From Verrucomicrobiales bacterium (GTDB taxonomy: Bacteria > Verrucomicrobiota > Verrucomicrobiia > Limisphaerales > UBA11320): 64,000 bases of DNA. Positions 1 to 64,000 of the stretch are shown piece by piece; positions within the stretch are counted from its first letter, which is position 1; the number at the start of each line of letters is the position of its first letter. Location: positions 1 to 64,000 of the forward strand of contig JAEUHE010000031.1 of NCBI GenBank assembly GCA_016793885.1, read 5' to 3'. Position numbers and translations under genes: made by a program. The notes below the pieces were generated by a model, which was not told where the DNA came from, made no database searches, and worked only from the letters and a program-made list of their open reading frames with translations.

Positions 1-239
1 GACCCAGTCCGTCCTCTCCTTCTCAATCTTTTGCTTTCTTCCACGGGCACACTTGGCGATCCAGACTTCGATTAGTTATTTCGAACAATTTCCCTTCGGT
101 CTTTGTTGACAAACCACATACCCGTCCTTCGCGGTTCAACAGTCCTCGGAGTGCTTCCCGAATTCCGTCCTACCCGTTTAGGCTAGGCCACTCGAACGCG
201 CTCGACAACCGGACCGGGAGAATTGAACCTTCGCTCACT

Positions 240-1748
240 ATGAACTCCCCGCGCGTCGCCCTGCTCTTATGCCTGATGGTTCACACTGTCTGGAACAGCT
301 GCCTAGCCGCACCCGCCGAGAGTAGATCTGGGTCGCTCGCCTTCGGCTGGGCGACTGAAACCATCACCCCGCCCAAGCCGGTCGCGATCGGCGGTCAATA
401 CCACACCCGCATCAGCGGTGACAGTCACGACCCGCTGACGGTGACAGCTCTGGCCCTGGAGACGCGCGATGCGGAAGGAGTCATCGACCAGGTCTTGTGG
501 ATCTCCTGCGACCTGGTTGGGATTCGGAAACGGTCCGTGGATCAGGTGCGACAGCGGATCGCGAAGTCGATCCCTGACTTGGACGTGCGAAAGCTGGTGA
601 TCTCCGCCACTCATACCCACACCGCCCCGGCGATCACTGACGCGAACGAAACGAACCTTCATCCCTATGACTTCGCGGGCAGCTGGGCCTATCGCATTCC
701 GGCCGACCGGAAGGACATCATGCATCCGCTGGCGTATCTCGACTACCTGGAACAACAGATCGCAACGGCGGCGATCCGGGCATGGAAGTCACGACAGCCC
801 GGAGGCTTCAGCTCTGGACTGGGCCATGTCTCCGTCGCTCGTAATCGTCGCGCAGTGTATTTCGATGGCACGACACGGCTCTATGGCGACACCAAAGATC
901 CCGGCTTTTCACACACCGAAGGAGCATCGGACGACTCGCTGGACGGCCTGTTTTTCTGGCGCGGGGGAAAGATGATCGGGATGGTCCTCACCCTTTATTG
1001 CCCATCGCAGTCAGTCGAAGGAGAACTCTATCTCTCGGCGGATTTTTGGTATGACGCCCGAAAAGCCCTCCGTGAACGGTTTTCCCCGGACCTCTTCGTT
1101 CTGCCGCTCAACGGAGCGAGCGGCGACCAATCGCCTCACATCCAGGTGGGCAAGAACGCCGAGCTAGGAATGCTCAAGCGACGCCAATTGGAGTATCGCC
1201 AGGAGATCGGCCGTCGGATTGTGCAATCGGTCACCGATGTCGCCGAGCTTGCCAAGGCGTCGGTGCGCTCCGAGGTGCGGCTGGCCCACCGGGTGGAGCA
1301 GGTGCGACTGCCGGTGTGGAAGGTGTCGGACCAGCGCTTCGCCGAGGCATCGAAGCTCGTTCAAGCCGGAAAAGATCGGCAGAACGACCTAACGAGTCCG
1401 GACTACATCAACTGGCGGGTGAGCCGAACCATGGTCGCACGTTATGAGTTGCAAAAAACAGATCCCTATTACCCCGCAGAAATCCACGTCCTGCGGCTGG
1501 ATGATCTGGCCCTGGCCACGAATCCATTCGAGCTCTATAGCGACTACAGCACCCGGATCAAGGCCCGCAGCCCCGCGACCCAGACCTCAGTGGTGCAGCT
1601 GACCGCGGACTGTCCGGCCTACCTCCCCACCGAGCGTGCGGTTCAAGGAGGCGGTTACAGCGCCCGGATCGACGACGGCGTGGTGGGCCCCGAAGGCGGT
1701 CGCGTGCTCGTGGAGGAGACCACGCGGCTGCTTAAAAGCTTGTGGTGA
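240..1748 (+). CDS. Exported neutral/alkaline ceramidase-like protein
   Basis: Probably an exported hydrolase of the neutral/alkaline non-lysosomal ceramidase N-terminal family, which cleaves N-acyl amide bonds in lipids; the substrate here is unknown. Residues 1-23 form a signal peptide (hydrophobic LLLCLMVHTVW, then SCLA before the cut). Family landmarks are GWATETITPP (36-45), the metal-site stretch SATHTHTAP (122-130) and NGASGDQSPH (291-300), the region of the nucleophilic Ser. At 502 aa it is shorter than full bacterial ceramidases (about 650 aa), so the C-terminal Ig-like domain seems to be missing, as in many family proteins of environmental bacteria. The start is the ATG at 240, which gives a clean leader. 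It stands alone, 80 bases before the next gene on the same strand. The family is fairly sure; true ceramidase activity is not. Confidence 0.8.
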   Translation: MNSPRVALLLCLMVHTVWNSCLAAPAESRSGSLAFGWATETITPPKPVAIGGQYHTRISGDSHDPLTVTALALETRDAEGVIDQVLWISCDLVGIRKRSVDQVRQRIAKSIPDLDVRKLVISATHTHTAPAITDANETNLHPYDFAGSWAYRIPADRKDIMHPLAYLDYLEQQIATAAIRAWKSRQPGGFSSGLGHVSVARNRRAVYFDGTTRLYGDTKDPGFSHTEGASDDSLDGLFFWRGGKMIGMVLTLYCPSQSVEGELYLSADFWYDARKALRERFSPDLFVLPLNGASGDQSPHIQVGKNAELGMLKRRQLEYRQEIGRRIVQSVTDVAELAKASVRSEVRLAHRVEQVRLPVWKVSDQRFAEASKLVQAGKDRQNDLTSPDYINWRVSRTMVARYELQKTDPYYPAEIHVLRLDDLALATNPFELYSDYSTRIKARSPATQTSVVQLTADCPAYLPTERAVQGGGYSARIDDGVVGPEGGRVLVEETTRLLKSLW

Positions 1749-1828
1749 GCGGCTAGCATCGACAAACAAGGGTGAGCAAATGCCAAGCGCTCCCTGTCTG
1801 CGGCGGTCCGAAGTCGCCATATTGCGAT

Positions 1829-4435
1829 ATGAACGACTACGCCCCCACGCCGTCGGAACGCGGTGCTTGTCCGGGCTACCCAAGAAGGGTTGGGATTTGT
1901 TCAGCCCTGACACTGACCATCGCCTCCACTTTCCTCAGCATCAACGCGTGGGGTGATTTAGGATTTGGTTGGGATACCGAGAACAAGGGAGGCTCCGGGA
2001 GCTGGTTCGACTCTGACCACTGGACACCGAAAGGCATCCCGGGAACTCAGGATTCCGCCAATACCTTTGTCACCATTAACGCACCGTCCACAGGCCTCGA
2101 GGAAAGTTCAGTCAGCCTGCCCTGCTGCCTGTCCATCGCGATCAACTCTCTCACCCTCGGGCCACGAACGTCCCCTCTCCCGACCGACGTTGTTGGAACC
2201 AACAGCCTCACGGTCCAACAGTCCGCAGCGCTTGGGTTCTTACGAAGCCCGGCCAATCCGTCGCCAGCGATCCACAACTCGGGTCTAATCTATGTCTACG
2301 GGGTCCTCGGCTCAGGAATTGGGGAGCTTGATCGCACGACCCTTTCCGGCCCCGGCAGAATTCTTCTCTTTCACTCCGGACAACATCTCATCGGACAATT
2401 CGAAAGCCAGCAGACAATCGAAGGAGAGGGGGATATCATGGGTGTGATGGTGAATCGTGCCTCGATCCGCGCCGCCCATGGCGGCACTCTGAGACTTTAT
2501 GCTTCGGTCGACAACGACGGAGGCATGCTCACGACCGATGGCGCTGCAGCCGATCCTTTCAGGAGCGTCCTGCTCATCGGCTCTCGCGTCACGGGTGGTG
2601 TGATCGATGCGAATGGAGGCGGGGTGCGTTTCGCAACATCCGAAGCGTTGAAGGGAGTAACTCTGATCGGCGGACCGATGGGAGTTGAATGGCCGGGACT
2701 TCGTTTTGAGGGCGCGAACCAACTTCAAACCAATGCGGTGTTGTCGGCTGCGGGAATCGGCGTCCAGCCTGGATTGAGTCCGGTGACGGTGACTCTGGCG
2801 GACCAAGCCAGACTCACGAATAACGGTGTCGTTCGGTTGGAGACCTCTGAGAACAGGCTCGGCATCCTTGACAAGTCCTCGTCGATTGGCAGCACCGCCA
2901 CCCTGGGGGGGACCGGGCGGGTGATTCTGAATGGCAGCCGAAGTTCTGTGGACATCGGCCCCCTGAGCGAGCTGATTCAGGAAACGGATCATACCATCGA
3001 AGGCTTCGGCCAGATCATGGGCGGTACGCTGAGGAATGAGGGTCGAGTGGCGGCGAAAGGCGGAACGATGAAGCTGGCGGCTTTCATCCGAAACGCGGGA
3101 TCTCTTGAATCCGCCGCCAGTGGGGTACTCGAGCTCACGAGCAGCGCCATCATCAGCCGATCCTCCGCTGCTCCGAATCTCCTCTCGCCCGGGGCTGGAG
3201 TCATCCGACTCACCGGAGCGACCGTGGCGGACGGAGAATGGGCGGAAGGCCGGGTGGAGTTGTATCCCCTGCTCTCCGGATCCTCGCCGGCCGTCATCCT
3301 CACCGGCACCCATCACTTTTCCTCGAACGCCGTCGTGGAGTTTGTGACCGGCACGTCTGGACTTGGGGCTGGAATCGCCGTGATACCGGGATCATACGTG
3401 ATTCGGAACGATGGCACGATCCGACTCAATGGAGCGGCGATGCTCTACTCAGGGGATCGGAGCGGAGTGAGTGTGACCAGTGCATTGCTCACAGGATCTG
3501 GAAGATTGCTACTAGTCCCGACTGCGAGCGCTCGTCCAAGTCTTACGACCTATGCGTCCAGTGGCTTTGTAAACGATACTTACCACACCATTCAGGGGGC
3601 CGGAACGCTGAACGCACCGATAGAGAATCGGGGCACGATCATCGTGGAAGATGGCTACCTCGCTCTGAATCGACCCGTCGCTGGGAGCGGGACCCTCCGG
3701 TTAAAGGCATCCGGAAAACTGGCCCTCGGCCCGGGTCTGCATACCGGCAGCCTGCTCATGGAAGACGGGGCGCTCCTTGACAACAACTATTCCGGCACTG
3801 TCATCGAAATCGAAGGGAACCTCTCCTTTGCTCAAACCAACGAGGCCAGTTGGCACAGGGGTAACCCTTCCTTCCTGATGTGCGGAGGCCACGGAGTCCA
3901 AAGATTGGAGATCGGGGGTACCGACCTGGGGGCGACATGGTCGGGGTTCAGCACTCCGAACTTTCAACTCCAAAAACTGATAGTTCAGGGAGACGGAACG
4001 CGGGTCGTGCTGACCGACTCGATCAACAACGGAAACCGCTCCTCCTCATCAGAGGCGCTTTACGCCACGACGCTCACCGTTCTCCCCGGAGCAACGCTGA
4101 ATCTGAACGGACGGGTGATCTACTCGGTGCTGACGGGAACTCCTCATAGGGTAATCGCCGGTGAGGGCGATCTCTTCGGGGGCGGTCAGATCGTTGATCT
4201 ACCCGAGGCTGAGATGGTGGCTTTGTCGGTAGCTCGCGTTCCGTTGGGAAACTCGCATGTCTGGGTGGTGAGTTGGCCTTCGCCTGCCGAGGGGTGGGTC
4301 CTGCAGGAGAATACGTCGACGATCCAGTCGGCCGTGTGGAGCAACGTGGCTGGACCGATCCAGGACGATGGAATCCGCAGGAGCGTGGTGATCCATCCAG
4401 TGGGCGTCAGCAAATTCTATCAGCTAATCAGGTAG
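1829..4435 (+). CDS. Large exported beta-helix repeat protein
   Basis: An exported surface or adhesin-like protein of about 868 aa; no enzymatic domain is visible. After a hydrophobic leader (CSALTLTIASTFLSINAWG) it is built of loosely repeated units of the form N-x-G-x-[IVL]-x(4)-G-x-[LM]-x-L, for example NEGRVAAKGGTMKLAAFIRN and NRGTIIVEDGYLALNRPV. These are typical of autotransporter-like right-handed beta-helix proteins. The last 50 residues (SWPSPAEGWVLQENTS to KFYQLIR) match a C-terminal motif also found in two other exported proteins of this window. The start is uncertain: an in-frame GTG at 1772 would add 19 residues, and neither start has a good Shine-Dalgarno sequence. There is no autotransporter barrel. 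Confidence 0.65.
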   Translation: MNDYAPTPSERGACPGYPRRVGICSALTLTIASTFLSINAWGDLGFGWDTENKGGSGSWFDSDHWTPKGIPGTQDSANTFVTINAPSTGLEESSVSLPCCLSIAINSLTLGPRTSPLPTDVVGTNSLTVQQSAALGFLRSPANPSPAIHNSGLIYVYGVLGSGIGELDRTTLSGPGRILLFHSGQHLIGQFESQQTIEGEGDIMGVMVNRASIRAAHGGTLRLYASVDNDGGMLTTDGAAADPFRSVLLIGSRVTGGVIDANGGGVRFATSEALKGVTLIGGPMGVEWPGLRFEGANQLQTNAVLSAAGIGVQPGLSPVTVTLADQARLTNNGVVRLETSENRLGILDKSSSIGSTATLGGTGRVILNGSRSSVDIGPLSELIQETDHTIEGFGQIMGGTLRNEGRVAAKGGTMKLAAFIRNAGSLESAASGVLELTSSAIISRSSAAPNLLSPGAGVIRLTGATVADGEWAEGRVELYPLLSGSSPAVILTGTHHFSSNAVVEFVTGTSGLGAGIAVIPGSYVIRNDGTIRLNGAAMLYSGDRSGVSVTSALLTGSGRLLLVPTASARPSLTTYASSGFVNDTYHTIQGAGTLNAPIENRGTIIVEDGYLALNRPVAGSGTLRLKASGKLALGPGLHTGSLLMEDGALLDNNYSGTVIEIEGNLSFAQTNEASWHRGNPSFLMCGGHGVQRLEIGGTDLGATWSGFSTPNFQLQKLIVQGDGTRVVLTDSINNGNRSSSSEALYATTLTVLPGATLNLNGRVIYSVLTGTPHRVIAGEGDLFGGGQIVDLPEAEMVALSVARVPLGNSHVWVVSWPSPAEGWVLQENTSTIQSAVWSNVAGPIQDDGIRRSVVIHPVGVSKFYQLIR

Positions 4436-4485
4436 CGCTATTCACGAAGCGTTGCCAGAACCTCGCTAGAAAGTGGTCGGGAATG

Positions 4486-4560
4486 AAATTCTCATAACCC
4501 CTTTCCATCCGAGTCATTCGAGAAATCCGTGGTGAAAACTCCTTGTTTTCGGGTTCAACT
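4486..4560 (+). repeat. Dispersed ATCCGTG-type repeat, copy 1 (diverged)
   Basis: About 75 bases just after the beta-helix gene match copies near 33.85 kb and 55.44 kb. A C-rich lead-in is followed by the core ATCCGAG-TC-ATTCGAG-AA-ATCCGTG-GT, which is three 9-base units with two changed bases, and then an A/T-rich tail. The core begins near 4508. No protein is encoded here; the rest of 4436-4674 holds nothing else I can recognise. Confidence 0.7.
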
Positions 4561-4674
4561 CCCCATGGCTCTCCGCGACACACCTCTCATCTCTTTCCGT
4601 GCCCTCTGGGCCCACCAGGGCTCGACGGAGTTTCTCTGACCTGGACCCACTCCGGAGTCCGCGAACCGGCCCAC

Positions 4675-4716
4675 AAAAAAAAGCGGCGCAAATCTAACAT
4701 TTGCGCCGCTTTTTTT
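4675..4716 (-). terminator. Rho-independent terminator (probably bidirectional)
   Basis: A perfect 13-base stem (AAGCGGCGCAAAT at 4681-4693 paired with 4699-4711) with a 5-base loop is flanked by an A run on the left and a T run on the right. It can therefore stop transcription in either direction. It lies 35 bases beyond the 3' end of the tRNA gene and most likely ends that transcript. Confidence 0.85.
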
Positions 4717-4750
4717 CGTTGACCCATTTTTCCAAACAGAACTGGAAAAA

Positions 4751-4826
4751 TGGTGGAGCCGACAGGTCTCGAACCTGCGACCCCCACAATGCCATTGTGG
4801 TGCTCTACCAACTGAGCTACGACCCC
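4751..4826 (-). tRNA. tRNA-Ala (anticodon GGC)
   Basis: On the minus strand this 76-base gene folds into a full cloverleaf. The acceptor stem is GGGGTCG paired with CGGCTCC, the D-arm is AGCTCAGTTGGTAGAGC, the anticodon stem is CCACA/TGTGG with loop ATGGCAT (anticodon GGC, reading GCC), and the T-arm carries GGTTCGAGACC. The G3:U70 wobble pair, the identity element of alanine tRNA, is present. The 3' CCA is encoded in the DNA (4751-4753). It is followed by a strong terminator. Confidence 0.96.
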
Positions 4827-5034
4827 AGCCAACGGAGGCAAAAATATATGGAGCACCCCTAGGGTTGTCAAAGGCTAAGTGGAATTTTCGGGAGGACATT
4901 CTTAGGGAATAAACCCGCTCAAACCGAAAAGGCCCTTTCAAAACCCACTGCCGATGGAGGTATCCCTTCAGCTGTCCCTTCTCCAGAAACAGGAGTCCCA
5001 ACCTATTGATTTTCAAATATCGGCTGTCTCTCTA

Positions 5035-5091
5035 GCACGCAGTGCCCTCTAGCAGAAAACGCCGCCGGCGCGATGTGGCGTTTGCTGCTAG
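5035..5091. repeat. Dispersed palindromic repeat GCACGCAGTGCC, copy 1
   Basis: The unit begins GCACGCAGTGCC, then forms a hairpin whose 15-base arms (5049-5063 and 5077-5091, ending GTTTGCTGCTAG) pair with one mismatch around CGCCGGCG. A second copy at 55673-55722 shares the 12-base head, the CCGCCGGCG centre and the GTTTGCTGCTAG end. It is a REP-like element; no transposase is seen nearby. Confidence 0.75.
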
Positions 5092-5099
5092 AAACGAAG

Positions 5100-5148
5100 A
5101 GGCGGGTTTTGGCTTACACACAGAACAATTATTCGCCAAAACCCGCCT
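5100..5148. repeat. 14-bp perfect inverted repeat
   Basis: AGGCGGGTTTTGGC at 5100-5113 is repeated exactly in inverted form at 5135-5148 around a 21-base A/T-rich loop. It follows directly after the palindromic repeat that ends at 5091 and precedes TTTCTTC. It could act as a plus-strand terminator, or it may be part of the same mobile repeat cluster. Confidence 0.7.
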
Positions 5149-5594
5149 TTCTTCATCCTCTGAAGAAATTCGTAGAACTGATACCCTTCAGTTCATGAGG
5201 GGCCCCCACTTCGCCTGACACAGCGTTCGGAGACACTGACAAGGAAATCATTCAACGCGTTGCTGCCGGGAAATGGCCACAGTTTCGTTGAGTTTCTGAG
5301 GGAAGCGCAGAAAGGAAGGGAGAAGTGAACGCCAATGGACTGAGCCATGATAGCGGCCAAAACGACACCAGGAAAACGGTCGCAGCGATCCTCCAAGGGA
5401 CAAAACTGGAGACTGGTCGGCATCACTGCAGACAACATAAGTTACTTCAGTACGTTCGGCTTCTGGACTAGGGACAACCTAAGGGATTAACGCCGTTTGT
5501 AAAGGCGAAATCGGTTCTAAAGGAAGCAAGCGGGCAGCGAAATCGGGGTAAGGCTGTCGGCCGATCCAGTTTTGCAGGAGACACTCGTTAACTC

Positions 5595-5707
5595 GTATGG
5601 AGTTCCGCCTTTAGGCGGTTCCCCTGGGCGTTTTAAGCGTTGGACGGCCAATTCTATGCCGCCACGTCCACTCGTGCGCCTTTCCGCCTAAAGGCGGAAC
5701 TCCATAC
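5595..5707. repeat. 24-bp perfect inverted repeats flanking 65 bases
   Basis: The 24-base arm beginning GTATGGAGTTCCGCC (5595-5618) recurs exactly inverted at 5684-5707. Each arm also contains its own small palindrome, CCGCCTttAGGCGG. The 65 bases between them encode nothing. A degenerate relative (GCAGGAACTCCAT, then CCGCCTTCAGGCG) appears at about 30422-30524. The layout resembles a miniature inverted-repeat element; no target-site duplication is obvious. Confidence 0.75.
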
Positions 5708-5759
5708 AGGGTACCAGGGCCTCAACAGGAATTAATGACGCCCGAGCACCCCGGGGAAA

Positions 5760-6617
5760 CTACTCGATGTAGAGTAAATTCTGCAGTTCGAGCACGGCCA
5801 CGCTCATAATCGGATACCGTTTGTTCGGATCACGATCGAGGCACTTGACGATCAGCCGAGACAGTGCTGGAGGAAGCTGAGGGTTGTGATCCAAGGGCGT
5901 TTTGAGGTTCCCTTCACGTTGTCTCCGCAGGATTTCATCCGCGCTGTCGCCTGGGAATGGCTTCTGCCCCGTCACCAACTCGTAGGCCGAAACCCCGTAT
6001 GCGAAAATATCAACCCGATGATCGATCGGCTCCCGAAGTAATTGTTCGGGAGCCATATAGGCCGGCGTACCGGGATTCTTAGCAAGTTTGATCGGCTTAT
6101 CCGGACGCTTCTGAGCGAGGTCAAAGTCGACCAGCCGAACATGGCCGTCCCGATTTACCAGGACGTTCTCCGGTTTAAAGTCCAGATGCATGAATCCGCT
6201 GTCATGGACATGCTCCAGAGCCACCGCCATATCTATCAAGATGTTACCAACGTGTTGATGGAGGATCTCATCCCCAGACACAAGCAACTGCTTCAGGTTG
6301 GCACCCTCCACGTACTCCATCTGACAATAGTGAATCCCCTCGATTTTGCCGTGCTCGAAGTAGCCGATCACGTAGTCGTGGTTGTGGATTTGCGACAGGA
6401 TCTCGCATCCCTGGATAAAACGGTTGCGAGTTGTGAAATCCAGCAGGGTGGTGGGACGGAGGAGACGGAGCGCGCAGGTTTTCCCGGAAGGGTCGGTGGC
6501 CAGCCAAATATCGGCCATTCCGCCACTGTTCACCAACTCTTGCAGGTAATACTTACCAAACGGGCCGGGTTGACGGCACGGTTCGGGGCGCTGCGCATTG
6601 CTTTCTGGATAAACCAT
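5760..6617 (-). CDS. Degenerate Hanks-type Ser/Thr protein kinase
   Basis: A 285-aa soluble protein that is essentially a single kinase domain, with no membrane or sensor part. The order is as expected: glycine loop NSGGMA (30-35), HLDFKPEN catalytic loop (144-151), metal site at 164-166, MAPE (188-191) and VDIFAYG. Several key places deviate. The first and third loop glycines are Asn and Ala, the VAIK lysine is Arg (ALRLL, R51), HRD is HLD, and DFG is DFD. The catalytic Asp (D146), Lys148 and Asn151 remain. It may be a weak kinase or a pseudokinase. The start was set at 6617 because AGGAAG sits 6 bases upstream; a longer reading to 6935 adds a low-complexity Arg-rich stretch unlike kinases. 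It diverges from the next gene. Confidence 0.82.
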   Translation of the reverse strand: MVYPESNAQRPEPCRQPGPFGKYYLQELVNSGGMADIWLATDPSGKTCALRLLRPTTLLDFTTRNRFIQGCEILSQIHNHDYVIGYFEHGKIEGIHYCQMEYVEGANLKQLLVSGDEILHQHVGNILIDMAVALEHVHDSGFMHLDFKPENVLVNRDGHVRLVDFDLAQKRPDKPIKLAKNPGTPAYMAPEQLLREPIDHRVDIFAYGVSAYELVTGQKPFPGDSADEILRRQREGNLKTPLDHNPQLPPALSRLIVKCLDRDPNKRYPIMSVAVLELQNLLYIE

Positions 6618-6769
6618 CGATTCTTCCTGATCCTTAAGCGAATGTCGGCAGTCCTTACCGGCTTCTGAAGGAAATCGATCTACAAAAGCACTTCGCTTTC
6701 GGTAAGTAACACGGCTGTAACGCTGGCGCAATGGAATACAACATCCAGTCCGGAGCTTGATTTTGGCCC

Positions 6770-7705
6770 TTGGCACACCGCGCCTGGGTTTTCTACGGTG
6801 CCGGGGTGCGCCCCTTGAAAGGCCTAGTTTGTTACTTGCTCGTGGTTTTTCTGGGAGCAGCCCTGCTCGCCCCAGCACTCTACCACCTTGTACAGGCGCT
6901 GAGCCCCGCAGCTGAGTGGATTCAGCGCCTGGCAAACCAACCCTTCCATCGCTATGTCAACCGTTGCCTCATTTTCCTAGCCCTGGTGGGACTCTGGCCT
7001 TTGTTGGGCGCACTCGGAGCGCGGTCTTGGAAGGCCGTCGGCATCGTCTCTCCACGAGGTCGATTCCGCGAACTTGGGTTCGGTTTTGCGCTGGGGCTGA
7101 GCTCCCTGGCCGCCCTCGCCGCCATCGCCCTCCTGTCCGGGACCCGCGCCATCTCCCCAACCCTCACCACGGAATGGGTAATCCGCGTGGCGATCCAGGC
7201 AAGCCTGTCCGGCCTCGGGGTGGCCATCGTCGAGGAACTGCTCTTCCGCGGCGCACTCTACGGTCGATTTCGTTCCGTTTTGGGACACCCGTTAAGCCTG
7301 CTGCTCAGCAGCGCCCTCTATACCCTGGTCCACTTCTTCGAGCGGCCCCCCGCTCCCCATTCCATCGACTGGTCGGCAGGATTCATCACGCTCAGTCACA
7401 TGTTCCAGGGACTCTCGGATTGGAAGACCTCGCTGCCGGCGTTTCTAACTCTCAACTTGGTCGGATTCACGCTGGCGCAGCTCTACCATCGAACTGGCGC
7501 TCTCTACGCCCCAATCGCACTCCACGCCGGCTGGATCTTTTGGCTCAAATTCTACGCGGGGGTCACAGTCGCCCAACACCCGGAGTCGGCAACGATCTAC
7601 GGCAGCAGGAAATTGATCGACGGATGGACGGCTTTGGCGGTAATGGGTCTCTGTGCATGGGTGGTAGCCCGATGGCGCCTTCCACGCCAAGGATCAACTC
7701 CATGA
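6770..7705 (+). CDS. CPBP family intramembrane metalloprotease
   Basis: A membrane protein of 311 aa with about eight hydrophobic segments, belonging to the CPBP (CAAX protease/bacteriocin-processing) family. The three signature motifs are visible: EELLFRGALYGRFR (EExxxR, second transmembrane core), LYTLVHFFE (FxxxH-like) and LHAGWIF. The conserved Glu and His residues bind the catalytic metal inside the membrane. The substrate cannot be told from the sequence. The start is unclear: TTG at 6770 or GTG at 6806 (MRPLKGLVCYLLVVFLG), and the second would begin directly before the first membrane segment. It is divergent from the kinase gene; 152 bases between them hold both promoters. Confidence 0.85.
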   Translation: MAHRAWVFYGAGVRPLKGLVCYLLVVFLGAALLAPALYHLVQALSPAAEWIQRLANQPFHRYVNRCLIFLALVGLWPLLGALGARSWKAVGIVSPRGRFRELGFGFALGLSSLAALAAIALLSGTRAISPTLTTEWVIRVAIQASLSGLGVAIVEELLFRGALYGRFRSVLGHPLSLLLSSALYTLVHFFERPPAPHSIDWSAGFITLSHMFQGLSDWKTSLPAFLTLNLVGFTLAQLYHRTGALYAPIALHAGWIFWLKFYAGVTVAQHPESATIYGSRKLIDGWTALAVMGLCAWVVARWRLPRQGSTP

Positions 7706-7803
7706 AAACAGACCAGCCCGCGCGGCCGAGGCTTCAATGCCTCCGGCAGCCCCCAACTCAACTGGGGGTCGATTGTCCGGCCGACTAACTCCAGGTGTCC
7801 CCG

Positions 7804-8541
7804 ATGTACCGATCTGCCTTGCTCCAAGTCTCGGAGGCCCTCCTCTCCTTTCTTTACCCAGAGGTCTGTCAGCTGTGCGACGTCGAATCCGCCAAGCCCG
7901 TTGATGGCTTCGTTTGTTCCTGCTGCCGTGCCCGCCTTCCCACCATCATCCCGCCCTTCTGCTCTCGGTGTGGACTACCCTACCCGGGCGAGGCTTCAGC
8001 CTCATTTGAGTGCAGCAATTGCCATGGGGTAGAGCTCCATTTCTCCTTTGCACGCTCCATCCTGCAAGCGAAGGGCCTGGGCCTGGAGTTGATCCACCGC
8101 TACAAATACCAGCGAGCCTTGTGGTTCGATCCGCTGTTCAAGGACTTGCTCCACCGTGATGTCGCCCCGCTCCTCCCAACGGCCCGCTGGGACGCCATCG
8201 TCGCCGTTCCCCTCCACCCCTTGAAGGAACGCGAACGCGAATTTAACCAGGCCGGACGACTGGCGCAGCTGCTCGGCCAGGTAAGCCAGCTCCCCGTGCT
8301 CCCACATCCGCTCCAAAGGACCATTCCCACCGAGTCCCAAACTCGCCTAACCCGACGCGCCCGCTCTCTCAATGTCCGAACGGCCTTTGCCCCCAAAACC
8401 CCCCTTCCCAACTGGGCACGCCGTATCATCCTGTTCGATGACGTCCTCACCACCGGCGCAACCACTAACGCCTGCGCTCGCGTGCTCCGCCACATGGGTG
8501 CCGAAGAAATCGGTGTGTGGACTATCGCTCGCGGCCTGTAA
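7804..8541 (+). CDS. comF: ComF family phosphoribosyltransferase-like protein
   Basis: A 245-aa ComF/GntX family protein, which in competent bacteria helps take in transforming DNA and is otherwise of unclear role. The N-terminal part has the double zinc ribbon (CQLC, CSCC, CSRCG, CSNCHG, residues about 19-76). The C-terminal part is a type I phosphoribosyltransferase fold with the PRPP loop ILFDDVLTTGATT. Length and order match the family. The ATG at 7804 has AGG 8 bases upstream; a GTG at 7795 is also possible. No other competence gene is close, so context says little about function. Confidence 0.88.
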   Translation: MYRSALLQVSEALLSFLYPEVCQLCDVESAKPVDGFVCSCCRARLPTIIPPFCSRCGLPYPGEASASFECSNCHGVELHFSFARSILQAKGLGLELIHRYKYQRALWFDPLFKDLLHRDVAPLLPTARWDAIVAVPLHPLKEREREFNQAGRLAQLLGQVSQLPVLPHPLQRTIPTESQTRLTRRARSLNVRTAFAPKTPLPNWARRIILFDDVLTTGATTNACARVLRHMGAEEIGVWTIARGL

Positions 8542-8648
8542 CGTTATCGGATGGCATTTTATGGGAATAGGCCCGAATCCAGCTGTGTTCAGCCACGGAT
8601 CGAACGGGCTGCGTCGGCGACTGTCTTTACTTTCAGTGTTGCGTGAAT

Positions 8649-8674
8649 GGGCCGAACCCGGCAGGTTCAGGCCC
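8649..8674 (+). promoter_or_regulatory. Hairpin in the leader before accD
   Basis: GGGCCGAACC and GGTTCAGGCCC can pair with one bulged base around a five-base loop, ending 14 bases before the accD start. A looser copy of the same sequence (GGCCCGAATCC...GTTCAGCC) lies about 80 bases upstream, so the leader seems to contain a partial duplication. No T run follows, so it is not a normal terminator. A role in accD control is only a guess. Confidence 0.35.
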
Positions 8675-8687
8675 GTATCCGAGCGAT

Positions 8688-9650
8688 ATGTCCACTACCT
8701 ACATCACCAAGAAAACCCTGGGCCTGGAAACGGTTGAACCGGCAGTCACCCCTCCGCCCGCCGAAGCCGCTACCGCCGCCTTTGCCAAGAAACCACGAGT
8801 GAGTTCTGGACGTTCCCGCAAGAAAGACATTCCCGAGGGCCTCTGGACGAAGTGTCCGAAGTGCAGCACGATGGTCTTCGACAAGGAATTGGACGCTAAC
8901 CTCAAGGTATGCCCCAAATGCGGACATCACTTCCCGATCGTCGCCCGCGAACGGATCCACTCGCTCGTGGAGACGTGCTCGTTCAGCGAGATGGACGCCG
9001 ACATGACGAGCGTTGATGTGCTGGAATTTACCGGGGTAGCCTCCTATCGCGACAAACTGGATGCCTACCAAAAGTCCACCCAACTCAAAGACGCGGTCAT
9101 CACCGGCATTGGGACCATAGGCACCCAAAAGGTCGCCCTGGGCGTGATGGATTTCAGCTTTTTGGGTGGATCCATGGGCTCCGTCGTGGGAGAAAAGCTG
9201 ACCCGGCTGATCGAAACAGCCACGGATCGCCGTCTGCCCGTGGTCATCTTTTCGACGAGTGGCGGGGCGCGGATGTATGAGGGCATGTTCAGCCTGATGC
9301 AGATGGCTAAGACCTGCGCTGCTTTGGCCTACCACGCTCAAAATAAACTCTCCTACATCAGCGTCCTTACGCATCCCACCATGGCAGGCGTCTCGGCCAG
9401 CTTCGCTACGGTCGGTGACCTCATCATCGCCGAACCCGGAGCGATGATCGGGTTCGCTGGTCCGCGGGTCATCAAGGACACCACCCAGGCCGAACTGCCT
9501 CCGGGGTTCCAAACCGCCGAATTCCTCATGGATCACGGGCTGATCGATTCGATCGTTCCCCGCAATACCATGAAGGAGCGTCTGATCTACTTCTTGGAGT
9601 TCCTAACCGCCAGCAAGGCCGCTCCCGGACCTAACAGCAACGCAGTCTAA
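8688..9650 (+). CDS. accD: Acetyl-CoA carboxylase carboxyltransferase subunit beta
   Basis: Beta subunit (320 aa) of the carboxyltransferase part of acetyl-CoA carboxylase, which with AccA moves the carboxyl group from biotin to acetyl-CoA to give malonyl-CoA for fatty acid synthesis. The zinc ribbon CPKC-x15-CPKCGHHF is at about residues 60-85, followed by the crotonase-like core with FSFLGGSMGSVVGEKLTR and FSTSGGARMYEGMFSLMQM. The N-terminal 50 residues before the ribbon are Ala/Pro-rich and longer than in E. coli. The ATG at 8688 begins MSTTYITKKTL; an upstream GTG at 8643 would add 15 residues. accA is not in the window. Confidence 0.95.
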   Translation: MSTTYITKKTLGLETVEPAVTPPPAEAATAAFAKKPRVSSGRSRKKDIPEGLWTKCPKCSTMVFDKELDANLKVCPKCGHHFPIVARERIHSLVETCSFSEMDADMTSVDVLEFTGVASYRDKLDAYQKSTQLKDAVITGIGTIGTQKVALGVMDFSFLGGSMGSVVGEKLTRLIETATDRRLPVVIFSTSGGARMYEGMFSLMQMAKTCAALAYHAQNKLSYISVLTHPTMAGVSASFATVGDLIIAEPGAMIGFAGPRVIKDTTQAELPPGFQTAEFLMDHGLIDSIVPRNTMKERLIYFLEFLTASKAAPGPNSNAV

Positions 9651-9671
9651 GCGATCGAATTGGAGCTCCGG

Positions 9672-11324
9672 ATGCCCGCCCTCAGAGCCCTCATCCTCAT
9701 CCAGTTCCGGCATCGCTCCTCTCTCCTGTCCCCCTGGATCGCCCTGGCCTTGAGCGGCTGGATGGGCAGCTCCCAACTCTGGGCGGCGGGTGTGACAGAG
9801 GTAACCGCCACGCCTGACTTCGTTTACATCCGCGGCGAGACCCGATCGACGCAGGTGCGAGTGTTGGAACGGGACCCGTGGGAGGCGGGTGATCTACCCC
9901 GCCGAACAGAGCCTTTGACGCGGATCACAGCCCCAGCCCGATTCGAGTTCGCGGTTCCCCGCTATGCTGAAGGTCGCGACCGGCTCTACTCCGCCTTCCA
10001 ATGTGTCGAGGAGCTACCCGACGGAGGGGTGAGAACGCTCGGCAACCGGCGGTTCGTGTCGGTTTTCCGGGGAATTTCGCGCAACCGGGAAGCCTTCCCT
10101 GCCTCCAGAAGCAAAAAGGGATTGCAGGTCCAGATGCTCGATGACGCCTTGGCCTTGGGCATCGGCCATGCCGCGCTCAACTTCAATCTCGCTCAACTGG
10201 TCGATGTCCACCAACGACCCGACAGCCTAAGCTGGGAATCGAGCGGCCAGACTTTCCGATTTCGGTCCGACTACCTCCGGTCCATGGATCAGCAGGTGAA
10301 ACCTCTGAGCGATGCCGGGGTCATCGTCAGCCTCATTCTCCTGGTCTACCAAAGCAACGATCCGCAGCTGGACCAAACCCTACTCCATCCTCTTTACGAT
10401 CCGGCCTGCCCAAACCGGCTCGCAGCTTTCAACACCGTCACTCCCCAGGGAGCACAAACCTATATCGCGGCGCTGGAGTTCCTGGCGGATCGCTACAACA
10501 CCCCCCAATATCCCCACGGTCGGGTCGCGAATTTCATTATCGGCAACGAGGTCAACTCACACTGGTTCTGGAGCAACCGCGGACGCTGCACGATGGAGGA
10601 ATTCGCGGAGGATTACCTAGGGGCGGTCCGAATGGCGAATACCGCGGTGCGCAAGGCGTCTTCGTCCGCACGGGTGTATCTGTCCCTTGAGCATCACTGG
10701 AATATCCGGTACCCCGGAGGCGATCCCGGTCAAGCGTTCGCGGGCAAAGGGTTCTTGGACTATTTTCATCGACGCGCCCACGAAGAGGGTGATTTTGACT
10801 GGCATCTCGCCTTTCATCCATATCCCGAGAACCTCTTCGAATGCCGGACGTGGAAGGATCAATCGGCTCATAACAATGCCGAAACCCCGCGCATCACCTT
10901 CAAGAACGTGGAACAAATCACCCGCTACGTGGCGGCGCCAGGCTGGCAATACGCCCCGCCTCCCAACGAAAGTTATTCGTTCCCCAACCGCCGCGTCATT
11001 CTCTCGGAGCAAGGATTTCATGCCCCCGATGGCTCGGAGGGCGAACTGTGGCAGGCTGCCGCTTACGCGTACGCCTATCGCAAGATCGCCCAGAACCCCG
11101 GCATCGACTCTTTTATCCTCCACCGTCACGTCGACCACGCTCACGAAGGTGGCCTGCGGCTGGGGCTCTGGACCCGAAAACCGAACTCGGTGGCCGATCC
11201 CGATCGCCCTCGGCGGATGTACGATGTCTTTAAGCGCGCCGATCAACCCGATTGGGCCAACGCTTTCGAGTTTGCCCTTCCGGTGATTGGCCTCCAGAAT
11301 TGGGAAGACCTCCGGCTGCCCTGA
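9672..11324 (+). CDS. Exported DUF5722-type glycoside hydrolase-like protein
   Basis: An exported protein of 550 aa with a TIM-barrel glycoside hydrolase-like domain resembling DUF5722. A hydrophobic leader ends near GSSQLWAAG. A small N-terminal beta domain (about 45-130) comes before the barrel. Two Glu residues sit where the acid/base and nucleophile of clan A glycosidases lie: E293 in IIGNEVNSHWFW and E446 in RVILSEQGFHAP. Other barrel features are ALNFNLAQLVDV, LEHHWNIR and FHPYPENLF. The sugar substrate is not known. The ATG at 9672 is preceded by GGAG at a good distance, so it was preferred to the TTG at 9660. It is 28 bases upstream of a DUF1501 gene and probably co-transcribed with it. 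Confidence 0.75.
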   Translation: MPALRALILIQFRHRSSLLSPWIALALSGWMGSSQLWAAGVTEVTATPDFVYIRGETRSTQVRVLERDPWEAGDLPRRTEPLTRITAPARFEFAVPRYAEGRDRLYSAFQCVEELPDGGVRTLGNRRFVSVFRGISRNREAFPASRSKKGLQVQMLDDALALGIGHAALNFNLAQLVDVHQRPDSLSWESSGQTFRFRSDYLRSMDQQVKPLSDAGVIVSLILLVYQSNDPQLDQTLLHPLYDPACPNRLAAFNTVTPQGAQTYIAALEFLADRYNTPQYPHGRVANFIIGNEVNSHWFWSNRGRCTMEEFAEDYLGAVRMANTAVRKASSSARVYLSLEHHWNIRYPGGDPGQAFAGKGFLDYFHRRAHEEGDFDWHLAFHPYPENLFECRTWKDQSAHNNAETPRITFKNVEQITRYVAAPGWQYAPPPNESYSFPNRRVILSEQGFHAPDGSEGELWQAAAYAYAYRKIAQNPGIDSFILHRHVDHAHEGGLRLGLWTRKPNSVADPDRPRRMYDVFKRADQPDWANAFEFALPVIGLQNWEDLRLP

Positions 11325-11352
11325 TTCTCAGGATACTCGGGAGGGTTGAACG

Positions 11353-12738
11353 ATGGTGAACCGCCGAAACTTTTTACGGTTGGGCGCTCTGGGGCTGTCG
11401 CTGCCGCAGATCCTTGCCCTGCAGGGCCGAGCCGTGACGCGCTCGTCAGGCTCCATGGCGGGAGCCGGCGGACGAGCCAAATCATGTATCGTGCTCTTCG
11501 CTTGGGGTGGCATCAGCCATCTCGACACTTGGGATCCCAAACCGGATGCGCCATCCGAGATCCGTGGTGAGTTCCGGCCCATTCGAACCTCCGTGCCGGG
11601 TATTCACCTCAGCGAACATCTGCCCCAACTCGCGCGACACATGCATCAACTGGCGGTGGTGCGCAGCGTGACTCATCAGGCTCCCTCGCACCGATCGGCC
11701 GCGTACTGGAATCTAACCGGCCATCCGCCTCCCAACTTGTCAGGAAACTGGGAGGCGACGCGCCTCGATCATCCTTGTCTTGGAGCGTTGACTCAGGCGG
11801 CAATGGAAGCCACGCGCGACCCACGACTGCGATCCAGCATCCTACCGTCGACCGTGGCGCTGCCCTACACCATGGCCGACGGAGGCCGTGCGAACGGTCA
11901 GGATGGCGGGTTTCTTGGATCGAAATATGACCCGATCATCCTGCGTCCGGATGCGGGCTCACCTTACGGAGGCGTGTCGCCGGCTTCCCGCTCCCTGCGA
12001 CTGGATCTCCCCCCGGGCATGACTCTCGAAAGGCTGCAGGATCTTCGGAGTCTGTCCGCATCGTTGGAGCGTCTGGGTTCAAGCCTGGGCGACGGAGAAG
12101 CCGAGCCTTTCGCGCGGTCGCGGGAACAAGCCTACGACATGCTGTTGCGGCCTTCGGTTCGCGAGGCCTTTGATCTCCGGCAGGAGCCACCCCACTTGCG
12201 AGCCTCTTACGGCAACCACATCTGCGGACAGAGCGCTCTGATGGCGCGGCGGTTGACGGAAGCTGGGGTGCCTCTCGTGACGGTCTATTGTGCCGCCGGG
12301 GATTTGAACGGGTCTGTCGGGGACCACTTCGACACTCATGGAGACAATTTCAACCGGCTCAAGCGAACCATGCTTCCGCCCCTGGATCAGGCGTCCCATG
12401 CGCTGTTGGAGGATCTCGCGCAACGAGGAACCCTGGATGAAACCTTGGTCTGTTGGCTGACGGAGTTCGGCCGAACACCGAAGGTGAACCCCTCGGCTGG
12501 TCGGGACCACTACCCCAACTGCTATTCGGTCGCGTTCGCCGGAGGCGGTATCCGAGGGGGACAGGTGTATGGAAAATCCGACTTCTCGGGGGCGGAGCCA
12601 TCCGAGCTAGCGTGCGGACCGGAGGACCTCCATGCGACCATCTTCAGGGCCTTGGGAATCGATCCAGCATTGCAGCTAAGCTCCCTGGACGGGAGGCCCT
12701 TCCCATTGTGCTCAGGAAAGGCGTTGGAATTGTTCTAA
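11353..12738 (+). CDS. DUF1501 family protein (sulfatase-like fold)
   Basis: A DUF1501 protein of 461 aa, a family with an alkaline phosphatase/sulfatase-like fold common in Planctomycetes and Verrucomicrobia. It starts with a Tat-type leader (VNRRNFLRLGALGLSLP) and should be exported folded. Family landmarks are WGGISHLDTWDPKPDAP, VRSVTHQAPSH, YGNHICGQSALMARRL, GDHFDTHGDNFNRLK and WLTEFGRTPKVN...GRDHYPN, which carry the metal-binding Asp and His residues. No formylglycine-type CxPSR motif is present, so it is not a classical sulfatase. It follows the DUF5722 gene closely; pairing with a glycosidase suggests a role in handling external polysaccharide, but this is inference. Confidence 0.85.
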   Translation: MVNRRNFLRLGALGLSLPQILALQGRAVTRSSGSMAGAGGRAKSCIVLFAWGGISHLDTWDPKPDAPSEIRGEFRPIRTSVPGIHLSEHLPQLARHMHQLAVVRSVTHQAPSHRSAAYWNLTGHPPPNLSGNWEATRLDHPCLGALTQAAMEATRDPRLRSSILPSTVALPYTMADGGRANGQDGGFLGSKYDPIILRPDAGSPYGGVSPASRSLRLDLPPGMTLERLQDLRSLSASLERLGSSLGDGEAEPFARSREQAYDMLLRPSVREAFDLRQEPPHLRASYGNHICGQSALMARRLTEAGVPLVTVYCAAGDLNGSVGDHFDTHGDNFNRLKRTMLPPLDQASHALLEDLAQRGTLDETLVCWLTEFGRTPKVNPSAGRDHYPNCYSVAFAGGGIRGGQVYGKSDFSGAEPSELACGPEDLHATIFRALGIDPALQLSSLDGRPFPLCSGKALELF

Positions 12739-12761
12739 ACCTAGAGAGGGGAGGGCTTGAA

Positions 12762-12932
12762 TCAACGGCCTTCGTTGATTCCAGACGGAAGGCCATGCTC
12801 CCAAGAACGAGGCGTGTTCCAGGGACGATCCGACTTATTGGCGGTTTCCGGAGTGCCGCACCCAGAAAAACCGAGCACCAGGACCAGGCATCCCAGAAAG
12901 GCTAACCAGGAGCGTAATCGGAGGAGCTTCAT
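12762..12932 (-). CDS. Small lipoprotein of 56 residues
   Basis: A short gene easily missed in annotation. It reads MKLLRLRSWLAFLGCLVLVL, then GFSGC and a 31-residue polar tail that includes RPWNTPRSWEHGLPSG and ends at INEGR. The leader is a standard type II signal peptide with lipobox FSGC (Cys25 modified). It starts 7 bases after the stop codon of the coiled-coil protein gene upstream, so the two are very likely one transcript. A mature lipoprotein of about 32 residues is unusually small. I know of no named family; the Trp-rich tail looks conserved rather than random. Confidence 0.7.
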   Translation of the reverse strand: MKLLRLRSWLAFLGCLVLVLGFSGCGTPETANKSDRPWNTPRSWEHGLPSGINEGR

Positions 12933-12939
12933 TCGGCGC

Positions 12940-13698
12940 TCAATAGAAGACGATGTCGCCTTCCATTAGTTCTTCAAGCTTCCAACCAGGCACCACGTTC
13001 GCGATCGCCCGGTCCTGTTGCACCGTTGCGACTTTGACCTTGCCGATGAGCTTTCCAGCACGGCTGACCATCAGCACACCGTTCGGAAGGAGCTCTTGGT
13101 TGGAACCAATATCAATCACCACGAAGTCCCACTTGGGATCGACGACCAAAATTTTACCCTTGGTGCCGGCCTTGAGAATCACGGGCACATCATTGGTGCC
13201 GCGATAGATCAACAATTCACGGTTCAAACGATCAATGTCCTTGGTCAGGAGCTTCTTCTCCTCTTCCATCGCCGCGTTAGCGTCCCGGGTATTCTTGAGT
13301 TCAGCCACGGTGGCCTTCACCTGGTCGACGGTCAAACCCGTCGCCGCCCACGCCGACAGCTGTTGGGCGATGCGAGTGATCTCCTCCTTGGCCTGGTTGA
13401 GCTGAGTGGTCAGGGACTTAACCGAGGCGTCGAGAGTGCTCGCGTTCGCTTCGGCTTTGTTCTTGGCCTCGGTGGTCTTCGCGAGGTCCGCTTCAGTGAC
13501 CTTGAGCTTTTCGCTGGTCTCCTGGAGTTCTTTGACCGCCTTCTGGCGGGCGGAAAGCTCAGACTTCCACTTTCCTTCGAACTCATTGCGCTTGGCAATG
13601 ATCCCCTCGACTTGAGGTTTAACCTGAACCCAAACCAGCGCCGTAGTCGCAAGAGCGGCCACGATCGCGATACCTAATGTGATTCGCAAAAGTAACAT
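12940..13698 (-). CDS. Membrane-anchored coiled-coil protein
   Basis: A 252-aa protein of unknown function with one N-terminal membrane anchor (LLLRITLGIAIVAALATTALV), a long coiled coil (about 30-165, many heptads rich in K, E, L and A), and a C-terminal beta domain (about 168-252, KGKILVVDPKWDFVVIDIG to EGDIVFY). The last part resembles the beta-barrel periplasmic ends of MreC- or HlyD-like proteins in outline only. It probably reaches from the inner membrane into the periplasm. A small lipoprotein gene follows 7 bases downstream, and a second anchored protein lies upstream on the same strand, so these may form an envelope-related group. Confidence 0.65.
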   Translation of the reverse strand: MLLLRITLGIAIVAALATTALVWVQVKPQVEGIIAKRNEFEGKWKSELSARQKAVKELQETSEKLKVTEADLAKTTEAKNKAEANASTLDASVKSLTTQLNQAKEEITRIAQQLSAWAATGLTVDQVKATVAELKNTRDANAAMEEEKKLLTKDIDRLNRELLIYRGTNDVPVILKAGTKGKILVVDPKWDFVVIDIGSNQELLPNGVLMVSRAGKLIGKVKVATVQQDRAIANVVPGWKLEELMEGDIVFY

Positions 13699-13886
13699 GT
13701 TCGTATAACCGACGGGTTAAAGCTCGGCGAAACTAAAGGGCCGACAAACCTGTGTCAATCTCGTCGTTAAGACCAAATGAAAGACGATGCGTCACGAAAT
13801 ATGTCCTAAAAAGGCAAAAAACCCTCATTTTGCAGGGGAAATGACAATAATCCGGTTTCCGATGAGAAAATAGCCGGAATGAGATG

Positions 13887-14261
13887 CTAATTTTCTTCAG
13901 CCAATCGGCGCGCCTGTTTCAAGGTATCCTCGGAACGGGCTTCCAGTTCGTTGCTCACCACCCAATGGTATTTCCAAATGGGATTGCTGGCTTGTTTGGC
14001 CGAAGGATCAATCAGAAGCAGGGTCCGCTGAAAATCGTCAATCAGGACTTTATTGGGGAGCTCCTTGGTCTTCCGAATCAGCCGACCATAGATATTGTCG
14101 GCTTGATTCGTATAGCCGCGGGTATGAAGCAAAATCATAGCTTCCCGCAGCTCCAGGTGCTTGGACTGACGGGCCTGGAGGCCACGGATCACCATGATGC
14201 TGCAAAATACGAGAAGCACCAAGAAACTCAGCACATATCGAAACTGTCCCACAAACCGCAT
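13887..14261 (-). CDS. Small single-pass membrane protein, unknown function
   Basis: A 124-aa protein with one clear membrane helix near the N-terminus (YVLSFLVLLVFCSIMVIRGL) and a helical soluble part containing ELREAMILLHTRGYTNQADN and LIRKTKELPNKVLIDDFQRT, which suggests a short tetratricopeptide-like helical repeat. I do not recognise the family. The ATG at 14261 (MRFVGQFRYVL) is preferred because upstream codons encode a poorly structured stretch. It is upstream of, and on the same strand as, the coiled-coil protein, with a 188-base gap. Confidence 0.55.
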   Translation of the reverse strand: MRFVGQFRYVLSFLVLLVFCSIMVIRGLQARQSKHLELREAMILLHTRGYTNQADNIYGRLIRKTKELPNKVLIDDFQRTLLLIDPSAKQASNPIWKYHWVVSNELEARSEDTLKQARRLAEEN

Positions 14262-14407
14262 ACCTGTCTTAATCGACGGCCGCAGACGGAAGCTAATTCG
14301 GTATTTGCGGCAATCATAGCCTGTCGCCACGCTTCCTACGTCATTCTTGAGCACCAATGAGGTTCAAATCCGGACTCACGTCCGGTCGGGACAAGTCCGA
14401 CAGGCTG

Positions 14408-15238
14408 CTAGCCCGACAACTCCCGAACCAGGGCCGCTCGAGCTCTCGCTAGCCCCTTGTACTCCGCCACCTCGTCGGGCATGGTTTCCAAAAGCCCCCT
14501 CAGGGTCGCCGCTGCCGCGTCCGAAGCACAGACAGTGGAGAGCCGTTCCACCTGAATCCGGAGTCCAAACAGAATTCCGCCCGATTCCGGTAGCCGCCGC
14601 AACGCCTGCCGCTCCACCCGAAACCAAGTCGAGGACAATGTCGCGTTCGCCTCCAATCGAGGCATTCCTCGCGCCGGGTGCAGGTTCCGCTCCGAGGTAG
14701 CCGCCAATCCCCAGTTTACCCGTTCCCAGTCCATCCCCGGCCGAAGGGCCGTCAAGAACGCGTGGATCTTCCCACCCAATTCACGATTGAGCTGCGGCAC
14801 CGCCCCATGAATCCAGTCCAGGGAGTGTCCCATCTTCTCAGTCAGGGACCAGGCCGACGGAAAACAGACGCAAGCCGCCACCAGACGAAACTCATCCCCG
14901 TGGGGCTGCATCAGCAGGAAATCAGGTTCCCAGAGAGCGCCTAGCCGAAAGCAACGCTCCAGTGCTGAAGCATCGGACAACGCGGCAGCTCGTCGAATCT
15001 CCGGGTTTAACTCGCTCGCCCACTCCCAAGCCTCCTCAAACAAACGCTCCCCCTCCGGCAGCACCGCCGCGTACCGGCCTGGATCAGAAGCGAGCCAACT
15101 CGCGCGTTCGGCCAAGAGATCCGGTGCTTCCGACCAGTTCCGAAAAAAGCGCCCATCCCCGCGACGCAAACCCATATCGAAACGATAGGGGGGCGCCACC
15201 AACAAACGGGCCAACTCGTTGGAGGAGGGCTCAGTCAT
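14408..15238 (-). CDS. DUF3445 / heme-dependent oxidative N-demethylase-like protein
   Basis: A 276-aa cytosolic protein of the DUF3445 family, related to the subunit of heme-dependent dimethylamine demethylase. The typical features are an early PYRFDMGLRRGD motif, CVCFPSAWSLTEKMGHSLDWIHGAVPQLN in the middle (CFPSxW with the conserved His residues) and a final block FRVERQALRRLPESGGILF. In the known enzyme these residues bind heme and oxidise secondary amines to an amine and formaldehyde; the true substrate here is unknown. No partner reductase gene is close. The start ATG at 15238 fits the usual length. Confidence 0.75.
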   Translation of the reverse strand: MTEPSSNELARLLVAPPYRFDMGLRRGDGRFFRNWSEAPDLLAERASWLASDPGRYAAVLPEGERLFEEAWEWASELNPEIRRAAALSDASALERCFRLGALWEPDFLLMQPHGDEFRLVAACVCFPSAWSLTEKMGHSLDWIHGAVPQLNRELGGKIHAFLTALRPGMDWERVNWGLAATSERNLHPARGMPRLEANATLSSTWFRVERQALRRLPESGGILFGLRIQVERLSTVCASDAAAATLRGLLETMPDEVAEYKGLARARAALVRELSG

Positions 15239-15304
15239 ACTCAGGAGTTCGGTCGGCAGGAGGCTACTCGCTCCCCTGCCCTTACCCGTGGAATCCGAAA
15301 GCGC

Positions 15305-16831
15305 TCACCGGGTCACCAGGCGGCGATGGCGAGCAAAGCTGCTGCGCAAGCCCAAGGACATCTCGTCTTGCAGGGCCTGCATTTCGGCGTAAACCTCAAC
15401 GGCACGGCGGTTCGGTCGAGCGGTTTCGGCACGATTCAAGGTTACGAATGCGTCGGTGATGTCCTCGATCGCGGTCTTCTCCCCGCGATCCCGCTGCCAA
15501 GACCACAAGGCCTGTAGCGCCGCACCGTAGGCTGCCCCTTCACTGACTCGGAGAGTGGTGACCTCGGCGTTAAAGACATCGGCCATGATCTGCCGCCAAA
15601 CGGCCGACTTGGCACCGCCGCCGGTGGCGCGGATCTGCTTCGGCTTCACACCCAATTCCGCCAACCGTCGCAATCCGTAATTCATGCCGAGCGTCACCCC
15701 CTCCATCGCCGCGCGGGCGAAGTGACCCGCTTGGAACGTGCGGGGAGTCACTCCGAAGTAAACGCCGCTGCCATCCGGAACGTTCGGAGTCCGCTCGCCT
15801 TCCAAATAGGGTAGCAACAGGAGACCGTCAGAACCGGCGGGAACTTTAGCCACCTCGGCGGCGTAGCGATCGTGGGTCCAGCCAAAGTCTTGCCGGACCA
15901 TCTCCGTCGCCACCGTGACGTTCATGGTGCAGAGCAAGGGCAGCCAACGGTTCGTAGAATCGCAGAAAGCGGCGATCTCCCCGCGCGGATCCACCACCGG
16001 CTGGTTGCTGCAGGCATAGATCGTTCCGCTGGTGCCGAAGCTCGCCGTGATCACCCCCGGACGGGTATTGCCCGTGCCAATCGCACCCATCATGTTGTCA
16101 CCGCCCCCAGCGCTCACCAGCACACCCGGGTTGAGGCCGAGCGCACGCGCCGCGCGGGCATTAAGGCGACCTGCGGGCAGGTCGCTCCCGATGAGACGAG
16201 GCAACTTGTCAGCCAAATCGGAATCGATGGCGGCGAGAGCGGATTGGCTCCACTGCCGTCGTCGCACATCCAGCAGCGCCGTGCCGCTGGCATCGCCATA
16301 TTCCATCACTCGCTCGCCGGTCAGCCAGAAATTGAGATAATCGTGAGGAAGCAGAATGGTGGCGAGACGGGCGAAGTTTTTGGGCTCATGGCGCTTGAGC
16401 CAGAGAATCTTTCCCGCCGTGAAGCCCGGCAGCACGGCGTTGCCAAGCGAAGCAATGGTTCGCTTCAACCCACCCATGCGCGCGGTGAGCTCTTCACATT
16501 CGGGAGCGGTGCTGGTGTCGCACCATAGCTTGGCCGGACGAATCACTTCGCCCGCTTTGTCCACGGGGACAAAGCCGTGCTGCTGTCCGCTGACACCCAT
16601 GGCCACCACTTCACCGGACTTTGCTTTCGCCTCTTTCAGGGCTTCTTGGATCGAACGAGTCATGGCCTGAGTCCAAGATTTGGGGTGCTGCTCCTTGGCT
16701 CCCGGAGGAAGCTTCGGGATCAGGCCATAGGCCTGCGCGCCGGTTCCGAGCACTTTCCCGTTCCGAACGTCCACCACGAGGGCTTTGGTCGACTGCGTTC
16801 CGCTATCCACACCAATGACAAGGCTTCTCAT
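15305..16831 (-). CDS. xylB: Xylulokinase (FGGY carbohydrate kinase)
   Basis: A 508-aa FGGY-family sugar kinase that phosphorylates D-xylulose with ATP to xylulose 5-phosphate, feeding the pentose phosphate pathway. N-terminal phosphate-binding motif VIGVDSGTQSTKALVVD (residues 4-20), substrate loop AMGVSGQQHGFVPVD (near 77-91), and the C-terminal FGGY signature region ATGGGAKSAVWRQIMADVF with the nucleotide-binding glycines. SAGGGDNMMGAIGTG and MEGVTLGMNYGL also fit XylB. The length is standard. Another FGGY specificity (for example a related ketose) cannot be ruled out because no xylose isomerase is adjacent. A perfect palindrome lies about 130 bases upstream of its start. Confidence 0.9.
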   Translation of the reverse strand: MRSLVIGVDSGTQSTKALVVDVRNGKVLGTGAQAYGLIPKLPPGAKEQHPKSWTQAMTRSIQEALKEAKAKSGEVVAMGVSGQQHGFVPVDKAGEVIRPAKLWCDTSTAPECEELTARMGGLKRTIASLGNAVLPGFTAGKILWLKRHEPKNFARLATILLPHDYLNFWLTGERVMEYGDASGTALLDVRRRQWSQSALAAIDSDLADKLPRLIGSDLPAGRLNARAARALGLNPGVLVSAGGGDNMMGAIGTGNTRPGVITASFGTSGTIYACSNQPVVDPRGEIAAFCDSTNRWLPLLCTMNVTVATEMVRQDFGWTHDRYAAEVAKVPAGSDGLLLLPYLEGERTPNVPDGSGVYFGVTPRTFQAGHFARAAMEGVTLGMNYGLRRLAELGVKPKQIRATGGGAKSAVWRQIMADVFNAEVTTLRVSEGAAYGAALQALWSWQRDRGEKTAIEDITDAFVTLNRAETARPNRRAVEVYAEMQALQDEMSLGLRSSFARHRRLVTR

Positions 16832-16962
16832 ATATTCGATTCAAAGAATGGGAAGGAGACTGTCCAAGCTCGGATCCGTTGTCGAGCCCGCTGCGCCCCC
16901 CCGTTCTGTGGAGGCCGATGGCCGTCTACCCCTTGGCGCTCCCTATGGAATCAGTTTCGAAT

Positions 16963-17004
16963 CACGACCAACTTGGTGAACGTACGTTCACCAAGTTGGT
17001 CGTG
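16963..17004. promoter_or_regulatory. Perfect 42-bp palindrome in a divergent intergenic region
   Basis: CACGACCAACTTGGTGAACGT is followed at once by its exact inverse complement, with no spacer and no mismatch over 42 bases. It lies between the divergent xylB and DUF1080 genes, 132 bases from the first and 121 bases from the second. It could be an operator for a dimeric or tetrameric regulator, or a cruciform or hairpin. It does not have a T run, so it is not an obvious terminator. The motif was not seen elsewhere in the window. Confidence 0.7.
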
Positions 17005-17125
17005 GCGGTTTGTGTAGTGCAGGAGCCGCCGTCAGAAGGCTCGGGGGCAGCCTTGCTTGGTCCCAGGACACCCCCCAAAAAAGCCTCGGTGACAAAATGA
17101 GAACACCCAGGTAAAACCCTTGCCC

Positions 17126-18076
17126 ATGAAAACGATCCCACTCCTCCTCGCGCTTTGCCTCGCGATGGTCGCCTCCGCGGCCGATCAGATTCCCACGTTC
17201 CTCGAACCCGCCGCCGGTGGCCGAGACTACCTGGATCAAGGTGAATACAAAAACAGCTGGGGTGGAGCCCAGATCATCGCTTTGGGCGACGACAATTTCC
17301 GCATGGTGACCTATCCAGGCGGACTTCCGGGCGATGGCTGGAACAAGGAGACGCGCACCGAAGTACCGGGAAAGCGCGACGGCAAGAAGATCGTGTTCAC
17401 GGGTGAGAATGGCTATCGCGCGGAGTTGGCCGACGGCAAGATCACCATTACCACAGCCACAGGCGGACCTTACACCATGGAGAAAACCGCGCGGAAGAGC
17501 CCAACCCTGGGCGCACCCGCTCCCGCCGGAGCCGTAGTCTTGTTGGATGGCTCCAGCGCCGACGCCTGGGAAGGCGGGCATTTGGACGACCGAAAACTCC
17601 TCGCGGCGGGATGCAAGAGCAAGCAGGCGTTCGGCAATTTCACTGCCCATCTAGAATTCCTCCTCCCCTTCAAGCCGCTCGGCCGTGGACAAGATCGCGG
17701 GAACAGCGGCGTCTATGTCCAAGATCGGTATGAGATTCAAGTTCTGGACAGCTTCGGCCTCAAGGGCGAGAACAACGAGTGTGGCGGCCTCTACACCCAG
17801 GCCAAGCCGGCCGTCAACATGTGCTTCCCGCCGTTGACCTGGCAGACCTACGACATCGAGTTCACCGCCGCCACCTACGACGCCGCCGGAACGAAGACCA
17901 AGAACGCCATCCTGACCTTGAAACACAATGGCGTGACCATTCATGACCACTTTGAACTCAAGGGACCTACACCGGGCAACGGCCGCAAGGAAGACGCGAC
18001 CCCGGGACCTTTCCAACTGCAGGGTCACGGAAATCCGGTGTTCTATCGCAATATCTGGGTGGTGCCCCGCTCCTAA
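17126..18076 (+). CDS. Exported DUF1080 protein (3-keto-disaccharide hydrolase family)
   Basis: A 316-aa exported protein. A signal peptide (KTIPLLLALCLAMVASA) is followed by a DUF1080 domain in the C-terminal two thirds. This is a concanavalin-like beta-jelly-roll family, some members of which hydrolyse 3-keto sugars. The defining block is GNSGVYVQDRYEIQVLDSFG, with the preceding FTAHLEFLLPF and the later GPFQLQGHGNPVFYRNIWV. An N-terminal region of about 120 residues precedes it and is common in Verrucomicrobia and Planctomycetes members. The ATG at 17126 gives the clean leader; a TTG two codons earlier is unlikely. It is 49 bases upstream of a patatin-like gene. Confidence 0.88.
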   Translation: MKTIPLLLALCLAMVASAADQIPTFLEPAAGGRDYLDQGEYKNSWGGAQIIALGDDNFRMVTYPGGLPGDGWNKETRTEVPGKRDGKKIVFTGENGYRAELADGKITITTATGGPYTMEKTARKSPTLGAPAPAGAVVLLDGSSADAWEGGHLDDRKLLAAGCKSKQAFGNFTAHLEFLLPFKPLGRGQDRGNSGVYVQDRYEIQVLDSFGLKGENNECGGLYTQAKPAVNMCFPPLTWQTYDIEFTAATYDAAGTKTKNAILTLKHNGVTIHDHFELKGPTPGNGRKEDATPGPFQLQGHGNPVFYRNIWVVPRS

Positions 18077-18125
18077 GCCAGCCCATTCCAGCGAATCACT
18101 CGATGGGAACGACCCAGGATCTTTC

Positions 18126-19340
18126 ATGAACTACCGAGGGACTATAGCCTGTCTGCTGGCCTCGGTATGGATGGCGATGACCACCGGCTGCGGTACCCTC
18201 CGACACCGGAACGCGCTGCCGGAATTACACTCCGTCCACGCCCAGATCCCGGGCTACACCGACATCCGCGATTGGGGAGACCAGCACAGTCCGGTGCTCC
18301 GGAGGAGTGTCGAACAAGCACTCCACCAGCAAGCCGCGCACACCGGACAATCAGTGCAAACGCTGGCCTCCCAACCCGTGTCAATCCTGGCGCTGTCCGG
18401 GGGCGGCATGAACGGGGCCTTCGGTGCCGGATTTCTCTGCGGATGGACTCAGCACGGTTCCCGGCCCCAATTCGATTTGGTGACCGGCATCAGCGCCGGA
18501 TCTTTGCTGGCCCCGTTCGCCTTTCTGGGCACCAATCACGATGGCACCCTTTGCCAAATCCAAGCTGAGCTGGGTCCGAAAGGAATCGTCCGGCGCAAGG
18601 GGTTTCTCCACCTCCTGCGCGAAGACTCGTTGTTCGATACCACTCCATTGCAGCGGTTGCTCGAGCGCTACATCACACCCGAGCTGGTTGAACAGATTGC
18701 TCAGGAACACGCCAAGGGCCGCCGGTTGTGGGTAGGAACTGCGAACCTCGACTCCCGTCGTCCGGTGATCTGGGACCTGGGCGCGGTCGCCGCGAGCAAT
18801 CGTCCGGACGCCCCGGAACTGTTCCGCCAGGTCCTACTCGCCTCTTCGGCAATCCCAGGAGCCTTCCCGCCGGTCTACTTCAACGTGGAAGCGAATGGTC
18901 GGACGTTTGACGAAATGCACGTGGACGGCGGTGTGGGCTTCCAGGTATTCGCCTACGGGGTGGTCGTAAACCTGGATAACGAACTCCGACAAGCCGACAA
19001 ACAGTTACCCGCCCGGCCCGCCCGCCTGTTTATCATCCGCAACGGGGAACTCCGACCCCATTACCATCCCGTGAATGCACGGGTGGTGCCAATCATCATG
19101 AATTCCATCAACACCCTGACCTACCGGCAATCCATGGGTGACTTGTATCGGATGTTCGCTTATGCGGGACGCGACCAGGTTGATTTCAATCTCGCCGGCC
19201 TTCCTTCGGACTACCGCCCGCAGACTCAGACCGAGTTTGACCCGGAGGAAATGAAACGGCTGTTCGACCTGGGGCAGGATCTAGCCCGCCGCGGATATCA
19301 GTGGATCAGAACCCCTCCCGGCTACGGCCCCACAGATTAG
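18126..19340 (+). CDS. Patatin-like phospholipase, lipoprotein
   Basis: A 404-aa patatin-like lipid acyl hydrolase, probably tethered to the envelope as a lipoprotein: the leader MNYRGTIACLLASVWMAMTT ends in the lipobox TTGC. The active site is typical: oxyanion glycines SGGGMNGAFGAGFL, nucleophile Ser in GISAGS, and the catalytic Asp in VDGGV. It should cleave phospholipid or other acyl esters. The ATG at 18126 was chosen because it gives the lipoprotein leader; readings that begin earlier overlap the DUF1080 gene and lack a leader. It is likely co-transcribed with the DUF1080 gene. Confidence 0.88.
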   Translation: MNYRGTIACLLASVWMAMTTGCGTLRHRNALPELHSVHAQIPGYTDIRDWGDQHSPVLRRSVEQALHQQAAHTGQSVQTLASQPVSILALSGGGMNGAFGAGFLCGWTQHGSRPQFDLVTGISAGSLLAPFAFLGTNHDGTLCQIQAELGPKGIVRRKGFLHLLREDSLFDTTPLQRLLERYITPELVEQIAQEHAKGRRLWVGTANLDSRRPVIWDLGAVAASNRPDAPELFRQVLLASSAIPGAFPPVYFNVEANGRTFDEMHVDGGVGFQVFAYGVVVNLDNELRQADKQLPARPARLFIIRNGELRPHYHPVNARVVPIIMNSINTLTYRQSMGDLYRMFAYAGRDQVDFNLAGLPSDYRPQTQTEFDPEEMKRLFDLGQDLARRGYQWIRTPPGYGPTD

Positions 19341-19550
19341 GGGAACGGGACTCAACTAGGGCTCGCTCGGTTGAGGAAGCACAGCTAGGTTCCTGACCGG
19401 ACCCTAGAGCGCAGGCCAGGACGTCGACAAGGGGTCGTCGATGGGTCGAGGTGTGACGAGCAGGCCGAAGGTAGTGACCAGGCCGGCCAAAGCCCGGATG
19501 TCAGTGAGGTGATGTCTCGAGCTGAGCAAAATGAGGACAGGCAAGACCAG

Positions 19551-22547
19551 ATGAACATGAGCACCAAGCCGCTTCCAGGAATCGCGACCCTCAACGGGGG
19601 TCTCCTACTCTCCATCCTTCTGGCCATCCCACCGGAGGAGGTGCCAGCCGCGACAACCCCCAACCCGCGTTCCATGGAGGTTCAGGTAATCGAGGAGGCC
19701 ACCGGCCAGCCGGTGGCCGGCGTCGTCGTGCTGTCCCCCTACCACCAGAGCCTACTCCAGGATCCCACGAACTCCTCAGCCTCGCTGCCTCACACCGACC
19801 AGAACGGCAAGCTTCGACTCACCATCCCCGAAGCGTTAACCCCACCCGGCCAATTCTATCTGGCGATTCAGGCTTCCAACTATCCCGCGCTCAATTTGAA
19901 TTGGTCCTCGCCGACCGGCGGGCCGATCCGCGACCGACTGCCAGCTTCGCATGTTGTTCGACTTCCCCCCCGGTCGACCGTCGGAGGCTGGGTCCGCGAC
20001 TCCCAAGGACGCCCCGTCGTGGGCGCCAAGGTGATGGTTTGGGGCTACGACCAGAATGGAGCGAGCAGCCCAACGCCGAACGGACTTCAAATCTTCCAAC
20101 AGTTTCATCTCCCCCGCGAACCCCACCGGGCGGTGGAGACCGACCAAGAGGGGCGTTGGAGGTTCGACCGCTATCCCTCCGGGCTTACCTTCCTCACCAT
20201 GGATGTCATCCAGCCCGGAGGCGCGTTAACTTCTTTCGTCACTCCCAGTTCCCAGAACTTCGGCCTGATGCCCCGCGGAAGCTCCATCGACCTTGAGAGT
20301 CTGTTGAACACGAACGCCACTCTGGTCCTCAAGCCTGGTTTCACCCTGCGCGGTGTCATCACCGACTCCCGAGGAACCCCTGTTCCGCACGCCATTATTC
20401 AAGAGCAGATCGGCATGGACATGGCTTTCCACCCGACGCAAGCCACGAACGGGTTGGACGGAAGATTCGAGCTGAAAGACCGGAGCTACCGACGCGGGCT
20501 CCTGAGGGTCGCCGCCCCGGGCTATGCCCTAGCCTTGCACTCGGTGGAGCCGAAACCCGAGGCCGGCGAGATTCGAATTAGCCTCCAGCCCCAGAAACCC
20601 ATTCGAATCCAAGTACTGACCGCGGAAGGTCAGCCCGTGGGCAGCGCCCGGATCAGCACAATCCCTCATCGGTCGGGAGTCTATGCTTCCTGGGAAGCGA
20701 CGACGGACCGTCAGGGTTCGGCGACCTGGACCAACGCGCCTCTCGAGGAACTGTTCTTCTGGATCAGCTGGCCCCATCAGCCTCAGCCCCGCTCGATCAA
20801 GGTGCCCGTCGACCAACGCGAGCAGACCGTTCGAATGCCGGCCGGATCCAACGCCGTGGCTTACCTCAAGGTTCGCGCTCAGGACGAGGACTCAGGCCAG
20901 CCACTGGCGAACTTCACTGTCAAACGTCGTCAATACGCTGGAATGCCGTCCCAACCATGGGGCGAAGGAAAACAAGGGGAGTTCACGGGACAACTCAGCC
21001 CCTCTGATCCACAGGGCGGCATGGGCGAAGGTTGGCTGGTCGACGTGGAGGCACCTGGGCATTTGGCGTGGAAAAGCGAGATGATCTATGCCGATGCCGG
21101 CGACCAGGAGATCGCGGTGCGGCTTCGAAAAGCCGTCCCCCTGACTGGGCGGGTGCTTCAGCCCAGCGGCCAACCCGCCAGCCAAGCTAGCCTAATCCTG
21201 AATACTCAGGACTGGGGCGTGTATTCGCACCAACCTGGGGTTTTTCAGGCATCGCAAGGTGCCGTTTCCGCAAAGTGTGACATGAACGGCAACTTCAGCT
21301 TGGCTCCCTCCGTCGAAGACCGCTGGGTCGTGATCACTCACTCGACGGGATTCTTCTCCGCGCGCCTGTCGGAACTCCAGAAGAACTCCACCGTAACTCT
21401 GCAAGCCTGGGCACGGGTCGAGGGCATCCTTAAGATCGGGGGCAAGCCGGCGAAATCAGCCCCCGTGAGCGTGCGGACGCCGCTCGTTCGTGAAGGGTCC
21501 ATTCCCTACCAGGCAACGTACAGCCAAGCCACCGATGCCGCAGGGCGGTTCGTTTTCACCAACCTTCCCCCCGGGAACTATCTCTGGTACCGTCAACCCC
21601 GGCCGATCATGGGCGCACCCGTGGTGGAAAGCCATCCCTTCCCCTTCGACCTGAAGCCCGCCGAGGCCAAGACGCTGGAATTACCGACTGGCGGTCGGAT
21701 CGTGCAGGGTGCCTTCCAAACTTCGGACGAGGTGGACTGGTTCAATGATGCTCATACGCTTCAGCTCAAGATCCCACCTCCGCCCGATGCCCCGCTCTAC
21801 AATGATTTTACCAACCCCAAAGAATTTGAAGTGGCGCGAAAGGCCTATGCGGATTCGCCCGAGCTTAAAGAGTATCAGCGACAAGCCCGCCAATACCAGC
21901 TGGAGATGGACTCTACCGGAGGCTTCCGAATCGCCGACGTCCCGCCGGGAACCTATCTGTTGAAAGTCAACCTGACTCAACCTCCGCCGCCGGGTCAGCA
22001 CCGCATGTACAATGCACAATCCATCGGCGCACTCGAGAAGGAGGTCATCATTCCCCCGGGAGAAGGCCTGGTCGACCTGGGCGAATTCGATCTTGCAGTT
22101 CGAAGTCCAGGAACCAAGCCCTCGGCCCCGCTGGATCTGCCCTTGCTCACGAGCGATGACAAACCCATGAAACTCTCCAACCTGCGCGGCAAGCCGGTGG
22201 TGGTGACGCTCTGGGCGGATTGGGCTTTAGGAGCGCGGGATCATCTCAAAAAGGTCGACACCGCGCGCGGGCAGCTACAAGTGAGCAATGAGGTGACGTT
22301 CGTGGCCGTCAACCTCGATGAGGACCAAGCTCGGGCCTCGGCTGCGCCCACGGGTGTTGACCACCAGTGGACGCTGGCCCGCGCGCAAGGCCGCGATCGG
22401 CTGACCTGGATCGATCAAGTCGGTTTCAACACCCTGCCGCTCACGCTGGTCCTCGATGCCAAAGGCCGGATCGTAGCCCGGGACGTCGCACCCGACCGAT
22501 TAAAGTCCGGCCTCGTTCGTGCGCAGAAACGATCCTCGATGCCCTAG
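19551..22547 (+). CDS. Exported carboxypeptidase-regulatory-like protein with a cysteine-less thioredoxin fold
   Basis: An exported protein of about 998 aa made of repeated beta-sandwich domains of the carboxypeptidase regulatory-like/Cna-B kind. It has many G-x-V-x-D-x-x-G-x-P-V-x-x-A units, such as VGGWVRDSQGRPVVGAKVMV and GVITDSRGTPVPHAII. The last 150 residues look like a TlpA/AhpC-type thioredoxin domain (MKLSNLRGKPVVVTLWADW, then VTFVAVNLDEDQ and LPLTLVLDAKGRIVARDV). The redox motif is WADWALGARDH, with no CxxC, so it cannot be a disulfide reductase. The start is uncertain; ATG at 19551 or 19557 gives the leader, and a GTG at 19509 is also in frame. A related gene follows 25 bases downstream. 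Confidence 0.72.
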   Translation: MNMSTKPLPGIATLNGGLLLSILLAIPPEEVPAATTPNPRSMEVQVIEEATGQPVAGVVVLSPYHQSLLQDPTNSSASLPHTDQNGKLRLTIPEALTPPGQFYLAIQASNYPALNLNWSSPTGGPIRDRLPASHVVRLPPRSTVGGWVRDSQGRPVVGAKVMVWGYDQNGASSPTPNGLQIFQQFHLPREPHRAVETDQEGRWRFDRYPSGLTFLTMDVIQPGGALTSFVTPSSQNFGLMPRGSSIDLESLLNTNATLVLKPGFTLRGVITDSRGTPVPHAIIQEQIGMDMAFHPTQATNGLDGRFELKDRSYRRGLLRVAAPGYALALHSVEPKPEAGEIRISLQPQKPIRIQVLTAEGQPVGSARISTIPHRSGVYASWEATTDRQGSATWTNAPLEELFFWISWPHQPQPRSIKVPVDQREQTVRMPAGSNAVAYLKVRAQDEDSGQPLANFTVKRRQYAGMPSQPWGEGKQGEFTGQLSPSDPQGGMGEGWLVDVEAPGHLAWKSEMIYADAGDQEIAVRLRKAVPLTGRVLQPSGQPASQASLILNTQDWGVYSHQPGVFQASQGAVSAKCDMNGNFSLAPSVEDRWVVITHSTGFFSARLSELQKNSTVTLQAWARVEGILKIGGKPAKSAPVSVRTPLVREGSIPYQATYSQATDAAGRFVFTNLPPGNYLWYRQPRPIMGAPVVESHPFPFDLKPAEAKTLELPTGGRIVQGAFQTSDEVDWFNDAHTLQLKIPPPPDAPLYNDFTNPKEFEVARKAYADSPELKEYQRQARQYQLEMDSTGGFRIADVPPGTYLLKVNLTQPPPPGQHRMYNAQSIGALEKEVIIPPGEGLVDLGEFDLAVRSPGTKPSAPLDLPLLTSDDKPMKLSNLRGKPVVVTLWADWALGARDHLKKVDTARGQLQVSNEVTFVAVNLDEDQARASAAPTGVDHQWTLARAQGRDRLTWIDQVGFNTLPLTLVLDAKGRIVARDVAPDRLKSGLVRAQKRSSMP

Positions 22548-22572
22548 CCCTTCACCCCCAACTCTTCCCCTT

Positions 22573-23937
22573 ATGAATGCTTCATCCCAATTCTACCTTC
22601 GCCGACCGAAGCGATGGCAGGCTACTCTTGCCCTGGCAGCGGCGTCGCTCTGCTGGCTCGGAGCAGGCCCGAACGCGCGGGCGGGAACTCCCCTGGACGT
22701 CCGGGGACTGGTCACCGGGGCCGACGGCGACTTCATCGAGGGCGCCGCAGTGTATGTGTTTACGGCACAGCCCAAGGATGGAAAATCCATCGTCTGCCCA
22801 AGCTGCTACCCCGATTGCGCCAAACATACCCAGACCGATACTTCGGGAAAGTTCGTGTTGTCAGGTCTCGATAGTGACCTCGATTTTCGTCTGCTCGTGG
22901 TCGCGAAGGGACATCTGCCTCGCTACATACGAAACGTGGATCCCGAGGCCGGCAGCGTTGAGGCCAGTCTCAAACCCATCACCTTTCCCAAAGCCCTGCC
23001 CGAACATCGCATTGTCGGCAAACTGCTGGATCCCGAAGGAAAGCCACTGGCGGGAGCGATTGTCGAGGTGGAGGGCGCACGTTACGGTCAGTACAGCTAC
23101 ACTTCAGCGAAGAACCTGGCGGATCCCATCGCTGCCACCGATGCCCATGGAGAGTTCCTGTTCACCTGCAAGTCCGACCTGAAGGGCCTTTTGGTGACCC
23201 TGAAACCTCGGGGCCTGGCTCGAGAAAAGATGTGGCTGGATGTCGGAAAATCCTACCTGATTCCGGTCAAAACAGGGGTAACCGTCACGGGACGACTGCT
23301 CAATGGCCAGCGGCCCATGTCCGAGCTCACCCTCGACATGTCCACGCAGGAACGCAGCATGGAAAACTACCTCGCCAACCTGGAGATCGCCACCGACGAG
23401 GAAGGGCGATTCAAACTGGAGCATGTGCCGGCTAGACGGAGCTTTTGGATCACCACGCAGATGAAGGAAGTAATCAGCCTCGGAGCGACGCTCGCGCCAC
23501 ACGCTTTTGTGACAGGCGACAACGGATCGACCGTGGATTTGGGTGACCTCGCCATGCGACCCTCACTTTCCATTAGCGGAAAGGTAGTGATGTCCGACGG
23601 CAAGCCGATTCCCGAGAAGACCAGGCTGAGCTTCTCGCTCGAAGATTCCAACGATTCCGCTCAGGTCACGATCGAAGAGGAAGGCGATTTCGAGATCCGA
23701 GGAATACCACCGGGCCGCGCCAGCCTCTGGCTACGCATCCCGGGGTATCGCCTGTCAGCAAAGAATCCGAACAAGGATTGGCTGAACGACGGTCGTCTCC
23801 TGGGGGTAGTGTCGAAAAATCTGGAAGACTTCACCATCCACCTCGAGCCGGGCGAACGCTTCGATCAGAACGACGCCCCTCCCGACTCCGAACGATATCC
23901 CCGCGACAAGCCCTTGCAGGGAGCGCCTGCGAAGTAG
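22573..23937 (+). CDS. Exported carboxypeptidase-regulatory-like repeat protein
   Basis: A 454-aa exported protein with a Sec leader (WQATLALAAASLCWLGAGPNARA) and three or four carboxypeptidase regulatory-like beta domains: LDVRGLVTGADGDFIEGAAV, IVGKLLDPEGKPLAGAIVEV, TVTGRLLNGQRPMSELTL and SISGKVVMSDGKPIPEKTRL. No enzyme domain is visible. It repeats the architecture of the gene just upstream, without the thioredoxin part, and the two very likely form an operon. The ATG at 22573 fits the leader; a reading that begins earlier would overlap the upstream gene. The Cys-rich stretch CPSCYPDCAK is unusual for this type of domain. Confidence 0.75.
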   Translation: MNASSQFYLRRPKRWQATLALAAASLCWLGAGPNARAGTPLDVRGLVTGADGDFIEGAAVYVFTAQPKDGKSIVCPSCYPDCAKHTQTDTSGKFVLSGLDSDLDFRLLVVAKGHLPRYIRNVDPEAGSVEASLKPITFPKALPEHRIVGKLLDPEGKPLAGAIVEVEGARYGQYSYTSAKNLADPIAATDAHGEFLFTCKSDLKGLLVTLKPRGLAREKMWLDVGKSYLIPVKTGVTVTGRLLNGQRPMSELTLDMSTQERSMENYLANLEIATDEEGRFKLEHVPARRSFWITTQMKEVISLGATLAPHAFVTGDNGSTVDLGDLAMRPSLSISGKVVMSDGKPIPEKTRLSFSLEDSNDSAQVTIEEEGDFEIRGIPPGRASLWLRIPGYRLSAKNPNKDWLNDGRLLGVVSKNLEDFTIHLEPGERFDQNDAPPDSERYPRDKPLQGAPAK

Positions 23938-23987
23938 GGCATCCATCGAGCCAAGAACTCAGCTAGATGGGTCCTTAGAAGGTGACG

Positions 23988-24034
23988 AGTCATCCGAGGA
24001 ATCCGTGGTTAAAACCGCCGTTTTAGGTTCCTCT
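23988..24034 (+). repeat. Dispersed ATCCGTG-type repeat, copy 2 (short)
   Basis: Bases near 23992-24011 read ATCCGAGGAATCCGTGGTT, followed by a tail and TTTTAGG. One 9-base unit is missing relative to the copies near 33.88 and 55.46 kb. Just after it, from about 24048 to 24075, is a different but similar modular sequence (CTCTGCGCCTCTTCCCGTCTCTGCGG in outline). Confidence 0.6.
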
Positions 24035-24118
24035 GGAATCGGTCTTCTCTGCGCCTCTTCCCGTCTCTGCGGTGCATATCAGTCCCGTTGGGTCTCTTGG
24101 CTGAGTTGCGGGTCCACG

Positions 24119-26710
24119 TCACTCAGGACTCTTCACCTCGAAGAGCGGGCCAAGCATCTTCTTTCCCAAGGGCTGATCAGGTCGCACACTAAGAAGACGA
24201 TCGTAGAGCAATCGCGCCCGCTGCGGATCCGCCTGAGCCATTACTTGGATGACGCTGATGAGTCGAGCGTACGACGCCGTGAAATACAGGCTAGCCTCGG
24301 CGGATTTGAAATACAGCTCGACCGCCTGCTTGAAGTCCCCGGACGCCTCCTGGCTCAGCCCCCGTAAATAGTGATCCCTCGCCAGCACGAACGACCGAAC
24401 CAGCCCTTCCTGTTGAAACGGCTGCTCACTCGCCGCATCGCGAGATGTCGCCAGGGTTCGAGCGCAATCGTCCAACAGCTGAATCAATGTGGAGGAGGAG
24501 GGCGCGCTTGAGCTCGTAAGGCTTCGTGGCGCAAGAAAGGTAACCCGCGGAAACTCATCCCGATTCAAGGCGCCCGACCCCGCCAACTGGGCAAGCTGCC
24601 CTGCCCCAGCCAATCGACATCCGATCAGCTGAATCGCGTTCTGGAACCCGGCGCTGCGCAACTCGGTGGCATCGGCCGACCGAAACCGTTGCTCCACCTG
24701 CCCCATCCAGTCCACCGAGGGATCCTCCATTCGCCCCACCAAACCGAGAACCGGAATATCCACGTTGAAATGCAACAACCAGGCCTCACTCTGACGAAAG
24801 ACGCTCTGGAAAGTCCGCAACACCATCTTCCAGGTCGCGGCATCCATCTGATGCAGTGGCAGCCACTGGCAAACCAGACCGCCCGGCCGAAGCCTATTGC
24901 GCAGGCTCTGGAAATGCTCCTGCGTGTAGAGCGATCCGCTGCCATCCTGAGCCGGATGAAACAAATCCGCTACGATCACATCATAGGTTTCAGAAGTCAC
25001 CTGGACGAACCGCCGAGCGTCCGCGGCATAGAGCGTCACGCGCGGATTCTTCTGCGGTGCCAGGTTCTGCGGCTCGAACAGTGGCATCATCTCCAAGATC
25101 TCGGGCACCAGTTCGACGCCGTCGATTTCCAGCTCCGGGTAGGTCGTCGCCGCTCCCAGAGTGATCCCGGTTCCCGGGCCCAGAAACAGTGCCCGGCGGG
25201 CCTGCGGGTGGAGCAAGAGGGGAAGATGGGCTTGCCGCCGCTGCGCCACCACCGCCGCCGTCCCTCCCATCTGGAATCGGTTGTTGAGCCGAAGCGTGCG
25301 CTGACCCGCCGCATCTTCGACCACCGACACCATGCCCATCGCTCCCGCTCGCGTGGCCACCACAGTGGAACCTGGCGGCCGCTCTACCAACCCGAGGTCC
25401 GGCGGGGAAAGCAACAGAAGCATCCAGCTCACTGCTGCAGCTCCCCACGACCAGGTGCGAAAGGAAGGGGCCAGGAGCAGATAGCCCAGTGCGAGAACGG
25501 CGAAACATCCTAGGAAATTCACGCTCGGCAATAGCACCAAGCCGAAAACAACTCCGGCTAGCGCGCCGCCAGCATAGTTCAAGGCCACCGCACGGCTCGG
25601 TGTGCTTCCGGCAGCTCGTGCCATCGAAACCCACTGCACAAACAAGCCACCCATGACCAAACACGGGATCAAGAAGACTCCCGCCGCCAAGGTCAGTTCG
25701 GCCAAAAGGACACCGGTCAGTCCTTCCCCGGTCCACCGATGCACCTGTCCGTACACGGATTTGGATCGGGGAAGAAACAGGGCGGCCAAGATCAAACCCA
25801 ATGCCACCCAGGCAAACAAATGGGACAGCAACCGAGGAGCGGCCAGGCGAAACTCGATCCAGCGATGATAGGCTGCGGCGCCCACCGCGGTCGCCACTAG
25901 ATACACAGCCAATGCGGTCGCGAAGGAGTAGATCGTGTTCTCAAAGATCTGCGACAAGGCTCGGATTCCCACCACCTCCACTCCCAGCCCGAGTAACCCC
26001 GTGAGAAACAGGGTGCTCAATAGCCGCCGCCGCGACACCGGGGCTCCCCCCGTCACCCGCTGAGCCCGGGCAGAGGAGCGGGCGGGGATTGGTTTCGTCG
26101 CACACTCGACACGTACCAGCCATCCCGCCACCGCGGCACACATCAAGTTCACAGCCCCGCAGGCAACCAAGCTCCACCACAACCCCAGGGCGGGCATCAC
26201 CACAAACGCGGTTAGCAGACAACCCAGGAAAGCCCCGAAGGTGTTGAAGGCATAGGCGGCACCCAAGCCGCCTGCCGAGGTCCCCTGCCGAGGATTTTGA
26301 ACCATGGCCTCCATGGCAGGAAGCGTCGCCCCCATCGCCACCGTCGACGGCAATAGAATGAGGAGGGGAGCCAGAAAACTCAGGCCCCATTGAACCGTTT
26401 GCCCCGGATCCACCCCCATCCAGCCGCCCACCATCCGGCACCAAGGCAGCACCACGAAAGCCGAGAGAATGGCTCCGAGTCCGATCGCCAACTCCAGGCA
26501 GGCATAGCCGCGCAGAGGGGACCAGTCTGACGGCTTTAAACTCCAAAGGGCGCTACCGAGCGCCAGTCCCAGCATCACCGTCGTGACCACGGAAAGGACC
26601 GATGGCACTTCATGGCCCAACCCGATGGCGAACAGCTTAGCCCAGGCGACTTGGGCTCCCAAGCTTCCCAAACCCGACCACAAGAACAGCCATGGCAGCA
26701 AACGAGGCAT
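24119..26710 (-). CDS. Fused membrane / spermidine synthase-like protein
   Basis: An 863-aa protein that joins a multi-span membrane region (residues about 1-430, roughly 12 hydrophobic segments with MFS-like spacing) to a spermidine-synthase-like Rossmann domain (about 450-660). The SAM-type loop is LFLGPGTGITLGAA, with the following VELVPEILEMM and DVIVADLFHP. A final helical part (about 700-863, LARDHYLRGLSQEASGDFKQ) resembles tetratricopeptide repeats. Such fusions are frequent in Verrucomicrobia, Deltaproteobacteria and Planctomycetes. Their true reaction is unknown; transfer of an aminopropyl group is only a possibility. It ends beside the dispersed repeat near 24.0 kb and diverges from nothing close. 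Confidence 0.82.
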   Translation of the reverse strand: MPRLLPWLFLWSGLGSLGAQVAWAKLFAIGLGHEVPSVLSVVTTVMLGLALGSALWSLKPSDWSPLRGYACLELAIGLGAILSAFVVLPWCRMVGGWMGVDPGQTVQWGLSFLAPLLILLPSTVAMGATLPAMEAMVQNPRQGTSAGGLGAAYAFNTFGAFLGCLLTAFVVMPALGLWWSLVACGAVNLMCAAVAGWLVRVECATKPIPARSSARAQRVTGGAPVSRRRLLSTLFLTGLLGLGVEVVGIRALSQIFENTIYSFATALAVYLVATAVGAAAYHRWIEFRLAAPRLLSHLFAWVALGLILAALFLPRSKSVYGQVHRWTGEGLTGVLLAELTLAAGVFLIPCLVMGGLFVQWVSMARAAGSTPSRAVALNYAGGALAGVVFGLVLLPSVNFLGCFAVLALGYLLLAPSFRTWSWGAAAVSWMLLLLSPPDLGLVERPPGSTVVATRAGAMGMVSVVEDAAGQRTLRLNNRFQMGGTAAVVAQRRQAHLPLLLHPQARRALFLGPGTGITLGAATTYPELEIDGVELVPEILEMMPLFEPQNLAPQKNPRVTLYAADARRFVQVTSETYDVIVADLFHPAQDGSGSLYTQEHFQSLRNRLRPGGLVCQWLPLHQMDAATWKMVLRTFQSVFRQSEAWLLHFNVDIPVLGLVGRMEDPSVDWMGQVEQRFRSADATELRSAGFQNAIQLIGCRLAGAGQLAQLAGSGALNRDEFPRVTFLAPRSLTSSSAPSSSTLIQLLDDCARTLATSRDAASEQPFQQEGLVRSFVLARDHYLRGLSQEASGDFKQAVELYFKSAEASLYFTASYARLISVIQVMAQADPQRARLLYDRLLSVRPDQPLGKKMLGPLFEVKSPE

Positions 26711-26760
26711 GGTGGGAGAACGAGCGTCTGGCCAGTCCGAGGGCTGCCCTCGAGTTCGGC

Positions 26761-27642
26761 TTACCAGGACACCGATTCCAGATACTTCAAGCTTTCAGGA
26801 ATCTGCGCCTCGACGCTGGGAGATTCGTCCTCAATGAAGTAATGCTTCACCCCAGCGCGACGAGCCGCCTTGAGGATTTTGGGCCAATCCATCTGGCCCT
26901 GGCCCAGAGCCACGTCGTTGGTGACATCAGACTTGCCGGTAAAGTCGCCTTTCACCCCGCGCTTCAAATCCTTCAGGTGAAGCAACTGCCACCTCTTCGG
27001 GTACTTCTTGAGCCAGGCCACCGGGTCTTGCCCCGGGTGGACCACCCAGAGCACATCCATCTGGTAGGCCACCAAGGCGGGCTCGGTCTCCTTCATCAAC
27101 AGATCCATGAACGTGATGTCGCCAAACGGACGAAACTCATAGCCATGACAATGATAGAAAAACTGGATGCCCTGCTTTTTAAGGACGGCCCCCGCCTGAT
27201 TGAAAATCCGGGCGGCATCGCGACATTCTTTCTCATCAAACTCGCCGTCGTGGGGAATCCAAGCACAGCCTGCGTACTTCAGTCCCAACGCCTTGGCATC
27301 CCGTGCCACGCCTTCCGGGTCGTTCTTGTAACGCTCAAAGGGGAAATGGCCGCTCACCGGAAGCAACCCAGCGGCATCGAGCATGGCTTTGAACTTCTCT
27401 GGGGAAAGGTTGTAGGTGCCAGCCAACTCAACCTCTTTGAATCCGAAATTCTTCACTTTTTCAATCGTGGTTGGAACGTTCCGAGTGAATTCCGCGCGCA
27501 AGCTGTACAATTGCAACCCGATAGGACCTTTGAAACTGTCGCCGATGCCGGGGGAGCGGGCGGCGGATGAAGCCAACGGGAGACAGGTCAGGAGGGCGGC
27601 GACGGCCGCGAACGACCACTTGGATGCGAAGGACTGGTTCAT
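26761..27642 (-). CDS. Exported sugar phosphate isomerase/epimerase-like protein
   Basis: A 293-aa TIM-barrel protein of the xylose isomerase-like/AP endonuclease 2 fold. A Sec leader (FAAVAALLTCLPLASSAARS) suggests export. Landmarks include IGLQLYSLRAEF, FGFKEVELAGTYN (first Glu), YHCHGYEFRPFG, ALVAYQMDVLWVVHPGQDP and YFIEDESPS (C-terminal Glu). In this family the Glu, Asp and His residues bind the metal that isomerises ketoses and aldoses. The specific sugar is not known. The ATG at 27642 (MNQSFASKWSF) was preferred to one 39 codons earlier because it gives the signal peptide. It is divergent from a UVR gene 103 bases away and is 50 bases upstream of the membrane fusion protein, in the same direction. 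Confidence 0.85.
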   Translation of the reverse strand: MNQSFASKWSFAAVAALLTCLPLASSAARSPGIGDSFKGPIGLQLYSLRAEFTRNVPTTIEKVKNFGFKEVELAGTYNLSPEKFKAMLDAAGLLPVSGHFPFERYKNDPEGVARDAKALGLKYAGCAWIPHDGEFDEKECRDAARIFNQAGAVLKKQGIQFFYHCHGYEFRPFGDITFMDLLMKETEPALVAYQMDVLWVVHPGQDPVAWLKKYPKRWQLLHLKDLKRGVKGDFTGKSDVTNDVALGQGQMDWPKILKAARRAGVKHYFIEDESPSVEAQIPESLKYLESVSW

Positions 27643-27745
27643 GGATCGATTGAATCCAAGAATCGGTCCGAAGGGAATCGAGAAATGAGCCGGAAGGCTC
27701 TGCGTTGACTTAGGACATTTCTGCCGCCATAGTAACTCGCAGCGC

Positions 27746-28528
27746 ATGATTCTTGACATCTCTAACCTCCTGGACCGATGGGACTATCGTCCTGGCGAGG
27801 TGATGGTGAGGAAAATTAAAGGCAAGGACCGAAAGACCAAGCTCCAGCTGCGGGTGGACTTGGGGATTCTCCAAATGAACCTAGAGGGCCGCCCCGACGG
27901 CAAGCGCCCTAATGGGTTCGAATCCTTTTATGAGTTCCTGCTGAGCAGGCTCGACGAGCATGTCATGGCCCATGGGACCGACGACACCTTCAAGCTCTCG
28001 CCCGATGCCTGCACGCGCCTTCACCTCGAGGCACTTCAGTATCATCACCGATACATCTGCCTGCTCCAACTGGAGGAGCATCAAGCCGTCGAAAGAGACT
28101 GCCTGCGCAATTTAGGCGTCTTCGACTTTGTGGCGCGCTACGCGAGCTCCGGCGAGATGGCCTGGAGTCTGCAACAATTTCGTCCGCAATCGCTCATGAT
28201 CCTGACTCGCGCGCGGGCAACTCCGCTGCTCCGCGGCAAGCATCCCGGCAAAGCCATCGCCGAAATCGAGTCAGGCATCCAGATGCTCAACGAGTTCTAT
28301 ACTGAAATGGATCGCCAGGATCTCCGCGACCACAGCCTGGAAATCGAGTCTTTGGAAAACTGGCTGAACGAGGTTAAATCCATCCCGACCTCGCGCCGGA
28401 AACCATCCAAGCGGGAGCAACTGGAGCAGCAGTTGTCGGAAGCGGTCACGAATGAAGATTACGAACGCGCCGCCCGATTGCGGGATCAGATCCGGAGCCT
28501 ACGCGTTAAGGCCCCCAAGAAAAGCTAG
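27746..28528 (+). CDS. UvrB/UvrC-motif protein
   Basis: A 260-aa cytosolic protein of unknown precise role. Its C-terminal UVR motif, LEQQLSEAVTNEDYERAARL followed by RDQIRSLR (about 225-252), is the two-helix motif that lets UvrB and UvrC bind each other and that also appears in ClpC/McsA-type proteins. The N-terminal 190 residues are helical and contain ILDISNLLDRWDYRPGEV and LQLRVDLGILQMNLEGRP; there is no nuclease or helicase motif. It is not UvrC or UvrB itself. It is followed 17 bases later by the YqeY gene and probably shares its transcript. Confidence 0.8.
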   Translation: MILDISNLLDRWDYRPGEVMVRKIKGKDRKTKLQLRVDLGILQMNLEGRPDGKRPNGFESFYEFLLSRLDEHVMAHGTDDTFKLSPDACTRLHLEALQYHHRYICLLQLEEHQAVERDCLRNLGVFDFVARYASSGEMAWSLQQFRPQSLMILTRARATPLLRGKHPGKAIAEIESGIQMLNEFYTEMDRQDLRDHSLEIESLENWLNEVKSIPTSRRKPSKREQLEQQLSEAVTNEDYERAARLRDQIRSLRVKAPKKS

Positions 28529-28545
28529 CGCCGTCCCTCTCCACC

Positions 28546-28992
28546 ATGTCACTCCAGGACCAAATCAGTCAGGAAATCAAGTCGGCCATGCTGGCCAAGG
28601 ACGCCGCCCGGTTGTCGACGCTGCGACTCCTTAAATCAGCACTGGGATATCTCCAGATCGAGAAGAAGCAGGACGCCCTGGGAGATGCTGAAGTGGTCAG
28701 CGTGGTGCAGAAGGAGATCAAGAAACGACGCGATTCCATCGAGCAATACCAGGCCGCCGGCCGGGCAGAACAAGCCGCCCACGAGACTGCCGAGATTGCG
28801 GTGCTCGAAGTGTTCTTGCCCAAGGCGCTCGCAGCGGAGGAACTGGAAGCACTGGTGCGAACCACAATTGCCGAGGTCGGGGCCACTTCTAAGAAGGAGA
28901 TGGGCGCCGTGATCAAGGCGGTCCAAGCCAAGGCGGCCGGTCGGGCCGATGGCAAGAGCATCAGCACCCTGGTGGGTAAGCTGTTGCCCTAA
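28546..28992 (+). CDS. yqeY: GatB/YqeY domain protein
   Basis: A 148-aa helical protein of the YqeY family, which matches the tRNA-binding tail domain of GatB, the amidotransferase that makes Gln-tRNA and Asn-tRNA; whether YqeY itself has an amidotransferase role is not established. It starts LQDQISQEIKSAMLAKDAAR and includes LRLLKSALGYLQIEKK, KEIKKRRDSIEQYQAAGR and the final GAVIKAVQAKAAGRADGK. Length is standard. Its stop codon TAA overlaps the stop codon of the convergent LOG-family gene (28989-28992). Confidence 0.92.
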   Translation: MSLQDQISQEIKSAMLAKDAARLSTLRLLKSALGYLQIEKKQDALGDAEVVSVVQKEIKKRRDSIEQYQAAGRAEQAAHETAEIAVLEVFLPKALAAEELEALVRTTIAEVGATSKKEMGAVIKAVQAKAAGRADGKSISTLVGKLLP

Positions 28993-29669
28993 GAAAACGC
29001 CTGGTAGCGCATCGCTTCAGCGCCGCGTTGGCGCACGTAGGCTTGGATCTGGTCGGCGACCTGCTGCAGATCGTCGGTGATCGTCACCAACTTCAAATCT
29101 TCCGGATCGATGAACCCGGCAGGAACCAGCGTCTTCTCGATCCATTTCATCAGTCCCTTCCAATAGGCCGTCCCCAGCAGAATGACCGGAAACCCCTCGA
29201 TCTTCCGGGTCTGCACCAAGGTGAGCACTTCGAAGAACTCATCCAGGGTCCCGAACCCTCCAGGCAGATAGATGAAGGCACTGCTATACTTCACCAGGCA
29301 AACCTTCCGGGAGAAGAAGTAATGGAAATCGATCTGGATGTTGGCGTAGGGATTCTGCACCTGCTCTTGGGGCAGCTTGATGTTCAATCCAATCGATTTA
29401 CCGCCCGCTTTGGCTGCCCCGCGGTTGGCGGCCTCCATGATTCCCGGACCTCCGCCGGTGATGATGGCAAATTCGCGCTTGGCCAGGGTCTCCGCCATTT
29501 TCATGGCTAAGCGGTACTCTGCCTTGGAGGGCTTCGTCCGCGCCGAGCCAAAGATGGTCACCGCGGGTCCGATGGTGGACAGCCGCTCGAAAGAATCGAC
29601 GAACTCCGCTAGGATTCGAAAAATTCTCCATGGTTCTTCGTGCGTGCTGGTTGAGATCGGTGGTTCCAC
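28989..29669 (-). CDS. LOG-family nucleotide phosphoribohydrolase (TIGR00730)
   Basis: A 226-aa Rossmann-fold protein of the LOG/TIGR00730 family. Family enzymes split nucleotide monophosphates such as cytokinin riboside 5'-phosphates, or in other cases AMP-like substrates, into base and ribose 5-phosphate. Signature motifs are GGGPGIMEAANRGA (near 77-90) and PGGFGTLDEFFE (near 138-149). A leading segment PAVTIFGSARTKP forms the first strand. Starts with GTG at 29669. It ends inside the stop codon of the convergent YqeY gene. Which substrate it uses is not visible. Confidence 0.88.
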   Translation of the reverse strand: MEPPISTSTHEEPWRIFRILAEFVDSFERLSTIGPAVTIFGSARTKPSKAEYRLAMKMAETLAKREFAIITGGGPGIMEAANRGAAKAGGKSIGLNIKLPQEQVQNPYANIQIDFHYFFSRKVCLVKYSSAFIYLPGGFGTLDEFFEVLTLVQTRKIEGFPVILLGTAYWKGLMKWIEKTLVPAGFIDPEDLKLVTITDDLQQVADQIQAYVRQRGAEAMRYQAFS

Positions 29670-29763
29670 GGAGCGCAGCCTAAAAGCACCCCCACGGACC
29701 GATCAATGCGAATCCGAAAAACTCCAACATGACAAACCTCGAATCTTCCGATAAGACAGCGCG

Positions 29764-30390
29764 GTGAAACGTACCGAACCATTCCGATTGGGCATCCTGG
29801 GGTCCGGCAAAGGCTCGAACATGCTATCCATCTCCGATGCCTGCGCTTCGGGCATGATCCCGGCCGAAATCGCGGTGGTGATCAGCGATATACCCGATGC
29901 GGGTATCTTGCAGCATGCCAAAAACCGGTTTCTTCCCATGGAATACATCCCGCCGGGGAACTTTCGAACCAAACTGGATGAGGTATCTGAGCGTCTCTAC
30001 ATTGATCGACTTAAGGCCGCCAAAGTAGATCTGGTGGTGCTGGCCGGGTTTATGCGCATTCTGAAGGGCAATTTCCTGAATGCGTTTCCTCAAAAGGTCA
30101 TCAACATTCACCCCTCCCTGCTCCCGTCCTTTCCCGGTTTGGAAGCTTGGAAGCAAGCCTTGGACTACGGGGTCAAGTTTACCGGCTGCACGGTGCATTT
30201 CGTGGATCAGGGGATCGACAGCGGCGCGATCATCGGCCAAGAGACGGTGCCGGTCATGGACACCGACACCTACCAAACGCTTCACGAGCGAATCCAATTC
30301 GCGGAACGCCGGCTCTACCCGCAGGTCGTGGCGGCGATGGCGCGCCGGGAGGTCAGCGTCGCCGGACGGAAAACAACCTGGCGATCCTGA
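29764..30390 (+). CDS. purN: Phosphoribosylglycinamide formyltransferase
   Basis: A 208-aa PurN-type enzyme that transfers a formyl group from 10-formyl-THF to GAR, the third step of de novo purine synthesis. The motifs are GSGKGSNMLS (phosphate loop, 16-25), LAGFMRIL (near 94-101), the catalytic region INIHPSLLPSFPG (Asn, His) and TGCTVHFVDQGIDSGAIIGQ with the catalytic Asp. It starts with GTG at 29764, which gives standard length. It lies 94 bases from the divergent LOG gene; no other purine gene is nearby. Confidence 0.93.
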   Translation: MKRTEPFRLGILGSGKGSNMLSISDACASGMIPAEIAVVISDIPDAGILQHAKNRFLPMEYIPPGNFRTKLDEVSERLYIDRLKAAKVDLVVLAGFMRILKGNFLNAFPQKVINIHPSLLPSFPGLEAWKQALDYGVKFTGCTVHFVDQGIDSGAIIGQETVPVMDTDTYQTLHERIQFAERRLYPQVVAAMARREVSVAGRKTTWRS

Positions 30391-30421
30391 GTCAACCGCA
30401 ACGATGTTAGGGACGCCGAAC

Positions 30422-30524
30422 CTGCTGAAGCAGGAACTCCATGTGCCGAAGGGCCGGTCCCCCGTACGGAGTTGATCGCGAGGCGGTCCGATGAGATTTA
30501 TAGTTCCTTCGTCCGCCTTCAGGC
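30422..30524 (+). repeat. Degenerate relative of the GGAACTCCATAC repeat
   Basis: Within the 200-base gap after purN, CTGCTGAAGCAGGAACTCCAT and, about 35 bases on, CGTACGGAGTT...CCGCCTTCAGGCG echo the arms of the inverted-repeat element at 5595-5707 with several changes. Apart from this the gap contains no gene. Confidence 0.35.
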
Positions 30525-30591
30525 GCTTCCCTCAGATCGGCGGTCGAGGCAGGCTTTCAATCCGTCAGCTAACGAGCGAATCAACCCACCT

Positions 30592-33500
30592 TCATTCCCA
30601 CAGCAGCCGATAGAAACGCACGGGATCCTCACCCACCCGGTCCTGAACTTCCACTTCCGATGCCCGATTGGTAATCGACCTCCAGGCGGTCCAGTCAACC
30701 AAGTTGCTCGAAACTTGAACCTGCACCACCTGTCCGGTCGGGGCAATCGCTCGGAAAGTCAGGCCGGTTTCTTGAAGGACTGAAAAACTCTTCAGGCCGA
30801 GCTCCACGAACTGGGCCGTAAGCACCACATTGGAGGTCATCTGCAGAATCAAAGGCAGCTCGGTCGAATTCCGATCGCCACTCCACCCACGAAAACGTGA
30901 GCCGCTGGCCGGAAATGCTTCCACCCTAACTTCCGTCCCCGCTTCAAACGACGATTGCTGAGGCATCCAGCGGACTTCCCCTTGCCCTTGCGGAATCACG
31001 GTGAGCGAATAGGTGTTGTCAGCCAGTGGCGAGAACAGTGCCGAGAGGGTCGGTACCGGCCCATTGATGGTAAAGGTCAGAGGATTGGTCTCCCCATTGG
31101 CAATTCCTCCCCAGAGAGCAAAGAACTGTCCGGGCCCCGGGATCGCCGTAGCTCGGATCACCTGGCCACGGGCGTAAGCTGGGGATGCCGGCTCCAGTTG
31201 AATGGAACCCAAGCCCAAATTCGTGGTGGTCAATACAGTGCCAAACAACGCCTCTACCTCACGAGCCCGATCCATCGTGACCAGAATCACTGGGTTGGTG
31301 CCCTCCGCATCACCCGACCACCGCAGAAAGCTCCACCCTCGAGCCGGCTGCGCGGTCATCTGCACCACGGTCCCCAATGGATACACTCCACCGGACGGAC
31401 GAACGGTAACGACCCCGTCGCGCACGGGAGCCAAAACCAAGGGATACGATCTGAAGATGCGCACCAGAACCGGGTCGCTGACCCCGGTGGTGTAACCAGG
31501 AAGCGCCGCTGAAGCACGAAGAGTTGTCGTTTGGGTGAGGACAATGGGTGAGGTGTACACGCTCGCATTGGTGCCCGGAACCGAGCCATCCAGGGTGTAG
31601 CTCATGGACGCGCCGACCAGGCCGGACGAGAGCATCACGCTCACGGAGGTCACGTTCGAGAAGGTGAATTCCGTCCCCGCAACGCCATCGATCGAAAAGC
31701 GGGGCGGGCTCAGATGAAAACGGATGGGGACTGGGTCCGATTGACTCGACGTCAAGGACCGGTCGTAAGCGATGGCGCGAACCACGGCTGAGGTGGTTAC
31801 CAGAAAAGGACCCGTGTATCGAAGGGAACCCTGGTTCGGAATGGACCCGTCGAGACTGTAAAAGAGAGACGCTCCCGGAAGGTTCACTTCCAAGGACACC
31901 TCAGCAGAGGCGGCGTTGGTCAGATCGATACCCGTCGTCAGCAACCCACCTACTCTTACCTTGGGCAGTGGAAGTCCAAAAACGTTGAGATAGGCGGGAC
32001 TGCTGGTGGCACTCCCGAATGCGTTAGTGACCATCAGTGAATAGAGGCCCGACTGAGCCGGAGCCACATCCAGCAGCCGCAGGGTGGCATTGGTGGCATG
32101 TGGAACCGGAACGGTCTCGTTGAAGAACCACTGATAGTGAAGCGGCTCGGCCCCGACGCTCTCAGTCATCAATTGTGCTTCCGCGCCAGGAGAGACCGTC
32201 AACCCCAGGGGTTGCACGATCATCAAAGGTGCGGCGCTCACCAGCGCCGCAAACGCATCCGTGCCGCCGCCGGTAGTGAGATTGATGCGATCCAATTCCA
32301 CCTTCGCACCGAACCGACCCGCGAGGTAGCAGGAGTCCAGCGGACCCGCAGCCAAAGCCAAACCAACGTCCGTTCCGGTACCTCCCAAACGGCGGACCCA
32401 CTCCAGGCTGCCGTCGGAGCCATAGCGGGCCAGAAAGGCGTCGAAGTTTCCGGCGCTCACCACCTGATTTGTCTCGAAACTCGCCGTCCCCAAAAACTGC
32501 CCGGCCACAAAGACATGACCTCCTTGAGCCGCCAATCCGCGAGCATCACTCCCCCCGAAAGTCCGCACCCAGCCAAAGTTACCCTCGCTGTCGTAACGAG
32601 CCAGGTAGGTGCGATTCCCGACTCCCGCCGCCACCAACTCTCCAAACGTTGCGTCCCCACGAACAGTGCCGGTGAGATAAATGCCCCCCTCCGAATCCAC
32701 ACTCAGGGCGTTGGCATAATCCTGATCTTCCCCACCAGCCGATCTCACCCATTTCAAATCTCCAGCCGAGCTGTATTTGGCAACAAAAAGGTCCACGTTT
32801 CCCCTCACCTCCTCCGTAGTCTCACCAAAGCGGGCCTGCGCCCCGTGGTAACCACAAATGAGCACGTCACCGGACGGATCGATCGCCAGTCCATAGCCTA
32901 CGTCGACACCCGGTCCGCCGGCCACGCGAACCCACAACAACTCCCCGACCGGACTGAACTTCGCCAGGAACAAGTCGACGCCCCCGCGGTTGGTCAGGGA
33001 GGCGCCGTCGATGGAGGCTCCATTTTGAAAATGTCCGGTGAAGTATCCGTTCCCCGCTGTATCCACCGCCACGGCGTAACCTCGGTCATCGCCAGGACCT
33101 GAAAGACCCCGCGCCCAGAGGCAACTGCCATCCGGATCATAGCGGGCCAGGAAGGCATCGTTCCCAGCCGCATTGGTGAGTGTCTGAGCTCCAAACGACG
33201 CAACAGACTGAAAGTAACCCGTGACCCAGGATTGCCCGTCCGGCTCCGCCGCTACTCCCAGCGCCGCATCCTGACTGGGTCCTCCGGCTGACCTCACCCA
33301 GAGCAGATCGCCATTGCGGTCGTAGAGGGCCAGAAAGGCTTCGAACAGCCGGGCGTTGGTGAACTGATTGACGGAGAAGGAAGCCGCTCCCGAAAAATAC
33401 CCCGCCACATGCAACTGACCAAGGCCATCCACCGCCAGCGCCGTTGCCTGGTCGTCGGCCAGGCCGCCGCCAGAAACGGCCCAGTGAACGTGATAGCCTC

Positions 33501-33690
33501 CCGGATTGGCCGCCTCGATGGCCGACGGCCTTAACACCCCGATCACCCAGCACAAGATCCAGACCCATCCCAACCCAACCAACTCGCGACGCCCCGGCCA
33601 AATGAAACCTGCCGAGGAACGACCGTGAGGGCCGGGAAGGCGGCGAAGTTGAAACGAAGAAACCGCTGGGGCGTGGGCTTCCGTGCTCAT
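30592..33690 (-). CDS. Giant exported SBBP/Ig/InlB-repeat protein
   Basis: An exported, probably cell-surface, protein of about 1032 aa. After the leader region (GLGWVWILCWVIGVLRPSAIEA) come about eight SBBP-like beta-propeller repeats (about 60-480) of the type LxWVRSAGGPSQDxALGVAAxP, with GYF or GNxDAFLARYxxDG. An Ig-like domain follows (HYQWFFNETVP to SLMVTNAFGSATS), then chitobiase-type C-terminal domains (SLEVNLPGASLFYSLDGSIP), InlB-like repeats (GWSFLRWSGDAEGTNPVILV, FRGWSGDRNSTELP), and a last motif VQVSSNLVDWTAW...VRFYRLLWE shared with other exported proteins here. The ATG at 33690 gives the best leader, although a Shine-Dalgarno sequence is not seen. Confidence 0.8.
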   Translation of the reverse strand: MSTEAHAPAVSSFQLRRLPGPHGRSSAGFIWPGRRELVGLGWVWILCWVIGVLRPSAIEAANPGGYHVHWAVSGGGLADDQATALAVDGLGQLHVAGYFSGAASFSVNQFTNARLFEAFLALYDRNGDLLWVRSAGGPSQDAALGVAAEPDGQSWVTGYFQSVASFGAQTLTNAAGNDAFLARYDPDGSCLWARGLSGPGDDRGYAVAVDTAGNGYFTGHFQNGASIDGASLTNRGGVDLFLAKFSPVGELLWVRVAGGPGVDVGYGLAIDPSGDVLICGYHGAQARFGETTEEVRGNVDLFVAKYSSAGDLKWVRSAGGEDQDYANALSVDSEGGIYLTGTVRGDATFGELVAAGVGNRTYLARYDSEGNFGWVRTFGGSDARGLAAQGGHVFVAGQFLGTASFETNQVVSAGNFDAFLARYGSDGSLEWVRRLGGTGTDVGLALAAGPLDSCYLAGRFGAKVELDRINLTTGGGTDAFAALVSAAPLMIVQPLGLTVSPGAEAQLMTESVGAEPLHYQWFFNETVPVPHATNATLRLLDVAPAQSGLYSLMVTNAFGSATSSPAYLNVFGLPLPKVRVGGLLTTGIDLTNAASAEVSLEVNLPGASLFYSLDGSIPNQGSLRYTGPFLVTTSAVVRAIAYDRSLTSSQSDPVPIRFHLSPPRFSIDGVAGTEFTFSNVTSVSVMLSSGLVGASMSYTLDGSVPGTNASVYTSPIVLTQTTTLRASAALPGYTTGVSDPVLVRIFRSYPLVLAPVRDGVVTVRPSGGVYPLGTVVQMTAQPARGWSFLRWSGDAEGTNPVILVTMDRAREVEALFGTVLTTTNLGLGSIQLEPASPAYARGQVIRATAIPGPGQFFALWGGIANGETNPLTFTINGPVPTLSALFSPLADNTYSLTVIPQGQGEVRWMPQQSSFEAGTEVRVEAFPASGSRFRGWSGDRNSTELPLILQMTSNVVLTAQFVELGLKSFSVLQETGLTFRAIAPTGQVVQVQVSSNLVDWTAWRSITNRASEVEVQDRVGEDPVRFYRLLWE

Positions 33691-33788
33691 GACGGAGAGG
33701 AGGATAGATCGCCTGGCCACCCGGGTTCTAGGCAAATGAGCATGTGCCGCTCCGGCAACCACAACGCTGAACCTAAAAAGGAGAATGG

Positions 33789-33907
33789 AACCACGGATTG
33801 CTCGGACACCTCACTTTTCTCAAAGGGACTGCGATCCCCCGCTAAGGAATATCACAACCCCTTCCTGATCCGTGTCATCCGTGAAATCCGTGGTGAGTCC
33901 ATTGCCA
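33789..33907. repeat. Dispersed ATCCGTG-type repeat: full copy plus inverted partial copy
   Basis: At about 33867-33894 the full core ATCCGTG-TC-ATCCGTG-AA-ATCCGTG-GT is present (three 9-base units), with lead-in ATCACAACCCCTTCCTG and tail ending TTTTAGGG. About 60 bases earlier, 33789-33811 carries AACCACGGATTgctCGGACAC, which is the same core in opposite orientation with one unit altered. The pair flanks a short stretch next to the end of the dcw cluster. Confidence 0.75.
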
Positions 33908-33940
33908 GTTTTAGGGCAAACCCGATCCGCACGCCGGACG

Positions 33941-33978
33941 AAAAGAAAAAAGGCGACCTGGCTTGCGCCAAGTCGCCT
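33941..33978 (-). terminator. Terminator at the end of the dcw cluster
   Basis: Read on the minus strand, AGGCGACTTGGC and GCCAGGTCGCCT (33951-33962 with 33967-33978) pair with one wobble around GCAA, followed by TTTTTTCTTTT. It starts 32 bases past the ftsZ stop codon and is the natural end of the dcw transcript. Confidence 0.88.
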
Positions 33979-34009
33979 TCGGAAAGAGATACCGTCGAGG
34001 GGTTTCCGG

Positions 34010-35338
34010 TCAGTTCAGAACAACTCCACGGCGTACGAACGTGGGGATGTCCAAATCCTGGCCGTGGATGATAGTGGGCTCGCTTTTCTCGAAACGTCCT
34101 TTCGAGACAATTTCCAAATTGAGCGTCCCCTGCTTCCAAACATTGCTTTTCCGGCGGCCGCGGCTCGATGACTGATTGGCCATCGCTTGGATCATCTCGG
34201 GGCTGCTATCGGGAGGAGGCGCCACGAACCGAGAAGGGGCGCGCACCTGATCCTCCAGACTCTCCTGCCGCAACAGAGGCTCGTCCTGATCGGACGCCGT
34301 TGTCCGAGTAGGCTGGGGCGGGAAGGGAACCACGGTCGAGGCGATCTCCGCACTGGGGGACGGCTGCACTGCCGCTTCCTTATTGGCTACCGAAGCCACC
34401 AGGGTGACCGCAATCCGATCCTGATAACCCTCTTCGATGGCGGCCCCCATGACCAGCAGAGCCTGCTCCGCGTGCCGACGGATCTGCTCGAGGATGTGGT
34501 TGACATCTCGCAATGCCAGTTCAGGCCCGCCCACGATGCAGACCAAAATCTGAGAGGCCTCCGCCAGACGGTTGCCGCCATCCACCAACGGATGGGCTAG
34601 CAGCTTCTCCAACGTTGTTCCCACCCGATTTTCTCCCCGCGACTCGACCGAGACCAGCGAGCTCTCGGCATGATGACCGCGCAGAACGGCACAGACATCG
34701 GCAAAGTCGACATTGATAAGGCCTGGGCGCGACAGCAGCCGCCAGAGTCCGCTAACCCCCTGCCCCACCCACTCGTTCGCGAGCCGGAAAGCGTCCAACA
34801 AACTCGTTCGCTCATCGATGAGCCGGAGCACCTCCTGGTTAGGCAGACAGATCACGGTGTCGGCGCAGCTCTTCAACCGCGTCAATCCCTCGACCGCACG
34901 GTGTTGCCGCGGCCGCCCTTCACAGTCGAAGGGCAGAACCACGATGCCGATCGCCAAGGCTCCCGTTTCCCGGGCCACCCGAGCCAGGACCGGGGCAGCA
35001 CCCGTTCCGGTTCCACCCCCCATTCCGGCAATGATGAACACGACATCGGCGCCGTCGCACAACTGCCGCAGCAAAGCCAGATCCTCTTCGGCTGCAAGCC
35101 GGCCCCGTTCAGGATCCCCGCCGGCTCCCAGCCCACGCATGGAGCGCTCTCCAATCACAAAACGCCGTTCCAAGCTGGTTCGGGCCAAGGCAGCGGCGTC
35201 CGTGTTGATGAGCACGAAGTCCACACCTTCCAACGGCTGAATGGCCAATTGGCTCACGGCATTGCAACCCGCGCCGCCCACGCCGATCACGCGCAATTGG
35301 AACACCCGTCGCGCAGGCACCGTCCCAGAGATATCCAT
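34010..35338 (-). CDS. ftsZ: Cell division protein FtsZ
   Basis: A 442-aa tubulin-like GTPase that polymerises at mid-cell to form the Z-ring and recruit the divisome. All key parts are seen: GVGGAGCNAVSQL (near 22-34), the tubulin signature GGGTGTGAAPVLA (near 107-119), the T7 loop NVDFADVCAVL, which completes the neighbour's active site, and a C-terminal peptide LDIPTFVRRGVV that docks with FtsA. The region between about 330 and 420 is a Pro/Ser/Gln-rich linker. It is the last gene of the cluster, 35 bases after ftsA, and is followed by a strong terminator. Normal-looking for the phylum. Confidence 0.97.
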   Translation of the reverse strand: MDISGTVPARRVFQLRVIGVGGAGCNAVSQLAIQPLEGVDFVLINTDAAALARTSLERRFVIGERSMRGLGAGGDPERGRLAAEEDLALLRQLCDGADVVFIIAGMGGGTGTGAAPVLARVARETGALAIGIVVLPFDCEGRPRQHRAVEGLTRLKSCADTVICLPNQEVLRLIDERTSLLDAFRLANEWVGQGVSGLWRLLSRPGLINVDFADVCAVLRGHHAESSLVSVESRGENRVGTTLEKLLAHPLVDGGNRLAEASQILVCIVGGPELALRDVNHILEQIRRHAEQALLVMGAAIEEGYQDRIAVTLVASVANKEAAVQPSPSAEIASTVVPFPPQPTRTTASDQDEPLLRQESLEDQVRAPSRFVAPPPDSSPEMIQAMANQSSSRGRRKSNVWKQGTLNLEIVSKGRFEKSEPTIIHGQDLDIPTFVRRGVVLN

Positions 35339-35373
35339 AGTCAGTTAGCTCCTGAAGTCGGAAGGTTCGAAAA

Positions 35374-36603
35374 TCATAGCATCGCTCGACGGAGGAAACC
35401 GCCCAAAGTCTGCTTGAGAGTCTGAGTTAGTGTGGAGGAGCCTGCCTTGCGCTTTTCCTGAAACGAGCCGAATCGGACGAGACCGATCGCCGTGGCGAAT
35501 TCGGGCTGATCCAGAGCCGACTTGATCCCGCTGATGGAGTTCGTGCGTCCCAGGCTCACCGGGAGTTGGAAAACCGTTTCCGCCGCCTCCTGAATGCGCG
35601 CCGTCCGAGCCCCGCCACCACACAAGACAACGCCGGCACCCAGGTAATTCAGCAGACCAGCCTGACCAATCTCCTGTGCGATGAGCTGGAACATCTCCTC
35701 GATGCGCAGGCTCATGATATTCTGAAGATGTTCCAGATTGAGGGTCCGCGCCGGCATGCCCAGTTCAGCCTCCGTAGTCACAGTCTGACCCTTCACGCTG
35801 GGAGAAACCAAAGCGGCACCATAGTCCACCTTGAGCTGCTCGGCGCGCTTCAGCGGTACCTTCAGGCCATAGGCAAGATCGTTGGTGACATGATCCCCGC
35901 CGACCGCCAGAACCCCCGCGTACTTGACCGCGCCACCGGTGTAAACGATGTAGTTGGTGACCCCGCCGCCAAGATCAATCACCAAAGCCCCCATCTTGCG
36001 CTGGTCGGGAGTCAGCACGCTCAAGGCAGCCGCCAGTCCGTTGAAGGCCACCGACTCCACCTCGAGTTGAAGATTCTTCACAGCGCGAATCGGATTTTGC
36101 AACCGATTGAGGTTCCCGTGGATCACGTGCATGTCCACTTCCACCCGCGAGCCAAACATTCCGACCGGGTCCACGATGCCCTCTTGTCCGTCGATGACGA
36201 AATGCTGGCGAGTCGCGTGCAGAATCTCGTTGTCGGCCGGCAGCCGGACTGCCTTGGCATTCTTAATCGCGTCCTCGACATCCTCGCTTGTGATTTCGCG
36301 GTCCGCGGAGACAATCGGATACATCCCCCGGTTGGTCAGCGCAGAGATGTGGCTGCCCGTCACACCCAGGTAGACGCTGCGAATTTCGACATCGGCCATC
36401 TGCTCGGCCTCATCCAGGGCCGCTCGGATATCCACCTCCACCCGCGCGCTATCCACGATCTCTCCCTTGCGCACTCCGCGGGAGCGGGCCTGTCCAACTC
36501 CGGTGATGTTGAGTTCGTCGTTCTCGTTCACCTCGCCCACGACGGCGCACACCTTCGAGGTGCCGACTTCCAATCCCACTATGACAGAATTGCTCTTAAA
36601 CAT
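35374..36603 (-). CDS. ftsA: Cell division protein FtsA
   Basis: A 409-aa actin-like ATPase that anchors FtsZ filaments to the inner membrane and links them to later divisome proteins. N-terminal phosphate-binding motif VIVGLEVGTSKVCAVVGEV, then the 1C (SHS2) domain with GEIVDSARVEVDIRAALDEA and VYLGVTGSHI. The phosphate 2 motif is ALVIDLGGGVTNY and the adenosine motif is GAGVVLCGGGAR. A final amphipathic stretch (LTQTLKQTLGGFLRRAML) matches the membrane-targeting sequence. It overlaps ftsQ by 8 bases and precedes ftsZ, so translation is probably coupled. Confidence 0.96.
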   Translation of the reverse strand: MFKSNSVIVGLEVGTSKVCAVVGEVNENDELNITGVGQARSRGVRKGEIVDSARVEVDIRAALDEAEQMADVEIRSVYLGVTGSHISALTNRGMYPIVSADREITSEDVEDAIKNAKAVRLPADNEILHATRQHFVIDGQEGIVDPVGMFGSRVEVDMHVIHGNLNRLQNPIRAVKNLQLEVESVAFNGLAAALSVLTPDQRKMGALVIDLGGGVTNYIVYTGGAVKYAGVLAVGGDHVTNDLAYGLKVPLKRAEQLKVDYGAALVSPSVKGQTVTTEAELGMPARTLNLEHLQNIMSLRIEEMFQLIAQEIGQAGLLNYLGAGVVLCGGGARTARIQEAAETVFQLPVSLGRTNSISGIKSALDQPEFATAIGLVRFGSFQEKRKAGSSTLTQTLKQTLGGFLRRAML

Positions 36604-37555
36604 GCTTTTTCCTCACCCTCATCTGACGGGAGGTTTTGGGTTTCACCAGGGCGGCCTCGCCGGCTTCCAGCCATTGGGCAGGGATGTTGTTCCCCACCGA
36701 GAGGTCCAGCGACGCCAGTTGCAAGCCCCGGCGCTGGCCATGATCGTAAATACTGCGCCAGCGCTGCAGCTGCTGAGCAGGGTTTTTCAGCCCAAACACG
36801 ATGCGACCGCGCTGCTCCGTGCTGACCAGCAGGACATCCGGACTGCCCACATGGATCTCCCGAATGTCAACCAGGCCGGCCATGGGCGACCGCTCAAAGG
36901 CGGTAACCAAGGCCAGGGCCGCCAGCACCTGCGGTGACTCCACCCGCCGCCCGGGACGAATCTCAGCCGGGGGAACTCCGGTAATGATCGGCAAAAATTC
37001 ATTCGTGGGTGCTGGGATCGCGCGCTGATAGGCGCTGATCTGGGGCATCACAAAGCCCTCCTCGTCGAGAGTGTAAGTCACCTGATCCGGAGTGCCTCCC
37101 AAACGAGGCTGCGCAAACACGAACTGAGCCAAGGGCTCACGTTCCGTGACCCGGATACGCAAGGTGTGCGGCAAAATGCGCTCCACCTCGGCCGACTGAA
37201 TCACCGGCACATACTCCAAATCCCGCTTGATACGGTTCAGGTCGAGTGCAAAGAGGTTCGAGTCCAGCTCCACACCGGCCCACCGACGCAACTGCTCCAA
37301 GGCGATGACTCCATCCGTCCCAATATCAATCTCATTCACGGCGAACGCCGGATTCTGGTAGATGAGTCGTTGAAGCGCCCATTCTCCACCCCGCCAGCAG
37401 ACCACCAAGATCAGGAACGCCACCGATGCCGTCGCTAAGGTTAGGCCCAGCCAGCGCATGCGAGCACCGTGCCGCTGCTCATTGCTCAACTTCACATCAA
37501 GCACATGGCGGCGGCGGTGTTGTCGATTTCGTTGACGGCGGCTAAACCAACTCAT
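36596..37555 (-). CDS. ftsQ: Cell division protein FtsQ
   Basis: A 319-aa bitopic membrane protein of the divisome that links FtsA/FtsZ on the inside with FtsL/FtsB and the septal synthase outside. A basic cytoplasmic start (SWFSRRQRNRQHRRRH) and one membrane helix (LGLTLATASVAFLILVVCW) are followed by the POTRA domain, FAVNEIDIGTDGVIALEQLR to LRIRVTEREPLAQFVFA. The rest is the beta domain with VDIREIHVGSPDVLLV. It overlaps ftsA by 8 bases. A gap of 208 bases separates it from ddl, the largest break inside the cluster, so an extra promoter for ftsQAZ is possible there. Confidence 0.9.
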   Translation of the reverse strand: MSWFSRRQRNRQHRRRHVLDVKLSNEQRHGARMRWLGLTLATASVAFLILVVCWRGGEWALQRLIYQNPAFAVNEIDIGTDGVIALEQLRRWAGVELDSNLFALDLNRIKRDLEYVPVIQSAEVERILPHTLRIRVTEREPLAQFVFAQPRLGGTPDQVTYTLDEEGFVMPQISAYQRAIPAPTNEFLPIITGVPPAEIRPGRRVESPQVLAALALVTAFERSPMAGLVDIREIHVGSPDVLLVSTEQRGRIVFGLKNPAQQLQRWRSIYDHGQRRGLQLASLDLSVGNNIPAQWLEAGEAALVKPKTSRQMRVRKKHV

Positions 37556-37763
37556 GGGAGAAAAGAAAGAAACCGAGACAGCCCCCTCACCCAGCCATGG
37601 GACTCCACGGCGGCTCGGAAGCGGGAACGCGAAATAAGGTCGGACAGCAACACGGTCTTGAACTGGCAGGATGATGCAAAAGCGATCCGCCCGACGTCAA
37701 TAGTATCGTGAAAAAGAGATGAGTTCTCTGGACTGAGACCGGGTGCCACCTGCGCCCGTCCGG
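37556..37763 (-). promoter_or_regulatory. 208-base gap before ftsQ, possible internal promoter
   Basis: This gap lies inside an otherwise tight cluster and has no convincing coding frame. On the minus strand near 37690-37700 there is TTGACG, a fair -35 box, but I cannot point to a matching -10 with confidence. The place fits an extra ftsQAZ promoter like those known in other bacteria, but here this is only inference. Confidence 0.3.
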
Positions 37764-38666
37764 TCAGGCCCGGGCGACCGCCAGTTCAATCATGCGCTGG
37801 CAAAGCTGCTCGTAGCTCATACCGGCCGCAGCCGCAGCCTTCGGCAGCAGGCTGGTCTCAGTCATGCCCGGCAGCGTATTCACCTCAAGAACCACCGGAC
37901 TGCCGTCCGGACGAACCATCACATCGACCCGGGCATAGTCGCGTCCCTGGATGGCCCGAAATGCCGCCAAGGCCGCGTTCTGAATGCCGGAGGTCACCCC
38001 CGGCTCGAACGGGGCAGGACATAGATACTCCGTGGCACCCGCCGTATATTTGTTACGGTAGTCGTATCCGCCCTGTTTGGGGCGAACTTCGACCACCGGC
38101 AAAGGAACTCCCGCCAGGATGCCTACGGTGGTCTCTCGACCCAGGATCATCTCTTCCATCAGGACTTCGGTGTCATACTTCAACGACTCCGCCAACGCCT
38201 GCGGCCAGGCGGAGATTTCACGCACGAACTGCAGCCCCACGCTGGAGCCCTGCCGGACTGGCTTTAGAACGACGGGGGGCTCCCACCCCGTGGGCCAAGG
38301 CTTGGAGGCTCGATCGAAAACCTGGTATCGGGCGGTGGGGACCCCATGCTCCACACACCGCTGCTTGGTCAGGACCTTATCAAAGGCCAAGCGACTGGCC
38401 TCGACGCCGCATCCCGTGTAGGGCACCCCGAGATTCTCCAATTCCTGCTGAACGGTGCCGTCCTCCCCATAGGTGCCGTGCAGCGCCAGGAACACCACCT
38501 CTGTCCCGGGGGGCAAATCCCAGTTACCAGGCTGGGGATCGAGCTCGTGCACCCGATGTCCCAATGAGCGAAGCGCTCGCGCGACGGCCGTTCCCGTCAC
38601 GAGCGACACCTCACGTTCGGCCGAGGGTCCACCTAGCATCACCGTAATCGTGTAAGATTTAGACAT
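37764..38666 (-). CDS. ddl: D-alanine--D-alanine ligase
   Basis: A 300-aa ATP-grasp ligase that joins two D-Ala using ATP, supplying the dipeptide that MurF adds to the wall precursor. The start MLGGPSAEREVSLVTG is the Ddl hallmark; later come VFLALHGTYGEDGTVQQEL (near 63-81), VVLKPVRQGSSVGLQ (ATP-grasp), and the C-terminal RVDVMVRPDG...VLEVNTLPGMTETSLLP with metal-binding Glu and Asn. Length is standard. It lies 48 bases after murB and belongs to the dcw cluster. Confidence 0.96.
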   Translation of the reverse strand: MSKSYTITVMLGGPSAEREVSLVTGTAVARALRSLGHRVHELDPQPGNWDLPPGTEVVFLALHGTYGEDGTVQQELENLGVPYTGCGVEASRLAFDKVLTKQRCVEHGVPTARYQVFDRASKPWPTGWEPPVVLKPVRQGSSVGLQFVREISAWPQALAESLKYDTEVLMEEMILGRETTVGILAGVPLPVVEVRPKQGGYDYRNKYTAGATEYLCPAPFEPGVTSGIQNAALAAFRAIQGRDYARVDVMVRPDGSPVVLEVNTLPGMTETSLLPKAAAAAGMSYEQLCQRMIELAVARA

Positions 38667-38714
38667 AGCTCACTCCGGCAACCCGTTTTTTGTAAGTCCT
38701 AGAGGCTCCTGCGG

Positions 38715-39647
38715 TCAGGAGAGAGGCAGATCCTCCCCGAGAATTTCCACCTCGGTTTCCATCTCAATTCCCCGGGCCGCACGAATCCTTTCCCGCACTG
38801 TTTCGATGAGTTTCAACACATCAGCCGCCGTGGCATCCCCTTCGTTCACAATGAAGTTCCCATGCACGTCCGACACCACCGCCCCACCAACGCGGGTGCC
38901 CTTCAGCCCCAGTTCGTCAATGAGCTTGCCGGCGGGCACCGCCGCGGGGTTCTTGAAAACGCATCCCGCGCTGGGTTGAGCCGGCTGACTTTCCCAGCGT
39001 TTCGAACTATAGGCGCTCATCCGAGCCGCGACTTCAGCCGTGGTCGAGGGAGTTCCCCGCAACACTGCCGATAAAGCCACGTGTGTTTTCAGAATCGGGC
39101 AGCAGCGATAGCGCGATTCCACTTCGGCGGCCGGATGCTCCTCGATTTCACCACCGGGGGTCATATAGCGGATGGATTCGACAACGTGGAAGGTCCAAAC
39201 GCCCATCGCACCTGCATTCATTCGCAGGGCGCCGCCAACGCTCCCCGGTATCCCTTCGAGAAATTCCAGTCCTGTCAAACCCGCGCGTCGAGCCTCCACC
39301 GACACCGCTTTCAGGCGAGCACCCGCCCCACAGCGAAGCCGTTCGCCTTCTACCACGATGTGGCTGAAGGCGGGCTGGGCCAGGCAGACGACAACGCCTC
39401 GAATCCCGCCGTCCCGAATCAGCAAATTCGAGCCACGCCCCAGCAACGTCACCGGCAGCGAGAGGTCACGACAAACCCGCAACACTGTCGCCAGGTCGGC
39501 CTCGTGGGCCGGCTCCACATAAATGTCCGCCTTACCGCCAACCCTTAACGTCGTCTTCTTGGCCAAAGGTTGCCCCGACTGAACGATCGATGACGGGTCG
39601 AGTCGCTGTCGTAGGTGGTCGGAGACTGAATCAGGACTGCTTGGCAC
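38715..39647 (-). CDS. murB: UDP-N-acetylenolpyruvoylglucosamine reductase
   Basis: A 310-aa FAD enzyme that reduces UDP-GlcNAc-enolpyruvate with NADPH to UDP-MurNAc. The FAD-binding region reads TTLRVGGKADIYVEP, LGRGSNLLIRDGGIRGVVV and FLEGIPGSVGGALRMNAGAMG. The place of the proton-donor serine (E. coli Ser229) holds Cys (SAGCVFKNP, C229), followed by AGKLIDELGLKG and a closing HGNFIVNEGDATA with the conserved Glu replaced by the usual pattern. Starts with GTG. Ser to Cys is known in some bacterial MurB proteins, so it is probably active. It is 32 bases after murG; murC is not found beside it. Confidence 0.94.
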   Translation of the reverse strand: MPSSPDSVSDHLRQRLDPSSIVQSGQPLAKKTTLRVGGKADIYVEPAHEADLATVLRVCRDLSLPVTLLGRGSNLLIRDGGIRGVVVCLAQPAFSHIVVEGERLRCGAGARLKAVSVEARRAGLTGLEFLEGIPGSVGGALRMNAGAMGVWTFHVVESIRYMTPGGEIEEHPAAEVESRYRCCPILKTHVALSAVLRGTPSTTAEVAARMSAYSSKRWESQPAQPSAGCVFKNPAAVPAGKLIDELGLKGTRVGGAVVSDVHGNFIVNEGDATAADVLKLIETVRERIRAARGIEMETEVEILGEDLPLS

Positions 39648-39679
39648 AGGTCGCTAGAGAGTTAAAACTTCGAGAGAGT

Positions 39680-40864
39680 CTAAGTTGAGGAAGGAGCACA
39701 GAAGACGTTGGCGGCCGGGCGGGAACTGGACCCGCCAGCCGCACCCCGGGGAGCGCTAAGCTGTAGATGCGCGGCCATTCGGTCCGCAATCCGCCGTGCG
39801 GCATCCACCACATGCATTTCGGCCAGGCGAGTTTTCATCTGCCTCAGTTTCTCAGAATCGCGACCTAAGGAGAGAACCACCTCAGCGAGCCGCCCGTCCA
39901 GCGCCTGTCGCTGCGGCAACCAGATGCCCGCCCGCGCGGCTGACACGGCTTGAGCATTGGCGGTCTGATGATCGTCCGCCGCCGTGGGCAAGGGTAGGAG
40001 AACAGCTGGGAGTTGCATGGCCGCGAACTCAGCCAAAGAAGATCCACCAGCGCGGCTCACGGCGAGGTCCGCCGCCGCCAGGGCGAGGTGCATCTCCGCC
40101 AGGTAGGGAAGAACCACGGCCTTAGCGGAAAACTCCTGATATCGCGAGTTAACCGCCGCAAAATCAGCCCGCCCGGTCAGGTGCAGGAATTGCACCTCCG
40201 GCCAAGCTGCGAGTAAAGCCGGGAGCGACTTCAGCACCGCCTCGTTGACCCCATGCGCCCCTTGGCTTCCCCCCATGGCCAACAACACCGGCCTCGAGGG
40301 ATCCAATCCAAGCGCTAACCGAGCCGGGCTGGCGGAAACGGGACGGACAAACTCAGGCCGGACCGGCGTGCCGGTTCGATGGACCTGGGCCGTGCGCAGG
40401 CGGCGGCCCGCTTGTTCGAACCCTACAAACGCCTCGTCGGTCAGCAAGGATAGCCAACGATTTGCCCGTCCGGGGATGGCATTGGAATCATGCAGAAACA
40501 AACCAGCTCCGACGCGCCGCCCTGCCAAGATGGGGGCCAAACTGGTAAAGCCTCCCATGGCCAGCACGGCTTGGGGGGGACGCTCCCTAAACATGGACCG
40601 ACATCGCGCCCCAGAAGCCCAGAGCCCGGAGAGCAGGCGAAACCACGAACCCTGGCCGGAGCCCAGAGCTGGCAGCCTAGCCACTCGGAACCGGGATTCA
40701 CCCTGCAATGCCACCTGGTCGATTTCCTTCTCGGAAACCACCAATGTCACCTCTCCCCCCCGCTGAAGCCATACGCCTCCCACCGCAACTCCGGGGAATA
40801 AATGTCCCCCAGTGCCGCCGCACGCGATGACCAAATGGCTGGGATATGAAGTCGAGTCGGACAT
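39680..40864 (-). CDS. murG: Lipid II synthase (UDP-GlcNAc:lipid I transferase)
   Basis: A 394-aa GT-B glycosyltransferase that adds GlcNAc to lipid I at the inner face of the cytoplasmic membrane, making lipid II. N-terminal glycine loop HLVIACGGTGGHLFPGVAVG, acceptor region HDSNAIPGRANRWLS, the second loop LAMGGSQGAHGVN and the UDP-GlcNAc site SRAGGSSLAEFAAMQLPAVL with LPTAADDHQTANA. The last 25 residues are a Ser/Ala-rich extension. It lies 8 bases after the ftsW stop codon. Confidence 0.96.
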   Translation of the reverse strand: MSDSTSYPSHLVIACGGTGGHLFPGVAVGGVWLQRGGEVTLVVSEKEIDQVALQGESRFRVARLPALGSGQGSWFRLLSGLWASGARCRSMFRERPPQAVLAMGGFTSLAPILAGRRVGAGLFLHDSNAIPGRANRWLSLLTDEAFVGFEQAGRRLRTAQVHRTGTPVRPEFVRPVSASPARLALGLDPSRPVLLAMGGSQGAHGVNEAVLKSLPALLAAWPEVQFLHLTGRADFAAVNSRYQEFSAKAVVLPYLAEMHLALAAADLAVSRAGGSSLAEFAAMQLPAVLLPLPTAADDHQTANAQAVSAARAGIWLPQRQALDGRLAEVVLSLGRDSEKLRQMKTRLAEMHVVDAARRIADRMAAHLQLSAPRGAAGGSSSRPAANVFCAPSST

Positions 40865-40872
40865 GGTTGAGC

Positions 40873-42003
40873 CTAGGCAGCGGCCTCGGCGAAAGGATTG
40901 GTGTCGTTGCCAAAGAGCCGACCACGTTGTGCCGAGGCTCCCGCATGGCGAGCCACGTTGAGGAGCAAACCCACCGCAGCCGACATCGCCAGCAGATTCG
41001 ACCCTCCATAACTGAGAAAGGGAAGCGCCAAGCCCTTGTTGGGAAGCGCACCCGTCACCACCCCAATGTTGATGAACGCCTGCAGACCCAGAAGGAAGGT
41101 TACTCCCGTTCCCAAGTACATGCCGAACGGATCTCGCGCATTCCAGCTAATGATGCAGCCGCAGATCACAATCAGGATGAAAGCGAGCAGGACAGCCAAC
41201 GTGGCGATTAGACCCATTTCCTCCCCAATCACGGAAAAGATGAAATCGGTGTGGTGCTCCGGCATGAATCCGAGCTTGGTGCGCCCCTCCCCCAAGCCCA
41301 CCCCAGTAACACCTCCCGACCCGAGAGCGATCATCGCCTGGTAGGCCTGGTATCCTTTGTCGTCCTTATACAGTTCGGGATGCAGCCAAGCCAGGACGCG
41401 AGTCGATCGAACTGAATTGTGCATCACCGCCACCACCAACGCAGCCAAGCCGCCAACCGCAGCGGGCCAAAAGAAGATCGGGCGTAACCCCGCCACGAGC
41501 AGCATCATTCCCCCAACGCAGGCCAGCAGCACCGTCGTCCCCCAATCGGGCTCCGGGAGCAGGAGCGCAAGCACGGCACCGATCAAGAGGCCGGGAAGCA
41601 GGAAACCGCGGGAGAAGGTTCGCATCTGGCTCTGGTTGATTTCGCAATAGCGAGCCAAGGCGATGATGAGGGCCAACTTCACAAACTCGGAAGGTTGCAG
41701 CGATTGCCCGCCGATCACGATCCACCGGCGTGCCCCCTTGATCACGGGCGCCAGCCCAGGCACGAACACCAAGGCCAGAAGGATCAGGCCCCCGCCATAG
41801 ATCACCCAGGAGAACTTTCGAAGATGCTTATAATCAGGCCCCGCCATCAGGCAGCACACTCCCAATCCGACGCCGAACCAAAAGGTCTGGTTACGAAAAT
41901 ACTTGGTGCTGTCCATGCCAATGCAGGCGCTCGTGATCATCACGAGACCAAGCGCAGCCAGGGCGGCAACACAGAAGACGAGAAGGGTAGTGGCGGTTTT
42001 CAT
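40873..42003 (-). CDS. ftsW: Septal peptidoglycan polymerase FtsW
   Basis: A 376-aa SEDS-family membrane protein with about ten helices that polymerises lipid II glycan chains at the septum together with FtsI. Landmarks are the Asp-containing loop GVGLGEGRTKLGFMPEHHTD, followed by FIFSVIGEEMGL, and the late PNKGLALPFLSYGGSNL. The start at 42003 (MKTATTLLVFCVAALAALGL) begins at the first membrane helix; an earlier in-frame start would add 24 residues and cross an RNA hairpin. It is separated from the LysM gene by 95 bases that contain a terminator-like hairpin. Confidence 0.95.
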   Translation of the reverse strand: MKTATTLLVFCVAALAALGLVMITSACIGMDSTKYFRNQTFWFGVGLGVCCLMAGPDYKHLRKFSWVIYGGGLILLALVFVPGLAPVIKGARRWIVIGGQSLQPSEFVKLALIIALARYCEINQSQMRTFSRGFLLPGLLIGAVLALLLPEPDWGTTVLLACVGGMMLLVAGLRPIFFWPAAVGGLAALVVAVMHNSVRSTRVLAWLHPELYKDDKGYQAYQAMIALGSGGVTGVGLGEGRTKLGFMPEHHTDFIFSVIGEEMGLIATLAVLLAFILIVICGCIISWNARDPFGMYLGTGVTFLLGLQAFINIGVVTGALPNKGLALPFLSYGGSNLLAMSAAVGLLLNVARHAGASAQRGRLFGNDTNPFAEAAA

Positions 42004-42019
42004 CAGAAAAGCGGAAGGC

Positions 42020-42063
42020 TCTATAAAAAGAGACACCGCCCGATGACTATTCACCGGGCGGTG
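42020..42063 (-). terminator. Terminator-like hairpin inside the dcw cluster, before ftsW
   Basis: On the minus strand CACCGCCCG pairs perfectly with CGGGCGGTG (42055-42063 with 42034-42042) around a 12-base loop, followed at once by TCTCTTTTTATAG. This has the form of a rho-independent terminator and ends only 17 bases before the ftsW start. No room for a new promoter is left after it. Confidence 0.7.
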
Positions 42064-42098
42064 CCATGAAAGCAACCAGACGAAGCGCGAAGGCTGAC

Positions 42099-43067
42099 CT
42101 AGGGATTCCGGACCGGTGCCCCAGGAACTGTGGGCTCAGGCACTGGGGTCAGGACCCCAGGCGAGAGAGTAGGCGGCGGCAAGGTCAACGGGGTCGGAAC
42201 CGGTGCCGGGGCCGAGTGGTCGACCGCAGGGGCAGCGGGCGCCTTGCTAGGAATGCGCAGTTTGGCACCCACCTTGATCGCATCCAGCTTCAAACCGTTG
42301 GCCGCCTTGATGGCCTTAACCGAGACACCGTGGTTCTTCGCGATTCGGGCGAGTGTGTCACCCGACTTGACGGTGTAGGAGCTTGAACCCGAGTCAGCCG
42401 ACGTTGTGGCATGCTCAGAGCTGGTCGAAGCAGGGCCGCCCGAAGTCACGGTCTTCGAAGGGATCAGAAGCTTCTGGCCAATGCGCAACTTGCGAGCGTC
42501 AACGCCCGGATTGGCCGCCTCGATGGCTTTCCATCCCATCCCATACTTCTTGGCGATCAGCGACCCCGTCTCTCCCTTCATGACCGTATGCTCGGTGCTC
42601 GGAGTGCTGCTGGTGCTGACGACGGGAGGAATCACGCTATCGAAACCACCCGAGGACACGGTGGAACCCGGTGCACCGGCTCCGGGGAGAGGAGCCAAAC
42701 CCGTTCCAGCCGGAGGCAGCGGGGCGGGAGGCAATCCGGTAGGAGAGCCGAACGGCGCCGGCGAGGCGCCAGAGGGCACACCCGGGGGAGGAGGAATGGC
42801 GCCCGCAGCCCCGAGGGTATTGGTGGGATCGGGCGTCGGCGTGAAGGGCGACGGGGCGTTGGAAGACGCCAAATCGGAGCCGTACTGCGGTGCGTTACCG
42901 GCATCCTCAGCGGGCTTGGCAGGCTCATCAGGCTTGCAGCCTTGCAGCAAGAAGCCGGCGAGCACGCCCACGTGGATAAAAAGGATGATAAAGACAGCGG
43001 CAAAATGGGATTTTCGCCGTGGCTCCGGAGAAGTGCCCTTGGGCACAAGTGGACTAGGTGTGTTCAT
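42099..43067 (-). CDS. Membrane-anchored protein with two LysM domains
   Basis: A 322-aa protein with a short basic cytosolic start, one membrane helix (SHFAAVFIILFIHVGVLAGF), a long Pro/Ala/Gly-rich spacer (about 45-150) and two LysM domains: HTVMKGETGSLIAKKYGMGW (about 158-205) and YTVKSGDTLARIAKNHGVSV (about 230-275). LysM binds GlcNAc chains of peptidoglycan, so the protein probably touches the wall from the inner membrane. There is no hydrolase domain. It lies between murD and ftsW, a place where the classical cluster has no gene. Its gene is flanked by a 161-base gap upstream and a terminator-like hairpin downstream. Confidence 0.88.
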   Translation of the reverse strand: MNTPSPLVPKGTSPEPRRKSHFAAVFIILFIHVGVLAGFLLQGCKPDEPAKPAEDAGNAPQYGSDLASSNAPSPFTPTPDPTNTLGAAGAIPPPPGVPSGASPAPFGSPTGLPPAPLPPAGTGLAPLPGAGAPGSTVSSGGFDSVIPPVVSTSSTPSTEHTVMKGETGSLIAKKYGMGWKAIEAANPGVDARKLRIGQKLLIPSKTVTSGGPASTSSEHATTSADSGSSSYTVKSGDTLARIAKNHGVSVKAIKAANGLKLDAIKVGAKLRIPSKAPAAPAVDHSAPAPVPTPLTLPPPTLSPGVLTPVPEPTVPGAPVRNP

Positions 43068-43228
43068 TACGCGTCGTCGTCAGTTGCTCAGTTCAATTGA
43101 GGAAATCAATTCATTCTGTCGCTCCGGGTCTTTCCCTCATGTAGACCTCAAAGCAAAATCACTGGTCGCTATCAATTCTCTAATACTCTACCCCGCTGGG
43201 ACAGCATCCGGCCATAAAATCGGCAGAA

Positions 43229-44602
43229 TCAGGCGAGGGCCAAGGCTAAAACCGCCTGCCTAAACACCTCGCCACGATGTTGATAGTCCCGAAATTGATC
43301 AAAGCTGGAACAAGCGGGTGAAAGCAGGACCACATCTCCCGGCTCAGCTCGCCGGGCGGCTTCGCTAACTGCTTCTAACAACGAGCCGCACACGCTGCAA
43401 GGAGTAAAAAGTCCCCAGTCCGACCGAAGGCGCGTGGCCGTCTCACCGATGAGGTAGGTCCCCTTCACCCTTTCGTGCAGAAGTGGGCCCACTTGGTGAT
43501 AATCCAAACCCTTGTCCTTGCCACCTGCAATCAACCAGACATTGGGACGCCCCCCCGTGGCCATGGGGATCGCCCGCAAGGCGGCCTCCAGGGCATGCAT
43601 CGTGGTGGCTTTCGAGTCGTTGATGAAACGCACCCCATTGACCTCCCGCAGCAACTCGCAGCGATGGGGCAGCGGCACGAAATCACGCACCGCGGCGATC
43701 GTCTCCTCGAGGGGCAACCGCAGCACGCGTCCCACCGCCAAAGCCGCCATGCAGTTCTCGGCATTATGCGGACCGCTGAGTTTGCATTTCTCGAGATCGA
43801 GCAGCGGGCCTTCCCACAGAGGAAGCCGGCTGATGAGCAAACTCCGATCGAGGAAAAGGTCCGCCTGCGAATCCGTCGCGCTAAAGGTGATAATTTTCCC
43901 ACGCGGCTCGATTCCCAGAGCGCGAAGCTGCGCCAGTGCCTCCGATTGAACAATCGCCCAGTCAAACGCCTGCTGGTTCTCAAACAGACGCCCCTTCGCT
44001 CGAATATAGGCCTCCATGGATCGATGCCGATCCAAATGATCCGGGGCCAGATTCAACAGCACTGCCACCGTGGATCGAAAGTATTGGATCGATTCCAATT
44101 GAAAGGAGCTGACCTCGAGGGTCAGAAAATCAAGGTCTCGAGTCCGATCAACCACGGAGGTGATCGGGGTGCCGATATTCCCGGCGGCGATCGTTCGCTT
44201 GTGGCTATTGGACAACACTCGCTCAATCAACCGGGTCGTGGTGGTCTTGCCGTCCGTGCCGGTGATGGCGATGTTCAAGCAAAGCGACTCTCGATACCCA
44301 AGTTCCAGCTCGCCGATCACGGGCACTCCAGCGGAGCGAAGCCGCCCGAGGCAAGGCAGATCACCAGGCACGCCCGGGCTAACAACACCCAGCTCGAAGC
44401 CCGACTCCGCAAGGTCGCTGGCACCCAGGAGAACCCGGATGCCATCCTTGCCAAGCCGCTCAGCGGTAGCCCGCAGCTCGGCGGTGTCAGCACTGTCGAT
44501 CGCCCAAACATCCGCCCCGCGTTGACGAAGGAATGTGGCGGCCGACTGGCCGCTCATCCCCAACCCGATCACCAACACTTTTTGCTTTTCGTAACTCGAC
44601 AT
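43229..44602 (-). CDS. murD: UDP-N-acetylmuramoyl-L-alanine--D-glutamate ligase
   Basis: A 457-aa Mur ligase that adds D-Glu to UDP-MurNAc-L-Ala using ATP. The N-terminal Rossmann part VLVIGLGMSGQSAATFLRQR, P-loop IAITGTDGKTTTTRL (Asp instead of the usual Asn), the central LNLAPDHLDRH motif, RCELLREVNGVRFINDSKAT with the conserved Asn-Asp-Ser-Lys, and the C-terminal LIAGGKDKG are all as expected for MurD. It lies 137 bases after mraY. The gap to the LysM gene downstream is 161 bases. Confidence 0.95.
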   Translation of the reverse strand: MSSYEKQKVLVIGLGMSGQSAATFLRQRGADVWAIDSADTAELRATAERLGKDGIRVLLGASDLAESGFELGVVSPGVPGDLPCLGRLRSAGVPVIGELELGYRESLCLNIAITGTDGKTTTTRLIERVLSNSHKRTIAAGNIGTPITSVVDRTRDLDFLTLEVSSFQLESIQYFRSTVAVLLNLAPDHLDRHRSMEAYIRAKGRLFENQQAFDWAIVQSEALAQLRALGIEPRGKIITFSATDSQADLFLDRSLLISRLPLWEGPLLDLEKCKLSGPHNAENCMAALAVGRVLRLPLEETIAAVRDFVPLPHRCELLREVNGVRFINDSKATTMHALEAALRAIPMATGGRPNVWLIAGGKDKGLDYHQVGPLLHERVKGTYLIGETATRLRSDWGLFTPCSVCGSLLEAVSEAARRAEPGDVVLLSPACSSFDQFRDYQHRGEVFRQAVLALALA

Positions 44603-44739
44603 GATTCCTTATTCCACTGCCTGCCAAACCACCGATTCACTCGCACCGAATGAACCTCCGCATCCTGCCTGAGACCTTCGCCGGAGGCGAGCGCCGTTTG
44701 CAAAGCCTCGGAAACCCCACCCCGATTATTACCCTCTGA

Positions 44740-45891
44740 TTAACGCAACTTGAGCGTCGCCAACGCCAGGACGGCGAACAAGAAACACAGAATATAGAAC
44801 CGCATCACCACCTTGGTCTCGTGCCAGCCCAGCTTCTCGAAGTGATGGTGCAGCGGGGCCATCCGGAACAACCGTCGCCCTTCGCCGTAGCGCATTCTCG
44901 TGAACTTGAACCAACCGGTCTGCAACAGGACGGAGGCCCCCTCGGCCACAAAGATCGCGCCGGCGATCACCAGCACGAACGGCTGGTGGATGAGCACGGC
45001 CATGATCCCCAAAGCCCCGCCCAGGGCCAGCGAACCCGTGTCTCCCATAAAGACCTGCGCCGGATGACAGTTGAACCACAGAAAGCCAAGCCCGGCACCC
45101 ATCATCGCAGCGCAAACCACGGTGAGTTCACCGGCGCCCTCCACATAGGGCACCTGCAGATAGCCAGCAAAGCGAAAGTTTCCCGCCACGTAGGTGAGGA
45201 TCAAGAACACCATCCCCACGATGAGGGTGCAGCCGATCGCCAACCCGTCCAGTCCATCGGTCAGATTCACGGCGTTGGAACTGGCCACGATCGCGAGCAT
45301 CGTTAGCCCGATACCAAGGGTGGCGCCCAAAATCCCCGTTGCCACCGGATGCTTCATGAAGGGCACCATGACCTCCTCCACCAAAGGACGAGTAGCGGGA
45401 TTCCGGTACAAATAGAGCGCAATGAACCCCGCCAGTCCAAATTGGACGATCAACTTGACCGCCGCCTTGGCGCCTCGATTGCTCTGCTGGGTGATCTTGG
45501 CGTAATCATCATAGAAACCAAGTCCGGCCAGCACCAACACCGAAAGGAGCGTGAGCAGCACCAGCACGTTCGGCTGAGCCCAAAGCAAGGCCGCCACGTC
45601 CATCGCCACCACGATGAGCACCCCACCCATGGTCGGGGTGCCACGCTTGTCGATCCGAGCCGTGAGCCCGCCCGCCTCCTGAGCCTTGTCCACATAGTCC
45701 TGGCCGAACCGCAAGCGCTTCAACGCTCGGATGAGCGGCGGTCCCAGCCACCATGAAATCGCTAGGGCGGTGATGGCCGCGCCGGCGCTCCGCACGGTGA
45801 GGTAACGAAACAGCCTCAGGAACGAAAGCGGATCTTCCCAGGGCGTGCCCCGGGAATATTCCAAAAGCCATTGAGAGAAATACAACATCAT
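44740..45891 (-). CDS. mraY: Phospho-N-acetylmuramoyl-pentapeptide transferase
   Basis: A 383-aa membrane enzyme with about ten helices that joins UDP-MurNAc-pentapeptide to undecaprenyl phosphate, giving lipid I. The three key parts are visible: GLGFYDDYAKITQQSNRGAK (the Asp-Asp pair), NAVNLTDGLDGLAIG, and FMGDTGSLALGG followed by the final MAPLHHHFEKLGWHETKVV. The cluster is tight here: the mraY ATG overlaps the murF stop codon by four bases (ATGA). Confidence 0.97.
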   Translation of the reverse strand: MMLYFSQWLLEYSRGTPWEDPLSFLRLFRYLTVRSAGAAITALAISWWLGPPLIRALKRLRFGQDYVDKAQEAGGLTARIDKRGTPTMGGVLIVVAMDVAALLWAQPNVLVLLTLLSVLVLAGLGFYDDYAKITQQSNRGAKAAVKLIVQFGLAGFIALYLYRNPATRPLVEEVMVPFMKHPVATGILGATLGIGLTMLAIVASSNAVNLTDGLDGLAIGCTLIVGMVFLILTYVAGNFRFAGYLQVPYVEGAGELTVVCAAMMGAGLGFLWFNCHPAQVFMGDTGSLALGGALGIMAVLIHQPFVLVIAGAIFVAEGASVLLQTGWFKFTRMRYGEGRRLFRMAPLHHHFEKLGWHETKVVMRFYILCFLFAVLALATLKLR

Positions 45892-47276
45892 GACATCAGA
45901 TGCTTCAGCAGGCCGTCCACCACCCGATCGAGCCGCGCCGACCGCGAGGCCTTGACTAAAACCAGATCCCCCCCGCGCAAGGAAGCCGTCAGGAAAACCA
46001 GGGCGGCGTCCACATCCTCAAAAGCAAGTGCTCTCCCGGCCTGCTGACTCCCGGCCCCCTCCAACGTCGCACCTGCCTGCGCGCCTACCGCCACTAAAAG
46101 ATCTACCCCCAACTCTCCCGCCCGCTCGCCCACCTCCCGATGCGCGGCCAGGGTATGATCGCCCAACTCAGCCATGTCCCCGACCACGGCCACCCGACGC
46201 CCCGAGCAAGGCAGCTCTCCCAGCGTCCGAAGCGCGGCGAGCATGGAGTCCGCATTCGCATTGTAACTGTCGTCGATAATCTGGATTCCTCCCGCCTGCT
46301 GAAGCTTGAGGCGAGATTTTGCTGGCTGGCACTGACTCAGACCCTGCCGAATCTCCTCCGCGGCCAGGCCAAACTCAGCGCCCAGGACGATGGCAAAAAG
46401 CGCGTTCAATGCCTGATGCCGACCGAGCAGCGGCACCTGATAGTCTCCCGCATACCCGGCAGGGGCGGAAACGATTTGAAACCGGGTTCCGCCCGCGCTC
46501 AGGGCAACCTCTCCCAAACGCCAGTCGCTTCCCTCCCGCCACCCCGCCCGCACGACTCGGCACAAGGCCCGGGTCACGATGGCCGGCGTCCACTCCGAAT
46601 CCGCATCGAGCACCAGGAGCCCATCGGCAGGCAGACGAGCTGCCAGCGTGCCTTCTTCTTCCGCAACGCCAGCCACGGTCCCGAAGAACTCCAGATGCTC
46701 GCGGCCGATGCTCGTGATGACCCCGAACTGCGGCGACACCATGTCGATGAGAGGCGCTAACTCGCCCGGGTGATTGGTGCCCAGCTCAAGCACGGCGGCC
46801 TGATGAGTGCGATCCATCCGCAGCAACGTGAAAGGAACTCCCAAATCGTTATTGAAGCTCGCCTCGCTCCACACCGTGGCGTACCGCTGTCGCAGGACGG
46901 CTGCCACCAACTCCTTCGTGGTGGTCTTGCCATTGGAACCGGCGACCGCCACACACCGAGCGGAGAGCTGTCGACGATAGGATGCTCCCAGGCGCCCCAG
47001 TCCCGCTCTCACATCATCCACCTCGATCACCGCGCAATCACCCGCGATACCCGCCCACTTGCCCTTTTCAACCAGGACCGCCGCCACGCCGCGCGCGGTT
47101 ACTTCGGGAAGAAACTGGTGACCATCGAAGCGCTCCCCCGGAATCGCCAAAAACAAATCTCCCTCCTGGGCCAGACGCGAATCTGAACAGACCCGCCGCA
47201 CCACGGCCGAGCTGAGACCTTGAGCCAAACGACCGCGGCAGGCGTCCACAACGAAAGGAATGGAGAGGGGATCCAC
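45888..47276 (-). CDS. murF: UDP-N-acetylmuramoyl-tripeptide--D-alanyl-D-alanine ligase
   Basis: A 462-aa Mur ligase that adds D-Ala-D-Ala to UDP-MurNAc-tripeptide. N-terminal domain with VCSDSRLAQEGDLFLAIPGE, then P-loop VAGSNGKTTTKELVAAVL, the LELGTNHPGEL block, HQALNALFAI, and DDSYNANADSMLAALRTL. It begins with GTG at 47276, 12 bases after the murE stop codon, and its stop overlaps the mraY start. Confidence 0.95.
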   Translation of the reverse strand: MDPLSIPFVVDACRGRLAQGLSSAVVRRVCSDSRLAQEGDLFLAIPGERFDGHQFLPEVTARGVAAVLVEKGKWAGIAGDCAVIEVDDVRAGLGRLGASYRRQLSARCVAVAGSNGKTTTKELVAAVLRQRYATVWSEASFNNDLGVPFTLLRMDRTHQAAVLELGTNHPGELAPLIDMVSPQFGVITSIGREHLEFFGTVAGVAEEEGTLAARLPADGLLVLDADSEWTPAIVTRALCRVVRAGWREGSDWRLGEVALSAGGTRFQIVSAPAGYAGDYQVPLLGRHQALNALFAIVLGAEFGLAAEEIRQGLSQCQPAKSRLKLQQAGGIQIIDDSYNANADSMLAALRTLGELPCSGRRVAVVGDMAELGDHTLAAHREVGERAGELGVDLLVAVGAQAGATLEGAGSQQAGRALAFEDVDAALVFLTASLRGGDLVLVKASRSARLDRVVDGLLKHLMS

Positions 47277-47288
47277 GGAAGTCCAAAG

Positions 47289-48782
47289 TTAGGAGCGACC
47301 CGTTTTGTGCCCGAGAAGCTCCAGGGTCTCCGCGGCGTAGAGACGATCGTCAAAAGGAACGACGGTGTCGCTGAACTCTTGGTAAGTTTCATGCCCCTTG
47401 CCGGCAATCAAGACCGTATCCCCCGGCTGGGCCATCCGAATCACCTCGTCAATCGCGCGGCGACGCTCGAGCTCCACATGATACTGATCGTTGCGCACCG
47501 CGACCAATCCACGCTCGATCTGGGCTGCGATCTCCGCCGGAGGCTCCCGGCGCGGATTGTCGCTGGTAATGATCGTGTAATCGGCCAGACGCCCGGCCAC
47601 CCTACCCATCTTGGGCCGCTTGGTCACATCGCGCGCGCCACCACACCCAAACACCAGCAAAACCCGCCCCCGCGTGATTTCTCGCAGCGTCGTGAGGACA
47701 TTCTGCAGCGCATCGTCGGTGTGGGCGTAGTCCACATACACACCAAACGGCTGCCCACGATGAATCGCCTCGAGCCGGCCCGGAACCGGCGGCAGAATGT
47801 TCAAGGCAGCTTGGATGTGCCGCACCGGAATCCCCAGCACCAACGCGGCACCAATGGCCGCCAAGGCGTTATAGACGTTGTGCCGGCCGATCAAGGGAAG
47901 CCGACACGCGAAGCTTTTATCCGCAGTCTCGACCAGGAATCGGGAGCCATCCCGCCCCAACTCCAGCTGAGTTGCCCGCAGCTCCGCGGACTTTTCCACC
48001 CCATAGGTCAGCCGCACGCTGACCTGTTTCGTCTGGGCCGCCAAACGAGCCCCATAATCGTCATCAATATTGATGATGCAGGCTGGAATCTTGTCGCTCT
48101 CCCAGTCCGGCGTGAACAACCGCGCCTTGGAAGCAAAATAACTCTCCATCGTCCCATGGTAATCCAAGTGATCCTGGGTCAAGTTCGTGAAAATGGCGAC
48201 ATCGTAACCGATACCCCACACCCGCTTTTGGTCCAGCGCGTGCGAACTCACCTCCATCACGCAGGCCTGACAATCCGCGCGCACCATCTGGGCTAGCATT
48301 TGCTGAATATCCACCGACTCAGGGGTCGTCCGCTGGGCTGGTATTACCCGGTCTCCCACCTCATAACGCACGGTCCCCATCAGACCGGTTTTCGATCCCG
48401 AAGCTTCCAAGATCGCTTTCACCATGAATGCCACCGTGGTCTTGCCGTTCGTGCCGGTAACGCCAACGAGCTTCATGCTCGAGCTCGGCCGACCATAAAA
48501 AGCCGCACTGGCCCGGGCCATCGCCTCACGGACATCGTCCACCCGAATCCGGGTGACTCGCGCCGGTGCCACGGCGTCATGATGGCAGAGCACCACCGGA
48601 GCACCCCGCTCCACGGCATCCGCCATAAACTCACCCCCATCGACGCGCTGCCCCGGCACCGCGACGAACAGAGTGCCGGGAGTCACGCGACGCGAATCGT
48701 AGGCCATGGACGTGATCTCACGATCCACAGCGCCTTCCACACGGGCTCCCGGAAGGTGGGTGATTAGGTCTTTGACACGCAT
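47289..48782 (-). CDS. murE: UDP-MurNAc-L-Ala-D-Glu:meso-diaminopimelate ligase
   Basis: A 497-aa Mur ligase that adds the third amino acid of the stem peptide. P-loop VTGTNGKTTVAFMVKAIL, LTQDHLDYHGTMESYF, YAHTDDALQNVLTTL and, most tellingly, SDNPRREPP, in which the DNPR motif contacts meso-diaminopimelate in the known structures. The organism therefore most likely has a diaminopimelate-type wall. It starts 23 bases after the ftsI stop. Confidence 0.96.
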   Translation of the reverse strand: MRVKDLITHLPGARVEGAVDREITSMAYDSRRVTPGTLFVAVPGQRVDGGEFMADAVERGAPVVLCHHDAVAPARVTRIRVDDVREAMARASAAFYGRPSSSMKLVGVTGTNGKTTVAFMVKAILEASGSKTGLMGTVRYEVGDRVIPAQRTTPESVDIQQMLAQMVRADCQACVMEVSSHALDQKRVWGIGYDVAIFTNLTQDHLDYHGTMESYFASKARLFTPDWESDKIPACIINIDDDYGARLAAQTKQVSVRLTYGVEKSAELRATQLELGRDGSRFLVETADKSFACRLPLIGRHNVYNALAAIGAALVLGIPVRHIQAALNILPPVPGRLEAIHRGQPFGVYVDYAHTDDALQNVLTTLREITRGRVLLVFGCGGARDVTKRPKMGRVAGRLADYTIITSDNPRREPPAEIAAQIERGLVAVRNDQYHVELERRRAIDEVIRMAQPGDTVLIAGKGHETYQEFSDTVVPFDDRLYAAETLELLGHKTGRS

Positions 48783-48805
48783 GTCACGAATAGGGAATCG
48801 GCCGG

Positions 48806-50755
48806 TTAGGGAATATTGGCTGGACGCACCGAACCTCCCACCTGGGCTGCTGGGAAACTTCGGACCATCGCAGGCACCGGCACGCGGGAATCCTCGGTCG
48901 GAACCGAAAGACTGCCGCGATCGGGCGGGATCTTCAAATAATGGGAGGCCTGCTCGGCAACCTTGCGGAATACCGGGGCGGCAACCTGGCCGCCGTAAAC
49001 ACCTGACTGCGGGTCATCCACGACAATGGAGATGCAGAGCTCAGGATCGTCCGCCGGGAAAAAGCCGATGAACGAGGAGTAGTAGCGTTTATCGTAGCGA
49101 GCCGTGGTGCTGTTCCACTTCCATGCAGTGCCCGTCTTGCCCGCCACGTAGTAGTTGTCCAACATCGCCTTGATTCCGGTGCCATTGGTGCTCGCCACCG
49201 TTTTCATGGCCTGGACCACCTGTTTGGCCACAGCCGGAGACATCACCTCGCGCACTTTTTGCGGGGAGTACTCCACCACCGTCCTGCCTTCATTGTCCAC
49301 CAGCCGCTTGACCACATGCGGCTGCATGAGCACGCCCTGGTTGGCGACAGCGGCGACCGCCATCACCATCTGCAACGGAGTGGCTCCGATCTCATACCCG
49401 ATGGGAATGCGCGTGAGCGAAGTCTTATGCCAATACTTGGGATCGCGCAACCGGCCCATCACCTCGCCCGGCAGCTCAATTCCGGATCGGCTCCCAAAAC
49501 CGAACGCCCGCACATACCGATGAAAGTTGGTCTCCGACATGCGCAGGGCCATCTTCGCAATGCCGATGTTCGATGACTTCGCAAAGACCGTTTCCAGCGG
49601 AAGACTCCCGTAATGCTCATGGTCCGTGAGCACCAATCCTCCATAGCGCCAGGAGCCGTGCTCGCAGTCAAAGTAGTCGGTCAGCCGAGCAACCTTCTCG
49701 TTGAGCGCCGCGGAGAGCGAAACGATCTTGAAGGTCGATCCGGGCTCGTAGAAATCCGCGATGATCCGGTTCCGCCGATGCTGCACCGTCGAGGCGGAGA
49801 GGTCGTTCGGATCGAACGTGCGACTGTTCGCCATGGCCAGGATATCCCCTGTCCGGGGACGAACGATGATCCCCATGGCGTTCTCCGGGCGGAACTTCGC
49901 CGCCGCCTCAGCCAGCTCGGCTTCCAATATCTTCTGCAGCACCAGATCCACCGTCAGCACCACGTTCAAGCCCGCAACGGGCTCGGCGTCCTGACCGCGA
50001 AATCGAACGAGCTCACGGTTGCTTCGGTCCCTCTCGGTGACCCGGATTCCACGCACTCCGGAAAGCTGCTTGTTGAAGCTGGCTTCAATGCCTTCGACTC
50101 CGAACAACTCCCGAACCCAGGTGTCATGGAGAGTGTAGTTGGTAATCCCGACCACGCCGACCACATGCGAGGCGAGCTGACCGTTGGGATAGATGCGGCG
50201 CTGGGAGTCGATGCCAAAAATGGCCCGTTGCCGGAGTGTGTTCCAAAATCGACGCTCGCGCTTGGGCAGGACGGCCTCGTCGCCTTCGAAGCGAACCTGG
50301 GCCATCGCCTGGGTAACTTGCGTCCACTGGTCCAGAGTCGCCTCAAACCTCAGGTCCACAAACTGGTTGGTCCGCACTACCCCGTTCGTGTCGACGCGGG
50401 TGGTGATCTTGAGCCGGTCTGCCAATTCCGTTTCCGACCTTCCCAGAATGGGAGCCAGCGCGCGGGCCACATCCCATTGCCGATTGCGTATCAGTGACGG
50501 GTCCGCGCAGAGACGCTTCACCGGATGGCTCGTCGCCAGCGGATTTCCGTTGGCATCCCGAATATCCCCGCGCCAAGGCTCCCGAACGGTTGCGTCGTGG
50601 GTGAGTGACTCCGCCAGCGCCCGCAGCTCCTCATGACGTTGGACCTGCAGCACGTACAGACGTCCACCCAATGCCATGAGTGCCAGCACGAGGCAGGAGG
50701 TCAGCCCAAAGAGCCAGCGGAGCTGGTTGGGACGAAATAAGGCTTGCGAGGCCAT
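48806..50755 (-). CDS. ftsI: Septal transpeptidase FtsI (class B PBP)
   Basis: A 649-aa bitopic penicillin-binding protein that cross-links peptidoglycan at the septum beside FtsW. One N-terminal helix (LRWLFGLTSCLVLALMALGG), the pedestal domain and then the transpeptidase core with SxxK (EPGSTFKIV), SxN (AKSSNIGIA) and KTG (VAGKTGTAWKW). A short Pro/Ser/Val-rich tail (about 30 residues) ends the protein; there are no PASTA domains. The start at 50755 (MASQALFRPNQ) places a short tail before the helix; an upstream start would add 23 residues. It follows ftsL by 17 bases. Confidence 0.95.
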   Translation of the reverse strand: MASQALFRPNQLRWLFGLTSCLVLALMALGGRLYVLQVQRHEELRALAESLTHDATVREPWRGDIRDANGNPLATSHPVKRLCADPSLIRNRQWDVARALAPILGRSETELADRLKITTRVDTNGVVRTNQFVDLRFEATLDQWTQVTQAMAQVRFEGDEAVLPKRERRFWNTLRQRAIFGIDSQRRIYPNGQLASHVVGVVGITNYTLHDTWVRELFGVEGIEASFNKQLSGVRGIRVTERDRSNRELVRFRGQDAEPVAGLNVVLTVDLVLQKILEAELAEAAAKFRPENAMGIIVRPRTGDILAMANSRTFDPNDLSASTVQHRRNRIIADFYEPGSTFKIVSLSAALNEKVARLTDYFDCEHGSWRYGGLVLTDHEHYGSLPLETVFAKSSNIGIAKMALRMSETNFHRYVRAFGFGSRSGIELPGEVMGRLRDPKYWHKTSLTRIPIGYEIGATPLQMVMAVAAVANQGVLMQPHVVKRLVDNEGRTVVEYSPQKVREVMSPAVAKQVVQAMKTVASTNGTGIKAMLDNYYVAGKTGTAWKWNSTTARYDKRYYSSFIGFFPADDPELCISIVVDDPQSGVYGGQVAAPVFRKVAEQASHYLKIPPDRGSLSVPTEDSRVPVPAMVRSFPAAQVGGSVRPANIP

Positions 50756-50772
50756 GGGATGTTTTAAGTCGA

Positions 50773-51153
50773 CTAGTCGGCCGACGCAGGACGGCTGGCG
50801 AGCGGGAGAGATCGTTCGTCCCACCAGGCCTCGCCGGAGGGAGGTGGCTCCGGGAGCCGCACCAATTGAGCGGGCACGGCAGGCACTAAGTTAACTCGGA
50901 GCTGACGAACTCGCTCCTGCAGGCGGTACGGCAACTGCAGGTCGGCCAGCTGCCCCTGGAGGACCCGGTTGTCACGCCGCAACAAATCCAGTCTGGCCTC
51001 CATCTGACGCTGAATGGTATCCAGCTCGTGCAGCTTGCGCTGCTGCCACACGTAGCCGACCGCTGCGCCGCCGAAAAAAAAGCACAGAAACAGCGCCTTG
51101 AGCGCGGGCACCAGGCGAACGGCGGCCGACTGCGATTTTCGATTGCGTTTCAT
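50773..51153 (-). CDS. ftsL: FtsL-like divisome protein
   Basis: A 126-aa bitopic protein in the place where ftsL lies in nearly all dcw clusters (between rsmH and ftsI). Basic cytoplasmic start MKRNRKSQSAAVRLVPALKA, one membrane helix (LFLCFFFGGAAVGYVWQQR) and a leucine-rich coiled coil (LHELDTIQRQMEARLDLLRR, then DNRVLQGQLADL) as in FtsL/FtsB. FtsL diverges strongly, so the name rests on position and architecture. It overlaps the rsmH stop codon by four bases (ATGA). Confidence 0.8.
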   Translation of the reverse strand: MKRNRKSQSAAVRLVPALKALFLCFFFGGAAVGYVWQQRKLHELDTIQRQMEARLDLLRRDNRVLQGQLADLQLPYRLQERVRQLRVNLVPAVPAQLVRLPEPPPSGEAWWDERSLPLASRPASAD

Positions 51154-52082
51154 GCCAACTTTTCCAGAACCCTCAGCTGAGCGCTACGCGCCCGCGGGTT
51201 CGACTGAATCTCTTCGTCCCCCGGCAAAATTGCTTTCCGCTGAAGCCAGCGGAGCTCGGGCTTCTTTGGGCGACGCAGCTCGGGGATGTCCACCGTTCCG
51301 TCGAAATCGTAGTCTCTGGACCGCTCGTTTCCGAAGTCCTTCACCGCCCGATCCTCCAGCGAATGAAAGGTGATCACCGCGAGCCGTCCACCGGGTTTTA
51401 GAACTGAGCAGGCTGCCGCCAGTCCGCTTGAGAGGGAGCGGCCTTCATCATTGACTGCGCACCGCAACGCCTGAAACACCCGCGTTGCCGGATGGGCTTT
51501 CCGCCCACCCCGAGGACAGACCCGCTCGACCAAAGCCGCGAGCTGTCCCGTGGTGCGAAACGGGTGAGTCCGACGCTCTGCCACAATGGCCTGAGCGATC
51601 CGACGCGATGCCCGTTCTTCACCCAGCTTCCAAAACAGGTCAGCCAACGCACGTTCGTCCGAATGGTTGACCAACTGCTCGGCGGTCAGCGACTGACGCT
51701 GATCAAACCGCATGTCGAGAGGACCATCGCGAAGGAAGCTGAACCCTCGCTCCGGCGTGTCCAACTGGGGGGAACTCACCCCGAGATCCAATAAAACCCC
51801 ATCACAGCTCGACCTGCCCAACCCATCTGCCATCTCCGCGAAATTCGCCTGCCTGAACTCCACCCGACCCTCAAAGCGCGCCAATCTTATCCTGGCTGCG
51901 TCGATGGCGGCCGCATCCCGATCCAATCCGTAAAGACGCCCGTCTGGTCCGCAGCGTTCCAGAATCGCCTCCGCGTGCCCTGCCCGACCCAAAGTCCCAT
52001 CCACCCAGCACCCTCCGGGCCCCACCGCCAGCGCGGTGAGCACCTCTTCCAGCAACACCGGCCGATGTCCCGAAGCCTCCAC
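51150..52082 (-). CDS. rsmH: 16S rRNA m4C1402 methyltransferase
   Basis: A 310-aa RsmH (MraW) enzyme that N4-methylates C1402 of 16S rRNA, tuning the ribosomal P site. The family start HRPVLLEEVLTALAVGPGGC is followed by VDGTLGRAGHAEAIL (SAM loop), DGVLLDLGVSSPQLDTPERG, and the C-terminal AVITFHSLEDRAVKDFGNER. I set the start at GTG 52082, only six codons before HRPVLLEEV and 16 bases after the stop of the upstream gene. Longer readings to 52259 would overlap that gene with an Arg-rich stretch not known in the family. Confidence 0.95.
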   Translation of the reverse strand: MEASGHRPVLLEEVLTALAVGPGGCWVDGTLGRAGHAEAILERCGPDGRLYGLDRDAAAIDAARIRLARFEGRVEFRQANFAEMADGLGRSSCDGVLLDLGVSSPQLDTPERGFSFLRDGPLDMRFDQRQSLTAEQLVNHSDERALADLFWKLGEERASRRIAQAIVAERRTHPFRTTGQLAALVERVCPRGGRKAHPATRVFQALRCAVNDEGRSLSSGLAAACSVLKPGGRLAVITFHSLEDRAVKDFGNERSRDYDFDGTVDIPELRRPKKPELRWLQRKAILPGDEEIQSNPRARSAQLRVLEKLA

Positions 52083-52098
52083 CCTTGCGTCGCTTTGC

Positions 52099-52695
52099 TC
52101 AGGGCGGATTTGCCGATCCGAAGATCCGCGCGGTGAAGCGGCTCCAACGAGAGGGCTCCGGCTCGACCGCCTCCAACCCGGGAGAAGATCCCGTCGCAGC
52201 CCGCTTCGGCGCGGGACCCACCAGAGGCCTCGCCGGCACCAGCTCGAGATCCGAGTCACTCAGGTCATTGCGAACTACTTTGACAAATTCGAGCGATAAC
52301 TGACCTTTGGAGTCGGCACGCAACGTGGCCCGCGGAGCTGTCCGACCACTGAGCCACCGCGAACGCTGAACCGGCACGCCGACGTCCGACGACCCCTGCC
52401 CAGAAACTCCGGAACGACTCGAGGAATTCACCAGCATCTCATCCTGTTGTTCCTGCATGACCTTGCCTTTCTCTTGGGAGGATCGCCCACCCCGAGGCAA
52501 CCCCAACTCACGCACCACCACACTCCGCGCGCAGCCCGCGCCGCTTCCAATCGGTTCCTCCCGGTTCGGAACCGGCCGCAGGCTGCTGCGGGAAAAATCA
52601 GGCATCAGATTGTCCTGGGTCAGCTGATAAGCCGTGTTGAGATCCCCTTCTCCACGAAGCGACCTCGCCAAGGACAACATCTTGATCAAACTCAT
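52099..52695 (-). CDS. Uncharacterised protein between mraZ and rsmH
   Basis: A 198-aa soluble protein of unknown function, transcribed with mraZ (5-base gap) and rsmH (16-base gap). It has no membrane helix. Residues 1-30 are a possible short helical pair (MSLIKMLSLARSLRGEGDLN, then TAYQLTQDNLMPDF); the middle is Ser/Gly/Gln-rich and probably disordered; near 130-155 there is a compact motif LSLEFVKVVRNDLSDSDLEL, and the end is Pro/Ser-rich (ARIFGSANPP). In most bacteria rsmH follows mraZ directly, so this is an added gene. The tight coupling suggests it is made together with cell division proteins, but nothing in it shows what it does. Confidence 0.75.
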   Translation of the reverse strand: MSLIKMLSLARSLRGEGDLNTAYQLTQDNLMPDFSRSSLRPVPNREEPIGSGAGCARSVVVRELGLPRGGRSSQEKGKVMQEQQDEMLVNSSSRSGVSGQGSSDVGVPVQRSRWLSGRTAPRATLRADSKGQLSLEFVKVVRNDLSDSDLELVPARPLVGPAPKRAATGSSPGLEAVEPEPSRWSRFTARIFGSANPP

Positions 52696-52700
52696 GGCCG

Positions 52701-53174
52701 TCAGATCAGCTTGCGGAAAGCCGTGGACGCCACCACCCGCACCGCCGCACGCGTCGCGTCATACCGCTCCGGATTCCAAATCTGAAATCGATCCCACATC
52801 CCACTCATGACCGCGTTGCCGTTTGCCTTCACCCCGATCCGCTCAGCCATCCAGTCCGGCAGCGCAATCCGCCCCACCGAGTCCAGGGACGCCATGGCTG
52901 CGTTGGCTGCCATGTCCGCCCGGATCGCCTCCGCTTCCGACCCGCCATAAGGGAGAGAGTTCAGCTTCGCGATAAAGTCGTCCGCAACCTCTGGAGGCAT
53001 CACCATCACACAGGAATCCGGTTGGTCATTGTGGGGCCAAAGAATCAAGGTGAACTCCGCCGACTTCTGATCCTTATCCCGCCACTCCGAAGGCACCTGC
53101 ACACGACGCTTCTCATCCACTTTATGACGAAAAGTGGAGACATACCGGTTCCGCCTGACTGCGCCTTCGGTCAT
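52701..53174 (-). CDS. mraZ: Transcriptional regulator MraZ
   Basis: A 157-aa MraZ, a ring-forming DNA-binding protein with two AbrB-like half domains that controls the dcw promoter itself. The two signature motifs are visible: YVSTFRHKVDEKRRVQVPSEW (first, 11-31) and ASLDSVGRIALPDWMAERIG (second). In the first, the usual Gly of KGR is Arg. The start is uncertain: ATG at 53174 was chosen because it puts the start nearer to the first motif; an ATG at 53201 adds nine residues but would overlap a candidate MraZ-binding box. It is the first gene of the cluster. Confidence 0.92.
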   Translation of the reverse strand: MTEGAVRRNRYVSTFRHKVDEKRRVQVPSEWRDKDQKSAEFTLILWPHNDQPDSCVMVMPPEVADDFIAKLNSLPYGGSEAEAIRADMAANAAMASLDSVGRIALPDWMAERIGVKANGNAVMSGMWDRFQIWNPERYDATRAAVRVVASTAFRKLI

Positions 53175-53195
53175 TCTTGCCGGGGACAACCTAAA

Positions 53196-53210
53196 CCCCA
53201 TTTCGCCCCA
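53196..53210 (-). promoter_or_regulatory. Two TGGGG boxes matching MraZ-binding spacing
   Basis: On the minus strand two TGGGG pentamers (53196-53200 and 53206-53210) stand exactly five bases apart, the spacing of the TGGGN repeats that MraZ binds upstream of its own gene in E. coli. A third box at the next expected step is absent; one TGGGT lies further off at 53236-53240. A fair -35 sequence, TTGACC (53246-53251), is upstream, so the boxes would lie in the leader of the transcript. Confidence 0.6.
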
Positions 53211-53280
53211 CAGCGATTAACTTTTACCACACCTTACCCATCTTTGGTCAACCTATTAATTGGCCAAAATTGTCACCAAG

Positions 53281-53289
53281 TTATTCACA
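53281..53289 (+). promoter_or_regulatory. DnaA-box match TTATTCACA
   Basis: A perfect fit to the consensus TTATNCACA lies in the intergenic space between mraZ and queA, upstream of the predicted mraZ promoter. A single such match could occur by chance in a window of this size. The rest of 53211-53598 holds no protein gene that I can support; it must carry the divergent promoters of mraZ and queA. Confidence 0.4.
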
Positions 53290-53598
53290 GCCCGGGGAAT
53301 ATTTTAATGAACGACGTAAAATCGGAATACTATTAACGTTATAGCTTCACCAATAAGGCTCAGATTTGCGGATGAACGCCTATGCTCACTGGTAGGATCA
53401 GGACAAAGCGTGACAAAGTTGCTCACCCCCACTCCGGCTCTGACCTCGGCGACGTTCCCCCACTCCGGCTGGGAAGTCGGGAGAAGAACCAATGCTCGAG
53501 AGCCTGAGGGAACCTGATCCCCCCACCCGGGGGGGTTCACCTGAAAATTCCAGCCCTTGGGCTTTTCAAAGAGGGCGCAGTCGAGGAAGCATACCCAC

Positions 53599-54675
53599 GT
53601 GCGGACGGCCGACTTTGACTATCCATTGCCTGAATCGCTCATCGCCCAAGCTCCGCTGGAGCGACGCGATGATTCTCGACTGTTGGTCCTGGATCGAAGC
53701 CGGCCCGAACTCGAGCACCGCCACTTTCGCGACCTGGTCGAACTCCTGCCGAGCCCTGCCCTCCTTGTTTTCAATGACTCGAGGGTCATCCGCGCTCGCT
53801 TGCGGGCACAAAACTCCCAGAGTAGCGGGCTTTTTGAAGTATTGTTGCTGGAGCAGAACCAAACCAACGACTGGTGGGCGATGGTGCGTCCGGGCAAACG
53901 GGCCAAAATCGGCGGGAGCTTGATCCTCCGCCATCCAGCTCGCGGGAACACCGGCATCGTGGCCCGCGTCACCGAGATCAACGACGAAGGACATCGCCGA
54001 CTCCTCTTCAGCGGAACTCGCGATCTGCTGGCCGAACTCGAGGAACTGGGCGAGCTTCCACTCCCCCCCTACATCGAACGGCCCGCTGGATCGCGCGACC
54101 CGCGGGATGATGCACGTTACCAAACGATCTATGCCGGCCAGCCTGGATCGATCGCTGCGCCCACGGCGGGCTTGCACTTCACCCAAGAATTATTGGCAGC
54201 ACTGGAAGCGCGGGGAGTGAAACTAGCTCGCACCACATTGCACGTCGGCGCTGGCACGTTCGCTCCCGTAAAGTCCGAGCGCATATCGGACCATCACATG
54301 CACAGCGAGTGCTACACACTCGACGCCATCAACGCGGAAAAAATCAATCAAGCCCGTCAGACAGGAACACCCATTATCGCGGTGGGAACCACAACGCTGC
54401 GAGTTCTGGAAAGCATCGCCAGACTCAATCCCCATGGCATCGCGGCCACCCAGGGAAAGACGGACATCTTCATCTATCCGCCGGCCGAGTTTCTGGTGGT
54501 CACCTCGCTCATCACCAACTTTCACCTACCGCAATCAACGCTCCTCATGCTGGTCAGCGCCTTCGCCGCCCCGGGTCGAACCGAAGGCCGGGAGAAAATC
54601 TTGAACGCCTACGGTGAAGCCATCGAAAAGCGCTACCGCTTTTTCAGCTACGGGGACGCCATGTGGATCCGATGA
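53599..54675 (+). CDS. queA: S-adenosylmethionine:tRNA ribosyltransferase-isomerase
   Basis: A 358-aa QueA, which transfers and rearranges the ribose part of SAM onto 7-aminomethyl-7-deazaguanine in tRNA, giving epoxyqueuosine. The start VRTADFDYPLPESLIAQAPL is family-typical; other marks are LVFNDSRVIRARL, PLPPYIERPAGSRDPRDDARYQT around the active site, GSIAAPTAGLHFT and LHVGAGTFAPVKSE, then LITNFHLPQSTLLMLVSAFA. The GTG at 53599, with AGGAAG upstream, was chosen over a TTG at 53557 because family proteins begin there. The stop overlaps the next start by four bases (ATGA). Confidence 0.96.
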   Translation: MRTADFDYPLPESLIAQAPLERRDDSRLLVLDRSRPELEHRHFRDLVELLPSPALLVFNDSRVIRARLRAQNSQSSGLFEVLLLEQNQTNDWWAMVRPGKRAKIGGSLILRHPARGNTGIVARVTEINDEGHRRLLFSGTRDLLAELEELGELPLPPYIERPAGSRDPRDDARYQTIYAGQPGSIAAPTAGLHFTQELLAALEARGVKLARTTLHVGAGTFAPVKSERISDHHMHSECYTLDAINAEKINQARQTGTPIIAVGTTTLRVLESIARLNPHGIAATQGKTDIFIYPPAEFLVVTSLITNFHLPQSTLLMLVSAFAAPGRTEGREKILNAYGEAIEKRYRFFSYGDAMWIR

Positions 54676-55460
54676 GGAAACGCCCGCTCAACTCAGGAAC
54701 AGCCCGGCCGTGGGTGTCCCTCAACATGGCGATGACCGCCGATGGAAAGATCGCCACCGAGAATCGCCAGGTCGCCTCATTCGGAAGCCGCGCCGACCAC
54801 GACCAACTCTACCAGCTCCGCGCGCGCGCCGATGCGGTGATGACCGGCGCGGGCACGATCCGCCAGCAGAACGCGGATCTGAACAGCGGTGGGCCACGCT
54901 ATCAGCGATTGCGGCGTCAGAACCACCTTCAACCCGAGAACCTACGCGTCGTGGTGAGCGGCTCCGCGCAACTCGATCTCGGGTCGAGGCTATTTCACGA
55001 ATCCGGTGGCCCCATCATTCTGCTCACCACCACCCAAACACCCGCACGCCGTTTGAATCTGCTGAGAAAGGCGAACGTGCAGGTGGGACAGTTTGGCGAC
55101 CGAGAAGTGGATCTCAACGCAGCGTTGATCTGGCTGCGCGAACACTGGCAAGTGCACCGCCTGCACTGCGAAGGTGGCGGTGAACTGAACGACGCCATGT
55201 TCCGAGCCGACTTGGTGGATGAGCTCTACCTCACGGTCTGCCCGCTGATTTTTGGCGGCAAGCTGGCTCCCACCATCGCGGACGGCAAAGGTTTCGAGCG
55301 ACTGGCGGAAGCGACGCAACTGGAGTTTGTCTCCGTTCGACAGGAAGGCTTGGAACTGTTTCTGAAACTCCGCAGATCCGCCAAGACTTGGAAGGAAGAC
55401 CCTCATCACCCTGAGAGGGAGTGCGAACTCGTGCTCAAGAATGTCACGATACCTTCTTAA
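54672..55460 (+). CDS. RibD C-terminal-type reductase
   Basis: A 262-aa protein of the RibD reductase/dihydrofolate reductase-like fold. In riboflavin synthesis the family uses NADPH to reduce the ribosyl side chain of the pyrimidine intermediate. Marks are RPWVSLNMAMTADGKIAT (14-31), ADAVMTGAGTIRQQNADL and LHCEGGGELNDAMFRADLVDEL, VCPLIFGGK. There is no N-terminal deaminase domain, so it is not a complete RibD. It starts at the ATG that overlaps queA's stop. The last 25 residues (about 238-262), after LFLKLRRSAK, look unrelated to the family; the reading frame runs into the dispersed ATCCGTG repeat, which provides the TAA stop. Confidence 0.85.
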   Translation: MRKRPLNSGTARPWVSLNMAMTADGKIATENRQVASFGSRADHDQLYQLRARADAVMTGAGTIRQQNADLNSGGPRYQRLRRQNHLQPENLRVVVSGSAQLDLGSRLFHESGGPIILLTTTQTPARRLNLLRKANVQVGQFGDREVDLNAALIWLREHWQVHRLHCEGGGELNDAMFRADLVDELYLTVCPLIFGGKLAPTIADGKGFERLAEATQLEFVSVRQEGLELFLKLRRSAKTWKEDPHHPERECELVLKNVTIPS

Positions 55461-55510
55461 TCCGTGTCATCCGTGAAATCCGTGGTTCATCCATTCCCGG
55501 ATTTAGGTTT
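55437..55510 (+). repeat. Dispersed ATCCGTG-type repeat, copy 4
   Basis: The full core (three ATCCGTG units spaced by TC and AA) lies at about 55461-55488, with lead-in GTCACGATACCTTCTTA and a tail ending TTTAGG. The stop codon of the reductase gene lies in its lead-in. A weaker echo, ATCCGTGTGGTCCGCGTCGTCCGTGGG in outline, follows at about 55587-55613. The rest of the 258-base gap to the next gene contains the GCACGCAGTGCC repeat. Confidence 0.75.
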
Positions 55511-55672
55511 AGCTTGGTTTGCGGGCAACCCATTCCCGGTTCCAGGGTAAAGTCGCTCGGCCCGACCCGGGCAAGTTCCTCTTCAGATCCGTGTGGTCCG
55601 CGTCGTCCGTGGGCAATAGGTCCCCGCTCCGATTTCCGATGGCCCGTTATCGAACGTTTACGTAGCCTCCCC

Positions 55673-55722
55673 GCACGCAGTGCCTTCTCGCAGCAAACAC
55701 CGCCGGCGCTGTTTGCTGCTAG
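55673..55722. repeat. Dispersed palindromic repeat GCACGCAGTGCC, copy 2
   Basis: It matches the element at 5035-5091 over its 12-base head, the CCGCCGGCG centre and the GTTTGCTGCTAG end, and forms a hairpin of GCAGCAAACA with TGTTTGCTGC. The first bases of its end (CTA at 55719-55721, read on the minus strand) are the stop codon of the neighbouring exported protein gene. Confidence 0.75.
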
Positions 55723-57050
55723 CGCACCAACTCGAGGCTCACCAGATCAGACACCGGCAGCACGCAGGTTCCAATCAATGGTTCCTGAATACTCAATCCG
55801 TAGTCGACCATGGTCACCGACAGAGCTTTCCAAGTGGAGCCGTCGACCGTGTGAACCTCATAGGCAAAAGCCGGCTTTTCCGTAGGGCGCATCACCACCG
55901 CCAAGACCAAATTCACGACATCCAGCCGCCGCTGTCCGAACAGCACCGAATCCAGCACCATCGTCCCCTCAGAGATAGACCGGACCTCGCCCTCTATGAA
56001 ATCTCCCGTCGTGAGCAACACTCCGGGCTGCCCCGAGCGAAGCCGAGTCTCGAGTCGGCCAGGGATCGAGTGGAATAGAATCCGGGCAACCTGATCACGA
56101 CGCACTAACGGCCTGGCCTGAATCCCCGAGAACCTCAGGCCGCCGCTGTCGATCTCCATCCAGGAGGACTCGATCACCGAACCGCTCACCAACTCGGTGC
56201 GCACTGGAACTTGATTCACCATGCGACGTTCATGGCGCACACTTTCAAAGGAGGCCGAATGACCGCGAAACTCCGAAACACCAGCCGCCGTCAGCCCCAT
56301 CAACATGTCCGAGGGAAGGGCCACATTGGTCTGCCCCACTATCAACCACCGGACGCCGTCGCGCGAGCGGAAGGCCGAAAACTCGTCGCCTTCACGCTTG
56401 AGCTTATACCATCGGACCCCGGGTAAAACCGGCGCGGAAAACGATTCCATCGGTCCTCCCGCAGCCGTACGCCATTCACAGATATCGTGAGTCCCGCCCA
56501 TGGTGCCCCAAAAAATCCCAGGCGACGACTCGTTCAAGGTGGATCGAAACATCATTCCCGCCCGCGCCTGTTCATGAATGGGAGTCGACCGTGCGATGCG
56601 GGTGACAAACTCCCGATCTCCGCGAATCCGCTCAAACACAAAACGGGCTGCGTCCACCCCCTGCCCCAGCGAGCTGAACTTGCTCTCAAACCGGTAGGTG
56701 CCGCCGGAGTAATAGACATTCACCGGCCCCGCCGGACTTCCGATGTCTCCCATTTCCCACGGAAACGGCAACCCCGTCGCCGTGACCTCCTGTCCAATGA
56801 GGCTGGCCGGCGGAAGCAGGGGCGGGGAATCCGAGGAATCCAGCCACAGGGCACGGATATCGGCCACATTCACTCGGCTCCACGTATCGGTTCGGGAGTT
56901 CACCACCACCAATCCCCCGCCCTCCCACCGAATCTTCCCGTATAGATCACGGCCTTGCAGCGTCGTGACACGCCCCTCAAGTCCCCGCGCTCCAGGAACA
57001 GCCCAGAGCAGGATGATCAAGGCGAAGCGACAGGTGCCAAAAAGCTGCAT
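55719..57050 (-). CDS. Exported protein with a DUF1349-like lectin domain
   Basis: A 443-aa exported protein of unknown function. A Sec leader (FALIILLWAVPGARG) is followed by a short N-terminal domain (VTTLQGRDLYGKIRWEGGG, repeated in looser form near 345-420 as VLLTTGDFIEGEVRSISEG). The middle (about 95-285) looks like a concanavalin-type DUF1349 domain, with FVTRIARSTPIHEQARAGMM and the WYKLKREGDEFSAFRSRDGV block, a fold used for sugar binding in other proteins. The ATG at 57050 is preferred because it starts the leader. Its last codons lie inside a dispersed repeat, so its true C-terminus may have changed. Confidence 0.65.
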   Translation of the reverse strand: MQLFGTCRFALIILLWAVPGARGLEGRVTTLQGRDLYGKIRWEGGGLVVVNSRTDTWSRVNVADIRALWLDSSDSPPLLPPASLIGQEVTATGLPFPWEMGDIGSPAGPVNVYYSGGTYRFESKFSSLGQGVDAARFVFERIRGDREFVTRIARSTPIHEQARAGMMFRSTLNESSPGIFWGTMGGTHDICEWRTAAGGPMESFSAPVLPGVRWYKLKREGDEFSAFRSRDGVRWLIVGQTNVALPSDMLMGLTAAGVSEFRGHSASFESVRHERRMVNQVPVRTELVSGSVIESSWMEIDSGGLRFSGIQARPLVRRDQVARILFHSIPGRLETRLRSGQPGVLLTTGDFIEGEVRSISEGTMVLDSVLFGQRRLDVVNLVLAVVMRPTEKPAFAYEVHTVDGSTWKALSVTMVDYGLSIQEPLIGTCVLPVSDLVSLELVR

Positions 57051-57217
57051 GCCGGGAATCTCACCCCAAAAACCTTCGCGATCAAGCTCGCACGCATGCA
57101 AGAGTGCACCAAACCGGCGTAGGACACATCCCGCCTCCCAAGTCAGGGGTATCGGGAGGCAGATTTGGCATCGCTTTTCGGGGAGACCTGGGCTAGGATT
57201 TTCAGCGTTGTATCCGC

Positions 57218-59887
57218 ATGAATGCTTTCATACCGCCATCGAGTTTGCACCTCCCTGCGAGTTTCCCCAGCTGTCCGCCGTGCCGCCCGAGTTTCGGAAA
57301 TGCCGTTTGGTTTCGGGCGTTGGCTGTTGGGTTGCTCCTCGTGCCGGGGGCGCCCCTCGCTCCCGCCGCGGTGTTGGACATCGATGCCAACGGGTTGGAA
57401 GACATCTGGGAGCTGAGCTACCAACCCGCCAAACTGGTTCGCGATCAGGACCCGGATAGCGATGGATTCACTAACGAACAGGAGTCCATCGCGGGCACGG
57501 ATGCGTTGGACCGGACGTCTCATCCCCAGCTGGAAATGACACGGCACCCCAATGGCGAGGTTCAGCTCTCCTTCTCGCGGGTAGCCGGCAAGCGCTATGA
57601 GCTCCTGGCCTCTCCTCATCCAGGCATGGACGGCGGGCAGACCTATTTAACCGACCTGGCCGACTCCAACGCCCCCTATGTCCGTGCACTCGAAGCCACC
57701 GGTGAATCGCGGTTCTTCCAACTCCGCATCACGGACGCTGACTCCGATGCCGACGGGTTGACGGACTCAGCCGAACGAAACCTGGGACTCAACCCGCTCA
57801 CGGATCATAGCGACCGCCAGGATGAGTCAGACCTTCAGCGGGTAAACCGCCAGCTCAACCTCCCCAGCACCCTCACTCTGGGTGTGCTCGACCCCTGGAT
57901 GAGCGAGCGCTGGCCGGATCCCGGAGTGGTGGCCGTCCGACGCAGCGGTGGCATCGGCGGACTGACCGTGAACTTCGAACTCACCGGTACCGCGGTGGAC
58001 GGAGTGGACTACCGGACGGTGGCAACCCGCAACCTACGGTTCGCACCGGGCGTGCGGGAGCAGTGGATTGAACTCCATCCGCTTCCGGACACCGATGACA
58101 ACGAAGGTCCCGAAACCATCGTGGTCACCCTCCTTCCCGGCGCGGGATACACTCTCGGCACGACCCCGTCGGTCACTCTGACAGTGCGCAATGAGACGGA
58201 GAGCAGCAAACCCTCCGAGAAAGCGGCCGCCCGCTTCCTCTTGCAAGCGGCCTTCGGTCCGGATCAGGATTCAGCCGAGGATGCCGACGAGGTGCCGGAG
58301 AATGTGGAGCAGGTTATGGAGCTCGGCTTCGCCGGATGGCTCGAGGATCAGTTCACTCGGCCGCTGGGGTTGATCGAGCCCTGGGTGACCTGGGCCACCT
58401 TCAACGGCCAACGTCTGGCACTCTACGGAAACTGGAAGGAGAACTCTTGGTGGAACCGGGCCATGGGGGTGCCCAAACTACGTCCGGACTCACCGACGGA
58501 AGAGCTGCCCGATCCCTTGCGCCAACGGGTCGCTTTCGCCCTCAGCCAGATCCTGGTCATATCCGACCGACCGGAGCAGCTGGGCCCCGAGCAGCGCGGG
58601 ATGGCCAATTACTACGACCTGATGGTCAAGCACGCCTTCGGGAACTACCGCGATCTGCTTTACGACGTCGCACTGCACCCGGCCATGGGCATCTATCTGA
58701 GTCATGTGGGCAATCGCAAAGCCGATTCCACCAAGCAAACGTTCCCGGACGAAAACTTCGCCCGCGAGATCATGCAGCTGTTCAGCATCGGACTCTGGGA
58801 GTTGAACCCCGACGGATCGCGTCAAGTGGGTCCGGAGGGCCGCCCCATTCCGACCTATGACAACCGCGACATCACCGAATTGGCCCGCGTGTTCACCGGA
58901 CTGAGCTTCGGCAACAATGAGGGATTCCTGCTCTACCCGAGGGATCTCACCGTTCCCATGCAAATGTGGGATGCCTTTCATGACTGCGACCCGAAAGTCT
59001 TGCTGCGCCGACTAGAACTGCCGCTGCGCAGCCCGAGTCCCGGCAAGCAGGGCACGGCCGGTTTGGCGGATGTGAATGCGGCGATCGATCTGCTTTTCCA
59101 GCACCCCAACACGGGCCCGTTCATCGGCCGCCAGCTCATCCAACGCCTGATCACCTCCAACCCCAGCACGGGCTATGTGGCCCGGGTGTCCGCCGCCTTC
59201 GCAGACAACGGGCAGGGAGTGAGAGGCGATCTGCGTGCGGTGATCCGGGCCATCCTGCTGGATTCCGAGGCGCGCACCAGCGAACCGTGGAGCCGTCCGG
59301 AATGGGGCAAACTGCGCGAGCCATTCCTGCGCTGCGTGAACCTGGCCCGCGCCTTCAACGCCAGCTCGCCCTCGGGCTGGTACCCGCTCGATCAATTCCA
59401 GCTGGATCACCTCCAGGATCCCCTGAATGCGCCCAGCGTTTTCAACTTTTACTTGCCCAACCACAGCCCAGCAGGTCCTCTGACTCAACAGGGCTTCGTG
59501 GCACCGGAGTTTCAACTCATCAACGCCAGCTCCACCATCAGCGGCCCGAACTACTTCTTCAATGCGATCCTCGGCGACCTGCATCGCTGGGGATCAGGCA
59601 ACACCAACTACTCGGTGCGGCTGAACCTGCTCCCCGAACTCGCCATGATCGTCCCGGCTCACATGATCGGTCAACACGTCCCCCCCATCAAACCGATGGA
59701 CCCCGATCCCCTGCTCCGCCGGTTGGATCTCGCGTTGACCGCCGGACGATTGACCCCGCCGCAGTTCCAGATCATCCGCGAAGCCATGGAGCGAATCCCC
59801 ACCTCCACCTGGCAATGGCACAAAGAGCGCCTGCGACTCGCCATCTATTTGGTGGTCACCTCGTCCGACTTCAACGTGTTGCAATGA
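57218..59887 (+). CDS. DUF1800 family exported protein
   Basis: An 889-aa exported protein. After the leader (FRALAVGLLLVPGAPLAPAA) come Asp-rich calcium-type repeats (DIDANGLEDIWELS, DPDSDGFTNEQESIAGTD, DADSDADGLTDSAERN), a Calx-beta-like domain (about 215-325), and from about 335 on a DUF1800 domain with RFLLQAAFGPDQDSAE, NYYDLMVKHAFGNYRDLLYD, TFPDENFAREIMQLFSIGL and PSVFNFYLPNHSP. DUF1800 has an unknown role and is usually found next to DUF1501, as here. The stop overlaps the next start by four bases (ATGA). The protein also holds the shared RFFQL-type motif near its first third. Confidence 0.85.
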   Translation: MNAFIPPSSLHLPASFPSCPPCRPSFGNAVWFRALAVGLLLVPGAPLAPAAVLDIDANGLEDIWELSYQPAKLVRDQDPDSDGFTNEQESIAGTDALDRTSHPQLEMTRHPNGEVQLSFSRVAGKRYELLASPHPGMDGGQTYLTDLADSNAPYVRALEATGESRFFQLRITDADSDADGLTDSAERNLGLNPLTDHSDRQDESDLQRVNRQLNLPSTLTLGVLDPWMSERWPDPGVVAVRRSGGIGGLTVNFELTGTAVDGVDYRTVATRNLRFAPGVREQWIELHPLPDTDDNEGPETIVVTLLPGAGYTLGTTPSVTLTVRNETESSKPSEKAAARFLLQAAFGPDQDSAEDADEVPENVEQVMELGFAGWLEDQFTRPLGLIEPWVTWATFNGQRLALYGNWKENSWWNRAMGVPKLRPDSPTEELPDPLRQRVAFALSQILVISDRPEQLGPEQRGMANYYDLMVKHAFGNYRDLLYDVALHPAMGIYLSHVGNRKADSTKQTFPDENFAREIMQLFSIGLWELNPDGSRQVGPEGRPIPTYDNRDITELARVFTGLSFGNNEGFLLYPRDLTVPMQMWDAFHDCDPKVLLRRLELPLRSPSPGKQGTAGLADVNAAIDLLFQHPNTGPFIGRQLIQRLITSNPSTGYVARVSAAFADNGQGVRGDLRAVIRAILLDSEARTSEPWSRPEWGKLREPFLRCVNLARAFNASSPSGWYPLDQFQLDHLQDPLNAPSVFNFYLPNHSPAGPLTQQGFVAPEFQLINASSTISGPNYFFNAILGDLHRWGSGNTNYSVRLNLLPELAMIVPAHMIGQHVPPIKPMDPDPLLRRLDLALTAGRLTPPQFQIIREAMERIPTSTWQWHKERLRLAIYLVVTSSDFNVLQ

Positions 59888-61371
59888 ACCAACGTCCCCC
59901 TCCCATGAATCCCTGTATCGTGAATGGTCGAGACCGGTCGTCGTCGGCCTCGATTTCCCGGCGTCGTTTCCTCGGCGGATTGGGCGCGTCCACCTGCGGT
60001 GCGATGAGCAGTCTCCCGGCGCTGAACACCCTGCTCAACCTCCAACTGAGCGAGGGGGTGGCGGCGGCCAGCGCGCCGACCAACGGGGAATACCGAGCCT
60101 TGGTCTGCGTCTTCCTCGGCGGCGGCAATGATTCGTTCAACATGCTGGTCCCCCGCGAGCAGGCGGCCTATGCCGAATACCGGGCGGCCCGCGGCATCCT
60201 GGCGCTGCCCCCCGAGCAGCTGCTGCCCATCCAGCCGATCGGCCTCCCCGCCTACGGAGTTCATGTCGGAATGCCCGAAATCGCGTCGCTGTTCGAAGCT
60301 GGCCAAGCGGCTTTCGTCGCGAACGTAGGCACCCTAATCGAGCGCGTGGCCAACCGCACGGAGGTGGAGAAGAACCTCCGCCGCCTGCCCCTGGGATTAT
60401 ATTCCCACTCCGACCAGCTCGAACAGTGGCAAACCAGCATTCCCCAGTCGCGATCGGGGATCGGTTGGGGAGGACGCATGGCCGATCTGCTGGCCGAGCT
60501 CAATGCCAACCGGGTCGTCCCCATGCAAATCTCGCTGGACGGAAACAACGTGTGGCAGACGGGCCAATCGGAGGAGGTGTATGCGATCACCCCCGAGGGG
60601 TCGGTGGGTATGACCGGGTATCGCCCGCGCTGGGAGCCGAATCAGGCGGTGGTAAATGCGCTGAGCACAGCGGTGGACAGCCAGTTGGCCCTGCAGCAAA
60701 GCAATTTGTTGGCGCAAACTTTCAATGTCGGGAAACGGCGGGCCCTGGAGGCCAATGACGTCTTCTCCAACGCCACCGCCAAACCGCTTCCGGCCGGCGT
60801 GGAATTCCCCAGCACTTACCTGGGCTACCGACTCGAGATGATTGCCCGCGCCATCCAGGGACGTTCGATCATTGGAGCCCAGCGCCAAACCTTCTTCGTG
60901 TTCTGGGATGGGTGGGACCACCACGGTGAGGTGCTCGAAACGCAGGGGGCGATGCTGCCGCAGGTCAGCGCCGCCATTGGGGCGTTTCAGAAAGCCATGA
61001 ACACATTGGGAACCGAACAGAACGTGACGCTGTTCACCGCTTCAGATTTCGGTCGCACGCTCACCAGCAACGCCAAAGGTTCGGACCACGCCTGGGGCGG
61101 GAACCAACTGGTGGTGGGCGGAGCCGTGCGCGGACGCCGGCTCTTCGGCCAGTTTCCCTCGCTGGCCCTCAATCCGGAGCGCGGGGCGGAAAAGAATCCG
61201 TTGGACACCGGGCGGGGCCGCTTGATCCCCACGACCAGCTGCGATGAGTTTTTCGCCGAGCTGGCGCTCTGGCTGGGAGTAAGCCCAACCAACCTGACCA
61301 GCGTGTTCCCCAACATCGGGAACTTCTACCTGCCGGGCAGCTCAACGCCCCCCGTGGGCTTCGTGATGTAA
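59884..61371 (+). CDS. DUF1501 family protein, partner of DUF1800
   Basis: A 495-aa exported DUF1501 protein with an alkaline phosphatase-like fold. The Tat-type leader is SRRRFLGGLGASTCGAMSSL. Family marks are RALVCVFLGGGNDSFNMLVP, NVGTLIERVANRT, LYSHSDQLEQWQTSIPQS, GWGGRMADLL, FWDGWDHHGEVL and LFTASDFGRTLTSNAKGSDHAWGG. It starts at the ATG overlapping the DUF1800 stop codon; another ATG seven codons later is possible. The tight coupling and the conserved pairing in other bacteria suggest the two act together; the function is not established. Confidence 0.88.
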   Translation: MNQRPPPMNPCIVNGRDRSSSASISRRRFLGGLGASTCGAMSSLPALNTLLNLQLSEGVAAASAPTNGEYRALVCVFLGGGNDSFNMLVPREQAAYAEYRAARGILALPPEQLLPIQPIGLPAYGVHVGMPEIASLFEAGQAAFVANVGTLIERVANRTEVEKNLRRLPLGLYSHSDQLEQWQTSIPQSRSGIGWGGRMADLLAELNANRVVPMQISLDGNNVWQTGQSEEVYAITPEGSVGMTGYRPRWEPNQAVVNALSTAVDSQLALQQSNLLAQTFNVGKRRALEANDVFSNATAKPLPAGVEFPSTYLGYRLEMIARAIQGRSIIGAQRQTFFVFWDGWDHHGEVLETQGAMLPQVSAAIGAFQKAMNTLGTEQNVTLFTASDFGRTLTSNAKGSDHAWGGNQLVVGGAVRGRRLFGQFPSLALNPERGAEKNPLDTGRGRLIPTTSCDEFFAELALWLGVSPTNLTSVFPNIGNFYLPGSSTPPVGFVM

Positions 61372-61414
61372 GGGACCGAGCAAAAATAACCCGAATTTAT
61401 TTTTGCACGGTCCC
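61372..61414 (+). terminator. Hairpin immediately after the DUF1501 stop codon
   Basis: GGGACCGAGCAAAAATAA pairs with TTATTTTTGCACGGTCCC with one mismatch around a 7-base loop. It begins on the first base after the stop codon. No T run follows the stem, but the stem itself has internal A/T runs. It may end the DUF1800-DUF1501 transcript or be a REP-type repeat. Confidence 0.6.
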
Positions 61415-61534
61415 TAAGGTCCTCTCCGCATGCACATTGCCCGGATGCATGGTCGCACTCTCTAACGCGGCCGGATCTCGCTTAGCGACTTCTATGGACC
61501 GCGGTGGCACCGACACCGCTTTTCCTTCGCGTGA

Positions 61535-61753
61535 CAATCGTGCACTCCGCTTCCCTCTAGCGTTGCAAATCTGCATCGATCAGTTCAACTCCTCGGGGAA
61601 GGCAGCGGCAAACGGTCGGCCGTGCCGGCCGGCAAGCTGCGCCATGCTCTTGAGGAAGCCTCCCGTCGCCCCCGTCGCCAACAGGACAAGCTGGTCGATT
61701 TCATCAAACTCTTCATCGCCCAAAACTCCAACGGCCAGGGCAAAGTCGCTTAA
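61535..61753 (+). pseudogene. Gene remnant, C-terminal end of a small regulator-like protein
   Basis: An in-frame stretch without a credible start codon ends PAGKLRHALEEASRRPRRQQ, then DKLVDFIKLFIAQNSNGQGKVA and stop. The amphipathic pattern with RRQQDKLVDFI resembles the tails of small helix-turn-helix proteins found in Verrucomicrobia. The expected N-terminal part is missing, and a stop codon (TGA at 61532-61534) closes the frame upstream. I take it to be the leftover of a decayed gene. The rest of 61415-61771 shows nothing else. Confidence 0.35.
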
Positions 61754-61771
61754 AAGGGAGATTGGGCTCGG

Positions 61772-62059
61772 TCATACCTTTGGCTTGCCTTGGCGCTTCT
61801 CGCGAGCTCGAAGCAGTTCCGAGACCACGCTCAGAATATACAACCCTGTAGCGCATCCAACTATGGTTGATCTGTCGCCTTTGATCGCGAAGTAGAATTC
61901 ACGTACTCCGGCAGCGTATTCAGCATTTCGATCCTTGTTCTCCCAGACTAATCGTCGGCTGACTGCACCATATCCAAAGTCCGTCAGTAGGATCGCCGCG
62001 TAAAGTACCGAGGCAGTCGCTATCAAGAAGATTCTCTCAAAGATCCAGGGCAATTTCAT
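61772..62059 (-). CDS. Small membrane protein with two predicted helices
   Basis: A 95-aa protein with two hydrophobic helices (IFLIATASVLYAAILLTDFG and TIVGCATGLYILSVVSELL) separated by a polar loop with RRLVWENKDRNAEYAAGVRE. No family is recognised. The start at ATG 62059 (MKLPWIFERIFLI) was chosen because the upstream GTG would add 35 polar residues with no ribosome-binding site. It lies in the lower-GC right end of the window. Confidence 0.5.
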   Translation of the reverse strand: MKLPWIFERIFLIATASVLYAAILLTDFGYGAVSRRLVWENKDRNAEYAAGVREFYFAIKGDRSTIVGCATGLYILSVVSELLRAREKRQGKPKV

Positions 62060-62496
62060 AGTTCTATTCCCAGCAAGGGTCTGAGTGGAGACCCATTTTA
62101 CGACTGGAGGCACCCCTTCCTGTGAATGATCAAAACGGACTGCCCGGGACCAAAGTGTATCCACATTGCGAATCTTGCGAATAGTACCTTTTGGCAGATT
62201 GAAGGTCCGTATGAATTAATCGGTTGATTCCGCAGAAATGAATATAGGCTCTGGAATTCCTTCGGTCGCTGTTTCGAACGCCGTAGAGCTATTTCAAATC
62301 CTGGCTCCCCCAGGGGATCCCTATTTGGCCAAAGGTGAGCAGCTCACTTTCCAGATTCCTCAGATCCTCACAACCCTCACCATGTTTAGCTGCGTCGTTG
62401 TTTGCGTAGCCGACGGACATCCAGCTAAATCAACGCTGGTCCCAAGAATCCGCCGCCCATCAGCACCTAGGTACCGTCCGTCGCTCTACCGCAACT
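62060..62496. other. 437-base gap without a supported gene
   Basis: No frame here shows a recognisable protein. It holds, at 62304-62332, one arm of an imperfect direct repeat (GCTCCCCCA then GGATCCCTATTT then GCCAA) whose other copy lies at 63751-63779. Confidence 0.5.
62304..62332 (+). repeat. 29-base imperfect direct repeat, left copy
   Basis: It matches 63751-63779 in 26 of 29 bases. The two copies are in the same orientation and enclose about 1.4 kb that carries the Asp-rich protein and the toxin-antitoxin pair. Confidence 0.6.
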
Positions 62497-63054
62497 CTAT
62501 TCAAACGGGTCCACATCGGTCCAATTCGTAACTAAAAGATTACCAGGTTGCGACACCTGGCCGCGGCGCGCGAGAACTCCATTCTTAAACAATTTTACCA
62601 CGCTTGGAACTTGCGCCCCGTTAGGGGCGATAACGACCACAGACTGCAACTCCCTTTCATAGTACGTTTTCGCGTCTGCCTGCCCATTAAAATCCAGATC
62701 TTGCTCCATCATGGCAAGGCGTCCGTTCGTATAGTACTGTGACGTATCAATGTTTCGGTCTGCATTGTTATCCAATTCGATCAAATGAACAACCCCATTG
62801 GTGTGATGCTGGCGCATATCAAAGACTTGAGTAAATCCTCGATCAATCATAGCGCGCCAGATCAAGCCATCGCGGTATTGGTAAATCTCGTCCGCAACCC
62901 CGTCATGATTATTGTCGACCCGATCAATATCCGGCGGTCCACCCCTCTTCAGCGCCATCACTGAACACCCAGCAGCAAAGCCTAAGATGGCCGCCAATGT
63001 GGGCAAGCAGTATTGGCGCAGTAGTTCTTTAAATGTGCGACCTCTTACTTGCAT
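62497..63054 (-). CDS. Asp-rich membrane-anchored or lipoprotein-like protein
   Basis: A 185-aa protein of unknown function. The N-terminal helix LPTLAAILGFAAGC ends in a possible lipobox (AAGC) or is a single anchor. The body has three evenly spaced Asp/Asn/Gly-rich units (VDNNHDGVADEIYQYRDG, LDNNADRNIDTSQYYTNGRL, QDLDFNGQADAKTYYERE) similar to calcium-binding EF-hand or dockerin loops, each followed by an aromatic-rich strand. It could bind calcium outside the cell membrane. No partner is evident. Confidence 0.6.
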   Translation of the reverse strand: MQVRGRTFKELLRQYCLPTLAAILGFAAGCSVMALKRGGPPDIDRVDNNHDGVADEIYQYRDGLIWRAMIDRGFTQVFDMRQHHTNGVVHLIELDNNADRNIDTSQYYTNGRLAMMEQDLDFNGQADAKTYYERELQSVVVIAPNGAQVPSVVKLFKNGVLARRGQVSQPGNLLVTNWTDVDPFE

Positions 63055-63175
63055 ACACAGCCTTCCTCTGGATGATTATGACGCTCAGCAGCGGCTAAAT
63101 GAGGAAATAGTCCAACTCCGTTCACGAGGAGGAACCTACCTTGCTCCTATGGGATTTGAAAGTAGCTTTTCTTCT

Positions 63176-63469
63176 CTAGCCGAGGCGACTTTTCCAATAG
63201 CCGGGCGGTCGTTTCATGTGCATGACGGCGACGATCCAGACGTGATCGGGTTTCTCCAGGTAAATGACCGCATAGGGAAACTGGGCGCTAAAGTATCGTC
63301 GGGCAGGTGGATCAAATTTGTAGAAGCGCTGCGGGTCGGCGCAGACTGCGCGCAGCAACCTTTCCATTTCACGGCAGAAGCGGATGCCCAGTTCCGGCTC
63401 GATCTGCGTGCAATAGCCGACCGCTTCAGCCAACTCCTCGTCGGCCTCAGGATGGAGCAGTTACCTCAC
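63176..63469 (-). pseudogene. ParE/RelE-type toxin with an in-frame stop at codon 3
   Basis: The 97-codon frame, which begins with GTG 63469 overlapping the antitoxin stop codon, reads V-R-stop-L-L-HPEADEELAEAVGYCTQIEP, with a TAA at 63461-63463. The rest is a complete ParE/RelE toxin (ELGIRFCREMERLLRAVCAD, RRYFSAQFPYAVIYLEK, VWIVAVMHMKRPPGYW). Related toxins have a hydrophobic residue at that place, so a single T to A change from TTA would explain it. A start further in (CTG 63460 or TTG 63433) could still make a shortened protein. Toxins of this family act on gyrase or on mRNA in the ribosome. Confidence 0.7.
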
Positions 63470-63702
63470 AGGCCTGCGATTTTACGCATGCCGGCCAGGG
63501 ACTCTTCGAGCGGGATGCCTTCCACCTTCCCCTCCTCGATCTCATGGATACGCCGACCGACCTCGGTTTTCCAAGCCGCTTCGACGTCAGGGACGATCCC
63601 ACCATGTCGGGCCAATAAGATGCGGTCGATCAACTCAGCCAACACATCCGAAGGCAGCACACGGCAACAACCTTTACGCTTGAAGTCCGTGAGCATCTCC
63701 AC
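63466..63702 (-). CDS. Addiction module antitoxin of the ParE/RelE pair
   Basis: A 78-aa antitoxin of the unstable antitoxin group often found in Verrucomicrobia and Planctomycetes: the C-terminal EVGRRIHEIEEGKVEGIPLE ESLAGMRK-type block (shown in two parts) is the region that binds the toxin. The N-terminal 35 residues are helical. It starts with GTG at 63702 or ATG at 63696. It is transcribed just before the toxin, which overlaps its stop codon by four bases, so the order antitoxin-toxin is normal. The antitoxin frame itself is intact. Confidence 0.72.
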   Translation of the reverse strand: MEMLTDFKRKGCCRVLPSDVLAELIDRILLARHGGIVPDVEAAWKTEVGRRIHEIEEGKVEGIPLEESLAGMRKIAGL

Positions 63703-64000
63703 GATTCACGCCGTTGTTCCCAACGAATCGATACAGATTGATCCCCCCCTGCTCCCCCAACGGATCCCTATTTAGCCAACCCCTTTCAGCAGGACCACTT
63801 CCCGTGGTCCGACCCCGCGACTCTTCCATCATGAAGTAGCGCTTATCGATACTGATAGTCGCCGCGAATTTTAGAGATTAGCGTCCTTAGCGTCCATTGC
63901 GGTTCAACCTAGAAACGGCTGCGGCTCGGCATCGTTCCCGAAATCGGTCCTAGCCTTACACCCGTGGCAACCGACGCATCGATCTGACGGTGACAAGCGG
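63703..64000. other. Right-end gap: repeat arm and modular AGCGTCC sequence
   Basis: No gene is seen in the last 298 bases. It holds the right arm of the 29-base direct repeat (63751-63779). Further on, near 63872-63898, is a modular sequence in which AGCGTCC occurs twice before TTGCGGTT, comparable in style to the ATCCGTG repeats elsewhere in the window. Confidence 0.5.

Follow-up and report, generated by a model that had tools for sequence, protein, structure and literature searches.

Tn7- and Mu-like transposon ends carry several transposase-binding sites as direct copies in each inverted end. MITEs are short, non-coding elements with inverted ends and target-site duplications, which show insertion polymorphism between related genomes and share their ends with an autonomous transposon. 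REP/REPIN sequences are short palindromes recognized by GTAG or CGTC tags and by RAYT (Y1) genes flanked by the repeat, and they are dispersed between genes, form inverted pairs with a loop, and are patchy between species. RAYT genes with long flanking TIRs and dispersed TIR copies are also known, and in these TIRtrons/TIRYT the long inverted repeats are dispersed as a family, some of them being self-complementary (Di Nocera 2013, PMC3733652). The repeat analyzed here consists of ATCCGTG-nn units in threes; each triplet makes up an arm, and two arms in inverted orientation face outward as a pair. It is similar to Tn7/Mu-like ends in having several direct unit copies, here putative binding sites, in each inverted arm, but its units are far shorter (9 bp), and it has no transposase genes and no known tip sequence. 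It is similar to MITEs in being short and gene-less, with inverted ends and many intergenic copies, and in one relative (G057) its form has tips and 9-bp target duplications; it differs in that a partial search found no gene-carrying parent, in that the family of the host genome lacks target duplications, and in that its arms hold internal triple 9-base direct repeats, which are common to phyla while the tips differ. It shares dispersal, intergenic placement, inverted pairing around a loop, and patchiness with REP/REPIN sequences, but a single arm is a tandem ATCYGTGnn array rather than a palindrome, no GTAG or CGTC tag was present in the host-genome, Solimonas, or mixed copies, and the Y1 genes examined were not flanked by it. 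The consensus described for the TIRtrons/TIRYT, GGGGWSAS (PMC3733652), differs from the arm motif, and no flanked gene was found here. No published description of the repeat was found by sequence or by concept in the open-access literature, and figures or other literature could hold one; the element is apparently undescribed.

In the window, the whole 64-kb stretch of DNA analyzed, the two-unit pattern ATCCGTGNNATCCGTG, allowing up to 2 mismatches, has 9 matches versus 0.55 expected, and 0 of 100 shuffles reached 9. The following features were located:

33772-33915, + strand: whole element of the R1 family (covariance model R1), with ends CCTAAAA / TTTTAGG
33772-33778, + strand: left tip, with the sequence CCTAAAA; the right tip at 33909-33915, TTTTAGG, is its complement
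33791-33807, - strand: partial left arm, with outer unit CCACGGAT and a degenerate second unit
33868-33893, + strand: right arm with three perfect 9-base units, ATCCGTGtc-ATCCGTGaa-ATCCGTGG
55375-55508 (left border approximate), + strand: element without left arm, fused onto the 3' terminus of an ORF with a RibD_C domain
55460-55485, + strand: right arm of the 55.46-kb element, a perfect triplet
55587-55612, + strand: second triple-array type, ATCCGTG-tg-GTCCGCG-tc-GTCCGTGG
4480-4553 (borders approximate), + strand: element represented by its right half, whose arm at 4507-4532 is degenerate
23989-24030, + strand: single right arm with tail CGTTTTAGG and convergent genes on both sides
24047-24074, + strand: related 9-base array, CTCTGCGcc-tcTTCCCGT-CTCTGCGGTG
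63878-63904, + strand: related 9-base array, TTAGCGTCC-TTAGCGTCC-ATTGCGGTT

The element at 33772-33915 matches model R1 at 33773-33916 (109.8 bits, E 1e-22), lacks about 30 bases of the left arm and centre relative to the 175-bp consensus, and folds as one long hairpin (z -3.7 versus shuffles). The sequence-only reading of this DNA had proposed ATCCGTG triplets at four sites, and they are perfect at 33868-33893 and 55460-55485, degenerate at 4507-4532 (ATCCGAG-TC-ATTCGAG-AA-ATCCGTGG), and reduced near 24.0 kb to two clear units (23992-24008), the third being too degenerate to count. The reversed partial copy that it had noticed at 33.79 kb is present at 33791-33807 and is the opposite arm of the same element. 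The tail TTTAGG occurs as proposed at 33.9, 55.5, and 24.0 kb and pairs with the CCTAAAA at 33772, but the 4.5-kb copy has only TTTTCGG. All copies lie between genes, as had been claimed, but the one at 55.46 kb (R1 match 55337-55508, E 2e-26) abuts the stop of the RibD_C ORF and supplies its last codons. In this ORF (54663-55460), Pfam RibD_C spans residues 16-228 of 265, and the protein tail, AKTWKEDPHHPERECELVLKNVTIPS*, corresponds to the centre of the repeat element; the last ~25 residues and the stop codon were apparently gained from it. The AGCGTCC pair near 63.88 kb and the CTCTGCG sequence near 24.05 kb were both found where they had been reported, and the two arrays are 9-base-period relatives that both end in GCGGT. 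The CTCTGCG type also occurs in a congener (G001), where it is paired with an inverted partner. The 55587-55612 array, which was absent from the earlier list, belongs to a type that also adjoins elements on contig C14. Pfam domains present in the window include FtsZ, SBBP, and CHB_HEX_C, which, together with the neighbours, suggest Verrucomicrobiota.

The host genome is an 8.7-Mb draft with 60% G+C. A genome-wide search found 162 triple arms (78 and 84 on the two strands), with none for the reversed-pattern control, and 273+263 two-unit matches versus 9+15 for the reversed control, which bears out the earlier description of a dispersed, modular repeat with 9-base units. Covariance model R1, built from ten copies, gave 97 matches (best E 1e-44), which count both strands of near-palindromic copies and represent about 60 elements. 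The consensus of ~175 bp reads tip, outer TTAACC, three CACGGATnn, a centre of ~80 bp, three ATCCGTGnn, GGTTAA, and tip. The copies are many and have common ends, where a handful with no shared borders would have told against the earlier reading. Many arms occur singly. The sequence-only reading missed the outward-facing inverted pairing and the mobile-DNA behaviour described below; its observation is confirmed, and its interpretation is supported. In the element centre, about two-thirds of 21 host-genome copies (L057-L081) keep a weak open frame, KTWKEDPHHPERECELVLKN, with 73/77/111 differences by codon position, and this frame may derive from the tail of a captured gene or be a remnant that is translated.

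Consistent target duplications were looked for in the host-genome family and were not seen, so the case for its mobility comes from copy number, dispersal, and analogy. In congeners of the window genome, the flanks available for an empty-site comparison are only ~70% identical, too little for the comparison to be informative. Filled and empty sites were distinguished in Solimonas (Gammaproteobacteria), in which S. marina has 49 arms, one congener (G124) has 23, and nine others have 0-4. The first site, between genes read from the flanks as putative pseudouridine-synthase-like and HAD-like genes, is filled in S. marina and empty in G122, G130, and G121, with ~20-30 bp between the genes. The second, between putative helicase-like and MoxR-like genes named in the same way, is filled in S. 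marina and empty in G124 (~20-30 bp). The element was gained or lost at these sites between species of one genus, with flanks too diverged for the junctions to be placed at base level, and the difference may reflect loss rather than gain. On contig C28 of S. marina (L452), three tandem arms recur together with intervening sequence at a spacing of ~180 bp.

In G057, the arm pair is held by ~40 copies of a 224-bp MITE with ends GGGTGCAACTCAC...GTGAGTTGCACCC, and exact 9-bp target duplications, e.g., CTCAGCAGC, GCCGACCAC, and ATAGCACAT, accompany most of the copies that have both flanks. Amplification within a MITE with 9-bp target duplications was seen in this one genome only, and its arms may simply have been carried along by a MITE of unrelated origin with the tip GGGTGCAACTCAC. 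The copies come from one recently amplified element, are 91-100% identical, and carry 3+3 units as a rule, with 4+3, 3+4, and 3+1 also present, and the changes always involve whole units, 9 or 18 bp. Whole units are therefore gained and lost by slippage or unequal exchange, and the slippage-based growth proposed earlier is seen directly here; this variation in unit number is a natural length polymorphism. At L389 (G057 contig C110), a second palindromic repeat lies inside the loop of one MITE copy as a nested insertion. That the repeat is mobile DNA is well supported.

The triplet occurs in 45 of 97 genomes of the same order, with 0 to 186 copies each: 162 in the host genome, 186 in G057, 104 in G055, and 0 in many relatives, the congeners of the window genome having only 0-5 each. 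A scan of 84,980 species genomes with ATCYGTGNNATCYGTGNNATCYGTGGT yielded at least 120 stretches versus ~0.06 expected by chance for a pattern with 20 fixed and 3 two-fold positions on both strands of 257 Gb. Among the matches listed, which come mostly from MAGs and in some cases from isolates, are Verrucomicrobiota, Planctomycetota, Bacteroidota, Chloroflexi, Acidobacteria, Firmicutes, and Gammaproteobacteria, with record names that include Verrucomicrobia, Bacteroidaceae, Muribaculaceae, Prevotella, Anaerophaga, Spirochaetaceae, Gemmatimonadetes, Aminicenantes, Desulfosporosinus, Solimonas, and others. The remark in the sequence-only reading that similar sequences exist in other environmental genomes was correct yet understated, since many phyla are involved. 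The 24 genomes reached via named records have 1-148 copies each, and the reversed control gave 0 in all 24. Loops and flanks vary by lineage and the arms do not. When neighbouring arms up to 120 bp apart were compared after removal of duplicates, 170 pairs faced outward, 18 faced inward, and 39 lay on the same strand. The arm had no match in 5,426 E. coli genomes. Arms also occur on Bacteroides plasmid records, and a 111-kb contig from a viral collection, with terminase-like and head-maturation genes, bears several arms, so phages could be a vehicle. Large phage-like contigs (L307, L309, L333, and L341) carry arms in intergenic gaps, and two of them have PcfJ/PcfK genes. In Anammoxibacter, Anaerophaga, and a Phycisphaerales MAG (L202, L204, L186, and L192), arms are embedded in mosaics of degenerate 6-9-base repeats such as GCTTTT, AACCTC, and GCCGTT.

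The best explanation, to which we assign a probability of roughly 0.6, is that these are non-autonomous, MITE-like mobile elements whose nonamer arms are binding sites of a protein provided in trans. An element spans ~80-230 bp and comprises two outward arms of about three 9-base units each, ordered from inner ATCYGTGnn to outer ATCYGTGGTT, a variable loop, and lineage-specific tips. Copies are scattered between genes, mostly near stop codons. The arms would be bound by a candidate recombinase or transposase acting in trans, and each arm would offer about three successive sites nine bases apart. Such binding would account for a 7-base unit that is conserved between phyla alongside two spacer bases, a loop, and tips that are free to vary. 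The simplest reader of the arms would be a protein that recognizes sites of 7 bases spaced in steps of 9, and our best guess is that the arms are binding sites of a dedicated protein. A single 27-base intergenic motif with constant period, phase, and outward pairing is present in tens to hundreds of copies in many phyla; if the arms are protein-binding sites, a widespread DNA-mobilizing protein awaits discovery, and if they are not, the parallel occurrence calls for another explanation. The question can be tested with arm-rich genomes that have arm-free relatives and with the isolate genus Solimonas, in which sites are filled in one species and empty in others.

A broader form of this explanation, which we put forward tentatively and consider doubtful, is that the nonamer array serves as a code recognized by a recombination or transposition system that is undescribed and has spread horizontally, with different units matched by versions of one protein family. 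The units would include ATCCGTG, ATCTGTG, ATTCGTG, CTCTGCG, and TAGCGTC, among others, each with a GTGG or GCGG end, and the protein versions would act in trans across bacteria and their phages. A wider unit pattern, NTHNGYG, is found in the examined loci (CTCTGTG, ATCTGCG, ATTCGTG, CTTTGCG, and others) with equal period and a GG end; such units are lacking in Markov-shuffled loci, the sample itself having been chosen by the ATCYGTG motif. Judged by form, the arrays that the window holds at 24.05 and 63.88 kb belong to this wider group.

Outside the mobile-element explanation, the arms could be functional RNA or DNA hairpins at gene ends, i.e., bidirectional terminators, mRNA stabilizers, or processing sites under selection. 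The elements have long hairpin potential (z -4.8 and -3.7 versus shuffles), although this strong fold follows from the arms being inverted copies and alone is no proof of RNA function. Stop codons are close, with median distances of 15 bp in Solimonas and 39 bp in a mixed set, by crude gene calls. By gene calls based on the longest ORF, copies in the host genome lie in 19 convergent, 15 tandem, and 1 divergent gaps, the single divergent case among 35 comparing with ~6 expected from gap length, of which divergent gaps make up about one-sixth. Against a conserved hairpin, unit positions are mostly >90% conserved and spacers ~50% in the host-genome and diverse pairs, and the left and right spacers of one element resemble each other no more than those of different elements in that genome do (P 0.32 in the host genome and 0.71 in Solimonas). 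Within genomes, the arms do not covary, and compensatory pairing of the arms was not seen. The outer spacers of arm pairs do match across unrelated genomes, which is explained by shared descent. Conserved units with spacers that do not covary fit a recognized sequence better than a conserved hairpin RNA; what is kept thus appears to be the sequence, read unit by unit, and not the hairpin pairing. In addition, single arms are common, presence varies between congeners, and a terminator would not need an identical 21 bases in distant phyla. The sequence-only reading had named membership of a known non-coding RNA family as an outcome that would undo it, and no Rfam family matched the repeat above the gathering threshold, the only Rfam match in the window being a tRNA located elsewhere. 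A hairpin function is unlikely.

About as unlikely are inert, satellite-like arrays that arise by slippage and, with no enzyme dedicated to them, spread along with phages, plasmids, and IS elements. Unit slippage is real, arms do occur on phage contigs and Bacteroides plasmid records, and those of G057 ride in a MITE, but unrelated phyla, whose loops and flanks differ, have the same unit in the same phase and three-fold number, with the same outward pairing and GGTT end, and passive spreading fails to explain this recurrence.

Similarly improbable, and already weakened, is a REP/REPIN-type system, in which a Y1 (HUH) transposase, either a RAYT or a TIRYT, would move the arms as (degenerate) REP or TIR sequences. 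In view of REPINs and TIRYTs (PMC3733652, PMC6006769), Y1 transposases (PF01797) had been the strongest initial candidates for the mover. An inverted pair around a short loop resembles a REPIN, long-TIR-flanked RAYT genes with dispersed TIR copies have a precedent (PMC3733652), and all 15 relatives without a Y1_Tnp gene, among 97, also lack arms (Fisher P 3e-5). Genome size accounts for most of this association, since the rank correlation between Y1 count and arms is only 0.24 (P 0.017) when size is held constant. No arm lies in the loci examined around the Y1 genes, which extend up to 1.5 kb on either side (0 of 6 in the host genome and 0 of 13 in Solimonas), G124 of Solimonas lacks any Y1_Tnp match despite its 23 arms, G017, G038, and G069 have 14-30 Y1 genes and no arms, and the arm is a direct repeat rather than a tagged palindrome. 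A Y1/RAYT association was rejected on these grounds in the host genome, the relatives, and Solimonas. A partial search of the loci examined and the listed coordinates, including S. marina, found neither a copy with a gene between its arms nor an autonomous transposon with the same ends. Pairs of outward arms at distances of 350-4500 bp gave 12 candidates for an autonomous copy, and those at examined loci enclose no transposase gene. The single candidate with an exactly fitting ORF (L307, 7381-8352) holds a radical-SAM-like phage gene, which makes it a chance neighbour. Adapter or primer contamination was rejected, since the copies vary, occupy different genomic contexts, and have target duplications.

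At least two of the Y1 genes in the host genome, at L051 (contig C14) and L052 (contig C153), lie amid palindromic repeats of their own (CCCAGGCTGGG and CCGGCTAATCTCTGG, respectively) and are ordinary REP-RAYT candidates.
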